Assembly: GCA_022821085.1 (NCBI GenBank)
Contig: JAJEEG010000006.1
Coordinates: 2,377,330-2,441,329, forward strand
Reading direction: 5' to 3'
From: Candidatus Latescibacterota bacterium
GTDB taxonomy: Bacteria > JAAXHH01
Length of the DNA stretch: 64,000 bases
The notes beneath the pieces were generated by a model. The model was not told the DNA's origin, did no database searches, and saw nothing but the letters and a program-made list of their open reading frames with translations. Positions 1 through 64,000 of this stretch are shown here, in pieces (the stretch's first letter is position 1; each line of letters opens with the position of its first letter). The position numbers were made by a program, and so were the translations under genes.

Positions 1-2
1 GG

Positions 3-1154
3 GTGAAGTGGAATACCCAGGGCTATACGAATCCCGCCCACAAACAGTACATCGAAGCGCCGGGACAGTCCGGCCTGTACTACCTCCACGCGTCCACGGA
101 GGCGGGCGGGTTCTTTTCCTTCCCCTGGATCGTCGCGCCCGCCGAGCCGACGACCGACGTCGCCGTGCTGGCCGCCAATATCAACTGGAACGCCTACAAC
201 AACTTCGGGGGCCGCAGCAACTACATCCACACCGACGAGTTTCCGCCGAAACCCACGGTCAACGCCCGGTACGACTTGACGCGTTACACCGACCCTTCGC
301 ACCGGATGTACAGCGCCGACGACTACGCGCCGCTTTCCTTCGACCGGCCGGAACCCATCAATCATATCCCCGCGGGCACGGAAGCCACCGACATGATCCG
401 GGGCCGCGCGGCCTGCCACGTGGCGCCTGCCGAGTGGCGGTTCCTGGCGTGGATGGAGCGGGAGGGATTCGGCTACGATCTCTACGCCGAGACGCAGTTC
501 CATGACGGCACGCTGCCCCTTGACGAGTACAAGGTGCTCATCACCACCACCCATCCGGAATACTGGTCGCGGGACATGTACTACCGGCTCAAGGACTGGG
601 TGTTCGAATCCGGCGGCCGGCTCATGTACCTGGGCGGTAACGGCCTGAACTGCGAGGTCGAGTTCGTCGACGAATACACGATGAAGGTCAGGAACGGCAA
701 TATCGATTCGCTCGACCGGCCCGGGGAGGGCATCGAAAGCCGGTTCAACATCTACAACGAATCCGAGGCCAACCTCCTCGGCGTGGCCTTCACCCGGACG
801 GGCATCATGACCAGCGCGCCGTACCGCGTGATCGACGCGGGCCACTGGGCCTTCGAGGGCACGGGCGTCGCGGACGGTGATATCTTCGGGGAGGCGAGCC
901 TGCACGAACGGGTACCGGGCGGCGCGTCGGGGCACGAGACCGACAAGATCACGCCTAATTCGCCGGCAAACACCCACCTGCTCGCCAAGGGCAACAACGT
1001 GGACGACGGAGGGGCCGAGATGGTCGTCCATGAGACGGACAGCGGCGGGAAGGTGTTCTCGGTGGGATCGATCACCTATCCGTCGTCGATACTCGTGGAC
1101 GACGTGGTGTCCAGGGTCACGTCCAACGTGCTGAAGCGGTTTTTGGAGGACTGA
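3..1154 (+). CDS. N,N-dimethylformamidase-like protein, 5'-truncated by window edge
   Basis: The 383 visible residues resemble the large-subunit C-terminal region of N,N-dimethylformamidase, a protein type often annotated in uncultured bacteria. The enzyme hydrolyses N,N-dimethylformamide to dimethylamine and formate, but many homologues have untested substrates. Recognisable segments include VLAANINWNAYNNFGGRSNY near residue 55 and the stretch around EYWSRDMY near 187, followed by a glycine-rich LMYLGGNGLN. The family is usually much longer, so the frame almost certainly begins before the window and the GTG at its first base is not the real start. It converges with coaA; the two stop codons are directly adjacent with no spacer. 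Family assignment is by recognition; substrate is unknown. Confidence 0.72.
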   Translation: MKWNTQGYTNPAHKQYIEAPGQSGLYYLHASTEAGGFFSFPWIVAPAEPTTDVAVLAANINWNAYNNFGGRSNYIHTDEFPPKPTVNARYDLTRYTDPSHRMYSADDYAPLSFDRPEPINHIPAGTEATDMIRGRAACHVAPAEWRFLAWMEREGFGYDLYAETQFHDGTLPLDEYKVLITTTHPEYWSRDMYYRLKDWVFESGGRLMYLGGNGLNCEVEFVDEYTMKVRNGNIDSLDRPGEGIESRFNIYNESEANLLGVAFTRTGIMTSAPYRVIDAGHWAFEGTGVADGDIFGEASLHERVPGGASGHETDKITPNSPANTHLLAKGNNVDDGGAEMVVHETDSGGKVFSVGSITYPSSILVDDVVSRVTSNVLKRFLED

Positions 1155-2105
1155 CTACAACTTCCGCTGGTAAACCCCCGTCACCCGGTGGTTCGTGCCC
1201 TTCTCGAGGATGAGGTCCGCCCGCTCGCGCGTCGGAATGATGTTCTCGCGCAGGTTCACCAGGTTGATGTCCCGCCAGATGCCTTTCGCCGTCTCCACGG
1301 CCTCTTCCTTGCTCAGGTCCGCATAGTGGTGGAAGTAGGATTCCGGGTTCCGGAACGCGGTGTCCCGCAGCCTCAGGAAGCGATCGACGTACCACTGCTC
1401 CAGGTCGTGTTCCTCCGCCTCCACGTATATCGAGAAATCGATGAAATCGGAGACGAAGACGCGGGGCGACGCGTCGCCGGCCAGGTGATGGCCGGTCTGC
1501 AGGATGTTCAGCCCCTCCAGGATGATGATGTCCGGCTGCGTGATCGTCTTTTCGACGCCCGGCACGATATCGTAGATCAGGTGCCGGTACACCGGAACGG
1601 TAACCGATTCGCGGCCCGATTTCACGTCCGCCATCGTCTGCACCAGCCGCCTCAGATCATAGCTTTCCGGAAATCCCTTCCGCTGCATGAGCCCTCTTTC
1701 CTCCAGGACCCGGTTGGAAAACAGGAATCCGTCCGTCGTGACCAGGTCTACCCGTGGGTGATTCGGCCACCGGCTGAGCAGGGCCTGCAGGATCCGGGCC
1801 GTCGTGCTTTTACCCACCGCGACGCTGCCGCCGATGCCGATGACGTAGGGCACCTTGGCGGCCGGCTTGCCGAGAAACATGTCCATGACCCGGTACAGGT
1901 GCTGCGCCGCGCCCACGTGCAGATTGATGAACCGCGACATGGGCAGGTATACTTCGGCTACCTCGTCGAGGGAGACCATCTCGTTGATGCCGTGCAGTTC
2001 CTGCAGGTCTTCTTCGGACAGTGTCAACGGCGTCGCGGCGCGCAGTTGCGACCACGCTTCGCGGGACAGGTAGTTGAAGGGGGAAAGGGATGAAGATGGG
2101 GACAT
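1155..2105 (-). CDS. coaA: Type I pantothenate kinase
   Basis: Phosphorylates pantothenate with ATP, the first and usually rate-limiting step of coenzyme A synthesis, in the cytoplasm. The product is 316 residues, the same length as E. coli CoaA. The P-loop [10 protein letters not shown] is at residues 92-101, followed by the TTDGFLFSN segment and the family motif KGFPESYD. It is the last gene of a minus-strand group after the UPF0261 and enolase-superfamily genes, with a 94-base gap before it, so co-transcription is possible but not shown. The ATG start has only a weak ribosome-binding site. Function is confident from the P-loop and full-length match to the family. Confidence 0.95.
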
Positions 2106-2199
2106 GGGTGTCGTTCCGCCTGGTTCTTCTGTTCCGTCGAGACCGGCGCGCTAAGGACGCCTTTCACGATCCATCGATTACGGCCAGTCAAGCGGACCG

Positions 2200-3327
2200 T
2201 CATGGCTGGCCGGCAGATCCGTCGATCACCGCCCGGTCGATCGTTTGCTGTTCGAGCAGTTCGGGCACGGGTTCCGCGCCGGCCCCGGGGGTATCGCTTA
2301 AGACCATCTGCGACGGACCCGAGAGTTCCAGCGGAGGCGCGCTCAGGTCCCGTTCGTAGAACCGCGTGCTCGGGAAGACATCCGACGGGTACTTCATATT
2401 GGGCAAGGTCGCCAGCGCCATGCAGAACGACGCGCCGAGGGCCGATTCCAGCATGCCGCCCGTCCAGCAGGGGACGCCTTCCTCCTCGCAGACCCGGTTC
2501 GTTTCCAGCGCCTGCGTAAAGCCTCCGACCCGCGCGGGCTTGATGTTGATCCAGCGTGCCGCGCCTATGCGTATCGCCTTGCGGGCCTTCGCGGGGGACG
2601 TGATGCTTTCGTCCAGGCAGACCGGGGTCTCGATCTGACGTTGCAGTTCGGCGTGGTCGACCAGGTCGTCGCGCATCAGGGGCTGCTCGATCATGGCCAG
2701 GTTGTAGCGGTCCAGTTTCTTAAACATGGGCAGGTCGTCCAGCGTGTAGCCGCTGTTGCAGTCAACATGGAAGACCGGGTCGGGAAAGGCCGAACGGACC
2801 GCGGAGATCATGCCGAGGTCCCATCCCCGGCTGTACTTCAGCTTGATCCGCTTGAAACCCGCCTCCACGGCCCCTTCGATGTTGCCCAGCAGCATGTCGA
2901 TGCTGTCCTGCACCCCGTAGTCTGCGCCCACGTCGATGACCGGTCCCTTGCCGCCGATCACACGCCAGAGCGGCTTGCCCTCCAGCCGGGCGTGCAGGTC
3001 CCACCATGCCGCGTCAAGGCCGCCCTTGGCGAAGAAGTTGCCGGCAACCCAGGCGCACGCCTCGTGCAGGTCACCGCCGCTGTCGATCCGCCTGCCGACC
3101 AGCAGGGGTGCGAGGACGTCCCGCGTCACGGCGAACACGCCGGCCGTGTATTCCGGGCTGTAGGTCGGCTTCGCGAGCGGGGTCGTCTCTCCCCAGCCCA
3201 CGGCATCGCCGGCATGCATCTTCACGATGACGCTTTCGATGACGTCGTCGCTGCCGTAGGCCGTGCGCCACGGATAGATCAGGGGCATGGCGACGTGATA
3301 GAGCTCGACCGCGTCGATGACGGGCAT
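2200..3327 (-). CDS. Mandelate racemase/muconate lactonizing-type enolase-superfamily enzyme (o-succinylbenzoate synthase-like)
   Basis: A 375-residue member of the enolase superfamily, which abstracts a proton alpha to a carboxylate using a metal-stabilised enolate. The residues are in place: the KxK pair K162/K164, metal ligands D189, E214 and D239, and the second lysine K263. This lysine arrangement fits the muconate lactonizing/o-succinylbenzoate synthase/N-acylamino acid racemase subgroup rather than mandelate racemase. No other menaquinone genes lie nearby, so MenC function is not supported by context. It starts 6 bases after the UPF0261 stop with a GAGGGGG-type ribosome site, so the two are almost certainly co-translated. 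The C-terminal 30 residues are extended and proline-rich. Confidence 0.85.
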   Translation of the reverse strand: MPVIDAVELYHVAMPLIYPWRTAYGSDDVIESVIVKMHAGDAVGWGETTPLAKPTYSPEYTAGVFAVTRDVLAPLLVGRRIDSGGDLHEACAWVAGNFFAKGGLDAAWWDLHARLEGKPLWRVIGGKGPVIDVGADYGVQDSIDMLLGNIEGAVEAGFKRIKLKYSRGWDLGMISAVRSAFPDPVFHVDCNSGYTLDDLPMFKKLDRYNLAMIEQPLMRDDLVDHAELQRQIETPVCLDESITSPAKARKAIRIGAARWINIKPARVGGFTQALETNRVCEEEGVPCWTGGMLESALGASFCMALATLPNMKYPSDVFPSTRFYERDLSAPPLELSGPSQMVLSDTPGAGAEPVPELLEQQTIDRAVIDGSAGQP

Positions 3328-3333
3328 GGCGCC

Positions 3334-4545
3334 CTACCCCCTCAGATTGGACAGCAACCGGCCGGTCACCGCCTCAGCGAAGGCCGGATCGTTGATGTTG
3401 CAGTCCATTTCCGTCACCGACACATCTGCGGACACGTTGGACTTGATGGCGTCGTAGAGTGCCTGATCGGCTTCCGGCCACCAGAACTCGTTCCCCGGGC
3501 TATCCAGAATAGACACGCCCTTCAGGGGCAGGAAGATCGACACCGGCCCACTGGAGGCGTTGGCCTTCTGCGCGATGATCTCACCGAGCCGGGCATTCTC
3601 CTCCACGTTGGTCCGCATGAGCGTGATGTTCGGATTCCACTTGTGCAGTAATCGGTCCCGGTACTTCTCCGGTACCGTGTCCGGCGCCCAGAAGTTCACC
3701 ATGTCCAGGCAGCCCGGCACGATCACCTGGGGTATGCCCGCCCTGCCGGCCGCGTCCATGCGTTCGGGGCCCGCGGTCAGCACGCCGCCGGCCAGCTCGT
3801 CGGCCCACTCCGTCGTGGTGATGTCGAGCACGCCCTCGATCAGGCCCTCGTCGATCAGGCCCTCCATGGTCCGTCCGCCGGCGCCGGTGCAGTGGAAGAC
3901 CAGCACCTCGTAGCCCGCTTCTTCCATGATGGACCGGGCCTGGTCCACGGCTTCGGTGGTGTTGCCGAACATGCTGGCGGTTATGAGCGGCTTGTCCGCC
4001 GCCGCTTCCTGCACCTCGGTCTCCACCATGCCCACGATCGCGCCCGCGGCATTGGCGAAGATCCTGCGGCTGATGCGGTTGATGCCGGCCACGTCCACGA
4101 CGGAGGGGATCATCGACACGTCCTTGATCCCCACGTAGTTGGTCGTGTCGCCCGCGGCCACGGTGGACACCATCACCTTGGGCACGCCCACGGGCAACGC
4201 CCGCATGGCGCTCGTCCCCACCGCGGTGCCGGCCGAACCGCCCATGCTGATGATCCCGTCGAACACGCCGGCCTCATACAGGCCCTGCACGATCTCCGCG
4301 ACACCGGCCGCCATGGCGTCGATGGCCTCGCCGCGGTCGCCGCGCTTCTTCAACGCGTCGATCGTCGTGCCTGCGGCCTCCGCGACCTGGTCCCGGGACA
4401 CGTCCGCTTCGACGGTTGAATCACCGATGACGCCCGTATCGATAACCAGCGTCCCGTGTCCCCGCCGTTCAATCTCGCTTTTGACGAAGGCGAATTCATC
4501 TCCCTTCGTATCCAGCGCGCCTACGATGGCTATGTTTTTTGGCAT
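3334..4545 (-). CDS. Tm-1-like ATP-binding domain protein (UPF0261)
   Basis: A 403-residue protein of the UPF0261/Tm-1 family. The N-terminus IAIVGALDTKGDEFAFVK is the family's nucleotide-binding signature; the C-terminal half carries the conserved region containing GCLDMVNFW and the end segment GPVSIFLPLKGVS. The plant Tm-1 protein binds ATP and inhibits viral RNA replication; the bacterial role is unknown. In many genomes the gene sits beside enolase-superfamily or phosphoenolpyruvate hydrolase-like genes, as here. The start was placed at 4545 because AAAGGTGAG lies just upstream; a 20-residue extension upstream is possible but has no ribosome site. Likely first gene of the operon with the enolase-superfamily enzyme. 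Confidence 0.85.
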   Translation of the reverse strand: MPKNIAIVGALDTKGDEFAFVKSEIERRGHGTLVIDTGVIGDSTVEADVSRDQVAEAAGTTIDALKKRGDRGEAIDAMAAGVAEIVQGLYEAGVFDGIISMGGSAGTAVGTSAMRALPVGVPKVMVSTVAAGDTTNYVGIKDVSMIPSVVDVAGINRISRRIFANAAGAIVGMVETEVQEAAADKPLITASMFGNTTEAVDQARSIMEEAGYEVLVFHCTGAGGRTMEGLIDEGLIEGVLDITTTEWADELAGGVLTAGPERMDAAGRAGIPQVIVPGCLDMVNFWAPDTVPEKYRDRLLHKWNPNITLMRTNVEENARLGEIIAQKANASSGPVSIFLPLKGVSILDSPGNEFWWPEADQALYDAIKSNVSADVSVTEMDCNINDPAFAEAVTGRLLSNLRG

Positions 4546-4653
4546 GGACTCACCTTTCACGACTGTGCTTACCGCAGTCCTTTCGATACCTGTCGAACGA
4601 TGCACTACGAACCATCAAGTTACCGACGCGCCTATATAATGTACAGGTTTATA

Positions 4654-4703
4654 CCGTGCGATGTTCGACGATGTATACCTTATACCTGAATAACACCGCA
4701 CGG
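4654..4703. promoter_or_regulatory. Inverted repeat between divergent genes
   Basis: CCGTGCG at 4654-4660 is matched by its complement CGCACGG at 4697-4703. It lies between the start of the UPF0261 gene and the promoter of the divergent zinc-ribbon gene. A regulator site is possible; 7-bp arms separated by 36 bp could also be chance. Confidence 0.25.
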
Positions 4704-4714
4704 CGGGGCACAAC

Positions 4715-4743
4715 TTGACGACCCATATTGATTACGGTATACT
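4715..4743 (+). promoter_or_regulatory. Sigma70-type promoter for the zinc-ribbon/UPF0104 pair
   Basis: TTGACG (4715-4720), a 17-base spacer, then TATACT (4738-4743). Both hexamers differ from consensus by one base. The expected transcription start, about 7 bases downstream, falls on the ATG at 4751, and no ribosome-binding site is visible, so the first gene may be read from a leaderless message. Confidence 0.65.
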
Positions 4744-4750
4744 CCACCGA

Positions 4751-4942
4751 ATGCAAAGAAAAGTCCCTCCCTGCCCATCCTGCGGAGGACAACTGTGTCA
4801 CATCCGGGGCGCCCGGTATAGCTGCAAATCCTGCCGGGAAGACTACGGCCTGTTCCGAAAACGCGCGCCGTACACGGGCACGCATTGCGTCCGGCTACAG
4901 TCGCCGGCCCAGGTCAGACAGGCCGAGGAGGAGGGGAACTGA
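4751..4942 (+). CDS. Small zinc-ribbon protein (63 aa)
   Basis: A 63-residue protein with a CPSC pair (C8, C11) and a CKSC pair (C25, C28), a treble-clef or zinc-ribbon spacing, plus C16 and C46. It looks like the short zinc-ribbon proteins that resemble the N-terminal finger of larger enzymes; no specific function can be assigned. The ATG sits where the promoter at 4715-4743 would start transcription, so a leaderless transcript is likely. Its TGA stop overlaps the probable CTG start of the next gene, which argues that it is a real translated frame coupled to the UPF0104 membrane protein. An upstream TTG start would overlap the -35 box and is unlikely. Confidence 0.6.
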   Translation: MQRKVPPCPSCGGQLCHIRGARYSCKSCREDYGLFRKRAPYTGTHCVRLQSPAQVRQAEEEGN

Positions 4943-5961
4943 ACCTTCTCAAGAAGGCCTGGGGATGGCTCCGGTGGCTGATCGCGCTGGGCGTCCTCGC
5001 CTACCTGATCTATCTCTACCGCGAACAGTACGCCGATTTCATCCGCCGCGAAATCGACTTTACCTTCCTGGGCATCGGCGTCGTGCTGGCCACGACGGCG
5101 ACCGTGCTGGCCTTCTTCCGCTGGTTCCTTCTCGCCCGGGGCCAGAAGCTGGTGCTGGGATTCCGCGAGGCCGTGCGCCTTGGCTTCGTCAGCAACCTCT
5201 TCAACTACCTGGCGCCCGGGACCGCGGGCGGCGACATCGTCCGCGCCGTGGGCATCGCGCGGCGCCAGAAATCGAGGCGGACCGTCGCCGCGGCCACGGT
5301 GCTGCTCGACCGGTTGATCGGCATGCTGGCACTGCTGATCGTCGGATCGGCGGCCGCGCTGCTGAACCAGGACCTCTGGCATCACCGGGAGATCATGATC
5401 GCCGTCCTGGTATTCTGGGGCGGCGCCCTGACCGGATTGATCTGCGTGGCGGTTTCACTGCGGTTTCGTCTACTGAACTGGACCTTCTTCCAGCGGCTTA
5501 CCCGTATCCGGTACGTCGGGCCGTTCTTCGCCGAACTGGCGGGCAGCCTGGCGCTCTACCAGACGCGTCGCAGCGCGCTGACCGAGGCGCTACTCATCGG
5601 TTTGGCCGGCCAGTTCTTCATGTTGTCGGCCTTCTATTGTTGCGCGATGGCGCTCCTGCCCGGACCGGCCGCGCCGGATTACTGGGCCCACCTCATGTTG
5701 ATCCCCGCGGCGGAGATCATCGGCACCTTCGCGCCGGTGCCGGGGGGTGTCGGCGCCCTGGAAGGCGCGGTCATCTACATCTACCACCTCGTCAGCACGA
5801 CCGCCGATGGATCGGTCCCGGGCACGGTCGCCCAGGCCACGGGACTGGCCGCCGCCCTGACGTACCGTATCGTGCGGGTCACCGTCGCCGCCGTGGGCGC
5901 CCTGTACTACATGGTTTCGGATAGAAACTGGAAGGAAAGGTTGGGGCTGGAAGAGGCCTGA
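4939..5961 (+). CDS. UPF0104 / lysylphosphatidylglycerol synthase-type membrane domain protein
   Basis: About 340 residues and roughly eight membrane helices, matching the family of integral membrane proteins related to the flippase domain of MprF and to AglD2. The segment FNYLAPGTAGGDIVRAV near residue 80 and the later FAPVPGGVGALEGA are the family's two conserved glycine-rich motifs. There is no C-terminal aminoacyl-transferase domain, so a lipid transfer or flipping role is more likely than lysine transfer; the substrate is unknown. I placed the start at a CTG (4939) because a strong GAGGAGGGG precedes it and the codon overlaps the previous gene's TGA as CTGA. A TTG at 4885 is the alternative. 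Confidence 0.83.
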   Translation: MNLLKKAWGWLRWLIALGVLAYLIYLYREQYADFIRREIDFTFLGIGVVLATTATVLAFFRWFLLARGQKLVLGFREAVRLGFVSNLFNYLAPGTAGGDIVRAVGIARRQKSRRTVAAATVLLDRLIGMLALLIVGSAAALLNQDLWHHREIMIAVLVFWGGALTGLICVAVSLRFRLLNWTFFQRLTRIRYVGPFFAELAGSLALYQTRRSALTEALLIGLAGQFFMLSAFYCCAMALLPGPAAPDYWAHLMLIPAAEIIGTFAPVPGGVGALEGAVIYIYHLVSTTADGSVPGTVAQATGLAAALTYRIVRVTVAAVGALYYMVSDRNWKERLGLEEA

Positions 5962-5974
5962 CCGGGCCTGACCG
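5956..5974 (+). repeat. 10-bp tandem duplication containing the stop codon
   Basis: GCCTGACCGG at 5956-5965 is followed directly by GCCTGACCG at 5966-5974. The first copy contains the TGA stop of the UPF0104 gene. One of several stop-codon duplications in the window. Confidence 0.7.
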
Positions 5975-6093
5975 TACGGGCACGGAGAAGGTGCCGGGTC
6001 TCCCCGGCGTATCCCCGCACCCGGTCAGGGCCGAACCCCGGGTACTCGATTCCCCGGTGTCCGGCGGTTTAATGCAGGTTCAATGCAGGTACT

Positions 6094-8889
6094 TTACGAA
6101 CACCCACTCGTCGATCCACACTCACGGCACACGTAGCACGAACCGTTGCGGGTCATCAGGCTGCCGCAGTCCGAACAGGATGGCGCGTCGGCCTGGGTGG
6201 TATAGACTTCGTGCTCCTGGTTCTCCTGCGCGGTCATCGTCTGGTCCATGGCGTTCGAATGCATGGTGTTGTCCATGTCCTGGTCCGCCACGATATCGGA
6301 GTGGCTGTCCTCGGGCAGGAACTTCACCGCGAGCCACCGGAAGATGTAATCGGTGATGGACTTGGCGATGGGCACGTCCTTGTTGCCCGTGAACCCGGCC
6401 GGTTCGAACCGCATGTGGCTGAACTTGCGGATCAGGCTCTCCAGGGGCACGCCGTACTGCAGCGACACGGAGATGGCCGTGGCGAAGGCGTCCATCATGC
6501 CGGACACCGTGCTGCCTTCCTTGGACATGCGCAGGAAGATCTCGCCCGGCTGGCCGTCTTCGAAGAGACCGACGGTCAGGTAGCCCTCGTGGCCGGCAAT
6601 GCTGAACTTGTGCGTAATCGCCTCCCGCTCGTCCGGCAGCCGGCGGCGAACCGGCTGGACCTCGGCCGCGTCCTCCTCCTCCGACGCCTTGGTACTGAGC
6701 GGCTGGGTGCGCTTCGACCCGTCGCGGTAGATGGCCAGGGCCTTGAGGCCCAGTTCCCCGCCCTTCATGTACACGTTCATGACGTCTTCGACGGTCGCCT
6801 CATTGGGCAGGTTGACGGTCTTGGATATGGCGCCGGAAATGAAGGGCTGCGCGGCCGCCATCATCTTCACGTGGCCCATGTGGTGGATGGAACGGCTGCC
6901 CTTCTCGGCGCGGAACGCGCAGTCGAAGACCGGTAGGTGTTCCTGGAGCAGATGCGGCGCCCCCTCGATGGTGCCGTGCTCGTCGATGTAATGGACGATC
7001 CGTTCGATTTGCGGTTTCGAGTAACCCAGCTTCTCCAGGGCGGAATACACGGTGCGGTTCACGATCTTCATGGTCCCGCCGCCCACCAGGCGCTTGTACT
7101 TGACCAGGGCGATGTCGGGTTCGATGCCGGTTGTGTCGCAATCCATCATGAAGGCGATCGTCCCCGTGGGCGCGAGCACCGTGGCCTGGCTGTTCTTGTA
7201 CCCGTGCATCTTGCCATGGGCGAGCGCGTTGTCCCACGCGGTACGCGCGGCATTCAGCAGGTTCTTGTCCACCATCTCCGCCTGGATGTCGTCCACGGCG
7301 TCCCGGTGCTTCTGCATGACCCGCAGCATGGGCTCGCTGTTGACGTCGTAGCCGTCGAAGGTACCCAGGTGCTCGGCGAGTTCCGACGACCGGTAGTAGC
7401 CCTGGCCGGTCATCAGCGCCGTAATGGCGCCGGCGTAGGCGCGGCCCCCGTCGCTGTCGTAGGGCAGGCCCATGGCCATGAGCAGCGCGCCGAGATTGGC
7501 GTAGCCCAGTCCCAGCTGGCGGAAGGCGCGGGCGTTCTCACCGATCTTCTCCGTGGGATAGCTCGCGTTGTCGACGATGATGTCCTGCGCCATGATCATG
7601 ATGTTGACCGTGTGGATGAACCCCACCACGTCGAAGGTGCCTTCGTCGGTCAGGTACTTGAGCAGGTTGATCGAGGCCAGGTTGCACGCGCTGTTGTCCA
7701 GGTGCATGTATTCGGAACAGGGATTGCTCGCGTTGATGCGGTCCGTGTTGGCGCAGGTGTGCCAATCGTTGATGGTCGTATCGTACTGCATGCCGGGGTC
7801 GCCGCACTGCCACGCGGCTTCCGCGATCCAGGACATGACCTCCTTCGCCTTCAGGCTCTCGATCGGCTTCTTCGTGGTGATCGACTGCAGCGCCCAGTCA
7901 CCGTCCTCTTTCACCGCGTCCAGGAAGTCCTCCGTCACGCGCACGGAGTTATTGGCGTTCTGGAACTGGATGGAGCTCCAGGCGTCGCCGTTGAGGGTCA
8001 TGTCCCAGCCGGCGTCGCCGAGGGCGTAGGCCTTGCGCTCCTCGTTCGCCTTGCACCAGATGAACTCCACCACGTCCGGATGGTCGATGTCCAGGACGAC
8101 CATCTTGGCGGCCCTGCGGGTCTTGCCGCCCGACTTGATGGACCCGGCCACCGAATCGGCCGCCCGCATGAAGGAGACCGGCCCGGAAGCCTGGCCCCCT
8201 GAAGAGAGGATCTCCTTGGACGAGCGGATCCGGGACAGGTTCACGCCGGCGCCCGACCCGCCCTTGAAGATCATGCCTTCGACCTTGCACCACTCGAGGA
8301 TGGACTCCATGGAGTCGTCGACCGACAGGATGAAGCACGCCGAGCACTGCGGCTTGTCTTCGACGCCCGCGTTGAACCAGACCGGGCTGTTGAACGTGGC
8401 CCGCTGGTGGAGGATGATCTGTTTCAGCTCGTTATGAAACGTGTCGGCGTCTTCCTCCGAGGCGAAGTAACCCTGGGCGCGTCCCCAGCCCGCAATCGTG
8501 TCCGCCACGCGGTCGATCATGTGCTTGACGCTGTTTTCGCGCTTCGGCGTGCCGAGAGGTCCGCGGAAGTACTTGGACACGACGACGTTGGTGGCCAGCT
8601 GCGACCAGTCGGCCGGGATCTCCACGTCCTTCTGTTCGAAGACGACATCGCCGCCGTCCCCGGAGATGGTGGCCGTCCGCTTCTCCCATTCCACGCCGTC
8701 GTAGGGATCGTGGCCGGGATTGCTGTACAGGCGTTCGACGGTAAGTCCGCCGGTTACGGCAGGCGCATCGATAGGCGCGTCGACGGCGGTCGTGTCATCG
8801 ACAGACACTTCGCCGGTGGATTCCTCCGAGTCCTCCATCACGAGACCGGGGTCATCCTTTATATTCAAACCGAGTCTTTCTGTAGCCAT
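6094..8889 (-). CDS. nrdJ: Adenosylcobalamin-dependent (class II) ribonucleoside-diphosphate reductase
   Basis: Reduces ribonucleotides to deoxyribonucleotides using a thiyl radical generated from adenosylcobalamin, and works without oxygen. The 931-residue protein has the first redox cysteine in PQCSACFILS, the radical cysteine in NPCSEYMHL, the phosphate-binding stretch around PTGTIAFMM, and a C-terminal tail with two CxxC pairs (CSDC and CYVCREC) typical of the large NrdJ type. The start was moved to the ATG at 8889, preceded by AGGGGG; the open frame continues about 80 codons upstream through the nrdR region but that part is not family sequence. It lies directly downstream of its repressor gene nrdR. 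No cobalamin riboswitch is apparent upstream. Confidence 0.95.
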   Translation of the reverse strand: MATERLGLNIKDDPGLVMEDSEESTGEVSVDDTTAVDAPIDAPAVTGGLTVERLYSNPGHDPYDGVEWEKRTATISGDGGDVVFEQKDVEIPADWSQLATNVVVSKYFRGPLGTPKRENSVKHMIDRVADTIAGWGRAQGYFASEEDADTFHNELKQIILHQRATFNSPVWFNAGVEDKPQCSACFILSVDDSMESILEWCKVEGMIFKGGSGAGVNLSRIRSSKEILSSGGQASGPVSFMRAADSVAGSIKSGGKTRRAAKMVVLDIDHPDVVEFIWCKANEERKAYALGDAGWDMTLNGDAWSSIQFQNANNSVRVTEDFLDAVKEDGDWALQSITTKKPIESLKAKEVMSWIAEAAWQCGDPGMQYDTTINDWHTCANTDRINASNPCSEYMHLDNSACNLASINLLKYLTDEGTFDVVGFIHTVNIMIMAQDIIVDNASYPTEKIGENARAFRQLGLGYANLGALLMAMGLPYDSDGGRAYAGAITALMTGQGYYRSSELAEHLGTFDGYDVNSEPMLRVMQKHRDAVDDIQAEMVDKNLLNAARTAWDNALAHGKMHGYKNSQATVLAPTGTIAFMMDCDTTGIEPDIALVKYKRLVGGGTMKIVNRTVYSALEKLGYSKPQIERIVHYIDEHGTIEGAPHLLQEHLPVFDCAFRAEKGSRSIHHMGHVKMMAAAQPFISGAISKTVNLPNEATVEDVMNVYMKGGELGLKALAIYRDGSKRTQPLSTKASEEEDAAEVQPVRRRLPDEREAITHKFSIAGHEGYLTVGLFEDGQPGEIFLRMSKEGSTVSGMMDAFATAISVSLQYGVPLESLIRKFSHMRFEPAGFTGNKDVPIAKSITDYIFRWLAVKFLPEDSHSDIVADQDMDNTMHSNAMDQTMTAQENQEHEVYTTQADAPSCSDCGSLMTRNGSCYVCRECGSTSGCS

Positions 8890-8954
8890 ACGCGCCCCCT
8901 GAATAAGACAAATCCTCGAACTGTAACATTCGATCAATGTGAAATATGAGTCAA

Positions 8955-9008
8955 TAAAAATACCTGATCCCACAAAACGCAGACCAGGTATCCAAATACC
9001 TGGATCAG
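8955..9008 (-). terminator. Nested stem-loops between nrdR and nrdJ (possible attenuator)
   Basis: Reading the minus strand, an inner perfect stem CCAGGTAT/ATACCTGG with a 4-base loop (8984-9003) lies inside an outer stem CTGATCC/GGATCAG (9002-9008 with 8964-8970), followed by a T-rich tract complementary to 8955-8960. The nrdR stop lies inside the outer arm. The arms overlap by two bases, so the two stems would compete rather than coexist. It could reduce read-through into nrdJ; efficiency is unknown. Confidence 0.4.
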
Positions 9009-9496
9009 CCCTGATCGGGCTGGTCCTTGACGACCGCAGCCAGCTCCTGCTTCTCCAGTTGTTCGAGCTCTTCCGCGAACTCGCTCCTGTCCTTGAAATC
9101 CCGGTAGACCGATGCGAAACGCACGTAGGCCACTTCATCGATCTTGCGCAGTTCCCGGATGATGAATTCGCCGATCCGATCCGAAGGAATCTCGCGTTCG
9201 TTGAGGTTACTTACGTAGTACACCACGCGGTCTACGAGCTCGTGGAGTTGATCGGCGGAAATCATGCGTTTCGTACAGGCCAGCTTCAGCCCTTGCATGA
9301 TCTTTCCGCGGTCGAAGACCTCCCGCCGGCCATCAGATTTCACCACCATCAGTTCCTCTTCCTCGATGGCCTCGTAGGTCGTAAACCGCTTGGTGCAGGA
9401 CAGGCACTCGCGGCGGCGGCGGATCGTTCTTCCGCTCTGGATGGTTCGGGAATCTACAACGTGGCTATTCAGCGTGCCACACGCAGGACATCGCAT
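9005..9496 (-). CDS. nrdR: Transcriptional repressor NrdR
   Basis: Zinc-finger and ATP-cone repressor that senses dATP/ATP and shuts down ribonucleotide reductase genes. The 163-residue protein has the zinc ribbon C3-C6 and C31-C34, the RRRRECLSC stretch between, and an ATP-cone from about 49 to 139 beginning VVKSDGRREVFDRGK. Length and domain order match the family. It precedes nrdJ on the same strand, and two NrdR-box-like palindromes lie 50 to 97 bases upstream of its start, so autoregulation together with nrdJ is expected. The C-terminal 20 residues are glutamate-rich, as in many homologues. Very confident. Confidence 0.97.
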   Translation of the reverse strand: MRCPACGTLNSHVVDSRTIQSGRTIRRRRECLSCTKRFTTYEAIEEEELMVVKSDGRREVFDRGKIMQGLKLACTKRMISADQLHELVDRVVYYVSNLNEREIPSDRIGEFIIRELRKIDEVAYVRFASVYRDFKDRSEFAEELEQLEKQELAAVVKDQPDQG

Positions 9497-9545
9497 CTGC
9501 GGCGGATCTCCGATTGTAATTGATTGATAATTTAAGAATTAAGAA

Positions 9546-9593
9546 TCACTAGGTATTGTGGTGCAAAACGACGTGACAACCAAGATATAGTAT
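9546..9593 (-). promoter_or_regulatory. Pair of NrdR boxes upstream of nrdR-nrdJ
   Basis: On the minus strand, ATACTATATCTTGGTT (9578-9593) and CCACAATACCTAGTGA (9546-9561) each match the known NrdR box pattern (ACAC, W, ATATAT, W, GTGT) at 12 of 16 positions. They are separated by 16 bases, so centres are 32 bp apart, three helical turns, which is the known spacing of paired NrdR boxes. The distal box overlaps the -10 element. Confidence 0.72.
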
Positions 9594-9610
9594 TGCACGG
9601 GGCATGGCAA
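9582..9610 (-). promoter_or_regulatory. Promoter of nrdR-nrdJ
   Basis: Minus strand TTGCCA (9605-9610), 17-base spacer, TATCTT (9582-9587). The -10 element overlaps the distal NrdR box, consistent with repression by occlusion. Confidence 0.55.
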
Positions 9611-9670
9611 GTATCTTTTTTCAACTATTTTCGTATGGTCATTTTAAGTCGTTTACGTCACCCGTGACCA

Positions 9671-9708
9671 TATAAAAACGCCCCCCGGTATTATCTGCCG
9701 GAGGGCGT
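9671..9708 (-). terminator. Rho-independent terminator of the beta-barrel gene
   Basis: On the minus strand an 11-bp stem with one mismatch (arms 9698-9708 and 9678-9688, loop of 9) is followed by TTTTTATA. It lies about 50 bases after the stop of the outer-membrane protein gene. Confidence 0.85.
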
Positions 9709-9756
9709 ATGCAAACGGTATTCTAGTGTTTGAAGCCGGATTTTCAGATCATAAAA

Positions 9757-10332
9757 CTAGGGACTAAACACAATAGATACGGTGATCGGCATCCATTTTG
9801 TGGCCTCGCCTTCCGTCGCTGCGTGACTGTATCGCGCATCAACAGCGATGCCGATAGACGGATTTATGGGAATATGAACACCGCCACCTACGGTAAAGCT
9901 GAAAACTGTTTCCGTATCACTGATACTGAAAGTTTCGCCAAGGAGGGAGCCAGAAACCTTCCCCTCCCCTCGCGTCAACCCTATTCCTCCCTGCCCATAC
10001 ACACCTATGGGGGTAGTAGAGGAACGTAGCATTACTCCGAGATTCGCACCGGCGAGTTTTACATCTGCACTCACACCCTGGGGTAACTCGCTATCGTCCG
10101 GGCTATACTTGCTATAGTGACCTTCTAGTACAGCATGCAAGTTCTGATAAACTGGCACTGACACTCCGCCGCGAATCGCCGGCCCATTATTTATACCCTC
10201 GGCGTCTATGGGAATACCAAGTCCGCCTCCTACTATAATCGACGGCGAAATCTCCTGGGCATGAATGGTGTCACGAGCTGATATCGACACCAGCACAAAC
10301 CCAGCCAGCAAGGTTATCGCTAACCGTCTCAT
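9757..10332 (-). CDS. Outer-membrane beta-barrel protein
   Basis: A 191-residue secreted protein. Residues 1-26 form a signal peptide ending at A-Q-E after SARDTIHA. The remainder alternates polar and hydrophobic residues in strands separated by short turns (for example FSFTVGGGVHIPI and IGIAVDARYSHA) and ends in FSP, with a phenylalanine close to the C-terminus, as expected for a small eight-stranded barrel of the OmpA/OmpW-like class. Substrate or role is unknown. It has its own promoter (10402-10430), a good ribosome site (AGGAG) and its own terminator, so it is a single-gene unit. Its base composition is visibly more AT-rich than the neighbouring genes. Confidence 0.75.
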   Translation of the reverse strand: MRRLAITLLAGFVLVSISARDTIHAQEISPSIIVGGGLGIPIDAEGINNGPAIRGGVSVPVYQNLHAVLEGHYSKYSPDDSELPQGVSADVKLAGANLGVMLRSSTTPIGVYGQGGIGLTRGEGKVSGSLLGETFSISDTETVFSFTVGGGVHIPINPSIGIAVDARYSHAATEGEATKWMPITVSIVFSP

Positions 10333-10401
10333 GAGGCTGCTCCTAGGTTGAAGAGAATTTTGAAAGGTGTGGTGAGTGGGTATTTACCAGTTCATGGATT
10401 A

Positions 10402-10430
10402 TTTATCCTGAACAAACCAATAAATGTCAA
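10402..10430 (-). promoter_or_regulatory. Promoter of the beta-barrel gene
   Basis: Minus strand TTGACA (10425-10430, perfect -35), 17-base spacer, GATAAA (10402-10407). The expected start of transcription is near 10395, leaving a leader of about 60 bases. Confidence 0.6.
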
Positions 10431-10485
10431 TCATATTTCCCGGGAAACCAGGGCCGGCATCTGGTAACCAAAGCAGGCGTAAGGC

Positions 10486-10510
10486 GCGTATGTGTATCGC
10501 GTATGTGTAT
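10486..10510. repeat. 13-bp tandem repeat next to a stop codon
   Basis: GCGTATGTGTATC (10486-10498) followed by GCGTATGTGTAT (10499-10510), 7 bases beyond the stop of the permease gene at 10518. Confidence 0.7.
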
Positions 10511-10517
10511 TTGGCTT

Positions 10518-12953
10518 CTACTCGGTCCGCAGGGAGTCGATCGGATTGGCCGTGGCCGCCCGCACGGCCTGGTAGCTCACCGTCAGCAGGGCGATCGCCA
10601 TGGCGAGGGCGCCGGCGAGGATGAAGGTGGTCCAGTCCAGGTCGATGCGGTAGGCGAAACCTTCCAGCCAGGCGTTCATCGCGATGTAGGCGACGGGCCA
10701 GGCCACCACGATGGCCGCGATCACGAGCCGGAAGTATTCCCGGGACAACAGCGCGACCATACCCGCGGGGGATGCGCCGAGGACCTTGCGGACCCCGATC
10801 TCCTTCCTGCGCCTTTCCGCGGTGAAGGAGGACAGGCCGACGAGACCCAGGCAGGCGATGACTATGGCCAGCGCGGAGAAACTGATGAAGATCCTCCCGA
10901 ACCGCAGTTCGGCGTCATACAGACGTGCGAAGGTGTCCTCCACGAAGAAATACTCGAATGCCCAATCAGGATTTACTTCATACCATGCATCCTCGATCGC
11001 CGAAAGCCCTTCCTGCATGCGACCGGCATCGATTTTAATCATGGCGTAACCGCCCGGATAATTCGGAAACAGCACCAGGGGCTCGATGGGTTCGTGCAAG
11101 GTGGCGTAGTGGAAATCCCTGACCACGCCGACGATCGACGGCCGCAATTCACCGCGCTCATCGGAATCCGTAATCAGTTCCTGCAGCCCTTCGATCTCCT
11201 TGCCCAATGCTTCGCCGGCGGATGTATAGCCCAGCCTGGCAACGGCCGCTTCATTGATGACGACCGCACCCGTCGCCGTCCAGTCGCCCGGGAGCGCGGA
11301 ATCGAAGTTACGTCCCGCCACCAGTTCGATGCCGAAAATCCCGATGTAATCATCGTCCACCCAGGCCTGGTTCATATCGACCGTCGATGATCCGTCCTGG
11401 CCCCGTCTGCGCGCCTTGATCGGCGCCGCGGCGTTCTTGTGCCCGGGAAGAAGGAAATTCATCGAGACGTTCGTCACCGCCGGTATCTCCTTCAGCCGTG
11501 CCTTGAAGACGCTGGATTTTACGACAACCGGCGCAAACGTCTGCGGCACTGCGACGATCTGGTCGGTATTGAGCCCCATGTTCCGTGCGCGTATGAAATC
11601 GAGCTGGCTGTAGACCACGCCGGTGCAGATGATCAGGGCGATCGAGATCACGAACTGCCCCACGACCAGGACCCGGCGGATGGTCACGTTTCCGGCGCCC
11701 GGGGATCGCAGGCTGCTAAGCGCCTGGACCGGTGCGATTCCGGACAGGTAAAGGGCCGGATAGCTGCCCGCGGCGAAACCCACCACGGCGCCGATCGCCA
11801 CGACGGCGCCCAGGACGAACCAGGCGGTATCGACGTCCAGGAACATGGACTTGCCCGTAAGCAGGTTGAACCACGGCAGGCTGAGCATGGCAAGCAGGAG
11901 GGCACCGCACACCGCAAGCCCGGTCATGATCATGGACTCGCTGATGTACTGCCGGATCACCTGGCCTCTGGCCGCGCCGAAGGTCTTTCTCAGGCCGATT
12001 TCCCCGGCCCTTCCCGCGGACCGCGCGGTGGCCAGGTTCATGAAGTTGATACACGCGATGAGGATGATGAACACGGCGATTGCGCCGAAGAGATAGACGT
12101 ACCGGATATCGCTGTTCGGGGTCAGTTCCCGCTCGAGATGAGAGTGAAGATGGATATCCGTGACCGGCTGCAGCCTGAAGGTCAATGACGACGATTCACC
12201 GTTGTATTGTTCGCCCACGTACTTCTCCACGAAGGCGGGCAGCTTGGCTTCAAGTTCATCGGGATCGCTGCCCTCGCGAAGCAGGACGTAACTGTATGAC
12301 TTGCGCCAGTCCCACACGTCGGCCGGTTTGTCCGCATAGTGCTCCTGGATCCGGAACGCCGCGAGTATGTCGAATCCGAGGTGCGTGTTGGCGGGCAGGT
12401 CCCGCATGACGCCGGTCACCTCGAAATGGAAGGACCCCTCGGCATCCAGGATCTTCCCCATGGGGTTCTCGTCGCCGAAGTACTTCCGGGCAATGGACTC
12501 CGACAGCACGACTTTGTCGATACCGGCCAGGGCGGTCCGGGGATCGCCCACCAGAAGTGGCACGTCGAACACGTTGAAGACCGACGAGTCGGCCAGGTAG
12601 AAATCCCGTTCGTAGAATCCCCGGTCCCCGTACTTGATCATCCAGGCGTTGCCGGGCGGGTTGAACCGGACCATTTCTTCCACTTCGGGGAAGTCTTCGC
12701 GCATGAACTTGACCGTGGGCATCATGACTTCGGCCGTCCGGATCACCTGGTCGCGATCGCGCTCTTCCGAGATCACACGGTAGATACGGTCCGCCTTCTC
12801 ATGATAGCGGTCGTAGCTGAGTTCATCGCGGATGTACAGCAGGATGAGGAGGGCGCACGCGATCCCGAGCGCCAGACTCATCATGTTGATGAACGCGTAT
12901 CCCTTCCGGCGGTTCAGATGGCGCACGGCCACCGTCAGGTAGTTACGGAACAC
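10518..12953 (-). CDS. FtsX/MacB-type ABC transporter permease
   Basis: An 811-residue membrane protein with the N-terminal MacB periplasmic-core layout (one helix near residues 20-40, then a large extracytoplasmic domain) and two FtsX domains, one after IACINFMNLATARSAGRAGEIGLRK near 290-330 and one at the C-terminus after IACLGLVGLSSFTAERRRKEIGVRK. These permeases usually export lipoproteins, peptides or drugs, or transmit mechanical signals, together with an ATPase. No ATPase gene is adjacent. The GTG start has no strong ribosome site. It is the downstream member of a tandem pair of identical length (see 13051-15486) and is probably translated from the same message. Confidence 0.85.
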   Translation of the reverse strand: MFRNYLTVAVRHLNRRKGYAFINMMSLALGIACALLILLYIRDELSYDRYHEKADRIYRVISEERDRDQVIRTAEVMMPTVKFMREDFPEVEEMVRFNPPGNAWMIKYGDRGFYERDFYLADSSVFNVFDVPLLVGDPRTALAGIDKVVLSESIARKYFGDENPMGKILDAEGSFHFEVTGVMRDLPANTHLGFDILAAFRIQEHYADKPADVWDWRKSYSYVLLREGSDPDELEAKLPAFVEKYVGEQYNGESSSLTFRLQPVTDIHLHSHLERELTPNSDIRYVYLFGAIAVFIILIACINFMNLATARSAGRAGEIGLRKTFGAARGQVIRQYISESMIMTGLAVCGALLLAMLSLPWFNLLTGKSMFLDVDTAWFVLGAVVAIGAVVGFAAGSYPALYLSGIAPVQALSSLRSPGAGNVTIRRVLVVGQFVISIALIICTGVVYSQLDFIRARNMGLNTDQIVAVPQTFAPVVVKSSVFKARLKEIPAVTNVSMNFLLPGHKNAAAPIKARRRGQDGSSTVDMNQAWVDDDYIGIFGIELVAGRNFDSALPGDWTATGAVVINEAAVARLGYTSAGEALGKEIEGLQELITDSDERGELRPSIVGVVRDFHYATLHEPIEPLVLFPNYPGGYAMIKIDAGRMQEGLSAIEDAWYEVNPDWAFEYFFVEDTFARLYDAELRFGRIFISFSALAIVIACLGLVGLSSFTAERRRKEIGVRKVLGASPAGMVALLSREYFRLVIAAIVVAWPVAYIAMNAWLEGFAYRIDLDWTTFILAGALAMAIALLTVSYQAVRAATANPIDSLRTE

Positions 12954-12999
12954 GGCACACTCGATTCAGATAGGCGCATAAACGGAAATACGCGTTCTG

Positions 13000-13037
13000 C
13001 CGCGGCCTGCGTCGGAATGGACCGCGGCCTGCGTCGG
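13000..13037. repeat. 22-bp-period repeat between the two permease genes
   Basis: CCGCGGCCTGCGTCGG occurs at 13000-13015 and again at 13022-13037, just beyond the stop codon of the upstream permease gene. Confidence 0.7.
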
Positions 13038-13050
13038 GATCTACCCCGTC

Positions 13051-15486
13051 CTACTCGGTCCGAAGGGATTCGACGGGATTGGCCGTGGCCGCCCGCACGG
13101 CCTGGAAGCCGACGGTGAGCAGGGCGATCGCCATGGCGAGGACGCCGGCGAGGATGAAGGTCGTCCAGCCCAGTTCGACGCGGTAGGCGAAGCCGCCCAG
13201 CCAGTTGTTCATCGCGGCGTAGGCGACCGGCCAGGCCAGCACGTTGGCCACGATCACGAGGCGGACGAATTCGCTGGACAGCATCCCGAAGAGGTTGGGT
13301 ATGGTCGCGCCGAGGACCTTGCGCACACCGATTTCCTTCGTGCGCCTTTCCGCGGTGAAGGAGGAGAGGCCGAAGAGACCCAGGCAGGCGATGACTACGG
13401 CCAGCGCGGCGAAACTGACGAAGATCCTGCCGAAACGCTGTTCGGCTTCGTAGAGACGCGCGAAGGTGTCTTCCACGAAGAAGTACTCGAAGGCGAAATC
13501 AGGATTCACCTCGTTCCACGTTTCTTCGATAAAGGCGATGGCTTCCATCAGGTTTCCGGAATCGATCTTGATCATCGCGTGACCGCCCTCGCGATCCGGG
13601 AAGAGCATCAGGGGTTCGATGGGCTCGTGCAATGACCGGAAATGGAAGTCCTTCATCACGCCGACGACCTCGCGGGGCACCTGGCGATCTTCCTCGTATC
13701 CAAGGCGGCGTTCATGAAGCCACAGGATCGTCTCGCCTACTGCGGCTTCGGCCGGGTCGAATCCCAGTCTCTCCGCGGCCGCTTCGTTCATGACCACCGC
13801 GCCCGTGCCCGTCCAGTCACCGGGAAACGCGCGGTCGAAATACCGGCCCGCGACCAATTCGATCCCAAAGAGGTCGATGTAGTCCTCGTCGGTCCAAGCC
13901 GCGTGCATATCGTATTTCGATGCGAAGCTGTCTTCCGGGCGGCTTACCGCGAGCGGGATCACCGCGTTCTTGTGTCCCGGCAGGATATAGGCCAGGGTGG
14001 CTTTCTGCACGTACGGACTTTCCATGATGCGCGCCTTGAACACGGGAGACGTTTCCATGACCGGGACAAAGGTCAACGGAACCGCGACGAGTTGGTCCGT
14101 GTTGAGTCCCATGTTCTTCGCGCGGATGTACTCCACCTGGTTGAAGACGACACCGGTACAGATGATCAGTGCGATCGATATGGCGAACTGGCCCACGACC
14201 AGTATCCTGCGCATGCCCGCGTTGCTGGTTCCGGTTCCCAGCGAGCCCTTGAGGGTCTGGATCGGCGCGAGTCCCGACAGGTAGAGCGCGGGATAGCTTC
14301 CGGCGGCAAAGCCGACGACGACGCCGATCACCACCACGGCGCCAAGGGCGAACCATATCGTGTCCGCGTCCAACGCCATGGACTTGCCGGTCAGCAGATT
14401 GAACCAGGGCAGGCTCACCATGGCGAGCACGAGGGCGACGCAGACCGCCAGGCCGCTCATGATCATGGATTCGCTGATGAACTGCCGCATGACCTGCCCC
14501 CGGCCGGCGCCGAAGACCTTTCTCAGGCCGATCTCCCTGGCGCGGCCCGCGGATCTCGCGGTGGCCAGGTTCATGAAGTTGATGCAGGCGATGACGATGA
14601 TGAACACGGCGATGGCGGTGAAAAGGTAGACGTACGCGATATCGCTGTTCGGGGTGATCTCCCGCTCGAGATGGGAATGGAGATGGATGTCGGTGAGCGG
14701 CTGCAACCTGAGGGTCAGCGACTCTTCCTCGTTGCGGTAACGGTCTCCCAGGTACTTGTCCACGAAAGCGGGGAGCTTGGCTTCCAGCTCGGCGGGGTCG
14801 GTTCCCTCCCGCAGCAGGAGGTAGCTGTAGGACGCCCGCCAGCCGAACTCGTCGAGGGGCACTTCGGTGTAGGCTTCCTGGATCCGAAACGACGCGAGGA
14901 TGTCGAATCCCAGGTGCGAATTAGAGGGCAGATCCTCCATGACGCCGGTCACCACCAGGTGAAACGACCCCTCGGCGTCCAGAATCTTCCCGATGGGATT
15001 CTCGTCGCCGAAGTACTTCCGCGCGATGGTCTCCGACAGCACGATCTTGTCGTTGCCGTCGAGCGCCGTCCTGGGATTGCCCGTTATAAGAGGCACATTG
15101 AAGACATTGAAGACCGAACTGTCGGCCAGGTAGAAGTCGCGCTCGTAGAACCCCTTGTCGCCGTACTTGACCATCCAGGCGTTACCCGGGGGCACGAAAC
15201 GGACCATGTCCTCCACTTCGGGGAAGTCGGCCCGGATGAACTTGGCGATCGGGATCAGGACGTCGGCGTTTCGCGAGACCTGGTTCCCCTGCCGGTGCTC
15301 GGCGGTCACGCGGTAGATGCGGTCCGCCTTGTCGTGGAACCGGTCATAGCTCAACTCGTCGCGGATGAAGAGCACGATGAGGAGGCAGCACGCGATCCCG
15401 AGCGCCAGGCTCGTCACGTTGATGAGCGAGTAGCCCTTCTGGCGGTTCAGGTGGCGGAGGGCCACGGTGAAGTAGTTGCGGAACAT
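13051..15486 (-). CDS. FtsX/MacB-type ABC transporter permease (paralogue)
   Basis: Also 811 residues and collinear throughout with the neighbouring permease: both begin MFRNY and share the N-terminal helix, periplasmic core, and FtsX blocks (GLRKVFGAGRGQVMRQ and the C-terminal KEIGVRKVLGA). The start at 15486 is supported by AGAGG six bases upstream; a 22-codon extension upstream lacks family sequence. The two genes are clearly a tandem duplication that has diverged, with the periplasmic loop regions most different. Partner ATPase is not in the window. Function as a transporter or as a signalling permease cannot be decided from sequence. Confidence 0.87.
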   Translation of the reverse strand: MFRNYFTVALRHLNRQKGYSLINVTSLALGIACCLLIVLFIRDELSYDRFHDKADRIYRVTAEHRQGNQVSRNADVLIPIAKFIRADFPEVEDMVRFVPPGNAWMVKYGDKGFYERDFYLADSSVFNVFNVPLITGNPRTALDGNDKIVLSETIARKYFGDENPIGKILDAEGSFHLVVTGVMEDLPSNSHLGFDILASFRIQEAYTEVPLDEFGWRASYSYLLLREGTDPAELEAKLPAFVDKYLGDRYRNEEESLTLRLQPLTDIHLHSHLEREITPNSDIAYVYLFTAIAVFIIVIACINFMNLATARSAGRAREIGLRKVFGAGRGQVMRQFISESMIMSGLAVCVALVLAMVSLPWFNLLTGKSMALDADTIWFALGAVVVIGVVVGFAAGSYPALYLSGLAPIQTLKGSLGTGTSNAGMRRILVVGQFAISIALIICTGVVFNQVEYIRAKNMGLNTDQLVAVPLTFVPVMETSPVFKARIMESPYVQKATLAYILPGHKNAVIPLAVSRPEDSFASKYDMHAAWTDEDYIDLFGIELVAGRYFDRAFPGDWTGTGAVVMNEAAAERLGFDPAEAAVGETILWLHERRLGYEEDRQVPREVVGVMKDFHFRSLHEPIEPLMLFPDREGGHAMIKIDSGNLMEAIAFIEETWNEVNPDFAFEYFFVEDTFARLYEAEQRFGRIFVSFAALAVVIACLGLFGLSSFTAERRTKEIGVRKVLGATIPNLFGMLSSEFVRLVIVANVLAWPVAYAAMNNWLGGFAYRVELGWTTFILAGVLAMAIALLTVGFQAVRAATANPVESLRTE

Positions 15487-15727
15487 GAAAACCTCTACGC
15501 CGGTACATGCACGTCGGTTTACGGGTCGGATGCGCCTGATCGGCCGCGTCAACGGACCCGGTATTTCACCGTTTCGGATGCACCGGAACCTGATTCATTG
15601 TCTATCAGGACGTACTGTCCTAATATACTCCCATTACGCGCTCGACACCCGTATATTCTGGTAATCATGATCCATTATCCCGGTATATTCAAATGAACCT
15701 GACCGAGTAGCCTTTGGACGTCCTGCC

Positions 15728-17062
15728 ATGACCGATCTCTTCTCCGACCAGGCCGAAAAACAACTGCGGCGGGAAGCGCCGCTCGCGTCCCGCATGCGGC
15801 CGGAGTCGCTGGAAGGCTTCCTGGGCCAACAGGGGCTGGTCGGCCAGGGACGCCTCCTGAACGAGTCCATCGAGCGGGACACGCCCTTTTCGATGATCCT
15901 GTGGGGGCCGCCGGGATCGGGCAAGACCACCCTCGGCTTCATCATCGCCCGTTCCACGGATTCGCATTTCGTCGCGTTGAGCGCCGTGAGCGCCGGCGTG
16001 AAGGACCTGCACAAGGCGACTTCCGAGGCCCGCGACCGGCTGGGCATGCACGGCAAGCGGACCATCCTTTTCATCGACGAGATCCATCGCTTCAACAAAC
16101 TGCAGCAGGACGCCGTGCTGCCGACCGTCGAGAACGGCACGCTGACCCTCATCGGCGCGACCACGGAGAACCCGTCCTTCGAGGTCAACAACGCCCTGCT
16201 GTCCCGCTGCCGGGTACTCCGCCTGGAGCCGCTTTCGGAGGAGGATCTGCAAAGGATCGTCCGTAACGCGCTGGAGGACGAAGATCGCGGACTGGGCGGG
16301 CGGAACATCGAGATGGATGACGAGGCGGCCGCGCACCTGGCGGCCGTGGCCGGCGGCGACGCGAGAATCGCCCTGAATACCCTCGAAGTGGCGGCCATGA
16401 CCACGCCGCGCGGCGACGGGGACCGGATCCGGCTGACCGTGAAGGAGATCGACGAAGCCCTGCAGCACCGGTCGCCGCAGTACGACAAGGGCGGGGACTG
16501 GCACTTCGACGCCATTTCGGCCCTGCACAAGAGCGTGCGGGATTCCGATCCCGACGGCGCCCTGTACTGGCTGGCCCGGATGCTCATCGCCGGTGACGAT
16601 CCGCTCTACATCGCGCGCCGGATCATCCGCATGTCCGTGGAGGATATCGGACTGGCCGACCCCTTCGCCCTGACCCTGTCCACGTCGGCCCAGCAGGCCG
16701 TCCATTTCGTGGGCCAGCCCGAAGGCGACCTGATGCTCGCCCACGCGGTCGTGTACCTGGCCACCGCGCCGAAGAGCAACGCGGTCTACGCGGCCTTTTC
16801 GAAGGCGCGGCAGGACGCGGAGCAGACGAGCGACGAGCCCGTGCCCATGCACCTGCGCAACGCGCCGACCCGCCTGATGAAGGAGATGGGACACGGCAAG
16901 GGATACAAGTACGCCCACGACTACGACGGGGCGTCCGTGGACCAGGAGCATCTGCCCGAATCCATCAAGGGGCACCGCTACTACGAACCCACCGACCGGG
17001 GCCGCGAAGAGAAGATCCGCGTTTGGATGGAGAAGATGCGGAAGACCAGGGACGGGGGTTGA
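15728..17062 (+). CDS. rarA: Replication-associated recombination protein A (AAA+ ATPase)
   Basis: RarA/MgsA acts at stalled replication forks with SSB and RecA and is the bacterial counterpart of eukaryotic WRNIP1/Mgs1. The 444-residue protein has Walker A GPPGSGKTT at 60-68, Walker B with DEIH at 117-120, sensor 1 in IGATTENPSFEVN, and the C-terminal tetramerisation region ending with the family motif GKGYKYAHDYDG. The N-terminal PLASRMRPESLEGFLGQ is the usual opening of the family. It is divergent from the permease operon with a 240-base spacer. The ATG start has a weak ribosome site. Confidence 0.95.
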   Translation: MTDLFSDQAEKQLRREAPLASRMRPESLEGFLGQQGLVGQGRLLNESIERDTPFSMILWGPPGSGKTTLGFIIARSTDSHFVALSAVSAGVKDLHKATSEARDRLGMHGKRTILFIDEIHRFNKLQQDAVLPTVENGTLTLIGATTENPSFEVNNALLSRCRVLRLEPLSEEDLQRIVRNALEDEDRGLGGRNIEMDDEAAAHLAAVAGGDARIALNTLEVAAMTTPRGDGDRIRLTVKEIDEALQHRSPQYDKGGDWHFDAISALHKSVRDSDPDGALYWLARMLIAGDDPLYIARRIIRMSVEDIGLADPFALTLSTSAQQAVHFVGQPEGDLMLAHAVVYLATAPKSNAVYAAFSKARQDAEQTSDEPVPMHLRNAPTRLMKEMGHGKGYKYAHDYDGASVDQEHLPESIKGHRYYEPTDRGREEKIRVWMEKMRKTRDGG

Positions 17063-17200
17063 CCGGTCGCGACGTCCGCGGACCGGGCACCGTGCTCGCG
17101 CCGAATCAGGCCGTGGGTGCCGGGGAGGTCCGTGCCGGTCACGCAGTCGCCTTGCGGTTTGACCGGTCTGCCCGGCTCCGTGCGATCGGTACAACCTCTT

Positions 17201-17776
17201 TTACGCCGTCGCCTTGCGGTAACAGTAGTCGAAGAGCAGTTCCCACTCGCGCTGCTGGATGCCGCGGCAGAGATCGCCGGCCGGGACGCCGCCCACGTTG
17301 GCGCCTTCACACAGATCGATGAATGCAAAGGGATCCCAGGACGACTGGGACATGAGGTACGCCGCCTCGTCGGGCAGGTTGTCCGTACCGGAAGCGATGG
17401 TCGCCGCTTCGTCCCTCAATTCGGGGTAGATGTCGTGGTCGCCGACGCGGCCGAACCAGTGCTTCCCGTTGGGATAATCCGGTTCGCGGCGGTGCATGAT
17501 GCCGTGCCAGTAACTGCCCGTGGGCGTCGTGATCTGCTGGCTGATGGTGTGCGAGGTGACCAGGAAATCGTGGTAGAGCCACAGGGCGGATCGGCATCCC
17601 TCGGCCATCATCCGGTCACTGATGCGGTTCGGCGCGAAAGCCGCGTCCAGGTCCAGGGCTTCCAGGCCGGCCTTCGCCGGTCCGTTTTCCTCGCCCGGGT
17701 CCAGCGCCATGATGCGGGGCGTATTGAGCAGTTCCGCGAATGCGGATCCATAGGCGGTGGGGTCGAAGGCAGACAT
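17201..17776 (-). CDS. Conserved hypothetical protein (191 aa)
   Basis: A soluble 191-residue protein without signal peptide or membrane segment. It contains a histidine-rich central part (LWLYHDFLVTSHTISQQI, then YWHGIMHRREPDYPNGKHWF) and a C-terminal cysteine-containing stretch (FIDLCEGA, LCRGIQQREWELLFDYCYRKA). The HGIMHRREPDYPN block looks like a conserved, perhaps catalytic or metal-binding, motif. I recognise the type as a recurring hypothetical of Planctomycetes- and Latescibacteria-like genomes but know no function. AAAGGA seven bases upstream supports the start. It precedes larE on the same strand reading away, with 107 bases between them. Confidence 0.7.
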   Translation of the reverse strand: MSAFDPTAYGSAFAELLNTPRIMALDPGEENGPAKAGLEALDLDAAFAPNRISDRMMAEGCRSALWLYHDFLVTSHTISQQITTPTGSYWHGIMHRREPDYPNGKHWFGRVGDHDIYPELRDEAATIASGTDNLPDEAAYLMSQSSWDPFAFIDLCEGANVGGVPAGDLCRGIQQREWELLFDYCYRKATA

Positions 17777-17883
17777 GATCGGTCCTTTCGTGATTCAGGC
17801 GCTTTTCAGGTCACGGGTTTCGGTTGGCTTTGGCGAGCGCGGATCCCGTGGTCACGAGGGCACGGCGGGGGCAGATCCCGAGA

Positions 17884-18732
17884 TCACGGGGCATCGGCGG
17901 GCGCCGCTTTCCCTTTCTTGAGCACCTCGTTCATGCTCCCGGTGCGGTATCCTTCCAGGTCCAGCGTGACGTAGTCGTAGCCGATTTCCTTTAAATAGGC
18001 CGCGATCTCGTCGTGGTGTTCGACGACCTTCGGGAGGTCGGCGGGCTCCGTCTCGATGCGGGCCATGTTCCTGTGGTGCCGCACCCGAAACTGCCTCAGG
18101 CCCAGGCCGCGGATGAAGGCTTCGGCCCGGCCGACCTGTTCGAGGGCTTCGATCGTGATCGGGTCGCCGTAGGGAAAGCGGGACGACAGGCAGGCCAGGG
18201 AAGGCTTGTCCGCCGTGGGCAGGCCAAGGCGCTCCGACAGCGCGCGGACGTCGGCCTTGGTGAACCCGGCGTCCTTCAGCGGACTGCGCACGCCGTGTTC
18301 CCGAATCGCCAGCATGCCGGGGCGAAAGTCGCTGATGTCGTCCAGGATGCTGCCTTCGCAGATGAAGGCGGCGCCTTCCTCCCGGGCGATCTTCTCGAGG
18401 TGCGTATACAGTTCGTCCCGGCAGAAATAGCACCTTCTCGGGTTGTTCTGCATGTACTCCGCGTTGTGGATTTCCTCCGTGTCCACGTAGCGGTGCCGGG
18501 CGCCCATCCATTCGGCCAGTTCGGCGGCCTCGTCCTTCTCTTCCTCGGGCAGCGATTCGGACACGCCGGTCACGCCCAGGGCACTGTCTTCCAGTACGTC
18601 GGAGGCTACCTTAAGCAGCAGCGTGCTGTCCACGCCGGCGGAAAAGGCCACCAGGACGCTGCCCATGGCGCGCAGATCATCCCGGAGTGATTGGTACTTT
18701 TCATCCAGTGTGGAGGACTGGTTCCGGCTCAC
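17884..18732 (-). CDS. larE: ATP-dependent sacrificial sulfur transferase LarE
   Basis: LarE adenylates and thiolates pyridinium dicarboxylate mononucleotide while making the nickel-pincer cofactor of lactate racemase and related enzymes. The PP-loop SAGVDST is at residues 31-37. Three cysteines (C101 and C104 in RRCYFC, C181 in SLACLSSRF) match the LarE type that has a CxxC pair plus the sulfur-donor cysteine and is thought to carry an iron-sulfur cluster. I chose the GTG at 18732, preceded by GGGAG, because it gives the usual 282 residues; the frame is open for another 64 codons upstream without family sequence. No larA, larB or larC is in the window, so the client enzyme is unknown. Confidence 0.88.
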   Translation of the reverse strand: MSRNQSSTLDEKYQSLRDDLRAMGSVLVAFSAGVDSTLLLKVASDVLEDSALGVTGVSESLPEEEKDEAAELAEWMGARHRYVDTEEIHNAEYMQNNPRRCYFCRDELYTHLEKIAREEGAAFICEGSILDDISDFRPGMLAIREHGVRSPLKDAGFTKADVRALSERLGLPTADKPSLACLSSRFPYGDPITIEALEQVGRAEAFIRGLGLRQFRVRHHRNMARIETEPADLPKVVEHHDEIAAYLKEIGYDYVTLDLEGYRTGSMNEVLKKGKAAPADAP

Positions 18733-19027
18733 GTCCTGCTCCCGATCGAACCCGGTTTCACGGAAGGCGAGCACCGGCATCGATCTCGGCGGAAACGCCG
18801 TCACGGCGCTCGCAGGCAGGGGAACGCCCACCATGATTTCGCTTGACAGAAGGGGGGTTCCGCCGCAATTTAACACGTCTGTTTCAAGTGGGTTAAAGAT
18901 ACGGCGGACACGGATTCGAGACAACGGTTTTTTGCGGTAATTCGCCGTGAACGAAGGGGCCGGAGACCTTTAAAAAGGCCCTCGCGGGCACGCGATCGAT
19001 AAGGTAAGCGAAGGAGTACGATCGGGC

Positions 19028-20071
19028 ATGAACCTGGACGATAGGACGCAATCCATCGCATCGGCGGGCAATGGTTCGGAAAACGGATCGAGCGAACCGA
19101 CCCGGCTCTACAGCGGCATCCAGCCCACCGGCGACATCCACATCGGGAACTATCTCGGCGCCGTGGCCAACTGGGCCAGGCTCATCCCGCGGTACGACTG
19201 CATCTATTGCGTCGTGGACTACCACGCCATCACCATCGAGTACGACCCGGACACCATGCGGGACGCCGTGCTGGACACGGCCACGATGGGCATCGCCTGC
19301 GGCCTCGACCCGGACCGCTGCACCTTCTTCGTGCAGTCCCACGTGTCCGAAACCATGGAGCTGGCCTGGATCTTCAGCACCGTGACCGCGCTGGGCGCCC
19401 TGGAACGAATGACCCAGTTCAAGGACAAGGCCGCCCAGCACAAGCAGAATATCAACGCGGGCCTGTTCACCTACCCCGTGCTCCAGGCGGCGGACATCCT
19501 GGGCGTCAAGGCCGACGGCGTGCCCGTGGGCGACGATCAGTCCCAGCACCTCGAACTGACGCGCGAAATCGCTAGGCGGTTCAACCACCTGTACGGGCCG
19601 GTGTTTCCCGAGGCCAGGACGCTCTACAGCCCCGCGCCGCGCATACTCGGCCTGGACGGCCAGTCCAAGATGAGCAAGAGCCAGGGGAACTACATCGCGA
19701 TGAAGGACCGGAGCGATACGGTCAGGAAGAAGCTCAGCACCGCCTATACCGATCCGAACCGGCTGCGGAGATCGGACCCCGGCAACCCGGACGTCTGCAA
19801 CATCTTCACACTGCACAAATCCTTTTCCAGTCCCGACGAAGTGGCGACCATCGATACGGAATGCCGGAGCGCGGGGATCGGCTGCGTCGACTGCAAGAAG
19901 AAGCTGGGTGACAACATGGAAACCGCGATGTCGCCGATCCAGGACAAGTACGAAGACCTGACCGGCCGGCCCGACGACGTGCGGGACGCCCTCGCCGCGG
20001 GCGCGGACCGCGTAAGGACGCTGACGTCGGACACCATGTGCCAGGTCCGGGAGAACCTGGGTTTGAGGTAG
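19028..20071 (+). CDS. trpS: Tryptophan--tRNA ligase
   Basis: Charges tRNA-Trp. A 347-residue class I synthetase with the HIGN motif at 38-41 and KMSKS at 214-218, and the tryptophan pocket region PVGDDQSQHLELTR at 166-179. The first 25 residues are a non-conserved hydrophilic extension; the conserved part begins RLYSGIQPTGDIHIGN. AAGGAG lies 11 bases before the ATG. Single gene between divergent larE and the TonB-like gene. Confidence 0.96.
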   Translation: MNLDDRTQSIASAGNGSENGSSEPTRLYSGIQPTGDIHIGNYLGAVANWARLIPRYDCIYCVVDYHAITIEYDPDTMRDAVLDTATMGIACGLDPDRCTFFVQSHVSETMELAWIFSTVTALGALERMTQFKDKAAQHKQNINAGLFTYPVLQAADILGVKADGVPVGDDQSQHLELTREIARRFNHLYGPVFPEARTLYSPAPRILGLDGQSKMSKSQGNYIAMKDRSDTVRKKLSTAYTDPNRLRRSDPGNPDVCNIFTLHKSFSSPDEVATIDTECRSAGIGCVDCKKKLGDNMETAMSPIQDKYEDLTGRPDDVRDALAAGADRVRTLTSDTMCQVRENLGLR

Positions 20072-20148
20072 GACGAATGGAACCCCCTGGCCTTCACCGC
20101 GTTCTTTACAACGTGATTGAATCTCCTCCCCGTCCTTAAGAATCATGC

Positions 20149-21288
20149 ATGGATATTTACTCGAAAGAATATACCCACCAGTCCCGGCCCCTGGGACGGA
20201 CTGTATCCTTTCGCCGCAATACGGCCAAATACCTCCTGATCGCCTTCGTGATTGCCGGACTGCTCCATGGGTTCTCCCTGCTGGTCCTCCTGGCCACCGG
20301 CCTGCTTGAAGACAAGTCCATGATCGATCTCACCCTGGTGCCGTACGAACGCCTGGAGGAACTCGAACGGGCCTACATGGAAATGCAGAACCCGCCGACC
20401 CTCGTCGACGTGCCGGAAGAAGCCCGCGTGGAGGAGCCACCGGACGACCCCGATGCCGACGTGGCGGACAAAAATGCCCTCGCGAGCGACCTGCTTGAGG
20501 ATACGGAACTGCCCGAAGGTTTGGCTTATTCAGAGGGCGACCTGGAGATCAGGACGATGGAGGATTCCGAGGAAGAGGAAGATCAACAGCACGACCCCTT
20601 CGCCGGCGGCGTCCCGCTCACGCCCCGTCAGGGTGGCATCGAGGATTTCCAGGAGTTGGAAGACCCGCCCATGTGGACCTCGGACATGATCATCCGGCCC
20701 GAATACCGGGGCAGGGGCGGGCGCGCAGGCCGCGGTGAAGGCGGGATGGAAGGGGAGATCATTGCTTCGGCGCCCCGGCCTACCGGACCGGAAGCCCCGG
20801 TCTTCATCCCCCAGGACGATCTGAACGAACTGGCCCAGGAATCCCGGCAACCCGCGTACGAGCGGCACAGGCGTTTCGGATTCGGATTCGGGAGCACCGG
20901 GCCTCGGGTGCCCAGGACGGACAACCGCCACACCTCGGTCAGGGATTACGGAGATTTCTCGCTCAGTACCTACGCCTGGGACTACGCGCCTTACCTGTAT
21001 ATACTCCGCGAAAGGGTGAGACGGCGCTGGTTCGCCCCGGAGGCCTTCAACCTCGGCCTGGTGAGCGGGCGGGTCATCATACGGTTCAAGATCATGCCCG
21101 ACGGCGCGCTGCGCGACCTCGAGGTCCTGTCCTACCGGGACAACGACATCCCCTACCAGTCCCTCGTGGCTTCGAGCCGCAACGCCATCGAATCGGCGAG
21201 CCCCTTCCCGCCCCTTCCCGCCGACTTCCTCCACCCATTCCTTGAAATCACCGGCACCTTCTACTACCAGATACTGCGTGCGAGGTAA
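20149..21288 (+). CDS. TonB-like energy transducer / TolA-type protein
   Basis: A 379-residue inner-membrane anchored protein: short cytoplasmic N-terminus, one helix at about 27-50, a long acidic and proline-containing periplasmic region (about 60-290, with an arginine/glycine-rich patch near 185-200), and a C-terminal TonB/TolA-like domain (about 285-379) beginning YLYILRERVRRRWFAPEAF and containing GRVIIRFKIMPDGALRDLEVL. Such proteins pass proton-motive energy to outer-membrane receptors. No ExbB or ExbD gene is adjacent. The following ion-channel gene starts 3 bases after its stop, and the channel's ribosome site overlaps that stop, so the two are translationally coupled. Confidence 0.75.
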   Translation: MDIYSKEYTHQSRPLGRTVSFRRNTAKYLLIAFVIAGLLHGFSLLVLLATGLLEDKSMIDLTLVPYERLEELERAYMEMQNPPTLVDVPEEARVEEPPDDPDADVADKNALASDLLEDTELPEGLAYSEGDLEIRTMEDSEEEEDQQHDPFAGGVPLTPRQGGIEDFQELEDPPMWTSDMIIRPEYRGRGGRAGRGEGGMEGEIIASAPRPTGPEAPVFIPQDDLNELAQESRQPAYERHRRFGFGFGSTGPRVPRTDNRHTSVRDYGDFSLSTYAWDYAPYLYILRERVRRRWFAPEAFNLGLVSGRVIIRFKIMPDGALRDLEVLSYRDNDIPYQSLVASSRNAIESASPFPPLPADFLHPFLEITGTFYYQILRAR

Positions 21289-21291
21289 CCG

Positions 21292-22236
21292 TTGCAGGCG
21301 CAAATCGGCAGACTAGGCGGGCTAGGCAGACTAGGCAGGCTAGGCAGGCTGGTCGATTCGAAGGTGTTTCAGCACACCGTACTCGGGGTGATCACGGCGG
21401 CCGCCGTCCTGGTGGGGCTGGAAACCTCGCGGGAAATGGTAGCCCGGTACGGCGACTGGCTGCACCGGCTCGACCAGTTGGTCCTGCTGTTCTTCATCGT
21501 GGAAGCCCTGCTGAAGATGGCGCGCCACGGCCGTCACTGGTACCGGTATTTCGGCGACCGCTGGAACGTGTTCGATTTCCTCATCGTGGTGGCCTGCCTG
21601 CTGCCCGCCGGAGGGCAGTACGCGGCGGTGTTGCGCCTGGCCCGGGTGCTCCGGGCGCTGCGGCTCGTGACCGCGGTGCCGAAACTGCAGTTGCTGGTCA
21701 ACTCGCTGCTCAAGTCGGTCACGTCGCTGGGATACGTCGGCCTGCTGCTGGCCGTGCTGTTCTACGTCTACGCGGTGCTGGGCGTCTACCTTTTCCGCGG
21801 CAACGACCCCGTGCACTTCCAGGACCTGTCGACCGCGCTGCTGACCCTGTTCCGGGTCGTGACCCTGGAGGACTGGACCGACGTGATGTATATCCAGATG
21901 TACGGCAGCGAAGCCTATCCGAACTACGCCGCATTTACCCAGGCCCACCTGCGCGAAGCCTCCCGGGCCATGCCCGTCCTCGGCGCCGCTTTCTTCGTTT
22001 CCTTCGTGATGCTCGGCACCATGATCATGCTGAACCTCTTCATCGGGGTGATCATCAACTCCATGTCCGAGGCCCAGGCCGACCGGGAGTCCGAGGAAAG
22101 GCGCAGGCACCTGGAACGGGACGGCCGGATCAGCGTGGGGGATGAAATCGGGTTGATCGAGGAAGAGATCCAGAAGCTCTCGAGGCGGCTTAAATCCCTG
22201 CGCGGTCGGGCGGATGCGGAAAGCGGAGACGGGTGA
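21292..22236 (+). CDS. Voltage-gated cation channel of the bacterial Nav/Cav type
   Basis: A 314-residue single-domain six-helix channel. S4 carries four arginines at three-residue spacing (R115, R118, R121, R124), and the pore loop contains TLEDWTD at 191-197, followed by S6 with LNLFIGVIINSM and a C-terminal coiled coil. The filter has two extra acidic residues compared with the TLESW filters of sodium-selective bacterial channels and resembles filters engineered for calcium selectivity. The N-terminus is a GLGR repeat encoded by a 9-bp tandem repeat. The TTG start is supported by GAGG overlapping the previous stop. Coupled translation with the TonB-like gene has no obvious functional meaning. 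Confidence 0.85.
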   Translation: MQAQIGRLGGLGRLGRLGRLVDSKVFQHTVLGVITAAAVLVGLETSREMVARYGDWLHRLDQLVLLFFIVEALLKMARHGRHWYRYFGDRWNVFDFLIVVACLLPAGGQYAAVLRLARVLRALRLVTAVPKLQLLVNSLLKSVTSLGYVGLLLAVLFYVYAVLGVYLFRGNDPVHFQDLSTALLTLFRVVTLEDWTDVMYIQMYGSEAYPNYAAFTQAHLREASRAMPVLGAAFFVSFVMLGTMIMLNLFIGVIINSMSEAQADRESEERRRHLERDGRISVGDEIGLIEEEIQKLSRRLKSLRGRADAESGDG

Positions 22237-22289
22237 CTCGTGCTGGCGAGGGTTGACTCGCGCCGAGGAAGGGTGACTCGTGCCGGGGA
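22231..22289 (+). repeat. Three ~20-bp tandem units spanning the channel gene's stop
   Basis: GGGTGACTCGTGCTGGCGA (22231-22249) and two diverged copies (22250-22269, 22270-22289). Each contains TGACTCG; in the first copy TGA is the stop codon. Confidence 0.75.
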
Positions 22290-22299
22290 TGCCCGGCAT

Positions 22300-22650
22300 T
22301 CAGATCTGCTCGCCGCCTTCAGGTCCGTAGAAGATGACCCACGTCTTCATCGACTCGCCGAAGTCCAGAAACCGGTGTTCGACGCCCGCAGGCACGAAGA
22401 AGAAGTCTCCGGCCTCGAAAGGCACGACCTCTCCTCCCATTTCGAACTTCCCCTTCCCTTCCACGATCACGTAGCACTCGTCACGGCTGTGTGGCGTCTG
22501 GTCGTCCACGTCCCGGGGTATGTACAACTCGATCTGCAGTTCGCCGCGCTCAAGGGCGACGTGGAACCGGTCCCCGTTGGGCGCGGGGATCTTCGCGGCG
22601 ACTTCCGCGGCAGTGATGCGCTTGCATGTGTGTCTGTGCATGTTTCCCAT
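22300..22650 (-). CDS. Cupin-domain protein
   Basis: A 116-residue single-domain cupin with motif 1 around HSRDECYVIVEGKGKFEMGG (metal-ligand H54, E58 region) and motif 2 FFFVPAGVEHRFLDF. Small cupins of this type range from isomerases and dioxygenases to sugar-binding proteins, and the substrate cannot be told. The next ATG, three codons in, is an equally good start. It converges with the ion-channel gene. Confidence 0.8.
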   Translation of the reverse strand: MGNMHRHTCKRITAAEVAAKIPAPNGDRFHVALERGELQIELYIPRDVDDQTPHSRDECYVIVEGKGKFEMGGEVVPFEAGDFFFVPAGVEHRFLDFGESMKTWVIFYGPEGGEQI

Positions 22651-22951
22651 CCACGTGGATTAAGTAAATCGCCGAGTTGGCATCAGCACGCATAAAGTGA
22701 ACTAGCGTCAGGACGTCACATAACACGATCTACTAAGATACCGAAGTGACCTGCTCATTGCCACGGATTAGCACCAGGCACTATGTAATACGGGCCGTAA
22801 TATGGACCGTAATATGGGCCGCCGTTGACACCCACCGAACACCCCATTAACTTGATCCAGAGATATACAAGACGGCCTATCTTCGCCTTACGATACCGAT
22901 CGGACCGGCTCCTGAAACTGTGATATACGAAATAGCAGCCTGGAGGTCCTG
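22651..22951. other. Intergenic region upstream of hicBA
   Basis: About 300 bases with no convincing gene. It contains a 12-bp tandem repeat at 22785-22820 and otherwise no structure I can name. Promoters for both the cupin gene and hicBA should lie here but no clear hexamers were identified. Confidence 0.4.
22785..22820. repeat. 12-bp tandem repeat, three copies
   Basis: GTAATACGGGCC, GTAATATGGACC and GTAATATGGGCC run end to end about 130 bases before hicB. It may be an operator array or a simple repeat. Confidence 0.75.
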
Positions 22952-23143
22952 ATGACAAGAGTGTGGACGGCAATTATTGAACGAGAAGGCGATGGATATG
23001 TCGCTTTGTGTCCCGAATTGGACATCGCCAGTCAGGGTTCTAGTGTGGCCGAAGCCCGTGACAACCTGAAGGAAGCCCTGGGTTTGTTCTGTGAAACCGC
23101 TTCGGGTGACGAGCTGGAACGCCGTCTCCATGCCGAAATATAA
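22952..23143 (+). CDS. hicB: HicB-family antitoxin
   Basis: A 63-residue HicB antitoxin with the partial RNase H-like fold: WTAIIEREGDGYVALCPELDIASQGSSVAEA is the typical first half. It neutralises HicA. GGAGG lies 5 bases before the ATG. The short form lacks a C-terminal DNA-binding domain, so any autoregulation would need another route. The toxin gene follows after 22 bases. Confidence 0.85.
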   Translation: MTRVWTAIIEREGDGYVALCPELDIASQGSSVAEARDNLKEALGLFCETASGDELERRLHAEI

Positions 23144-23165
23144 ATAACGCAAGTTGAGGTACCCG

Positions 23166-23339
23166 TTGGCTAAACTCCGTGTGCTATCCGGCCGTGAAGT
23201 CTGCGGTATCCTGTCGGAGAACGGGTTTGTCGAGGTTAGGAGAAGGGGTAGTCACATACTGATGCAGAAGGTTGACCAAAGCGGCAGAACCGTCACAGTT
23301 CCCGTACCAGATCACAAAGAGTTGTACGTTTTCGCGTAA
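23166..23339 (+). CDS. hicA: HicA-family mRNA interferase toxin, C-terminally shortened
   Basis: HicA cleaves mRNA using a histidine in the GSH motif, present here as RRRGSHILMQ. The double-stranded RNA-binding-like fold is seen as LSGREVCGILSENGFVEVRRRGSH and the strand TVTVPVPDHKEL. The protein then stops after YVFA, about 15 to 20 residues before the usual end, so the last helix (normally following HKEL) is missing. The start was placed at the TTG preceded by GAGGT. The shortened toxin may be inactive or weak; the antitoxin looks intact. Confidence 0.72.
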   Translation: MAKLRVLSGREVCGILSENGFVEVRRRGSHILMQKVDQSGRTVTVPVPDHKELYVFA

Positions 23340-23366
23340 CACCCTCATCCAACACCCAGGAACCCC

Positions 23367-24365
23367 ATGCCCACCCACCCCACGCCAGCCGACCTCTTAA
23401 AAGCACGCCGTTTCCTCAACCAGTACCTGGCTCCGACGCCCATGTACCGTTCCGCCGGGTTCAGTGAGACACTGGGGCTGGAACTCCACGTGAAGTACGA
23501 GAATTTCCAGCCTATCCGCTCGTTCAAGGTGAGGGGCGGGTTGTACACCATGTCCCTGCTCGACGAGGCGCAGCGCGCCAGGGGGGTCACCACGGCGTCC
23601 ACCGGCAACCATGGCCAGGGCATTGCCTACGGCGGGGGCGTGATGGGGGTTCCCGTCACGGTGGTCGTGCCCCATGGAACGCCGGAGGTGAAGAGCGACG
23701 CCATCCGCCGCCTGGGCGCTGAGTTGGTCGTCCACGGGGAGACGATCGCCGACGGATTCGCGCGGTCGCGGGAGATCGCGGAGGAGACCGGCATGGTGTA
23801 CATCGAAGACGGGGAAGACTTCGGCCTCATGGCGGGCGCGGGCACCATCGGCCTGGAGATCGTGGAGGACATGCCGGACGCGGACGCGGTGGTGCTGCCC
23901 GTGGGCGGCGGGAACCTGATCGCGGGCGTGGGCACGGCCATCAAGGCCACCCATCCGGACGTTCGCCTCATCGGCGTCCAGGCGTCCAACGCGCCGTCGG
24001 TTTACCGGTCCTGGCAGGAAGGCCGGACGGTGACCACGGCGACCTGCGACACCTTCGCCGGAGGACTGGCGACGACCTATCCGGGCGGCCTGGCCTTCGA
24101 TGTCCTGAAAGACCTGGTCGACGAAATGCATCTTGTCACCGAAGAAGAGATGAAGCAAGCGATCCCCGTCGTCCTCGAACACACCGGGTTCATCGCGGAA
24201 GGCGCGGCCGCGGCGGTATTCGCCCTGTGCATGCGCGAGGCGGCGTCGTGGCGGGGCCGGCGCGTCGCCGCGCTGTTCAGCGGCGGCAACCTGGGAATGG
24301 ACGGCGTGCGCGAGATGGTCCGCACCTTGAACGAACGGAATCCAGCTAAGCATCCCACTACCTGA
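23367..24365 (+). CDS. Threonine dehydratase-like PLP-dependent enzyme
   Basis: A 332-residue fold-type II PLP enzyme. The Schiff-base lysine is K54 in RSFKVRG, the substrate loop is STGNHGQG (about 77-84), and the phosphate-binding glycine loop is VGGGNLIAG (about 178-186). It lacks the C-terminal ACT-like regulatory domain of biosynthetic IlvA, so it is closer to catabolic threonine/serine dehydratases or serine racemases. AGGA precedes the ATG. A TPP-dependent enzyme follows on the same strand 44 bases later; a shared pathway is possible but unspecified. Confidence 0.87.
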   Translation: MPTHPTPADLLKARRFLNQYLAPTPMYRSAGFSETLGLELHVKYENFQPIRSFKVRGGLYTMSLLDEAQRARGVTTASTGNHGQGIAYGGGVMGVPVTVVVPHGTPEVKSDAIRRLGAELVVHGETIADGFARSREIAEETGMVYIEDGEDFGLMAGAGTIGLEIVEDMPDADAVVLPVGGGNLIAGVGTAIKATHPDVRLIGVQASNAPSVYRSWQEGRTVTTATCDTFAGGLATTYPGGLAFDVLKDLVDEMHLVTEEEMKQAIPVVLEHTGFIAEGAAAAVFALCMREAASWRGRRVAALFSGGNLGMDGVREMVRTLNERNPAKHPTT

Positions 24366-24386
24366 ACGAATAGCATCCAGCTAGCC
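24326..24386 (+). repeat. Tandem duplication covering the end of the PLP-enzyme gene
   Basis: A ~25-base block beginning CTTGAACGAACGGAATCC (24326) is repeated with changes beginning CCTGAACGAATAGCATCC (24361). The TGA in the second copy is the gene's stop codon. Confidence 0.65.
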
Positions 24387-24409
24387 GATGTAAGAGGAGT
24401 ATTGAAGCT

Positions 24410-26044
24410 ATGAACGTTGCGCAAGCGGTTGCCCACGTATTGAAGAAGGAAGGCGTCGAATACCTCTTCGCGTACCCGGTCAATCCACTGATCGAAAGCG
24501 CCGCGGAACTGGACATCCGCACGGTGATCGTCCGCCAGGAGCGGATCGGCCTCCACATGGCGGACGCGATGAGCCGGCTGACGTCCGGCCGCAAGATCGG
24601 GGTGTTCTGCATGCAGAGCGGGCCGGGCACGGAGAACGCCTACGGCGGCGTGGCCCAGGCCTTCGGGGAATCGGTGCCGATCGTGGTGCTTCCCATGGGG
24701 TACCGGAGGACGGTCGCCCAGTTGCCGCCGAACTTCCACGCCTATCTCAACTTCCAGCACATCACCAAGTCCTGCGAATACCTGGTGCTCCCCGAGACCG
24801 TATCGGAGGTCATGCGACGGGCCTTCACGCAGGTAAGGAACGGGCGGCCCGGCCCGGCGCTGGTGGAGTTCCCGACCGACCTGCTCGGCGAAGAGGTGCC
24901 CGGGCCCTTTGACTACCGGCCGACTCCGTCTGTACGCGTCGGACCCGATCCGGACGCGGTGCGCGACGCCGCCGAGGCCCTGGTCGCGGCGGAAAGACCG
25001 GTCATCTACGCCGGGCAGGGGGTGCACTACGCAGAGGCATGGTCCGAGCTGCAACAGTTGGCCGAGCTGCTCGAGGCGCCGGTTACGACCAGCCTGGACG
25101 GCAAGAGCGCCTTCCCGGAAAACCATCCCCTTTCCCTGGGAAACGGGGGCCGGTCGATGCCCGAGCCCGTGCACGTCTTCGTGCAGAACGCCGACGTGAT
25201 CTTCGGTATCGGGTGCAGCTTCACCCGGACGAATTTCGGCCTGACCATGCCCGAGGGGAAGACCTACATCCACGCCACGCTGGATCCCGGCGACATCAAC
25301 AAGGACGTGGCGTGCCACTATCCCATCGTGGGCGACGCCGCGCTCATACTGCGGGCCCTCATCGACGAGGTTTCGGACCGGCTCAAAAACAAGCCGCGCG
25401 GCAGGTACGAAGGGATCGTGACCGAGATCCAGTCGATCCGGCAACGCTGGATGAACGCCTGGACGCCGAAACTGAAGGATGCTTCCACGCCCTTCTCTCC
25501 CTACCGGGTCATCAGCGACATGATTGACACCGTCGACATCGATCGGACGATCATCACCCACGACGCGGGCAGTCCTCGCGACCAGCTCACGCCCTTCTGG
25601 CCTTCGACCACGCCCCTGAGTTATATCGGCTGGGGCAAGACCACCCAGTTGGGCTACGGGCTCGGGCTGGCCATGGGCGCGAAGCTGGCGCACCCGGACA
25701 GGCTCTGCATCAACGTGTGGGGCGACGCGGCCATCGGGTTCACGGGCATGGACTTCGAGACGGCCGTGCGCGAGCGCATCCCCATTCTCTCCGTCCTGTT
25801 CAACAACCACTCCATGGCTATCGAAATTCCCGTCATGCCCACGTCGCAGGCGAAGTACGGCGCGACCGATATATCGGGGAACTATGCCATGATGGCGGAG
25901 GCCTTCGGCGGCTATGGCGAGCGGGTCGAGTCTCCCGACGAGATCATCCCGGCGCTCAAGCGGGGGATCAGGAAGACGGAGGAGGGGGTGCCGGCGCTGC
26001 TGGAATTCATGACCAGCAAGGAAATCGACTTCTCGTTCTTCTAA
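24410..26044 (+). CDS. Thiamine pyrophosphate-dependent enzyme (acetolactate synthase/benzoylformate decarboxylase type)
   Basis: A 544-residue enzyme with the three-domain TPP fold: N-terminal pyrimidine domain with the cofactor-activating glutamate E44 in RQERIGLHMAD, a central domain (about 190-340), and a C-terminal pyrophosphate domain with the metal-binding signature GDAAIGF followed about 25 residues later by the NNHS element. The FAD-site residues of acetolactate synthase are not obvious, so decarboxylase or oxidase-like chemistry is as likely as acetolactate synthesis. AGAGGAG lies 11 bases upstream. Family is certain, substrate unknown. Confidence 0.85.
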   Translation: MNVAQAVAHVLKKEGVEYLFAYPVNPLIESAAELDIRTVIVRQERIGLHMADAMSRLTSGRKIGVFCMQSGPGTENAYGGVAQAFGESVPIVVLPMGYRRTVAQLPPNFHAYLNFQHITKSCEYLVLPETVSEVMRRAFTQVRNGRPGPALVEFPTDLLGEEVPGPFDYRPTPSVRVGPDPDAVRDAAEALVAAERPVIYAGQGVHYAEAWSELQQLAELLEAPVTTSLDGKSAFPENHPLSLGNGGRSMPEPVHVFVQNADVIFGIGCSFTRTNFGLTMPEGKTYIHATLDPGDINKDVACHYPIVGDAALILRALIDEVSDRLKNKPRGRYEGIVTEIQSIRQRWMNAWTPKLKDASTPFSPYRVISDMIDTVDIDRTIITHDAGSPRDQLTPFWPSTTPLSYIGWGKTTQLGYGLGLAMGAKLAHPDRLCINVWGDAAIGFTGMDFETAVRERIPILSVLFNNHSMAIEIPVMPTSQAKYGATDISGNYAMMAEAFGGYGERVESPDEIIPALKRGIRKTEEGVPALLEFMTSKEIDFSFF

Positions 26045-26050
26045 TGGCTG

Positions 26051-26147
26051 GGTGCCGCCGAGTCCTGGCACGCCGCGTCTTGGTGCCGCCGAGTCCTGGT
26101 GCGCCGCGTGGCCTGGTGCCGCCGAGCCCTGGCGCGCCGCGTGTCCT
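26051..26147. repeat. Three ~32-bp tandem units between convergent genes
   Basis: Units at 26051-26081, 26082-26114 and 26115-26147 all begin GGTGCCGCCGAG and contain CGCCGCGT. The third runs into the thiO stop codon (minus strand). The block fills the whole gap between the two gene ends. Confidence 0.8.
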
Positions 26148-27255
26148 ACCGGTCGAAACGATCCGCCAGGAACGGAGCCATGGCCGCGGGCACCGCGCCG
26201 TGCTCCAGGTGATCCGCGATGAGCCGGCCGGTTATCGGGGCGAGGAGAATGCCGTTGCGGAAGTGGCCCGTGGCGAGGACGAGGCGTTCCAGGTTCGTGG
26301 GGCCCAGTATGGGCTTGCCGTCCTTCGACATGGGGCGCAGCCCGGCCCAGGTCTCTACGACCGGCGCTTCCGCCAGTCCGGGCGCCATGCGCAACCCCTC
26401 CCTGATCACATCGGACACGCCGCCCGCGGTCACGCTGGCGTCGAACCCGGTCTTCTCCACCGTGGCGCCCATCAGCACGCGTCCGTCCCGGCGGGGTACG
26501 AGGTACTGTTCCGGGCCGTAGACGACGCGGCCCAGGGGCGGGACGCCGCGCCCGTCGACGCAGACCATCTGGCCCCGTACGGGCTGGACCGGAGGCGGCG
26601 TGCCCGGGATCCACTTCAGCAGGCCGGACCAGGCGCCGGCCGCGACCACCACGCGTTCCGCTCCGATGCGTTCACCGGGGACGACGACACCGGCCGCCCG
26701 GTTCCTCCGCACGATCAGGTCGACGACCGGGTCCCCGATGCGGAATACCCCGCCTCGGGCCCGGACGGCGGCGACCAGGGCCTGGACCAACCGCCGGTTC
26801 TCCACCTGGTGCATCTTTTCAAAGAGCAGGCCGCACCGTGATTCGGGCGACAGCATGGGTTCGAGCGCGCGGACTTCTTCGCCGGTGAGCCGTTCGACCG
26901 GGAGGCCCAGTTCCTGCTGATGGCGGAACCGCCGGGCCAGTTCTTCGGATTCCTCGTCGTCGAAGGCGACCTGCAGCCCGGCCTCGGTGCGGTACTCGAC
27001 GTCGATGCCGGTTTCCTCGCGCAGCGCGGCGGACCAGTCGGCGTACATATCCAGCCCCGCCAGGCACAAATCAAGATAGTCCCGGTTAAAGGGGTGTGCG
27101 CCCTGCGGCGCAAGCACACCGGCGGCGGCCCAGGAAGCTTCCTTGCCCGGGTCGCCCGGATCCACGAGGGTTACGCGTGTCCCGCGACACAGCAGTTCAC
27201 GGGCGATGGAAAGTCCGATCACGCCCGCGCCAACGATGACAACGTCTGTTTTCAT
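26146..27255 (-). CDS. thiO: Glycine oxidase ThiO
   Basis: FAD-dependent amine oxidase of the D-amino-acid oxidase family; in thiamine synthesis it converts glycine to the iminoglycine needed for the thiazole ring. The 369-residue protein starts with the FAD-binding VIVGAGVIGLSIARELL, followed by the EASWAAAGVLAPQ motif characteristic of ThiO and, near the C-terminus, WAGLRPMSKDGKPILG and HFRNGILLAP. No other thiamine gene is nearby, so a catabolic role on glycine, sarcosine or D-amino acids is possible. It converges with the TPP-enzyme gene. Confidence 0.88.
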   Translation of the reverse strand: MKTDVVIVGAGVIGLSIARELLCRGTRVTLVDPGDPGKEASWAAAGVLAPQGAHPFNRDYLDLCLAGLDMYADWSAALREETGIDVEYRTEAGLQVAFDDEESEELARRFRHQQELGLPVERLTGEEVRALEPMLSPESRCGLLFEKMHQVENRRLVQALVAAVRARGGVFRIGDPVVDLIVRRNRAAGVVVPGERIGAERVVVAAGAWSGLLKWIPGTPPPVQPVRGQMVCVDGRGVPPLGRVVYGPEQYLVPRRDGRVLMGATVEKTGFDASVTAGGVSDVIREGLRMAPGLAEAPVVETWAGLRPMSKDGKPILGPTNLERLVLATGHFRNGILLAPITGRLIADHLEHGAVPAAMAPFLADRFDR

Positions 27256-27360
27256 GGGGAAGGATCCGGTGGGTATCCCAATTCAAAAACTCATGTTGAT
27301 TTTTATTTCAATCAACATTGACAATACATTAAAACCGCTTTCAAACAAATTCGCCCGCCG

Positions 27361-28434
27361 CTATCCTATTTCGCCCGGAGCCACGGCACGGTGTTCCGCC
27401 ATGGAAAGATAGCCGGCGTTGACCAGTTGAAGCGTCTTCAGGTTGTCCCGCCCGTTGGTCTCGGGAAGCCGGTCCTGTTCGATGGAAGCCATCAGCTCGC
27501 CCATGGGGCCGATGAAGGAGTCGGGTATCCACCGCTCTTCGAACCGTTGATTGATGGTCCTGCCGGCATCGACCTTCCGGCTGGACCAGGCTAACGTGTC
27601 CGGGCGGCCGTGAGGATAGTCGTAGAGCAGGCCGAACGTGCCGGCGGCGTATCCTTCCGTTCCGTCAATACGCAACGTCGCGAAGCACTCTTCCGTCCAG
27701 TTGTTGTGGTTGACGGACACCAGGGCGCGGAAGGTGTCCGAGTACTCGAACACCGTGATCGTCCGGGTTTCACCGGTCGCCACATGCCCGGGATAGGATG
27801 CGCCGGACGACCACACGCGATCGGGATCTCCGAATAGAGAACGCATGCTGTCGAAGTAATGTATGCTGTGGAACATCAGGTCGAGCCCATCGGCCTCGAG
27901 GACCCAGGGCCAGGCCCGCCATTCAGTCAGGATGCTCACATCGATTACGGCCGAAGCGGATTCGCCGAGCAACCCGCGGTTCAGCAGCGTCCTGGACGCC
28001 CTTACGGCCTGGTCCCACCGCATCTGCTGGTTCACGGCCAGCTTAACGCCGCGCTCCTCCGCCATTTCAACGATCTCGACGGCTTCGGCGTATACGTTTG
28101 AAAGCGGTTTCTGGCATAGCAGATGCTTGCCGGCCGCCGTCGCCTTCCGTACGAGTTCCTTCTGGTGCCAGGGCGGGACGGCGATGTCCACGATCTCCAC
28201 AGCGGGGTCGTCGAGCAGCGAATCCACGGTAGGATATACCCTCGGCACCTCGAAATCCCGGGCGGTCCGGTTGGCCTTGTCGACGTCCATGTCCGTCAAG
28301 CCGATCACGTTGAACCCCGCCTTGCGGTAGGCGGGCAGGTGCGCGGCGTTTACGATCCCGCCCGCCCCGATGATGCCGATTCCGTAGTCCAGTTTCGTGC
28401 CCAGTACGGGGCGGTAATCCAGGTCCATATTCAT
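27361..28434 (-). CDS. Gfo/Idh/MocA-family oxidoreductase
   Basis: A 357-residue NAD(P)-dependent dehydrogenase of the glucose-fructose oxidoreductase/inositol dehydrogenase family. The Rossmann motif is GIIGAGGIVNAAH (about 20-32), and the usual EKP signature appears as CQKPLS. The second domain contains the H-x3-H-like HSIHYFD stretch near residue 189. These enzymes act on sugars, inositols or aminosugars. GGAGG precedes the ATG with good spacing. It lies upstream of thiO on the same strand with 105 bases between. Confidence 0.85.
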   Translation of the reverse strand: MNMDLDYRPVLGTKLDYGIGIIGAGGIVNAAHLPAYRKAGFNVIGLTDMDVDKANRTARDFEVPRVYPTVDSLLDDPAVEIVDIAVPPWHQKELVRKATAAGKHLLCQKPLSNVYAEAVEIVEMAEERGVKLAVNQQMRWDQAVRASRTLLNRGLLGESASAVIDVSILTEWRAWPWVLEADGLDLMFHSIHYFDSMRSLFGDPDRVWSSGASYPGHVATGETRTITVFEYSDTFRALVSVNHNNWTEECFATLRIDGTEGYAAGTFGLLYDYPHGRPDTLAWSSRKVDAGRTINQRFEERWIPDSFIGPMGELMASIEQDRLPETNGRDNLKTLQLVNAGYLSMAEHRAVAPGEIG

Positions 28435-28661
28435 CTCGCATACCTCCTTGCTTCAGGTTCATCGGAAACGCAGTCATTATACCGCCGCGCGGGCGGGCCG
28501 GACAGGAAAAACGCGTCGAATCATCTGGCCCCGAAACGCCTGCCGGTGTATCATGCACATCCACGGATTCCGGAAGACTCGCGGATCCGGAACACATTAC
28601 AATACCTGACCGTCCTGGCGCCTTTTCACCACCACTAGTTTTAACCACCACAGATCTTTTC

Positions 28662-31109
28662 ATGAGCCTGGCCAAGCACTTCATAACGAGCGTCTTGCGC
28701 CGCAAGCCGTACCTGGCCGCGACCGCGGTCCTCACGGCAGCCGCGGCGGCGATGACGCAGTTGCCCCTCGTGGATGACCTCGGGTTCGAATTCGCGTTTT
28801 TCACCGCCGCCATCGCCACCTTCGCCACGGGCGTGATGACCGTCCATCTCGTGAACGGCTGGCGATCGGACGGCCCGCGCAACGCCCGCCATTTGGCGCT
28901 GCTCGCCCTGCTCTTCGGGCTTTCCCTCTCGACGCTCCTGCTGCCGATGGCCGTGATGTTCGTCAAGAGCTGGATCAGCGGTTTCTGCAACGTGCCCGAA
29001 GGGCTTGCGTTCTACCTGCTGCTTCCCGGCATCAGCGTCCTGTGGGCCACCGCCGTCGCGTTACTCTGCGCGCTCGCAACGGAGCGAAGACGGCACGCCA
29101 CGCTTCTTTTTTTCGGCGTCATGCTCATTTCCGTCGGCATCAGCGTCTTTCGCCTGGCCACCCAGCCGCCTGTTTTCGCCTACAACCCGATCATCGGGTA
29201 TTTTCCCGGGCCGATTTACGATGAAGTGGTGGTCATCACCTCGACGCTTCTTGCGGCGCGGGCGATCGTGCTCGTCAGCGTCGTTGCAATGCTCGCCGGC
29301 CTTTGTGTCTGTTTCGATCCATCAGCCCGGAAGATTCGTCCCTCGCTGTTACTGAAGATCCATAGAGGAAGTCCGGACGGCGGTCCGGATGGCGGTCCGG
29401 ACGGCGGAAGCGCTGTGCATGCCGGGAGCGTCACGAATGCCGGGAGCGCCACGATCTCAGGGGGCGCGACCAGTGCCGCGACCGGTGTGGCCATGCGGGT
29501 GCTGTTCCTGGTTTCGGTGGCCGTGCTGGCGGCGGCCTACGTCTACCGGGCGCCCCTGGGCATCGTGATCGACCGGGCCCATATCCAGCAGACTCTGGGG
29601 GGCCACCGGCAGACCGCCCACTTCGACATCTATTACGATTCAAACACCATTTCGGCCTGGAACATCGATCTCATCGCCCGGGATCACGAGTACCAGCTCG
29701 ACCGGGTCATTTCCTACCTGGACGTGCCGCCCCCATCGACACGTATCGCGTCGTACATCTATGGGAGCGCGGACCAGAAGAAACGGCTCATGGGCGCCCG
29801 GCATACGTCCATCGAACGCCCCGGGGCGGATGAAATGCACCTCAACAACGCGTCGTTTCCCCATCCGGTGCTGAAGCATGAACTGGTGCACGTCATGTCC
29901 GCCGCTTTCGGGAACAGGCTTTTCGGAGGCAGCTACTGGATCGGGTTCCACGAAGGCCTGGCCGAGGCGGTGGACTGGCAGGACGCCCCCATGAACCCGC
30001 ACGAGTGGAGCCGGGCCATGCGCGAACTCGGGCTCGCGCCTCCCCTGGAGAACCTGCTGAGCATGACGGGATTCTGGACGGCCGCGTCCTCGCGCAGTTA
30101 CACATTGTGCGGGTCTTTCGTCCGCTTCCTGATCGAACGCTACGGACTGCCCGCGTTCAAACTGGCCTTTCCCGACGGCGCCGTGGAGGCGTCCTACGGC
30201 CGGTCGCCGGCGGAACTGATCGCCGAGTGGGAGACCTTCGTGGACGGCATCACGCTGCGTGAAGACCAGCTCCGAATCGCCCGAGCGCGGTTCATTCGTC
30301 CCGCCATCTTCAGACGGCACTGTCCGCACGAGGTGGCCGCACTGAACGACCGCGCCTGGCAGGCCTACAATGCGCAACGCTACCGAGACGCCGTGCGCGA
30401 TTTCGACCGCGTGCTCGAACTGGAGCCCGAGAATCCATCGGCCCTGAGAGGTCTGCTGTACGGGACCTTCCGTCAGGGGGATTACGAAAGGGTCGAGGCG
30501 GTCGCCCGGCGGATCGAACGGCCGGACCAGACCGTCGGGCTGCTGGCGGACGCCCATTTGTTCCGCGGAGATACGGCGTGGAAAACCGGGAGGATCGACG
30601 ATGCCAGGCGCAGTTACGAAGCGGTCGTGGACCTGCAGGCGTCGGAAGCCATGTCGCGCGCCGCGTCCATCCGGATGGAGGTACTCGACCGTGAGCCGAT
30701 CCGGGATACGATCATGACTTACCTGACTGCCGTGACCGGTCACTGGCGCCTGGTCCTGTCCGTCAGGGACGCGGGCGACCTGGCGCCCGACTATGGGACG
30801 GGCCACTACCTGCTGGGCCGTTGGTTGTTTCTCTCAGGATCCTATGAGCAGGCGCTCGAGTACCTGGCCAAAGCGGAGGCGGTCGGACTCCAGGACGAAG
30901 TCGTGCGGCAGGAAAGCCTGCGCCTGGAGGCCATGTCTCATTTCTACCTGGAGCGCTACGAAGCGTCGGCCGAAGCCTTCGGGCGCATGGCGGCGCTGGC
31001 CGATTCAGACGGAGTGGCCCGGACGGCGCAAGCCTGGATAGACCGTTGTCAGTGGAATCTGCAGAACGGATCGGACGGTCCCGACCGCCAGGCGCTCCGG
31101 GCGCGGTAG
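28662..31109 (+). CDS. Membrane-anchored gluzincin-like metallopeptidase with TPR region
   Basis: An 815-residue protein: about six membrane helices in residues 15-215, a low-complexity Gly/Pro/Asp linker (236-275) encoded by 12-bp repeats, another helix (276-295), an extracytoplasmic peptidase-like domain with HELVH at 406-410 and EGLAE at 431-435, then TPR-type helices from about 550 to 800 (for example AYNAQRYRDAVRDFDRVLEL). HExxH plus a downstream EGLAE is the zinc site of MA-clan peptidases. Substrate is unknown. The ATG has no clear ribosome site. The multi-helix N-terminal domain fused to peptidase and TPR parts is unusual. Confidence 0.75.
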   Translation: MSLAKHFITSVLRRKPYLAATAVLTAAAAAMTQLPLVDDLGFEFAFFTAAIATFATGVMTVHLVNGWRSDGPRNARHLALLALLFGLSLSTLLLPMAVMFVKSWISGFCNVPEGLAFYLLLPGISVLWATAVALLCALATERRRHATLLFFGVMLISVGISVFRLATQPPVFAYNPIIGYFPGPIYDEVVVITSTLLAARAIVLVSVVAMLAGLCVCFDPSARKIRPSLLLKIHRGSPDGGPDGGPDGGSAVHAGSVTNAGSATISGGATSAATGVAMRVLFLVSVAVLAAAYVYRAPLGIVIDRAHIQQTLGGHRQTAHFDIYYDSNTISAWNIDLIARDHEYQLDRVISYLDVPPPSTRIASYIYGSADQKKRLMGARHTSIERPGADEMHLNNASFPHPVLKHELVHVMSAAFGNRLFGGSYWIGFHEGLAEAVDWQDAPMNPHEWSRAMRELGLAPPLENLLSMTGFWTAASSRSYTLCGSFVRFLIERYGLPAFKLAFPDGAVEASYGRSPAELIAEWETFVDGITLREDQLRIARARFIRPAIFRRHCPHEVAALNDRAWQAYNAQRYRDAVRDFDRVLELEPENPSALRGLLYGTFRQGDYERVEAVARRIERPDQTVGLLADAHLFRGDTAWKTGRIDDARRSYEAVVDLQASEAMSRAASIRMEVLDREPIRDTIMTYLTAVTGHWRLVLSVRDAGDLAPDYGTGHYLLGRWLFLSGSYEQALEYLAKAEAVGLQDEVVRQESLRLEAMSHFYLERYEASAEAFGRMAALADSDGVARTAQAWIDRCQWNLQNGSDGPDRQALRAR

Positions 31110-31172
31110 AACTCGTGACACCGACAAGCGCTCCGTGCGCGGTGCTAGCCAGGTGCGGTGCTAACCGGGTGC
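31091..31172 (+). repeat. Degenerate tandem repeat across the peptidase gene's stop
   Basis: GGCGCTCCGGGCGCGGTAG (31091-31109, TAG is the stop) recurs as GCGCTCCGTGCGCGGTGCTAG (31128-31148) and then as two shorter GTGCGG-containing pieces. Confidence 0.6.
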
Positions 31173-31181
31173 GGCGCCCAC

Positions 31182-31706
31182 CTACCACCCCGATATGGAC
31201 TGGTTCAGGATTTCGTCGGCCATTTTCTCGATGGCGGTCTCGAGGGCCGGCTCGCGGTCGGAATCCGTACCGGTATCGACGGCGTAGTCACCGAAGGTAC
31301 GCAGCTGTCTCTCCTCCCAGATTACTTCCTTCTTGTCCACGGTCTCAAAACGGACGTCCACGACGATCCAGAGGCGGACTTCCCGGGCCAGCGTTCCCGC
31401 GGAGAACGCCACGGACTCCTGCTGCACGGCGGTGATTACGCCGATGATCGCCGCGTCCGCCTGCCGAAGATCCACGATCCTGAATTCGCCGTTGGTGAGA
31501 AACCGTTCGATTACTTCGTCCGTCAGCGACTCCTGAATGCCGGTCTCCACGGTGGTGTTGTCGAACAGCGGTATGACGATGTTTCGAATGTCCCCGGCGC
31601 GCGATCCCTGCGACGTGGAATAGTAGCACGCCGTAACCATCATGCAGGCGGCAATCAACGGGATCAGGAAGACGGCGGGGCTTCGGCGGGAATTTAAATT
31701 CATCAT
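31182..31706 (-). CDS. LptE-like LPS-assembly lipoprotein
   Basis: A 174-residue lipoprotein. The lipobox is VTAC with the lipidated cysteine at residue 27, after a clear signal peptide. The mature part follows the LptE pattern: an early IRNIVIPLFDNTT strand, a helix GIQESLTDEVIERFL, and a DAAIIGVITAV strand. LptE sits inside the LptD barrel and helps deliver LPS to the outer leaflet. The start was set at the first of two ATGs preceded by GGAGAAGG; upstream codons are not part of the family. It is the last of three minus-strand envelope genes (anmK, spoIID-like, this one). Confidence 0.8.
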   Translation of the reverse strand: MMNLNSRRSPAVFLIPLIAACMMVTACYYSTSQGSRAGDIRNIVIPLFDNTTVETGIQESLTDEVIERFLTNGEFRIVDLRQADAAIIGVITAVQQESVAFSAGTLAREVRLWIVVDVRFETVDKKEVIWEERQLRTFGDYAVDTGTDSDREPALETAIEKMADEILNQSISGW

Positions 31707-31799
31707 GTCCTTCTCCACTTGTTCACACGTGTCAAGTCGAGCGCGGTTCATCATGGGACGCGCGACGAGACGCGCGACGCGGCCCGATCGTACGCGCAT

Positions 31800-33215
31800 T
31801 CAGTTGTACACGCGGTCGAGGTCGATGCCGCGATAGTAGTGTTTCAGGATCCGGTCGTACTTGTATCCCTGGCCGGCCATCCCGATGGCGCCGAACTGGC
31901 ACATGCCGATGCCATGGCCATAGCCGCCGCCTTCCGCCACGACGGTGTTTTGCCTGAACCGCAGGTCGAACTTCGTGCTGCGGAGCATCGGCTGGCCCCG
32001 GACAGGCCGGCGCAATGCGGAACGTATCTGCCCGCTGCGCAGCGTCGCCGTCCCGTGATTCGATTTGATCTCGAGCAGTTGAACTCGTCCGGTCGATGAT
32101 CGACTTTTGATGGAAATACCGCGTAGATCAAACTCACCCCGCTTGCGTGGGTCCAGGCCGGGAAGCCTCGTCGACAGGATGTTCTCCAGCGTATCCTTGT
32201 TCCATTCCACGCGCCATGTATAGACCGGCGAATGGCTGCAGAAGTCGTCGCTTCCGCGGTCCCGGTCCCGCACGGAGCGCAGGTACGGAATGGGATCGCC
32301 CCCCCAGGCGTCCTCGATGGATTCGGTTTCGCCCGCGCAGGTCGAGGAGTACTGGGCGGCGATCGGCTTGCCTTCGTAGGTAGCTATCATGCCGCGGGTT
32401 TCCGAGATCGCCCGGTCGGCGACGGGCCATTCCGCGCCGTAGCCGTGGTATACCTGGTCGGCCACGGTACCGTACAGATCGAATCCCAGGGCCTTGCGTC
32501 TGCCCAGGTTCGACACGGTGTACGTTCGGGCCGCTATGGCCTGGGCCTTCAGCGCCTCGATGCGGTCTTCCTTGAGCTTGCCGATTTCCGGGGGCACGAC
32601 CCCGCGCAGGTAGTTCTCCACGTCGAGGATATTCACGACGGTCAATTTGCCGTTCTTGTTCGAAACCACCTCCATCGATCCACGGTACTCCCGGTCCGCG
32701 GCTTTGATTCGGCCTTCCCGCGCGAGCGGGCCCACGTCGATCGGACCGGTATAGAGTCCCTGGACCGCGCCTCCCGGAGCGGTCACGTCGATCCACGCGC
32801 CTTTGGCCTGCATGTTCCAGATTTGTCCGGAAGACGATGTGCCGATCACTTCGCCGCTGGCCCGGTCCACGACGCGAAAGCGGCCTGTTCCGGTCAGGCT
32901 GGCCGAATCCCGGTTCACCAGCAAGCCGATCCTGATCACCGGGAGCTGGCCGGGCTTGAACGCCCCAGTTGTCGGCGCGGTCTCGGAAGGGGCCGGTCGT
33001 GCGGTGCGATCGGATGGGAGCGGCCTCCCGGCGCATCCCAGGATCAAAAGGACCAATAGAAGGGCCGGCCACCACGCGGACCGTACGCGGATCGGAACAC
33101 GGCGATGCACGTGGTCAGGCCTGGCGCCGGCCGTGGAGCCGGCCGTGGAGCCGGCCATGGCGCCGGCCGCGACCCGGTTTTTGGTGTTCCGCTTGTTTGA
33201 CGTGCTGATGCGCAT
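31800..33215 (-). CDS. SpoIID/LytB-domain lipoprotein (lytic transglycosylase type)
   Basis: A 471-residue envelope protein. A long N-terminal stretch with three AGST-type repeats precedes a hydrophobic segment and lipobox LILGC (C61). The SpoIID domain follows, with NVLDVENYLRGVVPPEIG-type sequence (here NILDVENYLRGVVPPEIG), QAIAARTYTVSNL, the cysteine-bearing STCAGETES, and a C-terminal GYGHGIGMCQFGA. SpoIID is a lytic transglycosylase that cleaves peptidoglycan strands lacking stem peptides. It begins 25 bases after the anmK stop, with GGAGAGGG upstream; AnmK handles the 1,6-anhydro product of such cleavage, so the pairing makes functional sense. A later ATG (33158) is an alternative start. 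Confidence 0.88.
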   Translation of the reverse strand: MRISTSNKRNTKNRVAAGAMAGSTAGSTAGARPDHVHRRVPIRVRSAWWPALLLVLLILGCAGRPLPSDRTARPAPSETAPTTGAFKPGQLPVIRIGLLVNRDSASLTGTGRFRVVDRASGEVIGTSSSGQIWNMQAKGAWIDVTAPGGAVQGLYTGPIDVGPLAREGRIKAADREYRGSMEVVSNKNGKLTVVNILDVENYLRGVVPPEIGKLKEDRIEALKAQAIAARTYTVSNLGRRKALGFDLYGTVADQVYHGYGAEWPVADRAISETRGMIATYEGKPIAAQYSSTCAGETESIEDAWGGDPIPYLRSVRDRDRGSDDFCSHSPVYTWRVEWNKDTLENILSTRLPGLDPRKRGEFDLRGISIKSRSSTGRVQLLEIKSNHGTATLRSGQIRSALRRPVRGQPMLRSTKFDLRFRQNTVVAEGGGYGHGIGMCQFGAIGMAGQGYKYDRILKHYYRGIDLDRVYN

Positions 33216-33240
33216 CGTGTACTGCCCTCTCCGTGCTACA

Positions 33241-34476
33241 TCAACCGGGCAGGCAGATCTTGCCCAGTACAGCAGGCCGATCCGCGCCCGTCGCTCCCGG
33301 TAGACTGCCCGGCAGGCCGCGGACCGTCCGGTCGGCGAGTACGGCAAAGGCCACGGCTTCCTTGGCGTCCGAAGACAGGCCGTGATCATCCGATGTGGAT
33401 ACCTCGGCAGGCGCCAGCACCCGGGCGAGTCGCTCGAGCAGGAATCCGTTCCTGGCGCCGCCTCCACTCACGATTAATTCGTCCAGGCGCGTGACGACGG
33501 GCATGACGAACCGTCGACAGGCGTCCTCAATGGAACGAACGGTGATTTCCGTGGCGGTCGCAAGCAAATCCGCGCTACTGAGTCCGGCCTCCCGCCCCGC
33601 ACGGACCAGATCCGACGCGCAGCGGTCTCCGAACAGTTCCCTGCCCGTGGACTTGGGCGGAGGCCGCTCGAAGTAGGGTATGGCCAGCACGTCCGCCACC
33701 AGGTATTCAGCGGGCCTGCCAAGCCTGGCAGTCGCGCCGTCCGCATCCATGTCGCTTTCCAGTTCCGCGCGGGCAACGGCATCGATGAGCATGTTGGCCG
33801 GGCCCGTATCGAAAGCCAGCACATCTTCGGGTTTCGGGTCCGCGGGCAGCACGGTGAGATTCGCGATGCCGCCCAGGTTCAGGAGTGCCCGGACCTTTTC
33901 AGGATGCCGGAAGAGCAGGAAGTCCACATAGGGCACGAGCGGAGCGCCCTGTCCGCCCCGGGCCACGTCCGCCGCCCGGAAGTCGCCGACGGTCACCACG
34001 CCGGTTCGCTGTGCGATCACCGAAGGATCGCCGATCTGCAGCGTCGCCCCGGTTTCCACGCCGAATCGCCCGACCCGCTCGGGGAGATGATGGACGGTCT
34101 GGCCGTGGGAACCGATCAGATCGATCTCCTCCATGGTCAGCCCGGCGGAATCCGCTGCGATGTAAGCCGCCCTGGCAAAGAGTTCCCCCAGTTCGAAATG
34201 CAGCCGGCTCAGCTCGTCGATCCTGCCGGTCTTCGAATCGGATACTTCCATCAGCCCGTGGCGCAGGCCGGTAGGGAAGGCCACCGTATCGAAGCCCAGC
34301 ACGTCCAGAGAAAGCCCGTCGTCCTTTTCGCCCAGCCGTATCACGGCCGCGTCGATCCCATCGGCGGACGTGCCCGACATCAGCCCGATGATCCGGCGGT
34401 CCTGTGTGGTATGGAATCCCGATAACACGACAGTGCGGCCTCGCGCGGCTGGTTGTGTCACTTGCCACCAGGTCAT
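33241..34476 (-). CDS. anmK: Anhydro-N-acetylmuramic acid kinase
   Basis: Phosphorylates and opens 1,6-anhydro-MurNAc to MurNAc-6-phosphate in cell-wall recycling. The 411-residue protein has the phosphate motif GLMSGTSADGID (about 31-42), the catalytic-region SHGQTVHHLP (about 124-133), NLGGIANLT, and VSGGGARNGFLLERL near the C-terminus. The first 25 residues before the conserved core are extra and the start could be later. First gene of the envelope trio; the spacer to the next gene is only 25 bases. Confidence 0.93.
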   Translation of the reverse strand: MTWWQVTQPAARGRTVVLSGFHTTQDRRIIGLMSGTSADGIDAAVIRLGEKDDGLSLDVLGFDTVAFPTGLRHGLMEVSDSKTGRIDELSRLHFELGELFARAAYIAADSAGLTMEEIDLIGSHGQTVHHLPERVGRFGVETGATLQIGDPSVIAQRTGVVTVGDFRAADVARGGQGAPLVPYVDFLLFRHPEKVRALLNLGGIANLTVLPADPKPEDVLAFDTGPANMLIDAVARAELESDMDADGATARLGRPAEYLVADVLAIPYFERPPPKSTGRELFGDRCASDLVRAGREAGLSSADLLATATEITVRSIEDACRRFVMPVVTRLDELIVSGGGARNGFLLERLARVLAPAEVSTSDDHGLSSDAKEAVAFAVLADRTVRGLPGSLPGATGADRPAVLGKICLPG

Positions 34477-34790
34477 CTCGATCGAAGAATTCGCTGCTGG
34501 AATATGACCCGCCGTCCTCCGGTTGTCAAGCCGGTTGGCGCGGCCCTCGGCGGTCGTTGGACATCATTACGGCATTCGAAAAACCGTTGCGTAATCGTGC
34601 TTGGATTTTATTATATCATAAATCGTAAATCCCGGGGATAATGTGGTCCGGATGGCTGCGCGGCCGACCGGTCCGGCTGGTCTTGACAAGCACGACAGGC
34701 CGACCGGCACGATTGGTCTTGACCGGCACGGAAGGTCCGCCTGGTCCGGGACAGGACTGTCCCTATTCACCAAGTAAAGTGAGGATACTC
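34477..34790. other. Divergent intergenic region with a 36-bp duplication and a palindrome
   Basis: Between anmK and the beta-propeller gene. It holds an AT-rich stretch around 34600-34630, a 36-bp tandem duplication (34662-34697 and 34698-34733, both starting GGCCGACCGG), and a perfect inverted repeat GGGACAG-GA-CTGTCCC (34748-34763) ending 27 bases before the propeller gene's ATG. The palindrome could be an operator. No gene seen. Confidence 0.5.
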
Positions 34791-35831
34791 ATGAGATCAT
34801 CGACCTGGATCCGGTGGGTCGTTTTTTCGGCCGTTGGAATTTCGATTGCGCTGTTGAACAGCCCCGCCACGGCCCAGAACCACGCGCCGAATCCATACAC
34901 CACTGTAGAAGGCATATGGGGCAAGCTGGGCGGGGACAGGACCTGGGGCTCCACGAGCGCGGTCTTCCCGGCCCAGGACGGCAGCGGGAACATCTGGGTG
35001 GCGGAGAGATGCGGCCAGAACTCCTGCGTCGGCAGGGAGGACGTGCCGCCGATCCTGCTCTTCGACAGCGACGGCAACCTGCTGAAGAGCTTCGGTGCGG
35101 GCATGTTCGTATGGCCCCACGGCATCTTCGTGGACTCGGAGAACAACGTCTGGGTGACGGACGCCCGGGGTGGCGTAGGTATCGGCCACCAGGTCCACAA
35201 GTTCAGCGAGGATGGGGAGTTGCTGATGAGCCTGGGCATTGCCGGAGTCGCGGGCGAAGGGGACGGCATCTTCAACCAGCCCTCCGACGTCCTGGTGGCG
35301 CCTGACGGCAGCATTTTCGTGGCGGACGGTCACGGTTCCCGCGGCAACAACCGCATCGTCAAGCTGGCGCCCAACGGATCGTTCATCAAGGCCTGGGGCG
35401 AAACGGGACAGGCGGCCGGCGAGTTCCGGGATCCCCACGCGTTGGCCATGGACTCCCAGGGCCGGCTGTACGTCGGCGACCGGGGCAACGCCCGGCTCCA
35501 GATCTTCGACCAGGAAGGCGAATACATCGCCACCTGGACCCAGTTCGGCCGGCCGAGCGGCCTTTTCATCGATGCCAACGACGTGCTCTACAGCGCCGAC
35601 TCGGAGTCGAACGCGACCTGGGGAGCCAACCCCGGCTGGAAACGGGGCATCCGCATCGGCAGCATCCGGGACGGCGGATTCATATCGGCCTTCATCCCCG
35701 ATCCCGTGGTAGACGCCGATAACGCCGGGACGACCGGCGCGGAGGGCGTCGCCGTGGACGCCATGGGCAACGTGTACGGTGCGGAGGTCGGACCTCGCAT
35801 GTTACGGAAGTACGTCATCACCGGGGAATAG
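34791..35831 (+). CDS. Secreted NHL-type beta-propeller protein
   Basis: A 346-residue exported protein: signal peptide 1-29 ending SPATAQ, then six or so NHL-like blades, visible as repeated GIFVDSENNVWVTDARG, DVLVAPDGSIFVADGHG, ALAMDSQGRLYVGDRGNARLQIF and GVAVDAMGNVYGAEVG. The blade signatures resemble peptidylglycine alpha-amidating lyase-like propellers. A conserved pair of cysteines (RCGQNSCVGRED) may form a disulfide. Binding partner unknown. GAGG lies before the ATG; an upstream extension in frame is not family-like. A bidirectional terminator follows. Confidence 0.82.
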   Translation: MRSSTWIRWVVFSAVGISIALLNSPATAQNHAPNPYTTVEGIWGKLGGDRTWGSTSAVFPAQDGSGNIWVAERCGQNSCVGREDVPPILLFDSDGNLLKSFGAGMFVWPHGIFVDSENNVWVTDARGGVGIGHQVHKFSEDGELLMSLGIAGVAGEGDGIFNQPSDVLVAPDGSIFVADGHGSRGNNRIVKLAPNGSFIKAWGETGQAAGEFRDPHALAMDSQGRLYVGDRGNARLQIFDQEGEYIATWTQFGRPSGLFIDANDVLYSADSESNATWGANPGWKRGIRIGSIRDGGFISAFIPDPVVDADNAGTTGAEGVAVDAMGNVYGAEVGPRMLRKYVITGE

Positions 35832-35876
35832 GCGGCTGGTGAGCGTCTATCCGACCAGGTAGACCCAATCTAAATC

Positions 35877-35925
35877 AAAAGGCGCGGTAAGTGGGTCGAT
35901 ACAGATCCCACGGACCGCGCCTTTT
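35877..35925. terminator. Bidirectional rho-independent terminator
   Basis: AAAAGGCGCGGT (35877-35888) pairs with ACCGCGCCTTTT (35914-35925), with an inner GTGGG/CCCAC stem. It has a T-tract on both strands and serves the propeller gene (+) and the convergent Rieske gene (-). Confidence 0.9.
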
Positions 35926-35927
35926 AC

Positions 35928-37706
35928 TTATTCCTCCTCGTAAATCGCTTCACCACGGCTCAGCCGCAGCGCGATCTGCGCGGTCTGGTTGAGCGCCCGC
36001 TGCGTCGGCGCGTGGGCGGCGAGATAACGGGCCGCGGCGATCAGCACGTGGCCGGCCGCGGCGCTTTCCTCCATTCCCTTCAATTCCTCATACTGCCGGA
36101 TGCCGGCCTCGAGCATCTGGAAGCTGTGGAACTCGGCATCCTCCCGCAGCAGCGAGATCGCGAGCGTGCGGAACAGGCGGTCCACCGGGTGCCCTTCGGC
36201 CAGGTAGCGATAGACCAGCCTGGCGGCCGGTTCCACCTGCTGCTGCGTGTCCAGTTCGGTCAGAAACCCGTCGAGTATCTCGTCGGTCCCGCCGGCCAGG
36301 CCGGCCGTAGCCCGTTCGCCCGGTAATCGCGCGGGCGGCACGTTGAGGAAACGGTCCAGGTACACGGCCATGGCGCCGTGGAAGACCCCGCGGACCAGTT
36401 CCGGCGAACCCGTCCGCTTCAGGGCCTGGTGTAGGGCGTTGGCGTAGGTGAAGGTGTGCAGCACCGTGATCCAGTCGCCGAACTCGTTCTGCGTGTGGAA
36501 CCGTGCGATGCGCAGCGCGGCGGCATAGGTGACCGCCTGGCTAAGCTGCACCGGCGTCATGCCGTCGCGGAGGCGGGACAGCATGGTGTCTACCGTTGCC
36601 TGGGGATCGTCCCCGAGGATCACTTCGGCCAGTTCAGCGGGGCCGTCCCACGCATGACCATTGGACGTCGATGCCAGCGCGTCGGGCAACGCGGCATTCG
36701 CCCCGCGAAGAATGGCGGCCAGGTCGACGGGATGGCGCCAGGCGTTGCGCTCTTCGCTGCGCGCCGCGGCACAAAGCTGACCGACCGTGCTGGGCAATAC
36801 TTCATCGGCGTGCTCCCAGCCGATGTGATCCAGCAGTTCCGTGGACTTGTTGATGAAATCCGCTACGTGACCGCCGTCCAGGAACACGTGATCCGTCGCG
36901 GCGCTCATCATCATGTCCACCAGCAGCGCGGGATCGCTGTCCATGGACACGGCGGTGAGCAGGCACCGCGTGGCGCCTTCGGAGTCGCGCACCTCGACGA
37001 AGCGGCGGAACCAGCGCTTCAACTGTTCGAAGGACAGGTTCTCCGTATCCAGGGGTTGCAGGTCGAACCTCGGCGGCTGTCCGTTGCTGTCCCGGGCGAC
37101 GTGCGTCAGTCCCTGGTAGAGCGGAAGGATCTGCTCGTCCCTGGGCAGATAGCCGCACAGGTTAGTCATCGCGGTCAGAATGGTCAGGCCGGGTCCCCAT
37201 CCGGAGGACCGGTATCGCACGCCGTACCGGCCGCCGGTCGCGGCGATATCCTTGAACGAAACCCCCGATTTCAGCAGGGCGATCACGGCCTTGGCATTGA
37301 CCAGCGAGATGTTCTGCTCCAGGCCTTCCCTCAGGCGGTTGCGCCAGTACTCGGCGTCGCCCGACTGGTCCCGCGAACCCGAAACCCATACATCCCCGTT
37401 CCGGGTCTCGACCGCGTACACCGGCACGTCGTCCGCGAAGAGATCGAAGGTGCAGCCGCTCTCCAGGTCGAAGTCCGCGTGGTGCCAGTGGCAGGTCAGA
37501 ATGCCGTCCTTGATCGTGCCCCGGTGCAGCGGAAAGCCCATGTGGGGACAGCGGTTGTCCACGGCGTGCACCTGTCCGTCGTCGTGGTGGAACACGGCGA
37601 TCGGGCCGTCGTGGCCGTTGACCACGATGCTCCCCTTCTCCTTCAGTTCGTCCAACGATGCGACCCGGATCGGATCGCGCAGGGTCGTTTTCGAGTTGCC
37701 GTTCAT
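35928..37706 (-). CDS. Rieske [2Fe-2S] protein with large helical C-terminal domain
   Basis: A 592-residue cytoplasmic protein. Residues 10-115 form a Rieske ferredoxin domain with CPH (C53, H55) and CHWH (C72, H75), the ligands of the [2Fe-2S] cluster. The rest, about 460 residues, is predicted mostly helical and contains a histidine-rich segment (ARFHTQNEFGDWITVLHTF and nearby ANALHQAL), and is not the catalytic domain of ring-hydroxylating oxygenases. I do not know its function; a metal-dependent or redox role is possible. GAGGAG supports the ATG at 37706. It is divergent from a SufR-like iron-sulfur regulator and has its own promoter (37777-37805). Confidence 0.8.
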   Translation of the reverse strand: MNGNSKTTLRDPIRVASLDELKEKGSIVVNGHDGPIAVFHHDDGQVHAVDNRCPHMGFPLHRGTIKDGILTCHWHHADFDLESGCTFDLFADDVPVYAVETRNGDVWVSGSRDQSGDAEYWRNRLREGLEQNISLVNAKAVIALLKSGVSFKDIAATGGRYGVRYRSSGWGPGLTILTAMTNLCGYLPRDEQILPLYQGLTHVARDSNGQPPRFDLQPLDTENLSFEQLKRWFRRFVEVRDSEGATRCLLTAVSMDSDPALLVDMMMSAATDHVFLDGGHVADFINKSTELLDHIGWEHADEVLPSTVGQLCAAARSEERNAWRHPVDLAAILRGANAALPDALASTSNGHAWDGPAELAEVILGDDPQATVDTMLSRLRDGMTPVQLSQAVTYAAALRIARFHTQNEFGDWITVLHTFTYANALHQALKRTGSPELVRGVFHGAMAVYLDRFLNVPPARLPGERATAGLAGGTDEILDGFLTELDTQQQVEPAARLVYRYLAEGHPVDRLFRTLAISLLREDAEFHSFQMLEAGIRQYEELKGMEESAAAGHVLIAAARYLAAHAPTQRALNQTAQIALRLSRGEAIYEEE

Positions 37707-37776
37707 GATGTTTCTCCTCATGCTGCAAATCGATGATCGTGCGATGTATCTGAATGAAATATACCTGTTACCATTC

Positions 37777-37805
37777 AATATAAGTACCTCAAAGCAATAA
37801 ATCAA
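37777..37805 (-). promoter_or_regulatory. Promoter of the Rieske gene
   Basis: Minus strand TTGATT (37800-37805), 17-base spacer, TATATT (37777-37782), with a long AT-rich tract upstream that could act as an UP element. Confidence 0.6.
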
Positions 37806-37903
37806 TATTATAATTTATATTATATATTTATTTTTTATTGTTCCATATTTGGGATAGCGCGTTACAATACAGAAGAGATACGCGAGCAGAATGACGTGGA
37901 TCA

Positions 37904-37951
37904 ATCAGGTGCGCACTCGATTAGGTGCACACTCGATCAGGTGCGCACTCA
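37904..37951. repeat. 16-bp repeat, three copies, each with a GTGCRCAC palindrome
   Basis: ATCAGGTGCGCACTCG, ATTAGGTGCACACTCG and ATCAGGTGCGCACTCA are consecutive. Two copies contain the 8-bp palindrome GTGCGCAC. They lie 65 to 113 bases before the SufR-like gene and could be operators. Confidence 0.7.
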
Positions 37952-38016
37952 ATGCACGCGTAACAGGCATCGGATCTACATTGGATCACAAGCCGCTTCG
38001 TTCGCGGAGAAGGAAC

Positions 38017-38643
38017 ATGCCACATTCGGAAGGCACCACCCGCCGCCAGGTCCTGGAGTTGCTCAAGCGCAAGGGCGAGATGACGGCCGGTCAACTCGCC
38101 AGGGAGATAGGGATCACTTCGATGGGCGTTCGCCAGCACCTCAGCGGCCTGGAGCGCGACGACCTGGTCGAGACGCGGGTCGTGCGGCAAGACCGGGGAA
38201 GGCCCGCCCATTATTTCGTCCTGACGGATGCCGCGGAACGCCTGTTCCCGGTACGGTACGGCCAACTCGCGGTGGAACTGCTCGAACAGATCGCCGAAAC
38301 CGATGGACCGGAAAAGGTGGACAGCCTATTCGCCTTGCGCACGGAGCGGCTTGAAGCGGAATACAAGCTTCAGATGGCCGGCCAGCCCCTCGCAGATCAA
38401 GTGCGCGTACTCGCTGAAATCCGGGACCGCGAGGGATACATGGCCGAATCCCAAACAGACGGCGATGAGTACATCCTGGTGGAACATCACTGCCCGATCT
38501 ACGAGATAGCGCGCCGTTTCCCGAAAGTCTGCCAGTTCGAGCAGGAATTGTTCGAACGTACGCTCGATGCCGGAGTGCGCAGGGACGAACACAAGATCGT
38601 CGGAGACGACCGCTGCCGGTACCTGGTACGGAAGCGCGATTGA
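38017..38643 (+). CDS. SufR/ArsR-type winged-helix regulator with iron-sulfur-site cysteines
   Basis: A 208-residue regulator. Residues 8-70 form a winged helix (recognition helix around TSMGVRQHLSGLERDDLV, wing VVRQDRGRPAHYFVLT). The C-terminal part has three cysteines (C159 in VEHHCPI, C172 in FPKVCQFE, C200 in DDRCRYLV) arranged as in SufR-type repressors that bind an iron-sulfur cluster. It is therefore likely a sensor of iron-sulfur or redox state. GGAGAAGG precedes the ATG. It is divergent from the Rieske gene, its most obvious target; no suf genes are in the window. Confidence 0.82.
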   Translation: MPHSEGTTRRQVLELLKRKGEMTAGQLAREIGITSMGVRQHLSGLERDDLVETRVVRQDRGRPAHYFVLTDAAERLFPVRYGQLAVELLEQIAETDGPEKVDSLFALRTERLEAEYKLQMAGQPLADQVRVLAEIRDREGYMAESQTDGDEYILVEHHCPIYEIARRFPKVCQFEQELFERTLDAGVRRDEHKIVGDDRCRYLVRKRD

Positions 38644-38718
38644 CGCCGACCGGGACTCCTGGTCCTACGGCGCGACGGACGGCCAGCTCACGGCCTGGCT
38701 GGATTCGAGACCTTTCCC

Positions 38719-39744
38719 ATGAGCAAACCACGGATCTGGTACCTGCCGACGCCGGCCCACACCGCCGGGGTCTTCAAGGATGAAACCTACCGGCGGTTAC
38801 TGGCTGCCTTCGACGTGGTGGAGAACAAGACGGACCGCGCGATGACCGCCGCCGAGGTGGAGGAAGGGATCGCCGGCTTCGACGGCCTGGTCACCGGCTG
38901 GGGCGTCCGGCCGATCAGCGGGACCGCGCTGGAACGGGCGGACAGGCTGAAGATCGTCGTCCACTCCGCCGGATCGGTCAAGTACCTGTTCACCCCGGAG
39001 ATGGTCGCCGGCTGCCTGGTGCCCCGGGGGATCCGCGTCGTCAGCGCGCGGGGCGCCATCGCCCTCAACGTGGCGGAACACGCGGTCGGCGCGCTGATCA
39101 TGATGAGCCGCCGGTGGGTCCACGACGCGCTCAACATCCGGAACCGGGGCATGTGGCGGGATCCGGAGAAAAACTGGTCGAACCAGTTCCTGCGCGGCGC
39201 CGTGGTGGGTATCGTCAGCGCCAGCATGGTGGGACGGGAGGTGATCCGGCTGCTTCAGCCCTTCAACGTCCGCATCCTCGTCCACGATCCCTACTTAAGC
39301 GATTGGGACGCCGGCCGCATGAACGTGGAGCGGGTGGACCTGGACACGCTGTTCGAGACGTCGGACCTGGTTACCATACACGCACCGTCCATCCCGGAGA
39401 CGGACCGCATGGTCGGCGCGGAGCAGCTGCGGCTGTTGCGGGACGACGGCGTCCTGGTCAACACCTCACGGGGCTCCGTCCTGGACCACGACGCATTGTA
39501 CGAAGAAGCAAAGACCGGAAGGATCCAGGTCCAGCTGGACGTAACCACGCCCGAACCCCTGCCGTCCGACCACCGGCTGCGTGCGCTCCCCAACGTGGTC
39601 ATCACCCCCCACAGCTCGGGCACGGGCGCTTTCGGCCACCGCGAGATCGGCGAGATCACGCTGGGCGCGCTGGAACACTTCTTCTCGGGACGGGAACCGG
39701 TGCCGGGGGAGGTGGACCTGGAAAACTGGGCGTTGATTGCGTAG
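38719..39744 (+). CDS. D-isomer-specific 2-hydroxyacid dehydrogenase
   Basis: A 341-residue NAD-dependent dehydrogenase of the phosphoglycerate dehydrogenase/formate dehydrogenase-like family. The catalytic arginine is in VNTSRGSVLDHDAL, the acid in TTPEPLP, and the histidine in VITPHSSG. The dinucleotide motif reads GIVSASMVG, with serine at two positions where glycine is usual, so cofactor preference may be altered. Substrate is unknown. No clear ribosome site. It follows the SufR-like gene on the same strand (75 bases) and converges with folD. Confidence 0.85.
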   Translation: MSKPRIWYLPTPAHTAGVFKDETYRRLLAAFDVVENKTDRAMTAAEVEEGIAGFDGLVTGWGVRPISGTALERADRLKIVVHSAGSVKYLFTPEMVAGCLVPRGIRVVSARGAIALNVAEHAVGALIMMSRRWVHDALNIRNRGMWRDPEKNWSNQFLRGAVVGIVSASMVGREVIRLLQPFNVRILVHDPYLSDWDAGRMNVERVDLDTLFETSDLVTIHAPSIPETDRMVGAEQLRLLRDDGVLVNTSRGSVLDHDALYEEAKTGRIQVQLDVTTPEPLPSDHRLRALPNVVITPHSSGTGAFGHREIGEITLGALEHFFSGREPVPGEVDLENWALIA

Positions 39745-39770
39745 GGGCGGACTTACGTCGGGCGATCGGG

Positions 39771-39799
39771 CCGACTACACCCGCCGACTACACCCGCCG
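39771..39799. repeat. 13-bp duplication carrying two copies of the folD stop
   Basis: CCGACTACACCCG at 39771-39783 and again at 39784-39796. Read on the minus strand, both contain TAG in the same context; the one at 39788-39790 is the folD stop. Confidence 0.8.
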
Positions 39800-40654
39800 A
39801 CGCGCCGCCTTTACCGTATTCTCCATCAACATGGCCACGGTCATGGGACCGACGCCCCCGATGCGGGGCGTGATCCATCCGGCGATCTCGGCCACATCGT
39901 CTTCCACGTCGCTGAGGAGCTTCTTGTCCTTGCGCGTGATGCCCGCGGCCACCACGGCCGCGCCTGGTTTCACCATGTCCTTCGTGATCAGTCCGGGCGA
40001 ACCCGCGGCGGCGATGATGATATCGGCTTCGCGCAGGTGGGCGGCCATGTCGGGCACGGCCGAATGCAGTACGGTGACCGCGGCGTTGCAGTGGGGCTTT
40101 TTCAACGACAGCAGGAGCGCCAGCGGCCGGCCGATGGTCAGTCCGCGGCCGACGATCGCCACGTTCTTCCCTTCGATGGGCACGCCGTAATGGACCAGCA
40201 GGGCGAGGATGCCGTTGGGCGTGCAGGGCAGAGGGCCCGGCTTGCCGATCACCAGCCGGCCCAGGTTGATGGGATTGAGCCCGTCCGCGTCCTTGCCGGG
40301 CGCCACGGACAGCAGCGCCTCGTCCTCGTCGAGCCCTTCCGGCAGCGGGATCTGTACCAGGATCGCGTCGACCTCTGGGTCCTCGTTCATGTGGCCGATG
40401 GTCTGCAGCAGTTCTTCCTGCGAAGTGGAGGCGGGCAGGTGGGTATGGATCGACCGGATACCGATCTCCTCGCACGCCCGGTGCTTCATGGAGATGTAAG
40501 TCGCGCTGGGACCGTCGTCGCCGACCAGGATCGTGGCCAGGCCGGGCACCACGCCCCGCTCGCGCATTTCGGCCGTTTCTTTCGCTAGCCTCGCCTGCAT
40601 CTCGTCGGCCAGCTTGCGGCCGCTCATGATGACCGGGCCGTTACCGGAACCCAT
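39788..40654 (-). CDS. folD: Bifunctional methylenetetrahydrofolate dehydrogenase/cyclohydrolase
   Basis: Interconverts 5,10-methylene-, 5,10-methenyl- and 10-formyl-tetrahydrofolate. The 288-residue protein has the catalytic lysine in YISMKHRACEEIGI, the PLPEGLDEDEAL motif, and the NADP-binding VGRGLTIGRPLALLL. GGGAGGA precedes the ATG and overlaps the end of the HpaB-like gene, 12 bases upstream, so the two are probably in one operon. Confidence 0.96.
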   Translation of the reverse strand: MGSGNGPVIMSGRKLADEMQARLAKETAEMRERGVVPGLATILVGDDGPSATYISMKHRACEEIGIRSIHTHLPASTSQEELLQTIGHMNEDPEVDAILVQIPLPEGLDEDEALLSVAPGKDADGLNPINLGRLVIGKPGPLPCTPNGILALLVHYGVPIEGKNVAIVGRGLTIGRPLALLLSLKKPHCNAAVTVLHSAVPDMAAHLREADIIIAAAGSPGLITKDMVKPGAAVVAAGITRKDKKLLSDVEDDVAEIAGWITPRIGGVGPMTVAMLMENTVKAARRRV

Positions 40655-40666
40655 CGGCTTTCCTCC

Positions 40667-42106
40667 CTACTCGATCCCCGCGGCTTTCTTCGCAATATCC
40701 ATGCACCGCAACAGATCGTATCCCCGGAAGATCGTAATCTTCTGTGCCTCGAGCGAGCCCTCGGCGTGGATGGCCAGGAGTTCGTGGTACCCGCCGAAAT
40801 CCGAAGCCGTGAGGTCGCGGATGAGATTGATGGCCTTCATCCGGTCCATGGTCGGCACGCCCTTGCGGCCGCCCAGGTAGCGCTCCAGGTCGCCCCTGGT
40901 CTCCTCGTTGTGCCAGTCCGCTTCCGACGGGCCCGTGACAAGCAGGGCACCGGCGATGTCCTGCACGTCCCGCACGGCCTCATGGTAGTTGTTGGCGAAA
41001 TGGTACTTGGCGATGTTGGTCGTGAGCGTATCCGGCACCGCGATGCCGTCGACCACCTTGCAGTCCATGGCGGCCGCGCGGGTCAGGGCGCGGACCGTTT
41101 CCGTGTAGGTGATGAGCCGCGTGGCCTTGTCGCGGATGTGGCTCGCTTTCTCCACCCCGTTATACACGGCGATCAGCGAGGCCGCGCCGATGAAGAGGTC
41201 GAGGAGCGGCGGCTTGTAGGACACGGCCGTGAACCGGTGGAACTCCACGAAGGCGTTCGCCAGCACCCCGGCGAAATCCCACTCGCCGGCCAGGAAGACG
41301 CGCTCGTTCGGCACGAAGACGTCGTCGAACACGGTCAGGGTTTCCACCAGGTGGTGTTTCGAGCTGACCGGGTGGTGATACGTGCTCTCGCCCGAGAACC
41401 CGAAGGGACTGGCGATGAGCCGGACGCCCGGCGTGTTGACGGGCACGGCGAAGGCGACGGCGTAATCCTCGTCTTCCTCCGAGATGGCCCGGGTGGGCAG
41501 CACGACCACCTCGTCCACGAAGGCGGTCCCCGTGGTATGGGCCTTGGCCCCGCGGACCACGATGCCGTCCGGACGGCGCTCCACGATGCGCACGTAGTAG
41601 TCGGGATGGGTCTGCTGGGACGGCAGGCGGCTGCGGTCCCCCTTGGCGTCGGTCTGGGCCACGGCCATGCTCAGGTCTCGGTCGCGGCATTCGGCGTGGT
41701 AGTTCTTCACGCGGTCCAGGTACCCGGTGCCGTACTTCTCGTCGATCTGGCGCGCGACGAGCCGGAGCGAGAACAGGGCGTCCGTGCCGATCTCCTTGAT
41801 GAGCAGGACCACCCCGCTGCCCTCGCGGGTGCTCGTCTCGATCATTTCCCGGCGCTTCAGCAGGTCTTCGGTATTGGCCGGCGGTACGAAGTAACGGCTG
41901 ACGAGATCGCCGGAATCGGGACAGGTCGCGGTGAAGAGGTCCCGGTGCGCTTCGTCTTCGGCGAGGTGATAATCCAGGGCCGTGTGCTCGGCGCCTGCGC
42001 GCAGTTCCGGGTGCTCCATGAGATCCGGTACCCGCTCGCCGCGAAAGTAGATCGTCCTTCCGTCCCGCAGTCCTTCCAGGTATTGTTCGGCCGTTCTCAA
42101 ACCCAT
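40667..42106 (-). CDS. HpaB-type flavin-dependent monooxygenase (4-hydroxyphenylacetate 3-monooxygenase family)
   Basis: A 479-residue protein of the HpaB/PvcC family, which hydroxylates phenols with reduced FAD supplied by a separate reductase. Family landmarks are AVAQTDAKGDRS (about 130-145), the FAD-region GAKAHTTG, VPNERVFLAGEWD, and the long C-terminal helices ending in ITIFRGYDLLRCMDIAKKAAG. The four cysteine and histidine ligands of the related 4-hydroxybutyryl-CoA dehydratase iron-sulfur site are not apparent. The ATG at 42106 follows GGAGAAG. No reductase gene is adjacent. The neighbouring SDR, PhyH and amidotransferase genes on the same strand suggest a catabolic or tailoring cluster. 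Confidence 0.82.
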   Translation of the reverse strand: MGLRTAEQYLEGLRDGRTIYFRGERVPDLMEHPELRAGAEHTALDYHLAEDEAHRDLFTATCPDSGDLVSRYFVPPANTEDLLKRREMIETSTREGSGVVLLIKEIGTDALFSLRLVARQIDEKYGTGYLDRVKNYHAECRDRDLSMAVAQTDAKGDRSRLPSQQTHPDYYVRIVERRPDGIVVRGAKAHTTGTAFVDEVVVLPTRAISEEDEDYAVAFAVPVNTPGVRLIASPFGFSGESTYHHPVSSKHHLVETLTVFDDVFVPNERVFLAGEWDFAGVLANAFVEFHRFTAVSYKPPLLDLFIGAASLIAVYNGVEKASHIRDKATRLITYTETVRALTRAAAMDCKVVDGIAVPDTLTTNIAKYHFANNYHEAVRDVQDIAGALLVTGPSEADWHNEETRGDLERYLGGRKGVPTMDRMKAINLIRDLTASDFGGYHELLAIHAEGSLEAQKITIFRGYDLLRCMDIAKKAAGIE

Positions 42107-42186
42107 GACGCTTCTCCGTTGAATTTCATGATTTCGACAACTAACGCGTTTTCTCCGCGCGTCGTCCGGCCACGCTGCAGCCCCCG

Positions 42187-42975
42187 TCAGGTCGCACTCC
42201 AACCGCCGTCGACCATCAACACGGAACCGGTCGTAAAGGATGCCTGGTCGGAAGCCAGGTACAGGATGGCCTGTGCCACTTCTTCAGGCGCACCGAAACG
42301 GTCCATGGGGTGCTTCTTCTTCAGCCGTTCGTACATGGCCGTGTGCGCCTGCACGGATTCCGTCATGGGGGTATCCACCCACCCCGGCGCCACGGCGTTG
42401 ACCCGTATCCCGCGATCAGCGTACTCGACGGCCAGGACACGCGTCAACTGGTCAAGTCCCGCCTTGGAAGCGCCATAGGCCGCCGACTTCTTCATTCCCG
42501 ATTGCGCGAGGATCGAACTTACGTTGACGATACTCCCGGCGCCCCGGGAAACCATCCCCGGCAGGACCGCGCGGATGAGCCGGAACGCTCCCGACAAATT
42601 GGTCCCGATAATCCGGTCCCAGATTTCGTCTGTGGTTCTTTCGGCGTCCATCAATGGACCAGTCCCCGCATTGTTGACCAGGACGTCGATCTTCCCAAAG
42701 GCGGCCGTCGTCAGGTCGACCATCCGCTGGCAATCTTCGGTGATGGCCACATCCCCGGAAACGGCCAAAGCGCGTCCGCCCGTAGCCTCTATGGCGGTTA
42801 CGACTTCATCCAGCGGGTCCTTCCTGCGCCCCGTGACACAGACGGCCGCGCCCTCTTCAGCGAAAAGCCTCGCCGTAGCGGCCCCGATCCCAGTTCCACC
42901 GCCCGTGATGAGCGCGACGCGCCCTTTCAGTTTCAATGCCGGTTCTCCCGGAGTGCGTTCTCGGTCAGCGGCCAT
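42187..42975 (-). CDS. Short-chain dehydrogenase/reductase
   Basis: A 262-residue classical SDR with TGGGTGIG (about 24-31), NNAG, the catalytic serine in NVSSILAQSG, and YGASK (Y and K of the active site). Substrate unknown; closest in style to glucose 1-dehydrogenase/3-oxoacyl reductase-like SDRs. Its start overlaps the end of the PhyH gene by 11 bases, which indicates coupled translation. The downstream HpaB-like gene starts 80 bases later. Confidence 0.88.
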   Translation of the reverse strand: MAADRERTPGEPALKLKGRVALITGGGTGIGAATARLFAEEGAAVCVTGRRKDPLDEVVTAIEATGGRALAVSGDVAITEDCQRMVDLTTAAFGKIDVLVNNAGTGPLMDAERTTDEIWDRIIGTNLSGAFRLIRAVLPGMVSRGAGSIVNVSSILAQSGMKKSAAYGASKAGLDQLTRVLAVEYADRGIRVNAVAPGWVDTPMTESVQAHTAMYERLKKKHPMDRFGAPEEVAQAILYLASDQASFTTGSVLMVDGGWSAT

Positions 42976-43792
42976 TGGTCATTGCGCCCTCGGCCAGCGC
43001 CCCATCGATCCGCTCGCCGCCGGTCAGCGCGCCCTCACCGAAGATGACGGGGAAGGTTTCGCCCGTTTTGACCGCCCGCGTGGCCGCGTCCATGTACGCG
43101 ATGCTGAACGCCCGCCGGGGGTTGCCGGTGGGATTCCGCGCCGACCGGTGCAGGAGCAGGTTGTTCAGCAGAATGGCCTCGCCCGCCTCCGCCTCGAGGT
43201 AGATACAGTCCTCCTCCCGCGCGTACCGGGCCTGGTCGGCCTCCGACGGGAAGTGCATCTCGTTGATCACGCCGTGCATGTGGCTGCCCACCACCACCTC
43301 CATGCAGCCGTTCTCGACCGTCGCCGCATCGAGGGCGGTCCAGACGGTCGTCTCCGGGTTCGCATCGAGCCCCCACCCGATTCCGACGTCCTGGTGCCAG
43401 GGGAGATGGGTGCCGTGTTCGGCCGGTTTGTTCATGAACATGGCCCGGAAGATGGAGACGTTCGGACCGACGAGGGCTTCCGTGACCTCCCGGAAAAACG
43501 GGTGCTGCATGTATCCCAGGTAAAGCGGGTCAAGCTGCAGGTCGTCGATGCGCCGGTAAGCGAGCGTCTCCGCGCTTTCCTCGTAGGTCCTCGTCGGCAG
43601 TTCCCCGTACTCGCCCGTGTCCGTGTCGCGCTGCATGGGCATGCCCTCGTAGCGGACCTTGCCCATCATGATGTCGTCGATACGGTCGCGCATGGCCTGC
43701 AGGTGTTCGTCGGAAGCCACCCGGCCCAGGCGCAGGTAGCCTTCCTCGGCGAACCGGGCCAGCTCGCTCATGCCGAATTGATGATTGGACAT
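42965..43792 (-). CDS. Phytanoyl-CoA dioxygenase family protein
   Basis: A 275-residue Fe(II)/2-oxoglutarate dioxygenase. The facial triad is seen as HxD in PWHQDVGIGWG and the distal histidine in NNLLLHRSARNP, followed by the arginine that binds 2-oxoglutarate. Substrate is unknown; the family is much expanded in some uncultured marine lineages. The C-terminus is low-complexity and repetitive (GALTGGERIDGALAEGAM), encoded by an in-frame degenerate DNA repeat. GAGGAG precedes the ATG. Followed by an overlapping SDR gene. Confidence 0.88.
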   Translation of the reverse strand: MSNHQFGMSELARFAEEGYLRLGRVASDEHLQAMRDRIDDIMMGKVRYEGMPMQRDTDTGEYGELPTRTYEESAETLAYRRIDDLQLDPLYLGYMQHPFFREVTEALVGPNVSIFRAMFMNKPAEHGTHLPWHQDVGIGWGLDANPETTVWTALDAATVENGCMEVVVGSHMHGVINEMHFPSEADQARYAREEDCIYLEAEAGEAILLNNLLLHRSARNPTGNPRRAFSIAYMDAATRAVKTGETFPVIFGEGALTGGERIDGALAEGAMTNGR

Positions 43793-43860
43793 TGGCTTCT
43801 CCTCTACCTCGTTTCGACGAACGGCCGCTCGTAACGCTAAATCCCCGGGCGCGCGTACCG

Positions 43861-44553
43861 CTAAAGCACCCCGGCCACGCGGAAGAAGTTCTCCAAAATC
43901 TTCCGGCCGTGCGGATAGACGTCGACGTAGTATTCCGGGTGGAACTGCGTGCCGTACAGGGGCCGCTCCCGGTGCCTGATCGCCTGGATCCGGCAGTTCT
44001 CGTTCGAGGCGATGAGGTCGAAGGCCGGCGGCACGGTCTTCATCTCCGCGTAGTGCGACTGCCGGACGACCACCGGATCGGGCAGTTCGTCGAACAACGG
44101 ATCGGCCTTCACCGGACGCACCGGGTAGAACCCCTCCTCGCAGAAATAACCGAGCGCATCGGGATTGGGATCGAGCACGTCGGGTTCGCCGGGCCGTAGC
44201 GGCCGCATCATCTCGTCTTCGAGTTTCGTCAGGTTGCGAAAACCGTGGTTGAACATGAACCCCATGAGCTGGTGGCTGGCGCACAGTCCCATGGTGGGCA
44301 CGTCCGCCATCGCGTTCAGCGTGTCTTCGAAGCCGTAGAACGTCTCCGGTTTGAAATGCTGGAAGAAGGTGCCAGCGCCGCTGAGCAGCATGGCCCTGGG
44401 CTTGAGCGGTTCGACGATCTCCGGCCTCATCTGCTCCTGGTGCAGCATCAGGCACGGCTGTCCGGAGACTTCCTCAAGCCGTCTCTTCAGCCAGAAATCC
44501 CGGCCGTCCTTGTTGTAGGATTCCAGCGTCCCGATGCGAATCCAGATGATCAA
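43861..44553 (-). CDS. Class I glutamine amidotransferase-like protein
   Basis: A ~230-residue protein of the class I glutamine amidotransferase/gamma-glutamyl hydrolase group. The nucleophile cysteine is in MGLCASHQLMG and the catalytic histidine in GTQFHPEYY. No synthase partner is adjacent, so a stand-alone hydrolase such as a PuuD-like enzyme is likely. The start is uncertain: I prefer the TTG at 44553, preceded by GGAAGG, because the residues upstream of it are not family-like; the frame is open to 44685. First gene of the minus-strand set, divergent from the Ntn-hydrolase gene. Confidence 0.78.
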   Translation of the reverse strand: MIIWIRIGTLESYNKDGRDFWLKRRLEEVSGQPCLMLHQEQMRPEIVEPLKPRAMLLSGAGTFFQHFKPETFYGFEDTLNAMADVPTMGLCASHQLMGFMFNHGFRNLTKLEDEMMRPLRPGEPDVLDPNPDALGYFCEEGFYPVRPVKADPLFDELPDPVVVRQSHYAEMKTVPPAFDLIASNENCRIQAIRHRERPLYGTQFHPEYYVDVYPHGRKILENFFRVAGVL

Positions 44554-44714
44554 ACGGCACCAGCCTTCCAATGTGCGCAGATCCGAACGCCAGCCACGGG
44601 CACAAGCGTTGTCAAGGGCTTGCCGAACTGAATAACACGATAAGGAAACCGGTGGAAATATCAAGGGATAATACCTCGCCGGCATACTCGATAAGGCAGC
44701 CTGATAATAACGCT

Positions 44715-44742
44715 TTGCATTTCAATTCCTCCTCGTTACAAT
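44715..44742 (+). promoter_or_regulatory. Promoter of the Ntn-hydrolase/PhyH pair
   Basis: TTGCAT (44715-44720), 16-base spacer, TACAAT (44737-44742). The expected transcript would have a leader of about 38 bases before the ATG at 44787. Confidence 0.6.
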
Positions 44743-44786
44743 GCACTGGAATCAAACCTTTAAACCCTCCAAGCAAGGACTAAGCA

Positions 44787-45719
44787 ATGATCGTCATGGC
44801 TACGAACAACGGCGACGTGGGCATCCGGCAGGCGGTGGCCGCGCTGAAGGAAGGCAAGACCGCGGTGGACGCCATCGAGATCGGCATCCGGGAGGTGGAG
44901 ATACACCGTCCCGACCGCAGCGTCGGCCTGCACGGCTATCCGAACATCCTCGGCTATCCGCAGTTGGACGCCCTCATCATGGACGGCCGCACCCGAGACG
45001 TGGGGGCCGTGGGCGCGGTGACGGGCTACGACCATCCGATCTCGATCGCCCGGTGCGTCATGGAGAAGTTGATCCACGTCTTCCTCGTGGGCGACGGCGC
45101 GGAGCGGTTCGCCAGCGAAATGGGTTTCGAGAAGAGCACCTACGTGGACCCCGAGATGCCCGAGATCTACGCGAAGCATGTGCGCGAACAACTCGGGATC
45201 GACGACCCCGAGGAACTCCAGCACACCAGGGAGCTTTGGAAGCTGAGCCACCTGGCCGTCGATCCGCAGAAGGCCGGGGGCACGACCAACTTCATCGCGC
45301 AGGACGGCAACGGCGACATCTGCGTGGGCGTCAGCACGAGCGGCTGGGGGTGGAAGTACCCGGGACGCCTGGGCGATTCGCCGGTCATCAGCGCGGGCGG
45401 ATTCGCGGATAACCGTTACGGCGCCGCGGCGTGTACGGGCACGGGCGAGCTGGCCATTCGGACCGGGGCCGCACGGAACGTGGTGACTTACATGAAGATG
45501 GGCATGTCCCTCGAAGAAGCCACGGCGGAGGGGCTGCGGGACATGAATGAACTGGACTCCCAGCGCGTGGGCGGCGTGCAGATCATTTCACTGGACGCCA
45601 GCGGCGCCCACCTGGCGGGGACCACGAGCGAGCGGAAGGGCAGCCACGTCTACATGACGGCCGACATGGACGAGCCCGAGTTCGTCGAAGGCATTTCCGT
45701 ACCGTACGAGAGTAGCTAG
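44787..45719 (+). CDS. Isoaspartyl peptidase/L-asparaginase-type Ntn hydrolase
   Basis: A 310-residue precursor of the plant-type asparaginase/glycosylasparaginase family, which cleaves itself to expose an N-terminal threonine. The pattern is visible: GIRQAVAALKEGKTAVDAIEIG at the start, LDALIMDGRTRDVGAVGAV, then the likely cleavage site G165-T166, then GVSTSGWGWKYPGRLGDSPVISAG and ACTGTGE. The usual aspartate or histidine before the threonine is glycine here. It could remove GlcNAc from asparagine, or act on isoaspartyl or lysosomal-type substrates; not decidable. AAGGA precedes the ATG. The next gene begins one base after the stop. Confidence 0.86.
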   Translation: MIVMATNNGDVGIRQAVAALKEGKTAVDAIEIGIREVEIHRPDRSVGLHGYPNILGYPQLDALIMDGRTRDVGAVGAVTGYDHPISIARCVMEKLIHVFLVGDGAERFASEMGFEKSTYVDPEMPEIYAKHVREQLGIDDPEELQHTRELWKLSHLAVDPQKAGGTTNFIAQDGNGDICVGVSTSGWGWKYPGRLGDSPVISAGGFADNRYGAAACTGTGELAIRTGAARNVVTYMKMGMSLEEATAEGLRDMNELDSQRVGGVQIISLDASGAHLAGTTSERKGSHVYMTADMDEPEFVEGISVPYESS

Positions 45720-45720
45720 G

Positions 45721-46455
45721 ATGAAGCTGGAGGACGCCAAGGCCCATCTCGACGAACACGGTTACGTCGTGCTCGAAGGGGCGTTGACCACGGAGCAGGC
45801 CGGCGCCCTGCGCGATCGCTCGGCCGAGCTGGCCGCACTGGAGAAGGCCGGAAGCGGAGAACACGTCTACTTCGACGGCCAGGCGCAGCGGGTGTGGAAC
45901 CTGGTCAACAAGGGCCGCATCTACGAAGAGATGATCCAACTGCCCCAGGTACTTGCGCTCCATGAGCACCTGCTGGGTGACGACTGCATATTAAGCAGCT
46001 TTACGGTCAACCTCATCGGCCCGGGCGCACCGGCCGGCGGCCTGCACGTGGACTTTCCGCTGGGCCGTTTCCCGCAACCGCCCCCACCGTTCGCCTTCTG
46101 CTCCAACACGATTTTCGTGCTCGACGACTTCACGCCCGAGAACGGGGCCACGCGTCTCGTTCCGGGCAGCTACAAGCGCGGATACACCCCCGATCCGGAA
46201 AAGGAATACGACGACGTCATCCAGCTGGACGCCCGCCGGGGCGATATCGTAATCATCCACGGCGCGACCTGGCACAGCAGCGGCGCCAATCGAACCCGGG
46301 AGGATAGGATGATCCTGCTGGGGTTCTTCTGCCGCTCGTTCATGAAGCCGCAGCAGGACCAGTTCAGGCTGGCGGATGCCGAGGTCGTCGAGCGGGCGAC
46401 GCCGACATTGAAACGATTGTTGGGATTCGAGTCGCAGTCGGGCTTGCGGAGGTAA
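45721..46455 (+). CDS. Phytanoyl-CoA dioxygenase family protein (second copy)
   Basis: A 244-residue Fe(II)/2-oxoglutarate dioxygenase with HxD in GLHVDFPLGR and the distal histidine in GATWHSSGANRTRE. It is clearly a different subgroup from the one at 42965, sharing the fold but little sequence. It begins one base after the Ntn-hydrolase stop, so it is in the same operon. Substrate unknown. Confidence 0.87.
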   Translation: MKLEDAKAHLDEHGYVVLEGALTTEQAGALRDRSAELAALEKAGSGEHVYFDGQAQRVWNLVNKGRIYEEMIQLPQVLALHEHLLGDDCILSSFTVNLIGPGAPAGGLHVDFPLGRFPQPPPPFAFCSNTIFVLDDFTPENGATRLVPGSYKRGYTPDPEKEYDDVIQLDARRGDIVIIHGATWHSSGANRTREDRMILLGFFCRSFMKPQQDQFRLADAEVVERATPTLKRLLGFESQSGLRR

Positions 46456-46502
46456 GCCGCGGACCCGGAATGGCGGACCTCAGTCAGCTGTTTGCCCGCT
46501 GG

Positions 46503-46558
46503 CCTGAGCCCGCAGACCTGAGCCGGCGGTCCTGGGTCCACCGACCTGAACCCGCAAT
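46503..46558. repeat. 14-bp tandem repeat, four copies, after the PhyH gene
   Basis: CCTGAGCCCGCAGA, CCTGAGCCGGCGGT, CCTGGGTCCACCGA and CCTGAACCCGCAAT are consecutive, starting 47 bases beyond the stop. Confidence 0.75.
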
Positions 46559-46620
46559 TCGCCCGTCGGCCCGTTCGCAACTTTTTTATCCACCTTCATT
46601 CCTCAATAGAAAGAACCATC

Positions 46621-47379
46621 ATGCCCGATTCACCTTCACCGGATATCGTCCCCAAGACCTATACCTGTTACCGTGCCTGCGGACCCATCACGATCGACGG
46701 AAAGCTGAGTGACCCGTCCTGGATCCGGGCGCCCCGCACGGACCTCTTCGTCGATATCGAAGGGGACCTCAAGCCCATCCCGCGCTTCGGCACGCGTGCC
46801 ATGATGCTGTGGGACGACGAGTACTTCTACGTGGCGGCCGACATGGAGGAACCGGACGTCTGGGGCACGCTGACCAAACGGGATTCCATCATCTGCCACG
46901 ACAACGACTTCGAGGTGTTCATCGATCCCGACGGCGACACCAACCACTACATGGAGTTCGAGATCAACCCCCTGAACGCCGTGTGGGACCTGTACCTGCC
47001 CAAGCCCTACAACAAGGGCGGGAAAGCCGACCACGACTGGGACTTCGAGGGCGTGCGCCACGCCGTCCACATCGACGGCACCGTCAACTGTTCCCACGAC
47101 GTAGACCGCGGCTGGTCCACCGAGATCGCCTTCCCCTGGACCAGCATGGCCGAATACGCCGGGGTGGACTGCCCTCCGAAGCCCGGGGATAGCTGGCGGG
47201 TCAACTTCTCGCGGGTCGAGTGGGAGTTCGAGCGCTACAAGGACGGATACCTGCGGAAAGAAGGCGTGCCCTGCGACAATTGGGTCTGGTCGCCGCAGGG
47301 CGAAGTCAACATGCACATCCCCGAGATGTGGGGACACGTCGTGTTCTCGGATACGGTCGTGGGAACGGCGGAGATGTGA
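46621..47379 (+). CDS. Carbohydrate-binding family 9-like protein
   Basis: A 252-residue protein of the CBM9-like fold found in xylan-binding modules and many stand-alone proteins. Landmarks are ITIDGKLSDPSWIRAP near the start, MLWDDEYFYVAADMEEPDVWG, the acidic DNDFEVFIDPDGDTNHYMEFEINP, and the C-terminal NWVWSPQGEVNMHIPEMWGHVVFS. There is no signal peptide. It probably binds a sugar or polysaccharide, but no ligand can be named. Weak ribosome site. It converges with the repeat-protein genes. Confidence 0.83.
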   Translation: MPDSPSPDIVPKTYTCYRACGPITIDGKLSDPSWIRAPRTDLFVDIEGDLKPIPRFGTRAMMLWDDEYFYVAADMEEPDVWGTLTKRDSIICHDNDFEVFIDPDGDTNHYMEFEINPLNAVWDLYLPKPYNKGGKADHDWDFEGVRHAVHIDGTVNCSHDVDRGWSTEIAFPWTSMAEYAGVDCPPKPGDSWRVNFSRVEWEFERYKDGYLRKEGVPCDNWVWSPQGEVNMHIPEMWGHVVFSDTVVGTAEM

Positions 47380-47399
47380 CGTGTCGTAGCCTTGTCCGG

Positions 47400-47762
47400 T
47401 CAGGTTAGCTTCAATACGGTCAAGATGACCCCCATGCAGGAAACAACAACGCCGATTGTCCATCGAAATTGCGTATTCGAGTGGGCAAAAATGTCCGTTC
47501 TCATCCGTTCCATGTCCGTTCTCAGTCTCCCCAGATCATCCCGTGTTGCGAATGCCTTTAGATCATCCCGCGTAGCGAATGCCTTCAGATCGTCACGGGT
47601 GACGACATGCTCCAGTTTCTCCTCGATCCTTGTCAAGCGGATCTTGATATTGTCCGAACTGTAGTACAGATCGTCTTCGATCCGCCTGATGGATTCCGCG
47701 ATTTCCCGTGAACTCATCCCGGCATTGTCGGTTGGGCGTTTGCGTTTTTGATCATTCATCAT
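47400..47762 (-). CDS. Membrane-anchored nonad-repeat coiled-coil protein A (3 repeats)
   Basis: A 120-residue protein: basic N-terminus, short helical head (residues 18-53, SSREIAESIRRIEDDLYYSSD), three 9-residue repeats of the form xTRDDLKAF (54-80), a linker, and a C-terminal membrane helix (101-117). The repeat unit resembles the nonads with MATKDD-like cores that form beta-layers in alpha/beta coiled coils. It lacks a signal peptide, so it should be tail-anchored with the stalk in the cytoplasm. Its last 77 bases are almost identical to those of the 7-repeat paralogue, which shows recent duplication. AAGGA precedes the ATG pair at 47762/47759. Function unknown. Confidence 0.72.
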   Translation of the reverse strand: MMNDQKRKRPTDNAGMSSREIAESIRRIEDDLYYSSDNIKIRLTRIEEKLEHVVTRDDLKAFATRDDLKAFATRDDLGRLRTDMERMRTDIFAHSNTQFRWTIGVVVSCMGVILTVLKLT

Positions 47763-47844
47763 GTCTATCCTTGAGCTATGTGTATCTGCCTGGAACCGTG
47801 TTTTTATACAACGCAGCCTCCGATTTGTGTTTGTAAGTGACGAT

Positions 47845-48141
47845 TCATGGCAGTAACCATTTGAACGCCGCAACGGTAGCCCCCGCCAGTGCGAGCATAC
47901 TACCAATAGACCACCTGATCATACTGTTCTTCATGTCTGCAAGGTCTTCTCGGGTGGCGAATACCTTCAGATCATCACGCGTGGCGAATACCTTCAGATC
48001 ATCACGCGTGGCGTATGCCTTCAGGTCATCTCGGGTGGTTAAATGCTCCAGCTTTTCTTCTATCCGCTTGATGGGCGCCGCGGTTCCGCGTCGACTTGAC
48101 GCTGCATTGCCGGTTCGGCGTTTGTTTTTTGAGTGGTTCAT
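47845..48141 (-). CDS. Membrane-anchored nonad-repeat coiled-coil protein B (4 repeats)
   Basis: A 98-residue paralogue without the N-terminal helical head: the sequence goes from a basic tail (residues 1-24) directly into IKRIEEKLEHL and four nonads (35-70; three TRDD and one TRED), then a membrane helix (77-95). The repeat residues are the same family as its neighbours but the membrane helix differs in sequence. GGGAGGG lies upstream with longer than usual spacing. Probably in one operon with the other two, of which it is the middle member. Function unknown. Confidence 0.68.
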   Translation of the reverse strand: MNHSKNKRRTGNAASSRRGTAAPIKRIEEKLEHLTTRDDLKAYATRDDLKVFATRDDLKVFATREDLADMKNSMIRWSIGSMLALAGATVAAFKWLLP

Positions 48142-48176
48142 TTGCGTCTAGAGGCCCTCCCAATAACTCTGTGTGT

Positions 48177-48623
48177 TCAGGTTAGCTTCAATACGGCCAA
48201 GATGACCCCCATGCAGGAAACAACAACGCCGATTGTCCATCGAAATTGCGTGTGAACTAGGGCGATCATTTCCGTTCTCAATTCTGCAAGGTCTTCCCGC
48301 GTGGCAAATGCCTTCAGATCGTCCTTTGTGGCAAATGCCCTCAGATCGTCCTTTGTGGCAAATGCCTTCAGATCGTCACGCGTGACGAACGCTTTCAGAT
48401 CATCACGGGTGGCAAATGCTTTCAGGTCGTCACGGGTGGCAAATGCCTTCAGGTCGTCACGTGTGACGACATGCTCCAGCTTCTCCTCGATCCTGGTCAG
48501 GCGGATCTTGATGTTGTCCGACCCGAAATAAAGATCATCTTCGATCCGCCTGATGGACGCCTCGATTTCCCCTGAACTCATCCCGGTTCCGCCGGGTGGT
48601 CGTTTGCTTTTTGGATTGTTCAT
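48177..48623 (-). CDS. Membrane-anchored nonad-repeat coiled-coil protein C (7 repeats)
   Basis: A 148-residue protein with the same head (SSGEIEASIRRIEDDLYFGSD), seven nonads (53-115; TRDD x4, TKDD x2, TRED x1), linker and C-terminal membrane helix (129-145). The head and tail sequences are close to protein A, but four extra nonads lengthen the stalk. It is the first of the three genes in transcription order, with AAGGA upstream. The clean 27-bp unit length means copy number can change without breaking the frame. Function unknown; scaffolding or spacing at the membrane is a guess. Confidence 0.74.
   Translation of the reverse strand: MNNPKSKRPPGGTGMSSGEIEASIRRIEDDLYFGSDNIKIRLTRIEEKLEHVVTRDDLKAFATRDDLKAFATRDDLKAFVTRDDLKAFATKDDLRAFATKDDLKAFATREDLAELRTEMIALVHTQFRWTIGVVVSCMGVILAVLKLT
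48279..48467 (-). repeat. 27-bp tandem repeat, seven copies, coding for nonads
   Basis: In-frame repeats inside gene C; three- and four-copy versions are at 47523-47603 and 47932-48039 in genes A and B. Neighbouring units differ at a few third positions. No spacers, so this is not a CRISPR array. Confidence 0.85.
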
Positions 48624-49011
48624 CGCACCTGTCCTTTTGATTTGGATGGAGATTCATTGATGGTACCGATTTGCACTCGGGACGCAGACAACGCTTCGGG
48701 TTGCATTCTGCTCTCGGATTCGCTCGTACCGAAGTCCACCTTCGGGATTCGGAGCCGCGAATCCTCCGGATCATCGCCTTATAATTGTTTAAGTAGTAGC
48801 GCGCTCGAGTTATCTCGTGTTTTACTTTCTTCAAAGGCGGTTGGCTCGGCAGAAATCATGTTTGTGATCATCTCTTCGCATCACAAATACGATATTTACT
48901 TACTATAATTTAAATCTCACTTTGATTAATATAAATTCTACTTGCGTTTATATTAACATTGGTTCATCTTTTAATCGATAATGAAAAAGATCAACGAATC
49001 GTGGACATACT
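48624..49011. other. AT-rich intergenic region between divergent operons
   Basis: 388 bases with no supported gene. The right half (48880-49011) is strongly AT-rich and should contain the promoter of the DUF2089 operon and perhaps that of the repeat-protein operon on the other strand; I could not pick a convincing pair of hexamers. Confidence 0.4.
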
Positions 49012-49365
49012 ATGACCCGCGACATCGATTTGAATAACGACACTGATCGGATACCGAACCCGCGTTTACCTGCCCAATGCCCGGGCTGTGCCGCGGCCTT
49101 GAAGGTCACCCGCCTGGACTGCACCGAGTGCGATACGGCCGTGATCGGCGGTTTTCACCTACCGCCGTTAGCCCGGCTTGCCCCGGAGGATCAGGCCTTC
49201 GTGCTCTGCTTCCTCCAGACCGGCGGTAATCTCAAGGACATGGCCGAACGCTACGGCGTCTCCTACCCCACGCTGCGGAACCGCCTCGATGACCTGGTCG
49301 AACATCTGGTTTCGCTGGCGGCGGACCGACCAGAGGAAAAGCTCGGCGAAGCAAGCAGCTTGTGA
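49012..49365 (+). CDS. DUF2089 zinc-ribbon/HTH-like protein
   Basis: A 117-residue protein. A zinc ribbon (C23, C26, C37, C40) is followed by PPLARLAPEDQAFVLCFLQTGGNLKDMAERYGVSYPTLRNRLDDL, the conserved core of DUF2089 and similar to a helix-turn-helix. Probably a DNA-binding regulator; target unknown but most likely its own operon. It leads an operon with two membrane-associated proteins. Confidence 0.85.
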   Translation: MTRDIDLNNDTDRIPNPRLPAQCPGCAAALKVTRLDCTECDTAVIGGFHLPPLARLAPEDQAFVLCFLQTGGNLKDMAERYGVSYPTLRNRLDDLVEHLVSLAADRPEEKLGEASSL

Positions 49366-49416
49366 TGCACACTTCGTTACACGTTTCGATGCGCATTTCA
49401 AAGAAGGACGCCAGCC

Positions 49417-50436
49417 GTGTACGCTTCCCACACCCACGATCCCCACACACGCACGACTCCCGTCCGGCGCATGTGGCGCACGTGGCTGATTAATCCTTTC
49501 CACTACCTGGCCGGCGGCCCGGCGCTGGCCTGGGGACTGGCATGCATCGTCTTGACAGCCTGGCTTGGCGGCGCATTCGATTACCGTTACACGGGCACGC
49601 TTTCCTTCCAGCTTTCGACGCCGACGCCAATCTGGCTCGCCATAACACAGGGCCTTACGGCATGGATCGTACCCAGCGCCCTGCTTTACCTTGCCGGCCA
49701 CGGTCTCAGCCGTAGCCGCGTTCGCCTCATCGACGTCCTCGGCACCCAGGCCCTGGCCCGGGCGCCTGGTCTGCTCGTGGCGCTTATCGTGGTGTCGCCA
49801 CCCTTTCGCGATCTCACGGACTCATTGATCGCCCAGGGCGCCACGCACTTCTCGGTCGCACAGCTTGCCGCCCTCACTGCGGTAGCTACGGTGATGGTGT
49901 TGCTGCTGATCTGGATCGTGCTCCTTATGTACCGTGCCTTCGCCGTTTCGTGCAATGTCACCGGTGGCTGGGCGATTACCGTATTTGTCGTCGTGATCGC
50001 TTTGAGCGAGGTCGCCACCGGTGCGACGGGACAATTTCTTCAGGGCACCGTCGCCCCTCAGACCGTTGCCAGCGTGCCCGTCCAGTCCGATCAACGCCAG
50101 CTGGCCGCGCAACTGGCCACACGGATCCTCGAGGGCCACGAACAGGGCCGCTTTGAAGCCCTTGGACCAGAGGAGGCCACCGAGGAATTTCGCAATGGTT
50201 TCACTCCGGTAAGCCAGCGCCAGAACCATCAGACCATACGGCAGCTGTTCGGCGCCTTCGAGGGGCTGGACTACATCGAAACCCGATTCATGGACAGCCA
50301 ACCGCACCTGCTGATCCATCGCTTCAAAGGCCGGTACGGGGCTGCGTCCCGGTCGCTCGAAGTGCGCGTCGTCCTCGACCGGGACGGCAAGCTGGCGGGT
50401 CTGTGGATCAAGCCCTGGCAGGAGCAAATGCAATGA
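49417..50436 (+). CDS. YIP1-like membrane protein with C-terminal soluble domain
   Basis: A 339-residue inner-membrane protein with about five helices (residues 33-55, 72-95, 110-128, 145-170, 180-205), in the style of the YIP1 family, followed by a soluble domain (about 225-339) similar to DUF3887-type folds (LATRILEGHEQGRFEAL ... VVLDRDGKLAGLWIKP). The GTG start has AAGGA upstream. It overlaps the next gene by ATGA. DUF2089 followed by a membrane protein of this type recurs in other genomes as I recall; the role is not known. Confidence 0.72.
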   Translation: MYASHTHDPHTRTTPVRRMWRTWLINPFHYLAGGPALAWGLACIVLTAWLGGAFDYRYTGTLSFQLSTPTPIWLAITQGLTAWIVPSALLYLAGHGLSRSRVRLIDVLGTQALARAPGLLVALIVVSPPFRDLTDSLIAQGATHFSVAQLAALTAVATVMVLLLIWIVLLMYRAFAVSCNVTGGWAITVFVVVIALSEVATGATGQFLQGTVAPQTVASVPVQSDQRQLAAQLATRILEGHEQGRFEALGPEEATEEFRNGFTPVSQRQNHQTIRQLFGAFEGLDYIETRFMDSQPHLLIHRFKGRYGAASRSLEVRVVLDRDGKLAGLWIKPWQEQMQ

Positions 50437-50885
50437 TAGCTTATCGCCATACCCAGTTCGGCACGGTCAACGTCGCCATCATTATCGCCATCGCGCCGTT
50501 GACCTTTCTGCCCGCGTGGATGGCCGGAGCGGCACCGATCGCCTGGTTGATCCTGATTTTCCTGCTGGGGATCCTGATGCTGTTCTACAACCTGACCGTC
50601 ACGATCGATGGCCAGGACCTCCGCATCAGTTTCGGCATCGGCCTGATCCGGAAGCGGTTCCCCCTGGATCAGATCGACTCCTGCGGGCCGGTCAGAAACT
50701 CCTGGCTCTATGGTTGGGGGATCCGGCTTACGCCCCGGGGCTGGCTGTACAACGTATCGGGACTGGAGGCGGTGGAACTGAAGATGAAGAGCGGCAAGAT
50801 CTGCCGCATCGGGACGGATGAGCCCAAGGTCCTGGCCGCCGCGGTCCAGGAGGCGTTGGACTGCTCGAATTCAGCGTCGCAATGA
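50433..50885 (+). CDS. PH-like membrane-associated protein
   Basis: A 150-residue protein: two close membrane helices (about 12-50) then a small beta-rich domain (IDGQDLRISFGIGLIRKRFPLDQIDSCGPV, followed by a hinge and GLEAVELKMKSGKICRIGTDEPKVLAAAVQEAL), as in bacterial PH-domain proteins. The ATG overlaps the previous stop as ATGA and GGAG lies upstream, so it is translationally coupled. Possibly a partner of the YIP1-like protein. Function unknown. Confidence 0.75.
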   Translation: MIAYRHTQFGTVNVAIIIAIAPLTFLPAWMAGAAPIAWLILIFLLGILMLFYNLTVTIDGQDLRISFGIGLIRKRFPLDQIDSCGPVRNSWLYGWGIRLTPRGWLYNVSGLEAVELKMKSGKICRIGTDEPKVLAAAVQEALDCSNSASQ

Positions 50886-51013
50886 ATACCGGAGTGAAAC
50901 GTGACGATGAATCTTGACGACGATTCGTGGCGCCGCGCATACCTGGTAGTTCCGGGGTAGTTCCAGGATCAAAAACCTTCAATCAGTGCCAGCTGATTTG
51001 AAACCCTCTGGAT

Positions 51014-51199
51014 CTACGACTTCTCTCGCAAGATTGCCTTGATTTCAGCCACGTCGGACTTCAACTCGGATACGTCGGATTCGATTTTTTCCAAGCTGCC
51101 TTTGATTTCGCTGACAAGGTTGTTCGTTTCGGTCCACAGATTCTGGATGTTGCCGAACACGTTTGCGGATCGACCGAAATTCTTAGAAAACCAGTTCAT
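51014..51199 (-). CDS. Small coiled-coil protein (61 aa)
   Basis: A 61-residue soluble protein; residues 25-58 (TNNLVSEIKGSLEKIESD and then VSELKSDVAEIKAIL) form regular heptads. GAGG seven bases before the ATG makes translation likely. Third gene of a minus-strand trio of tiny proteins (51419-51670, 51227-51406, this one). No known function; could oligomerise with the tail-anchored protein two genes upstream. Confidence 0.6.
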   Translation of the reverse strand: MNWFSKNFGRSANVFGNIQNLWTETNNLVSEIKGSLEKIESDVSELKSDVAEIKAILREKS

Positions 51200-51226
51200 T
51201 GGTATCCTCTTTCATATTGGGATCAG

Positions 51227-51406
51227 TTACGAGGGATGAGGGTTTTTCCAACCGTACCAGACTTTGTCCCGGTATCCGTTCTTAAGTCTGATATCGATTT
51301 CAATACCAAGGATCTCGATCTCCTCATCGGTTAATAGATCCAGAATCTTGCTTTTCAATATGTCGGCCTTTCGAGGGTCGATAAGCCGACCTTTCTCATC
51401 CACCAT
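51227..51406 (-). CDS. Small hypothetical protein (59 aa)
   Basis: A 59-residue frame beginning MVDEKGRLIDPRKADILKSK and ending WKNPHPS. It has an excellent ribosome site (AAAGGAGG, 6 bases before the ATG) that overlaps the stop of the preceding gene, so it is very likely translated. Charged and mostly helical in the first 35 residues, with an aromatic C-terminal segment (YRDKVWYGWKN). I do not recognise a family. Confidence 0.6.
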   Translation of the reverse strand: MVDEKGRLIDPRKADILKSKILDLLTDEEIEILGIEIDIRLKNGYRDKVWYGWKNPHPS

Positions 51407-51418
51407 ACGAAGCCTCCT

Positions 51419-51670
51419 TTAACCCCGCCACAGTTGAAATATGATCGTAATCAATCCGCCGATAATCGCAGTACCCAGTCCGTAAACAACTCTTCGCAAG
51501 AATCGAAACTCCGCATCAAACTCCGACATCCTTTTGTAGGAATGGTCGATCAATCTGTAAAGGCTGACTTCGGTTTTCTCAAGACCGAATAACCTGCTTT
51601 TTACATTCTCGTCTTTGAAAAACACCTCATCCAGAAGCATATCTGTGTCTCGTGACTTACCTGTGTTCAT
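51419..51670 (-). CDS. Tail-anchored coiled-coil protein, XhlA-like (83 aa)
   Basis: An 83-residue protein with a helical N-terminal region (about 12-58) and a C-terminal membrane helix (61-80, VVYGLGTAIIGGLITIIFQL). The order 'coiled coil, then RxVxG-containing helix' resembles XhlA-type phage lysis accessories and other small tail-anchored proteins. No other phage genes are present, so a lysis role is not supported. First gene of the trio; the next gene's ribosome site overlaps its stop. Confidence 0.6.
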   Translation of the reverse strand: MNTGKSRDTDMLLDEVFFKDENVKSRLFGLEKTEVSLYRLIDHSYKRMSEFDAEFRFLRRVVYGLGTAIIGGLITIIFQLWRG

Positions 51671-52094
51671 GTTTCATGACCTTTACAAGTTTGAGTTACA
51701 AGTGCTAACTTAAATGGACAAATACACCGAAAAAAACGCGGCGGCGATACACGCTTAAACTCGAATCTTCTATAGTAAATGGTCATAGGGAAACGGATAA
51801 TCTCGTGTTTCATCCTTCGGCACCGTTATCTTTTGGAAATCTACCGAACTGATCCCATCAGCTTCGTCTGCTAACACCTTAAAGTTCTAGCCTGATCCAT
51901 TCGATCTCTGCAAGGGGATTGTGTTAGTTGCGTATATCAAGCTTTCTGACACGATTCTTCCTACCAGACTTTGCTGCCAGAGTTCTTTACTTGCTTATTA
52001 TTTTCTTTACATTATACGATTTTCTTGGTAATTACTAGAAAGTAAAGTTGCTAGCTGATAGTCTACTTGTCGATCTACATCACTGGAGCGTAAC
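51671..52094. other. AT-rich intergenic region
   Basis: 424 bases with no supported gene. It carries the vapBC promoter region near its right end. The left part shows no further structure that I can identify. Confidence 0.4.
51985..52047 (+). promoter_or_regulatory. Candidate vapBC promoter with flanking inverted repeat
   Basis: TTGCTT (51991-51996), 16-base spacer, TATACG (52013-52018). CTTTACTT at 51985-51992 and its complement AAGTAAAG at 52040-52047 flank the promoter, as expected for an operator bound by a VapBC dimer of dimers. Speculative. Confidence 0.4.
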
Positions 52095-52331
52095 GTGCCA
52101 AAAGTCAGCGCCAAGCGACAGATCACGCTTCCGGCTGATCAGTGCCGTTTAGTTGGCATCGAACCTGGCGACGAGTGCCAGAGCTTCGTGGCCGACGGCC
52201 GCATTACTATAGTCCGTCAAGAGCCCGGCAGCGCCTGGGGATGCCTGGCGCATCTTGAAGGTGATCCGAAAGTTTCAGAAGTGGAATCGCGCCAGGACGC
52301 GATAGAAGGAAAGCGGGACCAATCGCCTTGA
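52095..52331 (+). CDS. vapB: AbrB/MazE-type antitoxin (VapB-like)
   Basis: A 78-residue protein starting with GTG. Residues 1-47 form a swapped-hairpin AbrB DNA-binding domain (VSAKRQITLPADQCRLVGIEPGDECQSFV); the C-terminal tail, rich in charged residues, should wrap the toxin. Overlaps the toxin gene by four bases (TTGA), typical for vapBC. Confidence 0.88.
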   Translation: MPKVSAKRQITLPADQCRLVGIEPGDECQSFVADGRITIVRQEPGSAWGCLAHLEGDPKVSEVESRQDAIEGKRDQSP

Positions 52332-52729
52332 TCGCAATCGACACCAATGTCCTGCTACGCTATCTCCTGAGAGACGACGAGGGACAGGCCGAACGTGCGC
52401 GGCGCGTGATTGAAGGCGGCGAGCGCGTGCTCATTACGGACGTGGTACTGGCAGAAACGGTGTGGACGTTAGCCGGTCGCCGGTATCGCGCGACCCGGAC
52501 AGACCTGATCGAACTAATCAATAGCCTGCTGCAAGATGCGAATCTGCGCTTTGAGGATGAAGAAGCGGTCTGGAGCGCCCTGCAGGCCTATCGCAGGACG
52601 GAGGCGGACTTCGCCGACGCCCTGATCGTGTGCAAGGCCGAAAAGCAGTCTGCCGAGGGCGACGGGTTGAGCGCTGTATACACCTTCGATGACGTCGCCT
52701 TGCAGTTGCACGGTACCGCAAAGCCGTAG
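52328..52729 (+). CDS. vapC: PIN-domain ribonuclease toxin (VapC)
   Basis: A 133-residue PIN-domain RNase. The acidic active-site residues are D5 (AIDTNVLLRYL), E43 (LAETVW), D94 and D97 (EADFADAL). VapC toxins cleave tRNA or rRNA. Starts with TTG overlapping the antitoxin stop. Intact as far as can be seen. Confidence 0.9.
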   Translation: MIAIDTNVLLRYLLRDDEGQAERARRVIEGGERVLITDVVLAETVWTLAGRRYRATRTDLIELINSLLQDANLRFEDEEAVWSALQAYRRTEADFADALIVCKAEKQSAEGDGLSAVYTFDDVALQLHGTAKP

Positions 52730-52937
52730 TTTGTTTCCAATGTGCCGGGTCAAGGGTGCAGTACGGTAGATGATCTAGTTCCTCTTGTTATGACTCTGGA
52801 GAAATCGAATGGAGTCAGGGTCAGGCGGTCCATTGATATCTCTGATCCCTGAATTCCTGCTCATGCTCAGTAGGAGATGGTTTGCTGCGGGATCTGGGCA
52901 AGATGCTTTTTGTGAAACGCAAGAACTTACGTGGCCA

Positions 52938-54932
52938 CTAGACCGCGTCAACTCCATATACCAGAGTCGATTGTGATAATACCTCATCTATCACATATTT
53001 CTTGAAATCCGTGGGATCTGTAAAGCATCGGAAACCTGCCCTGTTTGCAAGAAGGACGACCTCTGTAGGCTCGTTAAGGAGTACGGCCACCCGTTGGCTG
53101 AGTTCCTGTTGAATACCATAGGGCCACGCAAGGTCGAATACCGCTTTCTGTTCACCGGTTGAATCATCAGCAAAGTCGTATGCCAGGATGCCTCGAGGAA
53201 GCCCTTGATCTTCAACCCACTTTTGGAGCTCTTCCAATACCAGTTCCTCCACATCACCAGAAATACCACCAAGCACTTCGACTTGGCTCACGGGTTCTGG
53301 ACTACTTACTGTCGATGGCCGGCTTTCCAGCCAGCGGGTATCACCATGGAGTAGGTCTGTAAGTCTTCGATTCGTTTCTTCCGCAAGCAAACTTCTTCTC
53401 GCCTCAAGAAAATCGAGGTAATTTACCACCTTCCAAAGATCCGGATCTGATGGGATCCACTGCGATGCTAGCGATCCCGGTTGTGCTGCTTCAACTTCCG
53501 GGAAGTAGTTCTCCGGTAATCGGTCACTGATTGCAAGGTTTGTATCTTTAGTCAGGAAGCAGAAATTGGCTAGTGCATTGACTTCAGGCCGGTTGTAATT
53601 GGCGCGATATAGACGTGATTTTGGGAAAATATGGTGAACTTCCAAGGTATTCATATGCCCCAATAGGCCGGCTTTGAGTGGCAAACCGGTGCCCCAGTCC
53701 CTGGACTCACCCATGCGGGTTAGCATGTAAAGCACAGGGTAAAACCGCGCTCCTAGACTCCATCCGTGAAAATGTGCTGGTTCTACATCAAGACTACCGT
53801 GCCAAACTCGAAGCTGTTCGATCAACCTGTCCAACCCTCCAGAAATCTGCTCGATGGCGGAAAGGTCTTGATCAATAACTGACTCTGTCGAGCCAGAGAA
53901 TCTACCCCACATGCCCGACTGTAGATACCAGAACAGCAGTTTGTCACGCTCGTACTCATTCAGGGGTTCGTTACGCTGATCCAGGTAACGGACCATCACG
54001 GGAATGGCGAATCTTCCGAATAAAACACGATCATGATCCAGACCCAGGCGACCGCTTATCATGTTGAGGGCCTTATCTATGTTCTTGGTTGCCTTGGCAA
54101 GACCATCCTTGATCTCCTGAGTGCCTTTGTCATGAAGGTAGATGAATCTGGCTTCCCCGGTGACCACGGTATTCACCGACCTGAGAAGCCAATCTAGATC
54201 GAAGTCGAAACCTGCATCAGACCAGGTCTGGAGTTGGTTTTTCATCTCACCTCGAGCCTCGGGCCATTCGGCACAGATTTTGGCCAGTGCCAGATCACCC
54301 TTGGACAACTTAGTACCACCGCTGTTTACCCGATTAAAGATATCGACGACTACATCCAGTGACTTATCAGCACCTGTAACTTCGTCGATATGCAATTCGA
54401 TATTGATGATTGAGAGTAGTCTGGACAGTCGAGACACATAGTCGCCCAACCGCTGTGACTTATCAGGAAGGGCTGACAAACGTGTGATGTATTCCCCCAT
54501 TCCGTCATTACTCTTTGCCATCAACGCCATAAACTCGGATACGTCAATCCACAACGCGTCATCAGCCATCCTCATCGGTTGATAGAAAGCGAAAATCTCG
54601 TCTTCAAGATGAAAGTAAAGACCAGTAAATGTCTTCTCGTTACCGTCGAAGAACGCTGGGGCGTGTCCGCGCACTACGCCGTATAGAGACGTCATGCGCT
54701 GTTGGCCGTCCAGAAGGAGCTTTACTACACCCGGCGCCAATTGGCTTTCTCCACGGTGGTCGGCACCCTCGGATGCAGTCACCCACACCAACAGGCCTCC
54801 GACCGGATGGCCACGATACAGAGAGTCAAACAAACCACGGACTTGGTCTCGATTCCAGACGTATCCACGCTGAAACTCGGGCAACGCGATATGACCGTTG
54901 TCAATATGGTCGAGTATGGTGGAGATTTTCAT
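52938..54932 (-). CDS. GmrSD-type DUF262/DUF1524 (ParB-like plus HNH) nuclease protein
   Basis: A 664-residue protein. The N-terminal DUF262 domain has PEFQRGYVW (18-26), DGQQR (75-79, the NTP-binding/hydrolysis signature) and NRVNSGGTKLSKGDL (200-214). The C-terminal part carries an HNH motif, EVHHIFPKS (431-439) with N452 and N456. This architecture is that of GmrSD type IV restriction enzymes, which cut modified phage DNA, and of SspE/BrxU-like defence proteins. An additional region after residue 540 is not assignable. The gene is less GC-rich than its neighbours. Stand-alone; no modification genes are nearby. Start chosen at 54932 with AAAGG upstream. Confidence 0.85.
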   Translation of the reverse strand: MKISTILDHIDNGHIALPEFQRGYVWNRDQVRGLFDSLYRGHPVGGLLVWVTASEGADHRGESQLAPGVVKLLLDGQQRMTSLYGVVRGHAPAFFDGNEKTFTGLYFHLEDEIFAFYQPMRMADDALWIDVSEFMALMAKSNDGMGEYITRLSALPDKSQRLGDYVSRLSRLLSIINIELHIDEVTGADKSLDVVVDIFNRVNSGGTKLSKGDLALAKICAEWPEARGEMKNQLQTWSDAGFDFDLDWLLRSVNTVVTGEARFIYLHDKGTQEIKDGLAKATKNIDKALNMISGRLGLDHDRVLFGRFAIPVMVRYLDQRNEPLNEYERDKLLFWYLQSGMWGRFSGSTESVIDQDLSAIEQISGGLDRLIEQLRVWHGSLDVEPAHFHGWSLGARFYPVLYMLTRMGESRDWGTGLPLKAGLLGHMNTLEVHHIFPKSRLYRANYNRPEVNALANFCFLTKDTNLAISDRLPENYFPEVEAAQPGSLASQWIPSDPDLWKVVNYLDFLEARRSLLAEETNRRLTDLLHGDTRWLESRPSTVSSPEPVSQVEVLGGISGDVEELVLEELQKWVEDQGLPRGILAYDFADDSTGEQKAVFDLAWPYGIQQELSQRVAVLLNEPTEVVLLANRAGFRCFTDPTDFKKYVIDEVLSQSTLVYGVDAV

Positions 54933-55011
54933 TCGTGAAATGCCTTTCGTGTATTTGCTTGAGTACCCATCTACCCAAATCAATTTCCTGTCGTACCGAC
55001 GACGTAGGCAC

Positions 55012-55788
55012 TCAACCCACCCCCACCTCGATCCCGATCGGACAGTGATCCGACCCCATGACGTCCGGCATGATCCATGCGTTTGAGACCGCAGGCATCA
55101 GGTCATCGGTGACGTAGAAGTAATCGATGCGCCAGCCCACGTTCCGCTTTCTCGCGCCGGACATGAGATGCCACCAGGTGTAGTTGTCCGGTCCCTCGTC
55201 GTATTGCCTGAACGTATCTACGTAACCCTGTTCGACGATCTTGTCGATCCACTCGCGTTCCATGGGCAGAAAGCCCGAGATCTTCACGTTGTCCTTGGGG
55301 CGGGCCAGGTCGATTTCCTTGTGGGCCGTATTCACGTCGCCGCATATGACCAGCTTCTTGCCGTCGGCGCGGAGCGATTCCCAGTGGGCGAGGATGGCCT
55401 CGTAGAAATCCATCTTGTACTGCAGCCGAGTCGCGTTCTGCTTGCCGTTCGGGAAGTACACGTTGAACAGTGTGAAGTCGGGGTATTCGAGCACCAGGGT
55501 CCGGCCTTCCGAATCGAAGCGGTCCTCGCCGAATCCCTTGTGGACGCTGATGGGCTCGTGTCGCGTATATACCCCCACGCCGCTGTAGCCCTTCTTCTCC
55601 GCTTCCGACCAGTAGCTCTGGTAACCGTCGACCTCCGTGATCTTGGCGTCCAGCTGAGACTCCTGGGACTTGGTTTCCTGGATGCACAGGATGTCCGGCG
55701 CTTCCCCCTGGAGCCACTCGATGAATCCCTTTTTCGCCACCGCCCGCACTCCGTTCACGTTCCAGCTCAACAGCTTCCATGAAGACAT
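55012..55788 (-). CDS. xthA: Exodeoxyribonuclease III
   Basis: Repairs abasic sites and 3'-blocked ends. The 258-residue protein of the EEP fold has SWNVNGVRA, the metal-binding glutamate in IQETKSQE, GDVNTAHKEID (D and N of the active site), and the C-terminal GSDHCPIGIE. The ATG at 55788 follows AAAGG with good spacing; a GTG nine bases upstream is an alternative. Single gene. Confidence 0.95.
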   Translation of the reverse strand: MSSWKLLSWNVNGVRAVAKKGFIEWLQGEAPDILCIQETKSQESQLDAKITEVDGYQSYWSEAEKKGYSGVGVYTRHEPISVHKGFGEDRFDSEGRTLVLEYPDFTLFNVYFPNGKQNATRLQYKMDFYEAILAHWESLRADGKKLVICGDVNTAHKEIDLARPKDNVKISGFLPMEREWIDKIVEQGYVDTFRQYDEGPDNYTWWHLMSGARKRNVGWRIDYFYVTDDLMPAVSNAWIMPDVMGSDHCPIGIEVGVG

Positions 55789-55842
55789 GTAGGTCACCTT
55801 TCCTGGTTAGTTATAAATTGGAAATTACATACGTAAGTAACG

Positions 55843-56091
55843 TTAGCCCGTTTCTGCGTTGGAATCAGACTCCTTCCGAGTCTTAAAGGCATCAGCTAAC
55901 CATGGCGAAGTGCCATCCCGCATGACTGCATCGAAGGCACGACATATCGTATAAGGCAAGATCAGATAATATAGCGCGAAAACACCGACAACTGCTTGTT
56001 GCGGCGCACTTTCCGGTTCCGATCCAAAGAATGTCTCAACTGATGCAAAGACACCGACCCCCATTCCAAAAACCCAAACAAATTTTGCCAT
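55843..56091 (-). CDS. Small membrane protein (82 aa)
   Basis: An 82-residue protein with two hydrophobic segments (about 5-17 and 33-54) and a charged C-terminus. GGAGG six bases before the ATG. It lies 20 bases after the small gene at 56112-56279 and is probably co-transcribed with it. No family recognised. Confidence 0.55.
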   Translation of the reverse strand: MAKFVWVFGMGVGVFASVETFFGSEPESAPQQAVVGVFALYYLILPYTICRAFDAVMRDGTSPWLADAFKTRKESDSNAETG

Positions 56092-56111
56092 TATCAACCT
56101 CCGGGTTAGGT

Positions 56112-56279
56112 TTAATCCTCGTACTCGACATTCACCTGGCGACCGACCGCACGGGCTAACTGTCCGGGCGTGGCATCTATCTTGATTTCTTCTTCCAGTT
56201 CCTTCTTCGAGGGTTGGTAATTGGAGCGTTTGATACGGACGGTTGGAACACCTTTGCGGAGATTGTCTCGCTTAGGCAT
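56112..56279 (-). CDS. Small basic hypothetical protein (55 aa)
   Basis: A 55-residue protein, MPKRDNLRKGVPTVRIKRSN at the start and VGRQVNVEYED at the end, with the SNYQPSKKELEEE segment between. AGGAG six bases before the ATG supports it. The style suggests a nucleic-acid-binding or accessory peptide. It is immediately downstream of the HNH remnant. I do not know its function. Confidence 0.62.
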   Translation of the reverse strand: MPKRDNLRKGVPTVRIKRSNYQPSKKELEEEIKIDATPGQLARAVGRQVNVEYED

Positions 56280-56288
56280 GGCCGGCTC

Positions 56289-56414
56289 CTATGGGGTGGA
56301 TTCGTAAATGTACCCTCGTTTCTTGTTTTCCAAACGCAATCCCGATAACGTGTAGGTGTTGCTTTTCAATCTGTTGCATGGACCGCACAACAGGACGCGA
56401 TGAGATCGAACGGA
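56289..56414 (-). pseudogene. Remnant of an HNH nuclease C-terminus
   Basis: A 41-codon open stretch encoding HRVLLCGPCNRLKSNTYTLS followed by GLRLENKKRG. The LLCGPCNRLKS block is the zinc-finger/N part of HNH endonucleases, often attached to DNA methyltransferases. A TGA stop lies at its upstream end and I can find no start or N-terminal half in the same frame, so the gene appears decayed or truncated. Inferred from motif resemblance only. Confidence 0.45.
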
Positions 56415-56668
56415 TCAACAGATTTTAATCGTAGGTTGGATATAGCCCGTAACTTCTCGCTACGTATCATTTGTTGTCCCATTGTTACTCACGTATATAA
56501 TCCCCTTTAAATTGGATTAACTCATGGGAGTTTAACAGTTTCTCCCACCTGTTATTGCCTGGTTTATTGCTCCTGGAACTATTGGTAGAGGATTACTGAG
56601 AAATCAACTTCAATTCCCCCACCGATGCCTGGTGCTTCTCATGTGTTAAATCGGGACACGCTTTCCTC

Positions 56669-56701
56669 AAAAAAACCCGACGCTGACAATGCGCCGGGTT
56701 T
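56669..56701 (-). terminator. Rho-independent terminator of the DUF6338-like gene
   Basis: Minus strand: stem AAACCCGGCGC / GCGTCGGGTTT with a 7-base loop (arms at 56691-56701 and 56673-56683), then a run of T (complement of 56669-56675). It lies about 105 bases after the gene's stop codon. Confidence 0.85.
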
Positions 56702-56805
56702 GATTCACTTTAATCCAACCACTTTAACCGAGGAGGATTTTGTCATTTAAAATCCCAAAACAGGCTAGCTGTGTCGCCAAATTGGTGAACACTTAGGTAT
56801 TTCTT

Positions 56806-57261
56806 TTAACGATTACGGATGTCAGCCGCTTTTATGGAACTGCCTTGATTGGGCGGTTTGGGTCTTGTCGACCTATTCTTTAATGGCTTGGGCCTATAAC
56901 CCCTTGTAACTATATCTCTACGGTTAGGGCCGATTTGGGGGGACTTGTTCATTCTGGTCCTCGTCGTCGATTGTACTCGTAAAAACTCAATAGAACTTAT
57001 GCCTCGGCCTATAAGGTATACACCGTGGCCATTAGCTATCCAATGGTCATTATCATCAATCTCAAATATCTCTTCTATGTACAAATCTCGTTCATCGGGA
57101 TCAGAAGAGATAAACGAGTCTGCTCCAAGAAAAACACCGAACATCATACCGCTATTCAAATTAACCAGAACATACTGTTCACTCAAGTCTGAAAACGTCC
57201 AATCCCAAGCACTCGGCGTTGGGTGAACGGAATTAAGCCTGACTTTGTTGGGGAATCCCAC
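56806..57261 (-). CDS. DUF6338-like protein, apparently N-terminally truncated
   Basis: A 151-residue AT-rich frame. Residues 14-90 (PTPSAWDWTFS, LVNLNSGMMFGVFLGADSFI, DERDLYIEEIFEI) match the C-terminal soluble domain of DUF6338 proteins, in which it follows two membrane helices. Here those helices are missing: the frame begins only 10 bases after the parC stop on the same strand. The basic tail (residues 100-151) is extra. Either an internal start yields a soluble fragment or this is a remnant left by recombination. A genuine terminator follows it. Confidence 0.5.
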   Translation of the reverse strand: MGFPNKVRLNSVHPTPSAWDWTFSDLSEQYVLVNLNSGMMFGVFLGADSFISSDPDERDLYIEEIFEIDDNDHWIANGHGVYLIGRGISSIEFLRVQSTTRTRMNKSPQIGPNRRDIVTRGYRPKPLKNRSTRPKPPNQGSSIKAADIRNR

Positions 57262-57271
57262 TCAAGGCCAT

Positions 57272-59479
57272 CTACCCCGTCACTGGCCCTTGACCCTCGG
57301 TTTGTCCCGAGTTCTTCCGAACAACAAACTCAACGCGCGCGATATCGGTCCGTTCGATCCGATCTCCCCTGGCCCGGTGGCTGCGGATGGGAAACGCATC
57401 GGCTATGTGAGATACCCGAGTCTCCTGCCCGGCCACGTCCTCCTCAACGACCAACACGATCTCCGGATCGGCCTCCGGCGTGAAGGCCAGGAGCGAGGAA
57501 TCCCCCGGCACGAGTTCGTAGAGCTGGTTGATCCGGCAGCGGTCCATGGTGCAGCGCTTGATGCAGGCGTAGCCTTCGAGATCGCGGTAGGCGACGGTGA
57601 ACACACGGCCCGGCTCCTCCATGGCGCAGTACAGGATATCGAGATCGACGTACATTTTGTCAAGGGTATTGTGGACGCCCGCGACGCCCCCGGAACGCAC
57701 GATCACGACCCGGTCGTAGAGGGAGACGTTGAAGAGCGGCCGGCCGCTCTCGATGGTGTAGCCCATGTACCCGGATTCGGTGTCGTAACGGAGCGCCAGG
57801 TCGCGGGCCGCGGCGTCGCGTTCCTGCACGGGCGTGAAGGGCTTGACCTCCGAGCGGCGGGGATGCTCGTCGCGGTAGGTGCGGATGAGCTGTTCCAGGA
57901 AATCGATGGCGAAATCCGTCAGGTGATGGAGGTTGTGGAGCACCGTCCTGAGCTGGCCTTCGATCTCCCGCATCTCGGCTTCGGCCCGGTCGATGCCGTA
58001 GCGGGTGATGCGGTAGATCGGGATGTCGAGAAGCCGGTCCAGGTCCTCCTTCGTCAGGTTGTCGGCCGTGATGATGTCTTCCACGGCGGCCATGCGCCGC
58101 GTCGCGGTCAGTTCGTGGCGGATCGCCGAAAGCAGCGACCGCACCAGGCGACGATGCGCCTCCGGTCCATGGCCGACCGCGTCCAGGTTCCGGGCGATCA
58201 TCTCGCGGCTCGGACCGTAGTGTTCGAAATCCAGGCTGCGGTAGACCGTCGTCAGCAGGCTGCGGGCCGCTTCGCGGATCTCCGGCGGCGCGTCGTTGAG
58301 TTCAATCATGCCCCGGTCTACGGCGCGGGCCGTAGTCGAAACCGGGCTATACTTCGCGATAGCCTCGCGCACTGCGGCGTATACACCATCGATGTGGTCG
58401 ATGTCCTCGATATCCTTGTATATACGGTTCTCGATGAAGACCTGTTCGAGCCTGCGGGCGCGGAGCTGGGCGCGCAGGTCCCGTTCCTCGATCTTCAGTT
58501 CCGCTTCGAGGATCTTGAGCAGCCGGTCCGTGCTGTGCCGGATCATGTCCGACACGGTCATCACGCGGGGATGGCCATCGCTGATGACCAGCAGGTTGGC
58601 GGCGATGGCGACCTCGCAGGACGTGAAGGCGTACAGGCCCTGCAGGATGTCGGCGGTTTCCGCGCCGGGGTCCGTGCGGATTTCGATCTCCACGCCGTCG
58701 GTGGTGTAGTCGGTCAGTCCCTGCACGGCGATGCGCTTCGACCGGGACGCCTCCTCGATGGATTTCATCAGGCTTTCCGTCGTTTCGCCGAAGGGCAGCG
58801 CGCGGACCATGACCACGCCTTCGTCGCGGGGCTCCAGCCGCGCGCGGGTATATACGCGCCCGTTTCCGTCCTCGTATTCGCTCACGTCCATGAGCCCGCC
58901 GGTGGGGAAGTCGGGATAGAGGTGGAAGGGCTCGCCCTTGAGGCAGGACACCTGGGCTTCCATGACCTCGATGGGGTTGTGGGGCAGGATGCGGGTGGAC
59001 ATGCCCACGGCGATGCCCTCGGCGCCCAGGATGAGCGCCACCGGCACCTTGGCCGGGAAGACCACGGGTTCGCGGGCGCGCCCGTCGTAGGAGTCCACGT
59101 ACTCCGTGATTTCCGGGCTGAGCAGCACTTCCCGGGCGAGGGGCGTGAGCCGGCATTCGATGTAGCGCGCGGCCGAGGCCTGGCCGCCCGTGAGCACCGA
59201 GCCGAAATTGCCCTGCTTGTCGATGAACAGGTCCTTGTTGGCCAGCGAGACCAGGGCGCCGAAGATGGACTGGTCGCCATGGGGATGGAACCGCATGGTC
59301 TGGCCGACGACGTTGGCCACCTTGTGGTACTTGCCGTCGTCGATCTCGAAGAGGGTGTGCAGAATGCGGCGCTGGACGGGCTTCAGGCCGTCGTCGATTT
59401 CCGGAATAGCGCGGTTCTTGACGACGTAGGTGGCGTATTCGAGGAAGTAACGGTCGTATAGGGTTTCGACGTCGGCCAA
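57272..59479 (-). CDS. parC: DNA topoisomerase IV subunit A (ParC/GyrA family)
   Basis: A 735-residue type IIA topoisomerase subunit. The catalytic tyrosine is Y106 in SAARYIECRL, and the quinolone region HPHGDQSIF is at 65-73. The C-terminal part is a short set of propeller-like repeats and there is no GyrA-box QRRGGRG, so ParC-type decatenation is more likely than gyrase supercoiling. The partner parE is not in the window; normally it is adjacent. TTG start with only a weak upstream G-rich site. Its promoter lies in the 318-base gap that follows. Confidence 0.9.
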   Translation of the reverse strand: MADVETLYDRYFLEYATYVVKNRAIPEIDDGLKPVQRRILHTLFEIDDGKYHKVANVVGQTMRFHPHGDQSIFGALVSLANKDLFIDKQGNFGSVLTGGQASAARYIECRLTPLAREVLLSPEITEYVDSYDGRAREPVVFPAKVPVALILGAEGIAVGMSTRILPHNPIEVMEAQVSCLKGEPFHLYPDFPTGGLMDVSEYEDGNGRVYTRARLEPRDEGVVMVRALPFGETTESLMKSIEEASRSKRIAVQGLTDYTTDGVEIEIRTDPGAETADILQGLYAFTSCEVAIAANLLVISDGHPRVMTVSDMIRHSTDRLLKILEAELKIEERDLRAQLRARRLEQVFIENRIYKDIEDIDHIDGVYAAVREAIAKYSPVSTTARAVDRGMIELNDAPPEIREAARSLLTTVYRSLDFEHYGPSREMIARNLDAVGHGPEAHRRLVRSLLSAIRHELTATRRMAAVEDIITADNLTKEDLDRLLDIPIYRITRYGIDRAEAEMREIEGQLRTVLHNLHHLTDFAIDFLEQLIRTYRDEHPRRSEVKPFTPVQERDAAARDLALRYDTESGYMGYTIESGRPLFNVSLYDRVVIVRSGGVAGVHNTLDKMYVDLDILYCAMEEPGRVFTVAYRDLEGYACIKRCTMDRCRINQLYELVPGDSSLLAFTPEADPEIVLVVEEDVAGQETRVSHIADAFPIRSHRARGDRIERTDIARVEFVVRKNSGQTEGQGPVTG

Positions 59480-59797
59480 GATCGGACCCCGGCAGTGGCT
59501 TAGAACACGTATCGGTTTCCGTACGAATGCGAACCCGAATCTGTACGGCGCGCATCAGATTCCGGGTGAATAAAGCAATCGCTGCATTGAACTTATACGT
59601 TTCAGAGACGGATTACAATACATTTGTACCAGCGTCATTCAGTAAGGGTTGCCCGCGGGCCCGTTCGCATGCATAATGGACGAGGTTGTGCGTGGTGCTC
59701 CCGCCACCCGATCCAGGGACCTGTCGAACCGGCCAACCACCGATCGCGACCACTGACCGAGACCACCGGACGAGACGAACCAAGGAGCCTCATTTCC
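59480..59797. other. Divergent intergenic region between parC and the MBL gene
   Basis: 318 bases with no supported gene. A possible parC promoter on the minus strand is TTGTAA, 15-base spacer, TATAAG near 59595-59625; spacing is poor. An in-frame extension of the MBL frame into this region is not family-like. Confidence 0.35.
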
Positions 59798-61657
59798 ATG
59801 CCTTCCCACTGGGAACGAATCGAAGAAGGGATCTACCGTTTTCAGGACAGCTGCATCGTCTATGCCATCGAAGGACCGGAAGGCGTCGTGCTGGTCAACG
59901 CCGGCACCGGCGAGGCCGCGGACCACCTCGGCGAGATCGCGGACGGCAGACCGGTGACGGTCCTGCTCACCCACCATTTCCGGGACCATACGGACGGCGC
60001 CATTCGCCTGCGAGAGAAAGGGGCCAGGATTCTCGGTCCATACTGGGACCAGGAGTATCTCGTCGACCCGGAACAGCACTTCCGCGAGCGGCAGCAGTGG
60101 AACTCCTACGACAACCGTTGGGACCGGTTTTCGCCCGTGCGTCCCGTGCCCGTCGACGGCTGGATGATGGACTACGAGACGCGCGACATCGCGGGGTTGT
60201 CGTGGGAGGTCGTGCCCACGCCCGGCATGACCAACGGCGCGAGCAGCTACGTGATGACCGTCGGTGGCCGGCGCATCGGATTCGTCGGCGAGGTGATCTG
60301 CGGGACCGGTAAGACGACTCGCCTGGCCCCGTTGCAATACAACTACAATGACTACACCGGTGCCTGGAACCTGTACCACGCCGTAAACCGCCTCCTCGCT
60401 GCCGGGGCGGTCCGGCTGCTTCCGAGCCTGGGAGACCCGGTGAACGACCCGGCCGGCGCCATCGCGGCCTTCAAGGCGAACCTTAAGCGCCTCGAGGAGA
60501 TCCAGCCCGGCGTCGCCGAACCGATGGAGGACCCGGACGAGGACGATATCGAAGAGGTCCTGCCCCACCTGTACCGCTCGAAGTACGCCGGCGCCGAGAC
60601 CCATTTCGTGCTCAGCGACACGGGCAAGGTCATGTCCATCGACTACGGTTACAACCTGAAGACCGGGTTCCAGCCCGCCAAGTCCCATATATCCAACCGC
60701 CGGCCGATCCTCCACGGGATCAGCGGGCTGCGGAAGCGCTTCGGGATCGACCGGATCGACGCGACGCTCGTCTCCCATTTCCACGACGACCACGTCAACG
60801 GCATCCCCATGCTCCAGCGTCTCTACGGGACCGAGGTCCTGGCGGGCGAACAGTTCAGCGACCTGCTCGAACACCCGGTGAAGTACGACCGGCCCTGCCT
60901 CTGGCACGAACCGATACGGGTGGGCCGGCACATCCCCAACGGGACGACGGTCCACTGGGAGAACATCCCCATCACCCTGTATCCCATGTCGGGCCACACC
61001 CGCTTCGCCACGATGATCTGCATGGAGATCGACGGAACCCGGGTGGTCCACACGGGCGACCAGGCCTTCTTCGACGCGGAAGGCGGGGTGGGTTACCAGG
61101 CCGGCGCCCGCATGTTCACCAACCACGTCTACAAGAACGGACTCGACCTGGGATGTTACAAACGGTTCCTGGAAGACCTGAGGCGCTTCGAGCCCGAACT
61201 GGTCATCACGGGCCATACCCGTCCCTACCGCACGTCGCCTGAATGGTATGCCGAGATCGGCCGGGCCGCGGAGGCCTTCGACGACGTGCACACTACGCTC
61301 ATGCTGCTGGATGACGACGACGCCCACTTCGGCGCCGAGTCCCAGGGCGGCAAGCTGGTGCCCTATCGGGCCCACGCGCCCGAGGGCGGACCGATCGAAT
61401 TCAGCGGATGGGTGCTCAATCCCCTCCCCACGGAGCAGCCGGCCCGCATCCGGCTGGTGGGGCCCGAAGGCTGGCAGAGCGAGACCGTGACCCTGTCCCT
61501 GGGACCGCGGGAACTGAAGGAGATCCGCCTGGTGCTGCACGTTCCAGAGGGCACGCAATGCCGGCGGCAGCCCGTGGCGCTGAACCTGACGGTGGGCGGG
61601 CGGCCCTTCGGGCAGGTGACCGAGGCCCTGGTGACGGTGGGGATGCCGAAGTGGTGA
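59798..61657 (+). CDS. Double metallo-beta-lactamase-fold hydrolase, first domain degenerate
   Basis: A 619-residue protein with two MBL domains. The second (about 255-500) has an intact zinc site, SHFHDDH, plus later GHTRF and DQAFF. The first (1-240) has THHFRDH where the usual motif is HxHxDH, so one zinc-binding histidine is replaced by phenylalanine and that site is probably not catalytic. The C-terminal ~120 residues form a beta-sandwich-like domain. Substrate unknown. The ATG at 59798 follows AAGGAG. It is divergent from parC and followed by two DUF2961 genes. Confidence 0.82.
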   Translation: MPSHWERIEEGIYRFQDSCIVYAIEGPEGVVLVNAGTGEAADHLGEIADGRPVTVLLTHHFRDHTDGAIRLREKGARILGPYWDQEYLVDPEQHFRERQQWNSYDNRWDRFSPVRPVPVDGWMMDYETRDIAGLSWEVVPTPGMTNGASSYVMTVGGRRIGFVGEVICGTGKTTRLAPLQYNYNDYTGAWNLYHAVNRLLAAGAVRLLPSLGDPVNDPAGAIAAFKANLKRLEEIQPGVAEPMEDPDEDDIEEVLPHLYRSKYAGAETHFVLSDTGKVMSIDYGYNLKTGFQPAKSHISNRRPILHGISGLRKRFGIDRIDATLVSHFHDDHVNGIPMLQRLYGTEVLAGEQFSDLLEHPVKYDRPCLWHEPIRVGRHIPNGTTVHWENIPITLYPMSGHTRFATMICMEIDGTRVVHTGDQAFFDAEGGVGYQAGARMFTNHVYKNGLDLGCYKRFLEDLRRFEPELVITGHTRPYRTSPEWYAEIGRAAEAFDDVHTTLMLLDDDDAHFGAESQGGKLVPYRAHAPEGGPIEFSGWVLNPLPTEQPARIRLVGPEGWQSETVTLSLGPRELKEIRLVLHVPEGTQCRRQPVALNLTVGGRPFGQVTEALVTVGMPKW

Positions 61658-61730
61658 AGTCAGCTGGCCGGGGTACATGTTATTCACGTAATCTATCACT
61701 GGATTTTCAGCCTCTCGAAAGGACACCTCC

Positions 61731-62813
61731 ATGATCGGTCAGACCAGCCTGGCGTCGCTGCCCTCGCTGCGCGCTTATGACAGCCGCCGGATATCCAGTT
61801 GGAATACCTCCGGAGAAAACGCCGATTTCTGGCGCATCGAAACCGGCGAGAAACGCGTGATCGGCGAGATCGACGGCCCGGGGTGCATCAAGCATATCTG
61901 GATGACGCTCGGGCTTCCGGCCGAGGACTACTGCCGCCGCATCGTGCTGCGCATGTACTGGGACGGCAGCACGGAACCGAGCGTGGAGTGCCCCATCGGC
62001 GACTTCTTCGGGCTGGGCCACGGCAGGCGGAAGGATTTCATCACCGCGCCGCTGCAGATGAGCCCGCAGGACGGCAAGGGGTTCAATGCCTGGTGGCCCA
62101 TGCCCTTCAGGAACAAGGCCGTGATCGAGGTGGAGAACCAGGGCACCGAGGGATACAACCACTATTTCTACATTGACTACGAGACGTATCCCACGGTTGA
62201 AGCGGTGGCGGACCAGGCCTATTTCCACGTGCAATGGCGCAGAGAAGCCGATACGAAGGGATGGGCCTTCGAGGAAGGGCTCAAGCCGGAGACCTACCGG
62301 AACGATCCGCGCTGGGCGAATTTGAGCGAACAAGAAAACTACGTCATCTGCGACGTCGAGGGCGACGGTATCTACTGCGGCGCACACCTGGACATCGACT
62401 GCTTTCAGCGCAACCCGAACGACTGGTACGGCGAAGGCGACGACATGATGTTCATCGACGGCGAGGCCTGGCCGCCGTCGCTGCACGGGACCGGCACCGA
62501 GGACTGGTATCATTGCGCCTATTGCCCGACCGACGAGTACAATGCGCCTTATCACGGCATCATCCTGTACAGCGGCAACGACGAGTGGCGGTGGAAGGGC
62601 AAGAACACGGTCTACCGCTACCATATCGAGGATCCGATCCGGTTTCATCAGCGCTTCCACATTTCCATCGAGCACGGTCACGCGAACAAGCTGAGTAACG
62701 ATTACTCGAGCACGGCGTATTACTACCTTTCCGAGCCGAGGCGGGGCGGCCCCGGCCTGTTGCCAGTCGAGGAACGACTGCCGCGTCCGGACGAGCCGAA
62801 GTACGGCGAGTGA
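61731..62813 (+). CDS. DUF2961 (GH172-type) protein, copy 1
   Basis: A 360-residue protein of DUF2961, now classed as glycoside hydrolase family 172, whose characterised members act on fructose- or arabinose-containing sugars. Shared landmarks are ISSWNTSGENADF, GCIKHIWMTLG, PIGDFFGLGHG and GTGTEDWYH. GAAAGGAC precedes the ATG. No signal peptide. It overlaps the upstream edge of the second copy's longest possible frame by four bases. Confidence 0.87.
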   Translation: MIGQTSLASLPSLRAYDSRRISSWNTSGENADFWRIETGEKRVIGEIDGPGCIKHIWMTLGLPAEDYCRRIVLRMYWDGSTEPSVECPIGDFFGLGHGRRKDFITAPLQMSPQDGKGFNAWWPMPFRNKAVIEVENQGTEGYNHYFYIDYETYPTVEAVADQAYFHVQWRREADTKGWAFEEGLKPETYRNDPRWANLSEQENYVICDVEGDGIYCGAHLDIDCFQRNPNDWYGEGDDMMFIDGEAWPPSLHGTGTEDWYHCAYCPTDEYNAPYHGIILYSGNDEWRWKGKNTVYRYHIEDPIRFHQRFHISIEHGHANKLSNDYSSTAYYYLSEPRRGGPGLLPVEERLPRPDEPKYGE

Positions 62814-62851
62814 AAGACGATAAACGGCCACACATCCGCAAGGGAGAAATC

Positions 62852-63931
62852 ATGATCGGTCAGACCAGCCTGGCGTCGCTGCCCGCGCTGCGAACGTACA
62901 AGAGCCACCGGATTTCGAGCTGGGACACCACCGGCGCCAACACCGACGCCTGGCGGATCGAGGCCGGCGAAAAACGCGTCATCGGGCAGATCGACAGCCC
63001 CGGCTGCATCAAGCACATCTGGATGACGCTCGGGATCCCGTCCGAGGACTACTGCCGCCGCATCGTGCTGCGCATGTACTGGGACGATTGCGCGGAACCA
63101 AGCGTGGAATGTCCCATCGGCGATTTCTTCGGACTGGGTCACGGCATGCGCAAGGACTTCATCACCGCGCCGCTCCAGATGAGCCCGCAGGACGGCAAGG
63201 GGTTCAATTCGTGGTGGCCCATGCCCTTCAGGGAAAAGGCCATACTGGAAGTGGAAAACCAGGGCGAGGAAGGCTATTTCCATTACTTCTACATCGACTA
63301 CGAGACCTATCCCACCGTTGACGCGGTGGCCGATCAGGCTTATTTTCACGTACAGTGGCGCAGGGAAGCCGACACGAAGGGGTGGGCCTTTGAAGAAGGG
63401 CTCAAACCCGACGAGTACCGGAACGACCCGCGCTGGCAGAATACGAGCGACGAGGAAAACTACGTCATCTGCGACGTCGAGGGCGACGGCATCTACTGCG
63501 GCGCCCACCTGGACATCGACTGCTTTCAGCGGAACCCGAACGACTGGTACGGCGAAGGCGACGACATGATGTTCATCGACGGCGAGGCCTGGCCGCCGTC
63601 GCTGCACGGCACGGGTACCGAGGACTGGTATCACGGCGCCTACGGTCCGACGACGGAGTTCCAGGCCCCGTACCACGGGATCATTCTCTACAGCGGGAAC
63701 CCCGAATGGAGGTTCAAGGGCAAGAACACCGTGTACCGGTATCATATTGAAGATCCGATCCGGTTCCGGAAAAGTTTCCGCATGTCCATAGAGCACGGCC
63801 ATGCGAACAAACTGAGCAACGATTACGCCAGCACGGCCTACTACTACCTGTCCGAACCGCGTCAAGGCGGACCGGTCCTGCTGCCGGTCGAAGAACGCCT
63901 GCCGCGGCCGAACGAGGAGCGGTATGGATGA
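62852..63931 (+). CDS. DUF2961 (GH172-type) protein, copy 2
   Basis: A 359-residue near-duplicate of copy 1: long stretches are identical (for example MIGQTSLASLP at the start and GEGDDMMFIDGEAWPPSLHG near 235), with changes scattered over the protein. The ATG at 62852 is preceded by AAGGGAG; a GTG at 62810 overlapping the first gene's stop is less likely. Together the pair suggests recent tandem duplication with conserved function. The last 69 bases of the window hold nothing recognisable. Confidence 0.88.
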   Translation: MIGQTSLASLPALRTYKSHRISSWDTTGANTDAWRIEAGEKRVIGQIDSPGCIKHIWMTLGIPSEDYCRRIVLRMYWDDCAEPSVECPIGDFFGLGHGMRKDFITAPLQMSPQDGKGFNSWWPMPFREKAILEVENQGEEGYFHYFYIDYETYPTVDAVADQAYFHVQWRREADTKGWAFEEGLKPDEYRNDPRWQNTSDEENYVICDVEGDGIYCGAHLDIDCFQRNPNDWYGEGDDMMFIDGEAWPPSLHGTGTEDWYHGAYGPTTEFQAPYHGIILYSGNPEWRFKGKNTVYRYHIEDPIRFRKSFRMSIEHGHANKLSNDYASTAYYYLSEPRQGGPVLLPVEERLPRPNEERYG

Positions 63932-64000
63932 CGGGAAATTGACGATAGACTGAATGGCTGATGCCTGGTCGGCGTTACGAGGCGCGGACGGCTCGCAGTC

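Follow-up and report, generated by a model that had tools for sequence, protein, structure and literature searches.

Three adjacent genes on the minus strand of a 64,000-nucleotide stretch of a Candidatus Latescibacterota genome (the window, from genome G000) encode small tail-anchored proteins, here called A, B and C, in which a head is joined to a C-terminal membrane helix by a stalk of tandem nine-residue units (Table 1). Comparison of the sequences establishes this architecture, together with a constrained reading frame, changes of stalk length by whole units and a kinship to stalks of solved structure. On balance, we take the proteins to be spacers of the inner membrane, with an oligomeric alpha/beta stalk, a cytoplasmic head and a length set by the gain and loss of units along with recombination.

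Table 1. Features of the array and of the adjoining DUF2089 cassette (positions in the window)
Feature	Position	Strand	Remarks
Gene A, tail-anchored protein	47400..47762	minus	119-120 aa, 3 nonads then two RTDxxxx heptads
Membrane helix of A, C-terminal	47403..47459	minus	hydropathy
Nonad block of A	47523..47603	minus	three units
Head of A	47604..47759	minus	52 residues, close to head of C
Gene B, tail-anchored protein, shortened head	47845..48141	minus	98 aa, 4 nonads
Membrane helix of B, C-terminal	47851..47907	minus	residues 79-97; hydropathy
Nonad block of B	47932..48039	minus	four units, residues 35-70
Gene C, tail-anchored protein	48177..48623	minus	148 aa, 7 nonads
Membrane helix of C, C-terminal	48180..48236	minus	residues 130-148; hydropathy; AF2 helix 100-147
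Nonad block of C	48279..48467	minus	seven units, residues 53-115
Head of C	48468..48623	minus	residues 1-52; conserved in genus
Intergenic region, divergent	48624..49011		promoter-like matches 4 vs 2.3 expected in shuffles, weak
DUF2089 zinc-ribbon/HTH regulator, divergent neighbour	49012..49365	+	adjacent wherever visible
Mem1, multi-pass membrane protein, DUF2089 cassette	49417..50436	+	
Mem2, membrane protein, DUF2089 cassette	50403..50885	+	G008 deletion ends inside

Read along the minus strand, C comes first, followed after 35 bp by B and after a further 82 bp by A. The units, of the form xTRDDLKAF, stand in exact register at a spacing of nine residues (seven in C, four in B and three in A), and TRF places 27-bp arrays at 47532-47591, 47954-48038 and 48301-48465, both of which bear out the three genes and their repeat counts as given in an earlier, sequence-only reading of this DNA. 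A, B and C are the only ones among the 308 window ORFs of at least 60 aa to have at least three in-register units, and 20 residue shuffles of each of the 308 gave none. The earlier reading had also assigned a C-terminal membrane helix to each protein, and a hydrophobic 19-mer with a mean Kyte-Doolittle value of 1.6-2.1 does lie at most one residue from the C-terminus in all three; equally confirmed are a head common to A and C, which spans 52 residues, and the near identity of these two genes over their last 77 bp, where there are two differences. The head of B starts in a similar way but lacks 18 residues, and its anchor also differs. For A the start is at 47762 or 47759 (ATG ATG), in favour of which an upstream TTG was rejected, and Shine-Dalgarno-like stretches can be read by eye 5' of C and A.

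Are these frames translated? Changes in the heads between relatives are mostly synonymous, with a mean dN/dS of about 0.14 in C and of about 0.21 in both A and B (in B from three pairs), so that the frames are translated and the heads of all three genes, judged by this ratio, are under purifying selection. This constraint answers the concern, raised in the earlier reading, that codon statistics might prove to be non-coding.

Eight other genomes of the same Latescibacterota genus carry the array in synteny (one genome per species was compared, and orthology is taken as synteny plus similarity of head and anchor), with a conserved order of CBM9-like gene, array and DUF2089 cassette. A profile of the head found members in 10 of 12 genomes of the genus but no member in four genomes from the rest of the phylum, and by this search the head family is found only in this genus. 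Beside the seven, four and three units of C, B and A in G000, there are five, three and four in G006 and three of each in G010; G002 has five in C and one in A, G003 six in C and one in A, and G007 and G011 have two in the first gene. In G001 a single gene combines the head of C, 13 units and the anchor of B, and of A only the 3' end remains, which is consistent with recombination between units. Across the genus C has 2-7 units, A 1-4 and B 3-4, in addition to the 13-unit C/B fusion. In the nonad genes the units are spaced by nine without exception and the first of them starts at residue 53 in every case, or at residue 35 in B, so that the lengths differ by whole 27-bp steps. Homologous arrays with differing repeat numbers are therefore present in the relatives, and the copy-number change in 27-bp units that keeps the frame, as proposed earlier, is borne out. 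Units 2 and 3 of B in the window are identical in DNA, and B is shorter by one unit in G006 and G010; together these findings point to a recent duplication. Several of the assemblies are fragmented and probably metagenomic, and repeats in them may be mis-assembled, although the average difference between units of one gene is 6-11 of their 27 positions.

How much can the length of the stalk matter? Stalks among the relatives range from 13 to 121 residues while head and anchor are kept, so that it is the ends and not the length that are conserved; with so much variation, hardly any importance can attach to a given length. An explanation that we regard as possible though doubtful is that the repeats are products of slippage whose number has no role, the stalk being a neutral linker between heads and anchors that do matter. 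In its favour, the number of units differs between G002 and G003 although the heads of their C proteins are separated by a dS of only about 0.03, there are relatives with one unit or none, and G008 appears to have lost the array. The periodicity, however, is strictly 9, 11 or 7 residues, from which it seems that a coiled-coil rod is needed, though perhaps not one of a given length.

The periods of 11 and 7 are found at the same locus. In G004 head and anchor are of the same kind but are joined by a stalk of 11-residue units, IATREDMEKLR, with seven copies at a spacing of 11 in one gene and two in the other, and another gene of the family at this locus carries the hendecad MDERLSNMAIS in one copy in G004 (L015:2388-2657), five in G007 (L013:1805-2206) and nine in G011 (L121:386-919). 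The segment that follows the nonads in A varies by whole heptads of the RTDMERM type, with two or three copies. As nonads, hendecads and heptads all vary at the locus, segments of 9, 11 and 7 residues change each by their own unit. A protein with about seven near-exact NVADLKT heptads is also encoded near the array locus in G002 (L115:3768-4178). For the hendecad protein of G004, AF2 gives a single helix over residues 55-191, much of it at a pLDDT of about 90, and phmmer matches its stalk at E=6.5e-10 to 6h9l, a solved chain named 'Uncharacterized protein' with ATKED hendecads, whereas C, which uses nonads, matches this chain only at E=0.18. A Foldseek search of the PDB with the G004 hendecad model matched nothing.

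For the nonad stalk, a phmmer search of the PDB with C gave a match at E=2e-7 to 5apz, the alpha/beta coiled coil of Tcar0761, which is a trimer by crystal symmetry (Hartmann et al. 2016, PMC4786415). The two share tandem nonads and the same register, with a core in A, B and C that resembles A-T-K-[polar]-[DE]. Every unit of A, B and C has a small residue (A, V or T) followed by T, K/R, D/E and D, with mostly F in first position, to be set beside the Tcar0761-type beta-layer consensus of [aliphatic]-A-T-K-[polar]-[DE] (PMC4786415). In the published register F/V-A/V-T form beta1-beta2-beta3, R/K-D/E-D correspond to e-f-g and L-K-A to a-b-c, and the A, V or T at the second position agrees with the published preference for a small residue. 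The AF2 model of C, a monomer as all AF2 runs were of single chains, has helices that begin at residues 64, 73, 82, 91 and 100 and are interrupted at F-A-T, at a low mean pLDDT of 59. The match, the nine-residue breaks and the register support the stalk type that had been recognised from the sequence, and the model, although of low confidence, is not the monomeric random coil that had been considered as its opposite. The stalks of A, B and C would most likely be trimeric, with beta-layers in their nonads.

There are also differences. Unlike the Tcar0761 type, A, B and C are tail-anchored, have a genus-specific head and form a tandem gene array; beta1 is often F or Y, and R often replaces K. 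The Tcar0761-type relatives are DUF3782-related nonad proteins, whereas A, B and C have no DUF3782 match in Pfam. A list drawn from genome contigs has 67 ORFs with nonads or hendecads (two being those of G001 and G003), most of which are without a C-terminal membrane helix. The same layout of head, nonads and C-terminal membrane helix is found in tail-anchored proteins of Acidimicrobiia (L037, L064, L067, L070 and L086), but their head differs by eye and no array was seen among the matched ORFs, to which this comparison is confined. A comparison of the head with solved structures found no relative, and a literature search on bacterial tail-anchored repeat stalks found none with the terms used.

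Could A, B and C instead be divergent members of the CCDC90/DUF1640 family (MCUR1, CCDC90B and yeast Put6/Put7), with a head that has drifted beyond recognition? These proteins have the same order of parts, head, neck, stalk and anchor, with a C-terminal anchor and coiled-coil stalk as seen by hydropathy in A, B and C and by AF2 in C and the G004 hendecad protein, and with a beta-layer motif near the neck. Pfam gives CCDC90-like matches at E 0.007-0.014 over stalk and anchor only (16.7 bits, the cut-off being 33.5), 3 of the 29 members of the family of A, B and C match at E of at most 0.01 (best 4e-6), profile comparison with the CCDC90-like protein of the genus itself gives a probability of 95%, again over stalk and anchor only, and the hendecad relative matches 6h9l. 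Simple coiled-coil repeats can, however, converge to such similarity, and the nonads of A, B and C are multiple and tandem. Membership was rejected because the family-defining head, which is the test of it, does not match and is non-homologous by the tests made. Moreover, the same genomes have a separate CCDC90-like protein with a proper head; the paralog in G000 C1, at about 2254520-2254990 (L124:5520-5990), has expanded ATKED nonads and matches PF07798 at E=1.5e-7, just under the Pfam cut-off, and its orthologs in the genus are of variable length (133-192 aa). Descent from this family with a drifted head is in our view unlikely. Put6 and Put7, as paralogs of the CCDC90 kind, can hetero-oligomerise (PMC7519068), and by analogy A, B and C, with their nearly identical stalks, might do the same.

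Another family with a small coiled-coil protein and a C-terminal membrane helix is XhlA (PF10779), which B matches at E=4.5e-4, with 20.8 bits against a cut-off of 34.7. Sub-threshold XhlA matches extend to 4 of the 29 members of the family of A, B and C (best 2.2e-5), A matches a PHROG holin family at 2.5e-4, and C matches phrog_30808 at 2.4e-10 over the nonads only. That A, B and C are XhlA- or holin-like membrane-active proteins, either a prophage remnant or in use for lysis, is nevertheless very improbable: none of the XhlA matches reaches the curated cut-off, and the context of phage lysis is absent, with no holin, endolysin or phage gene recognised near A, B and C. Viral contigs searched with the protein and the head profile held no relatives, and a phage origin was rejected on this ground and on the lack of phage genes nearby.

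On which side of the membrane would the stalk lie? The absence of an N-terminal signal together with a helix at the extreme C-terminus makes a tail-anchored protein N-in, and as A, B and C combine the two, this topology is predicted for them. That the stalks are N-out and act as spacers in the periplasm or at the cell surface, in the manner of short adhesin stalks, is suggested by the frequency of beta-layer coiled coils in such stalks (PMC4786415), but we think it improbable given that there is no signal peptide and that the only hydrophobic segment is C-terminal. Trimeric autotransporter adhesins are marked by a signal peptide and an outer-membrane anchor domain; A, B and C have no N-terminal hydrophobic segment and no Pfam match to such a domain.

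The neighbours of the array are CBM9-like, PhyH, DUF2089 and membrane genes. The DUF2089 cassette adjoins the array wherever this is visible, in eight genomes including G000; in G011 it is split over two contigs. DUF2089 proteins have zinc-ribbon, HTH and SHOCT-like parts and occur in lia/PSP-like membrane-stress neighbourhoods (PMC11237479), and because of these contexts a role of A, B and C in membrane-linked stress sensing is, by analogy, plausible and no more; the link may be mere adjacency. In G008 both flanks are 14 bp apart, the array, DUF2089 and Mem1 being absent and the gap ending inside Mem2. As the other genomes with a readable locus carry the array, deletion is the simplest reading of this state, and the array is at the least dispensable in the G008 lineage or missing from its assembly.

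The sequence-only reading had counted six small genes for proteins with coiled coils or repeats from 47 to 52 kb and had taken them to suggest a physical system. Such genes are indeed present, but their count is nearer five (A, B, C, 51014-51199 and 51419-51670), and the idea of a system is weakened, the 83-aa gene at 51419-51670 being doubtfully related and an N-anchored coiled-coil gene failing to track the array. The former was rejected as a clear family member at an hhalign probability of only 17%; in G011 a head-family gene lies directly 5' of a truncated copy of it (L130:5258-5694). The latter encodes a small protein (MSRDxWAFGAQIITA...) with an N-terminal membrane helix and a C-terminal coil, and was rejected as an obligate partner, since G008 has it without the array, while it is lacking from G000, G001 and G004, which do have the array. 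It occurs at L033:1141-1380, L034:1141-1380, L026:1284-1502, L118:4106-4393, L119:4201-4473, L121:4554-4841 and L156:7278-7565, and is absent from the window (unaligned gap 44554-44785). In L026, L033 and L034 it directly follows a head-only paralog, and in several relatives its distance from the array is about 3 kb. Further along the window are a MazE-like and PIN-domain pair (52095-52729), present in several relatives and unaligned in G001, and a GmrSD_N restriction-like gene (52938-54983), aligned in G001 and absent from G002 and G003, where its flanks are conserved.

If A, B and C are inner-membrane spacers, the C-terminal helix would be embedded in the inner membrane, the nonads of the stalk would assemble into an alpha/beta coiled coil of several chains, most likely three, and the head, conserved at the N-terminus, would point into the cytoplasm and may there bind either a partner or further heads of its own kind. 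How long the stalk is would depend on whole units being added or lost in frame and on unequal recombination of adjacent genes. Head and anchor would be retained through this and length would not, and one cell could present heads at several distances from the membrane. Through the divergent DUF2089 cassette these might be connected to membrane-linked stress sensing. A further step, which we put forward as speculative and rather unlikely, would be to see in the locus a set of membrane-distance rulers, in which head and anchor are maintained by selection and the rod is continually remade by in-frame recombination, even to the point of replacing an alpha/beta rod of nonads by an all-alpha rod of hendecads, and each lineage shows the same heads at a mix of distances of its own.

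Alpha/beta coiled coils are a rare type of fibre, known from few structures. The locus provides a natural series of 1 to 13 units with conserved ends, together with a relative that has hendecads in place of nonads. New here are the syntenic array in eight genomes, the changes by whole 27-bp units, the 13-unit fusion, the hendecad stalk of G004, the whole-heptad variation in A and the apparent loss of the array by deletion in one genome. Can beta-layer fibres and ordinary helical coiled coils replace each other in a living system, does the length of the rod matter, and how does one kind of fibre evolve into the other? With this series, such questions may become testable.
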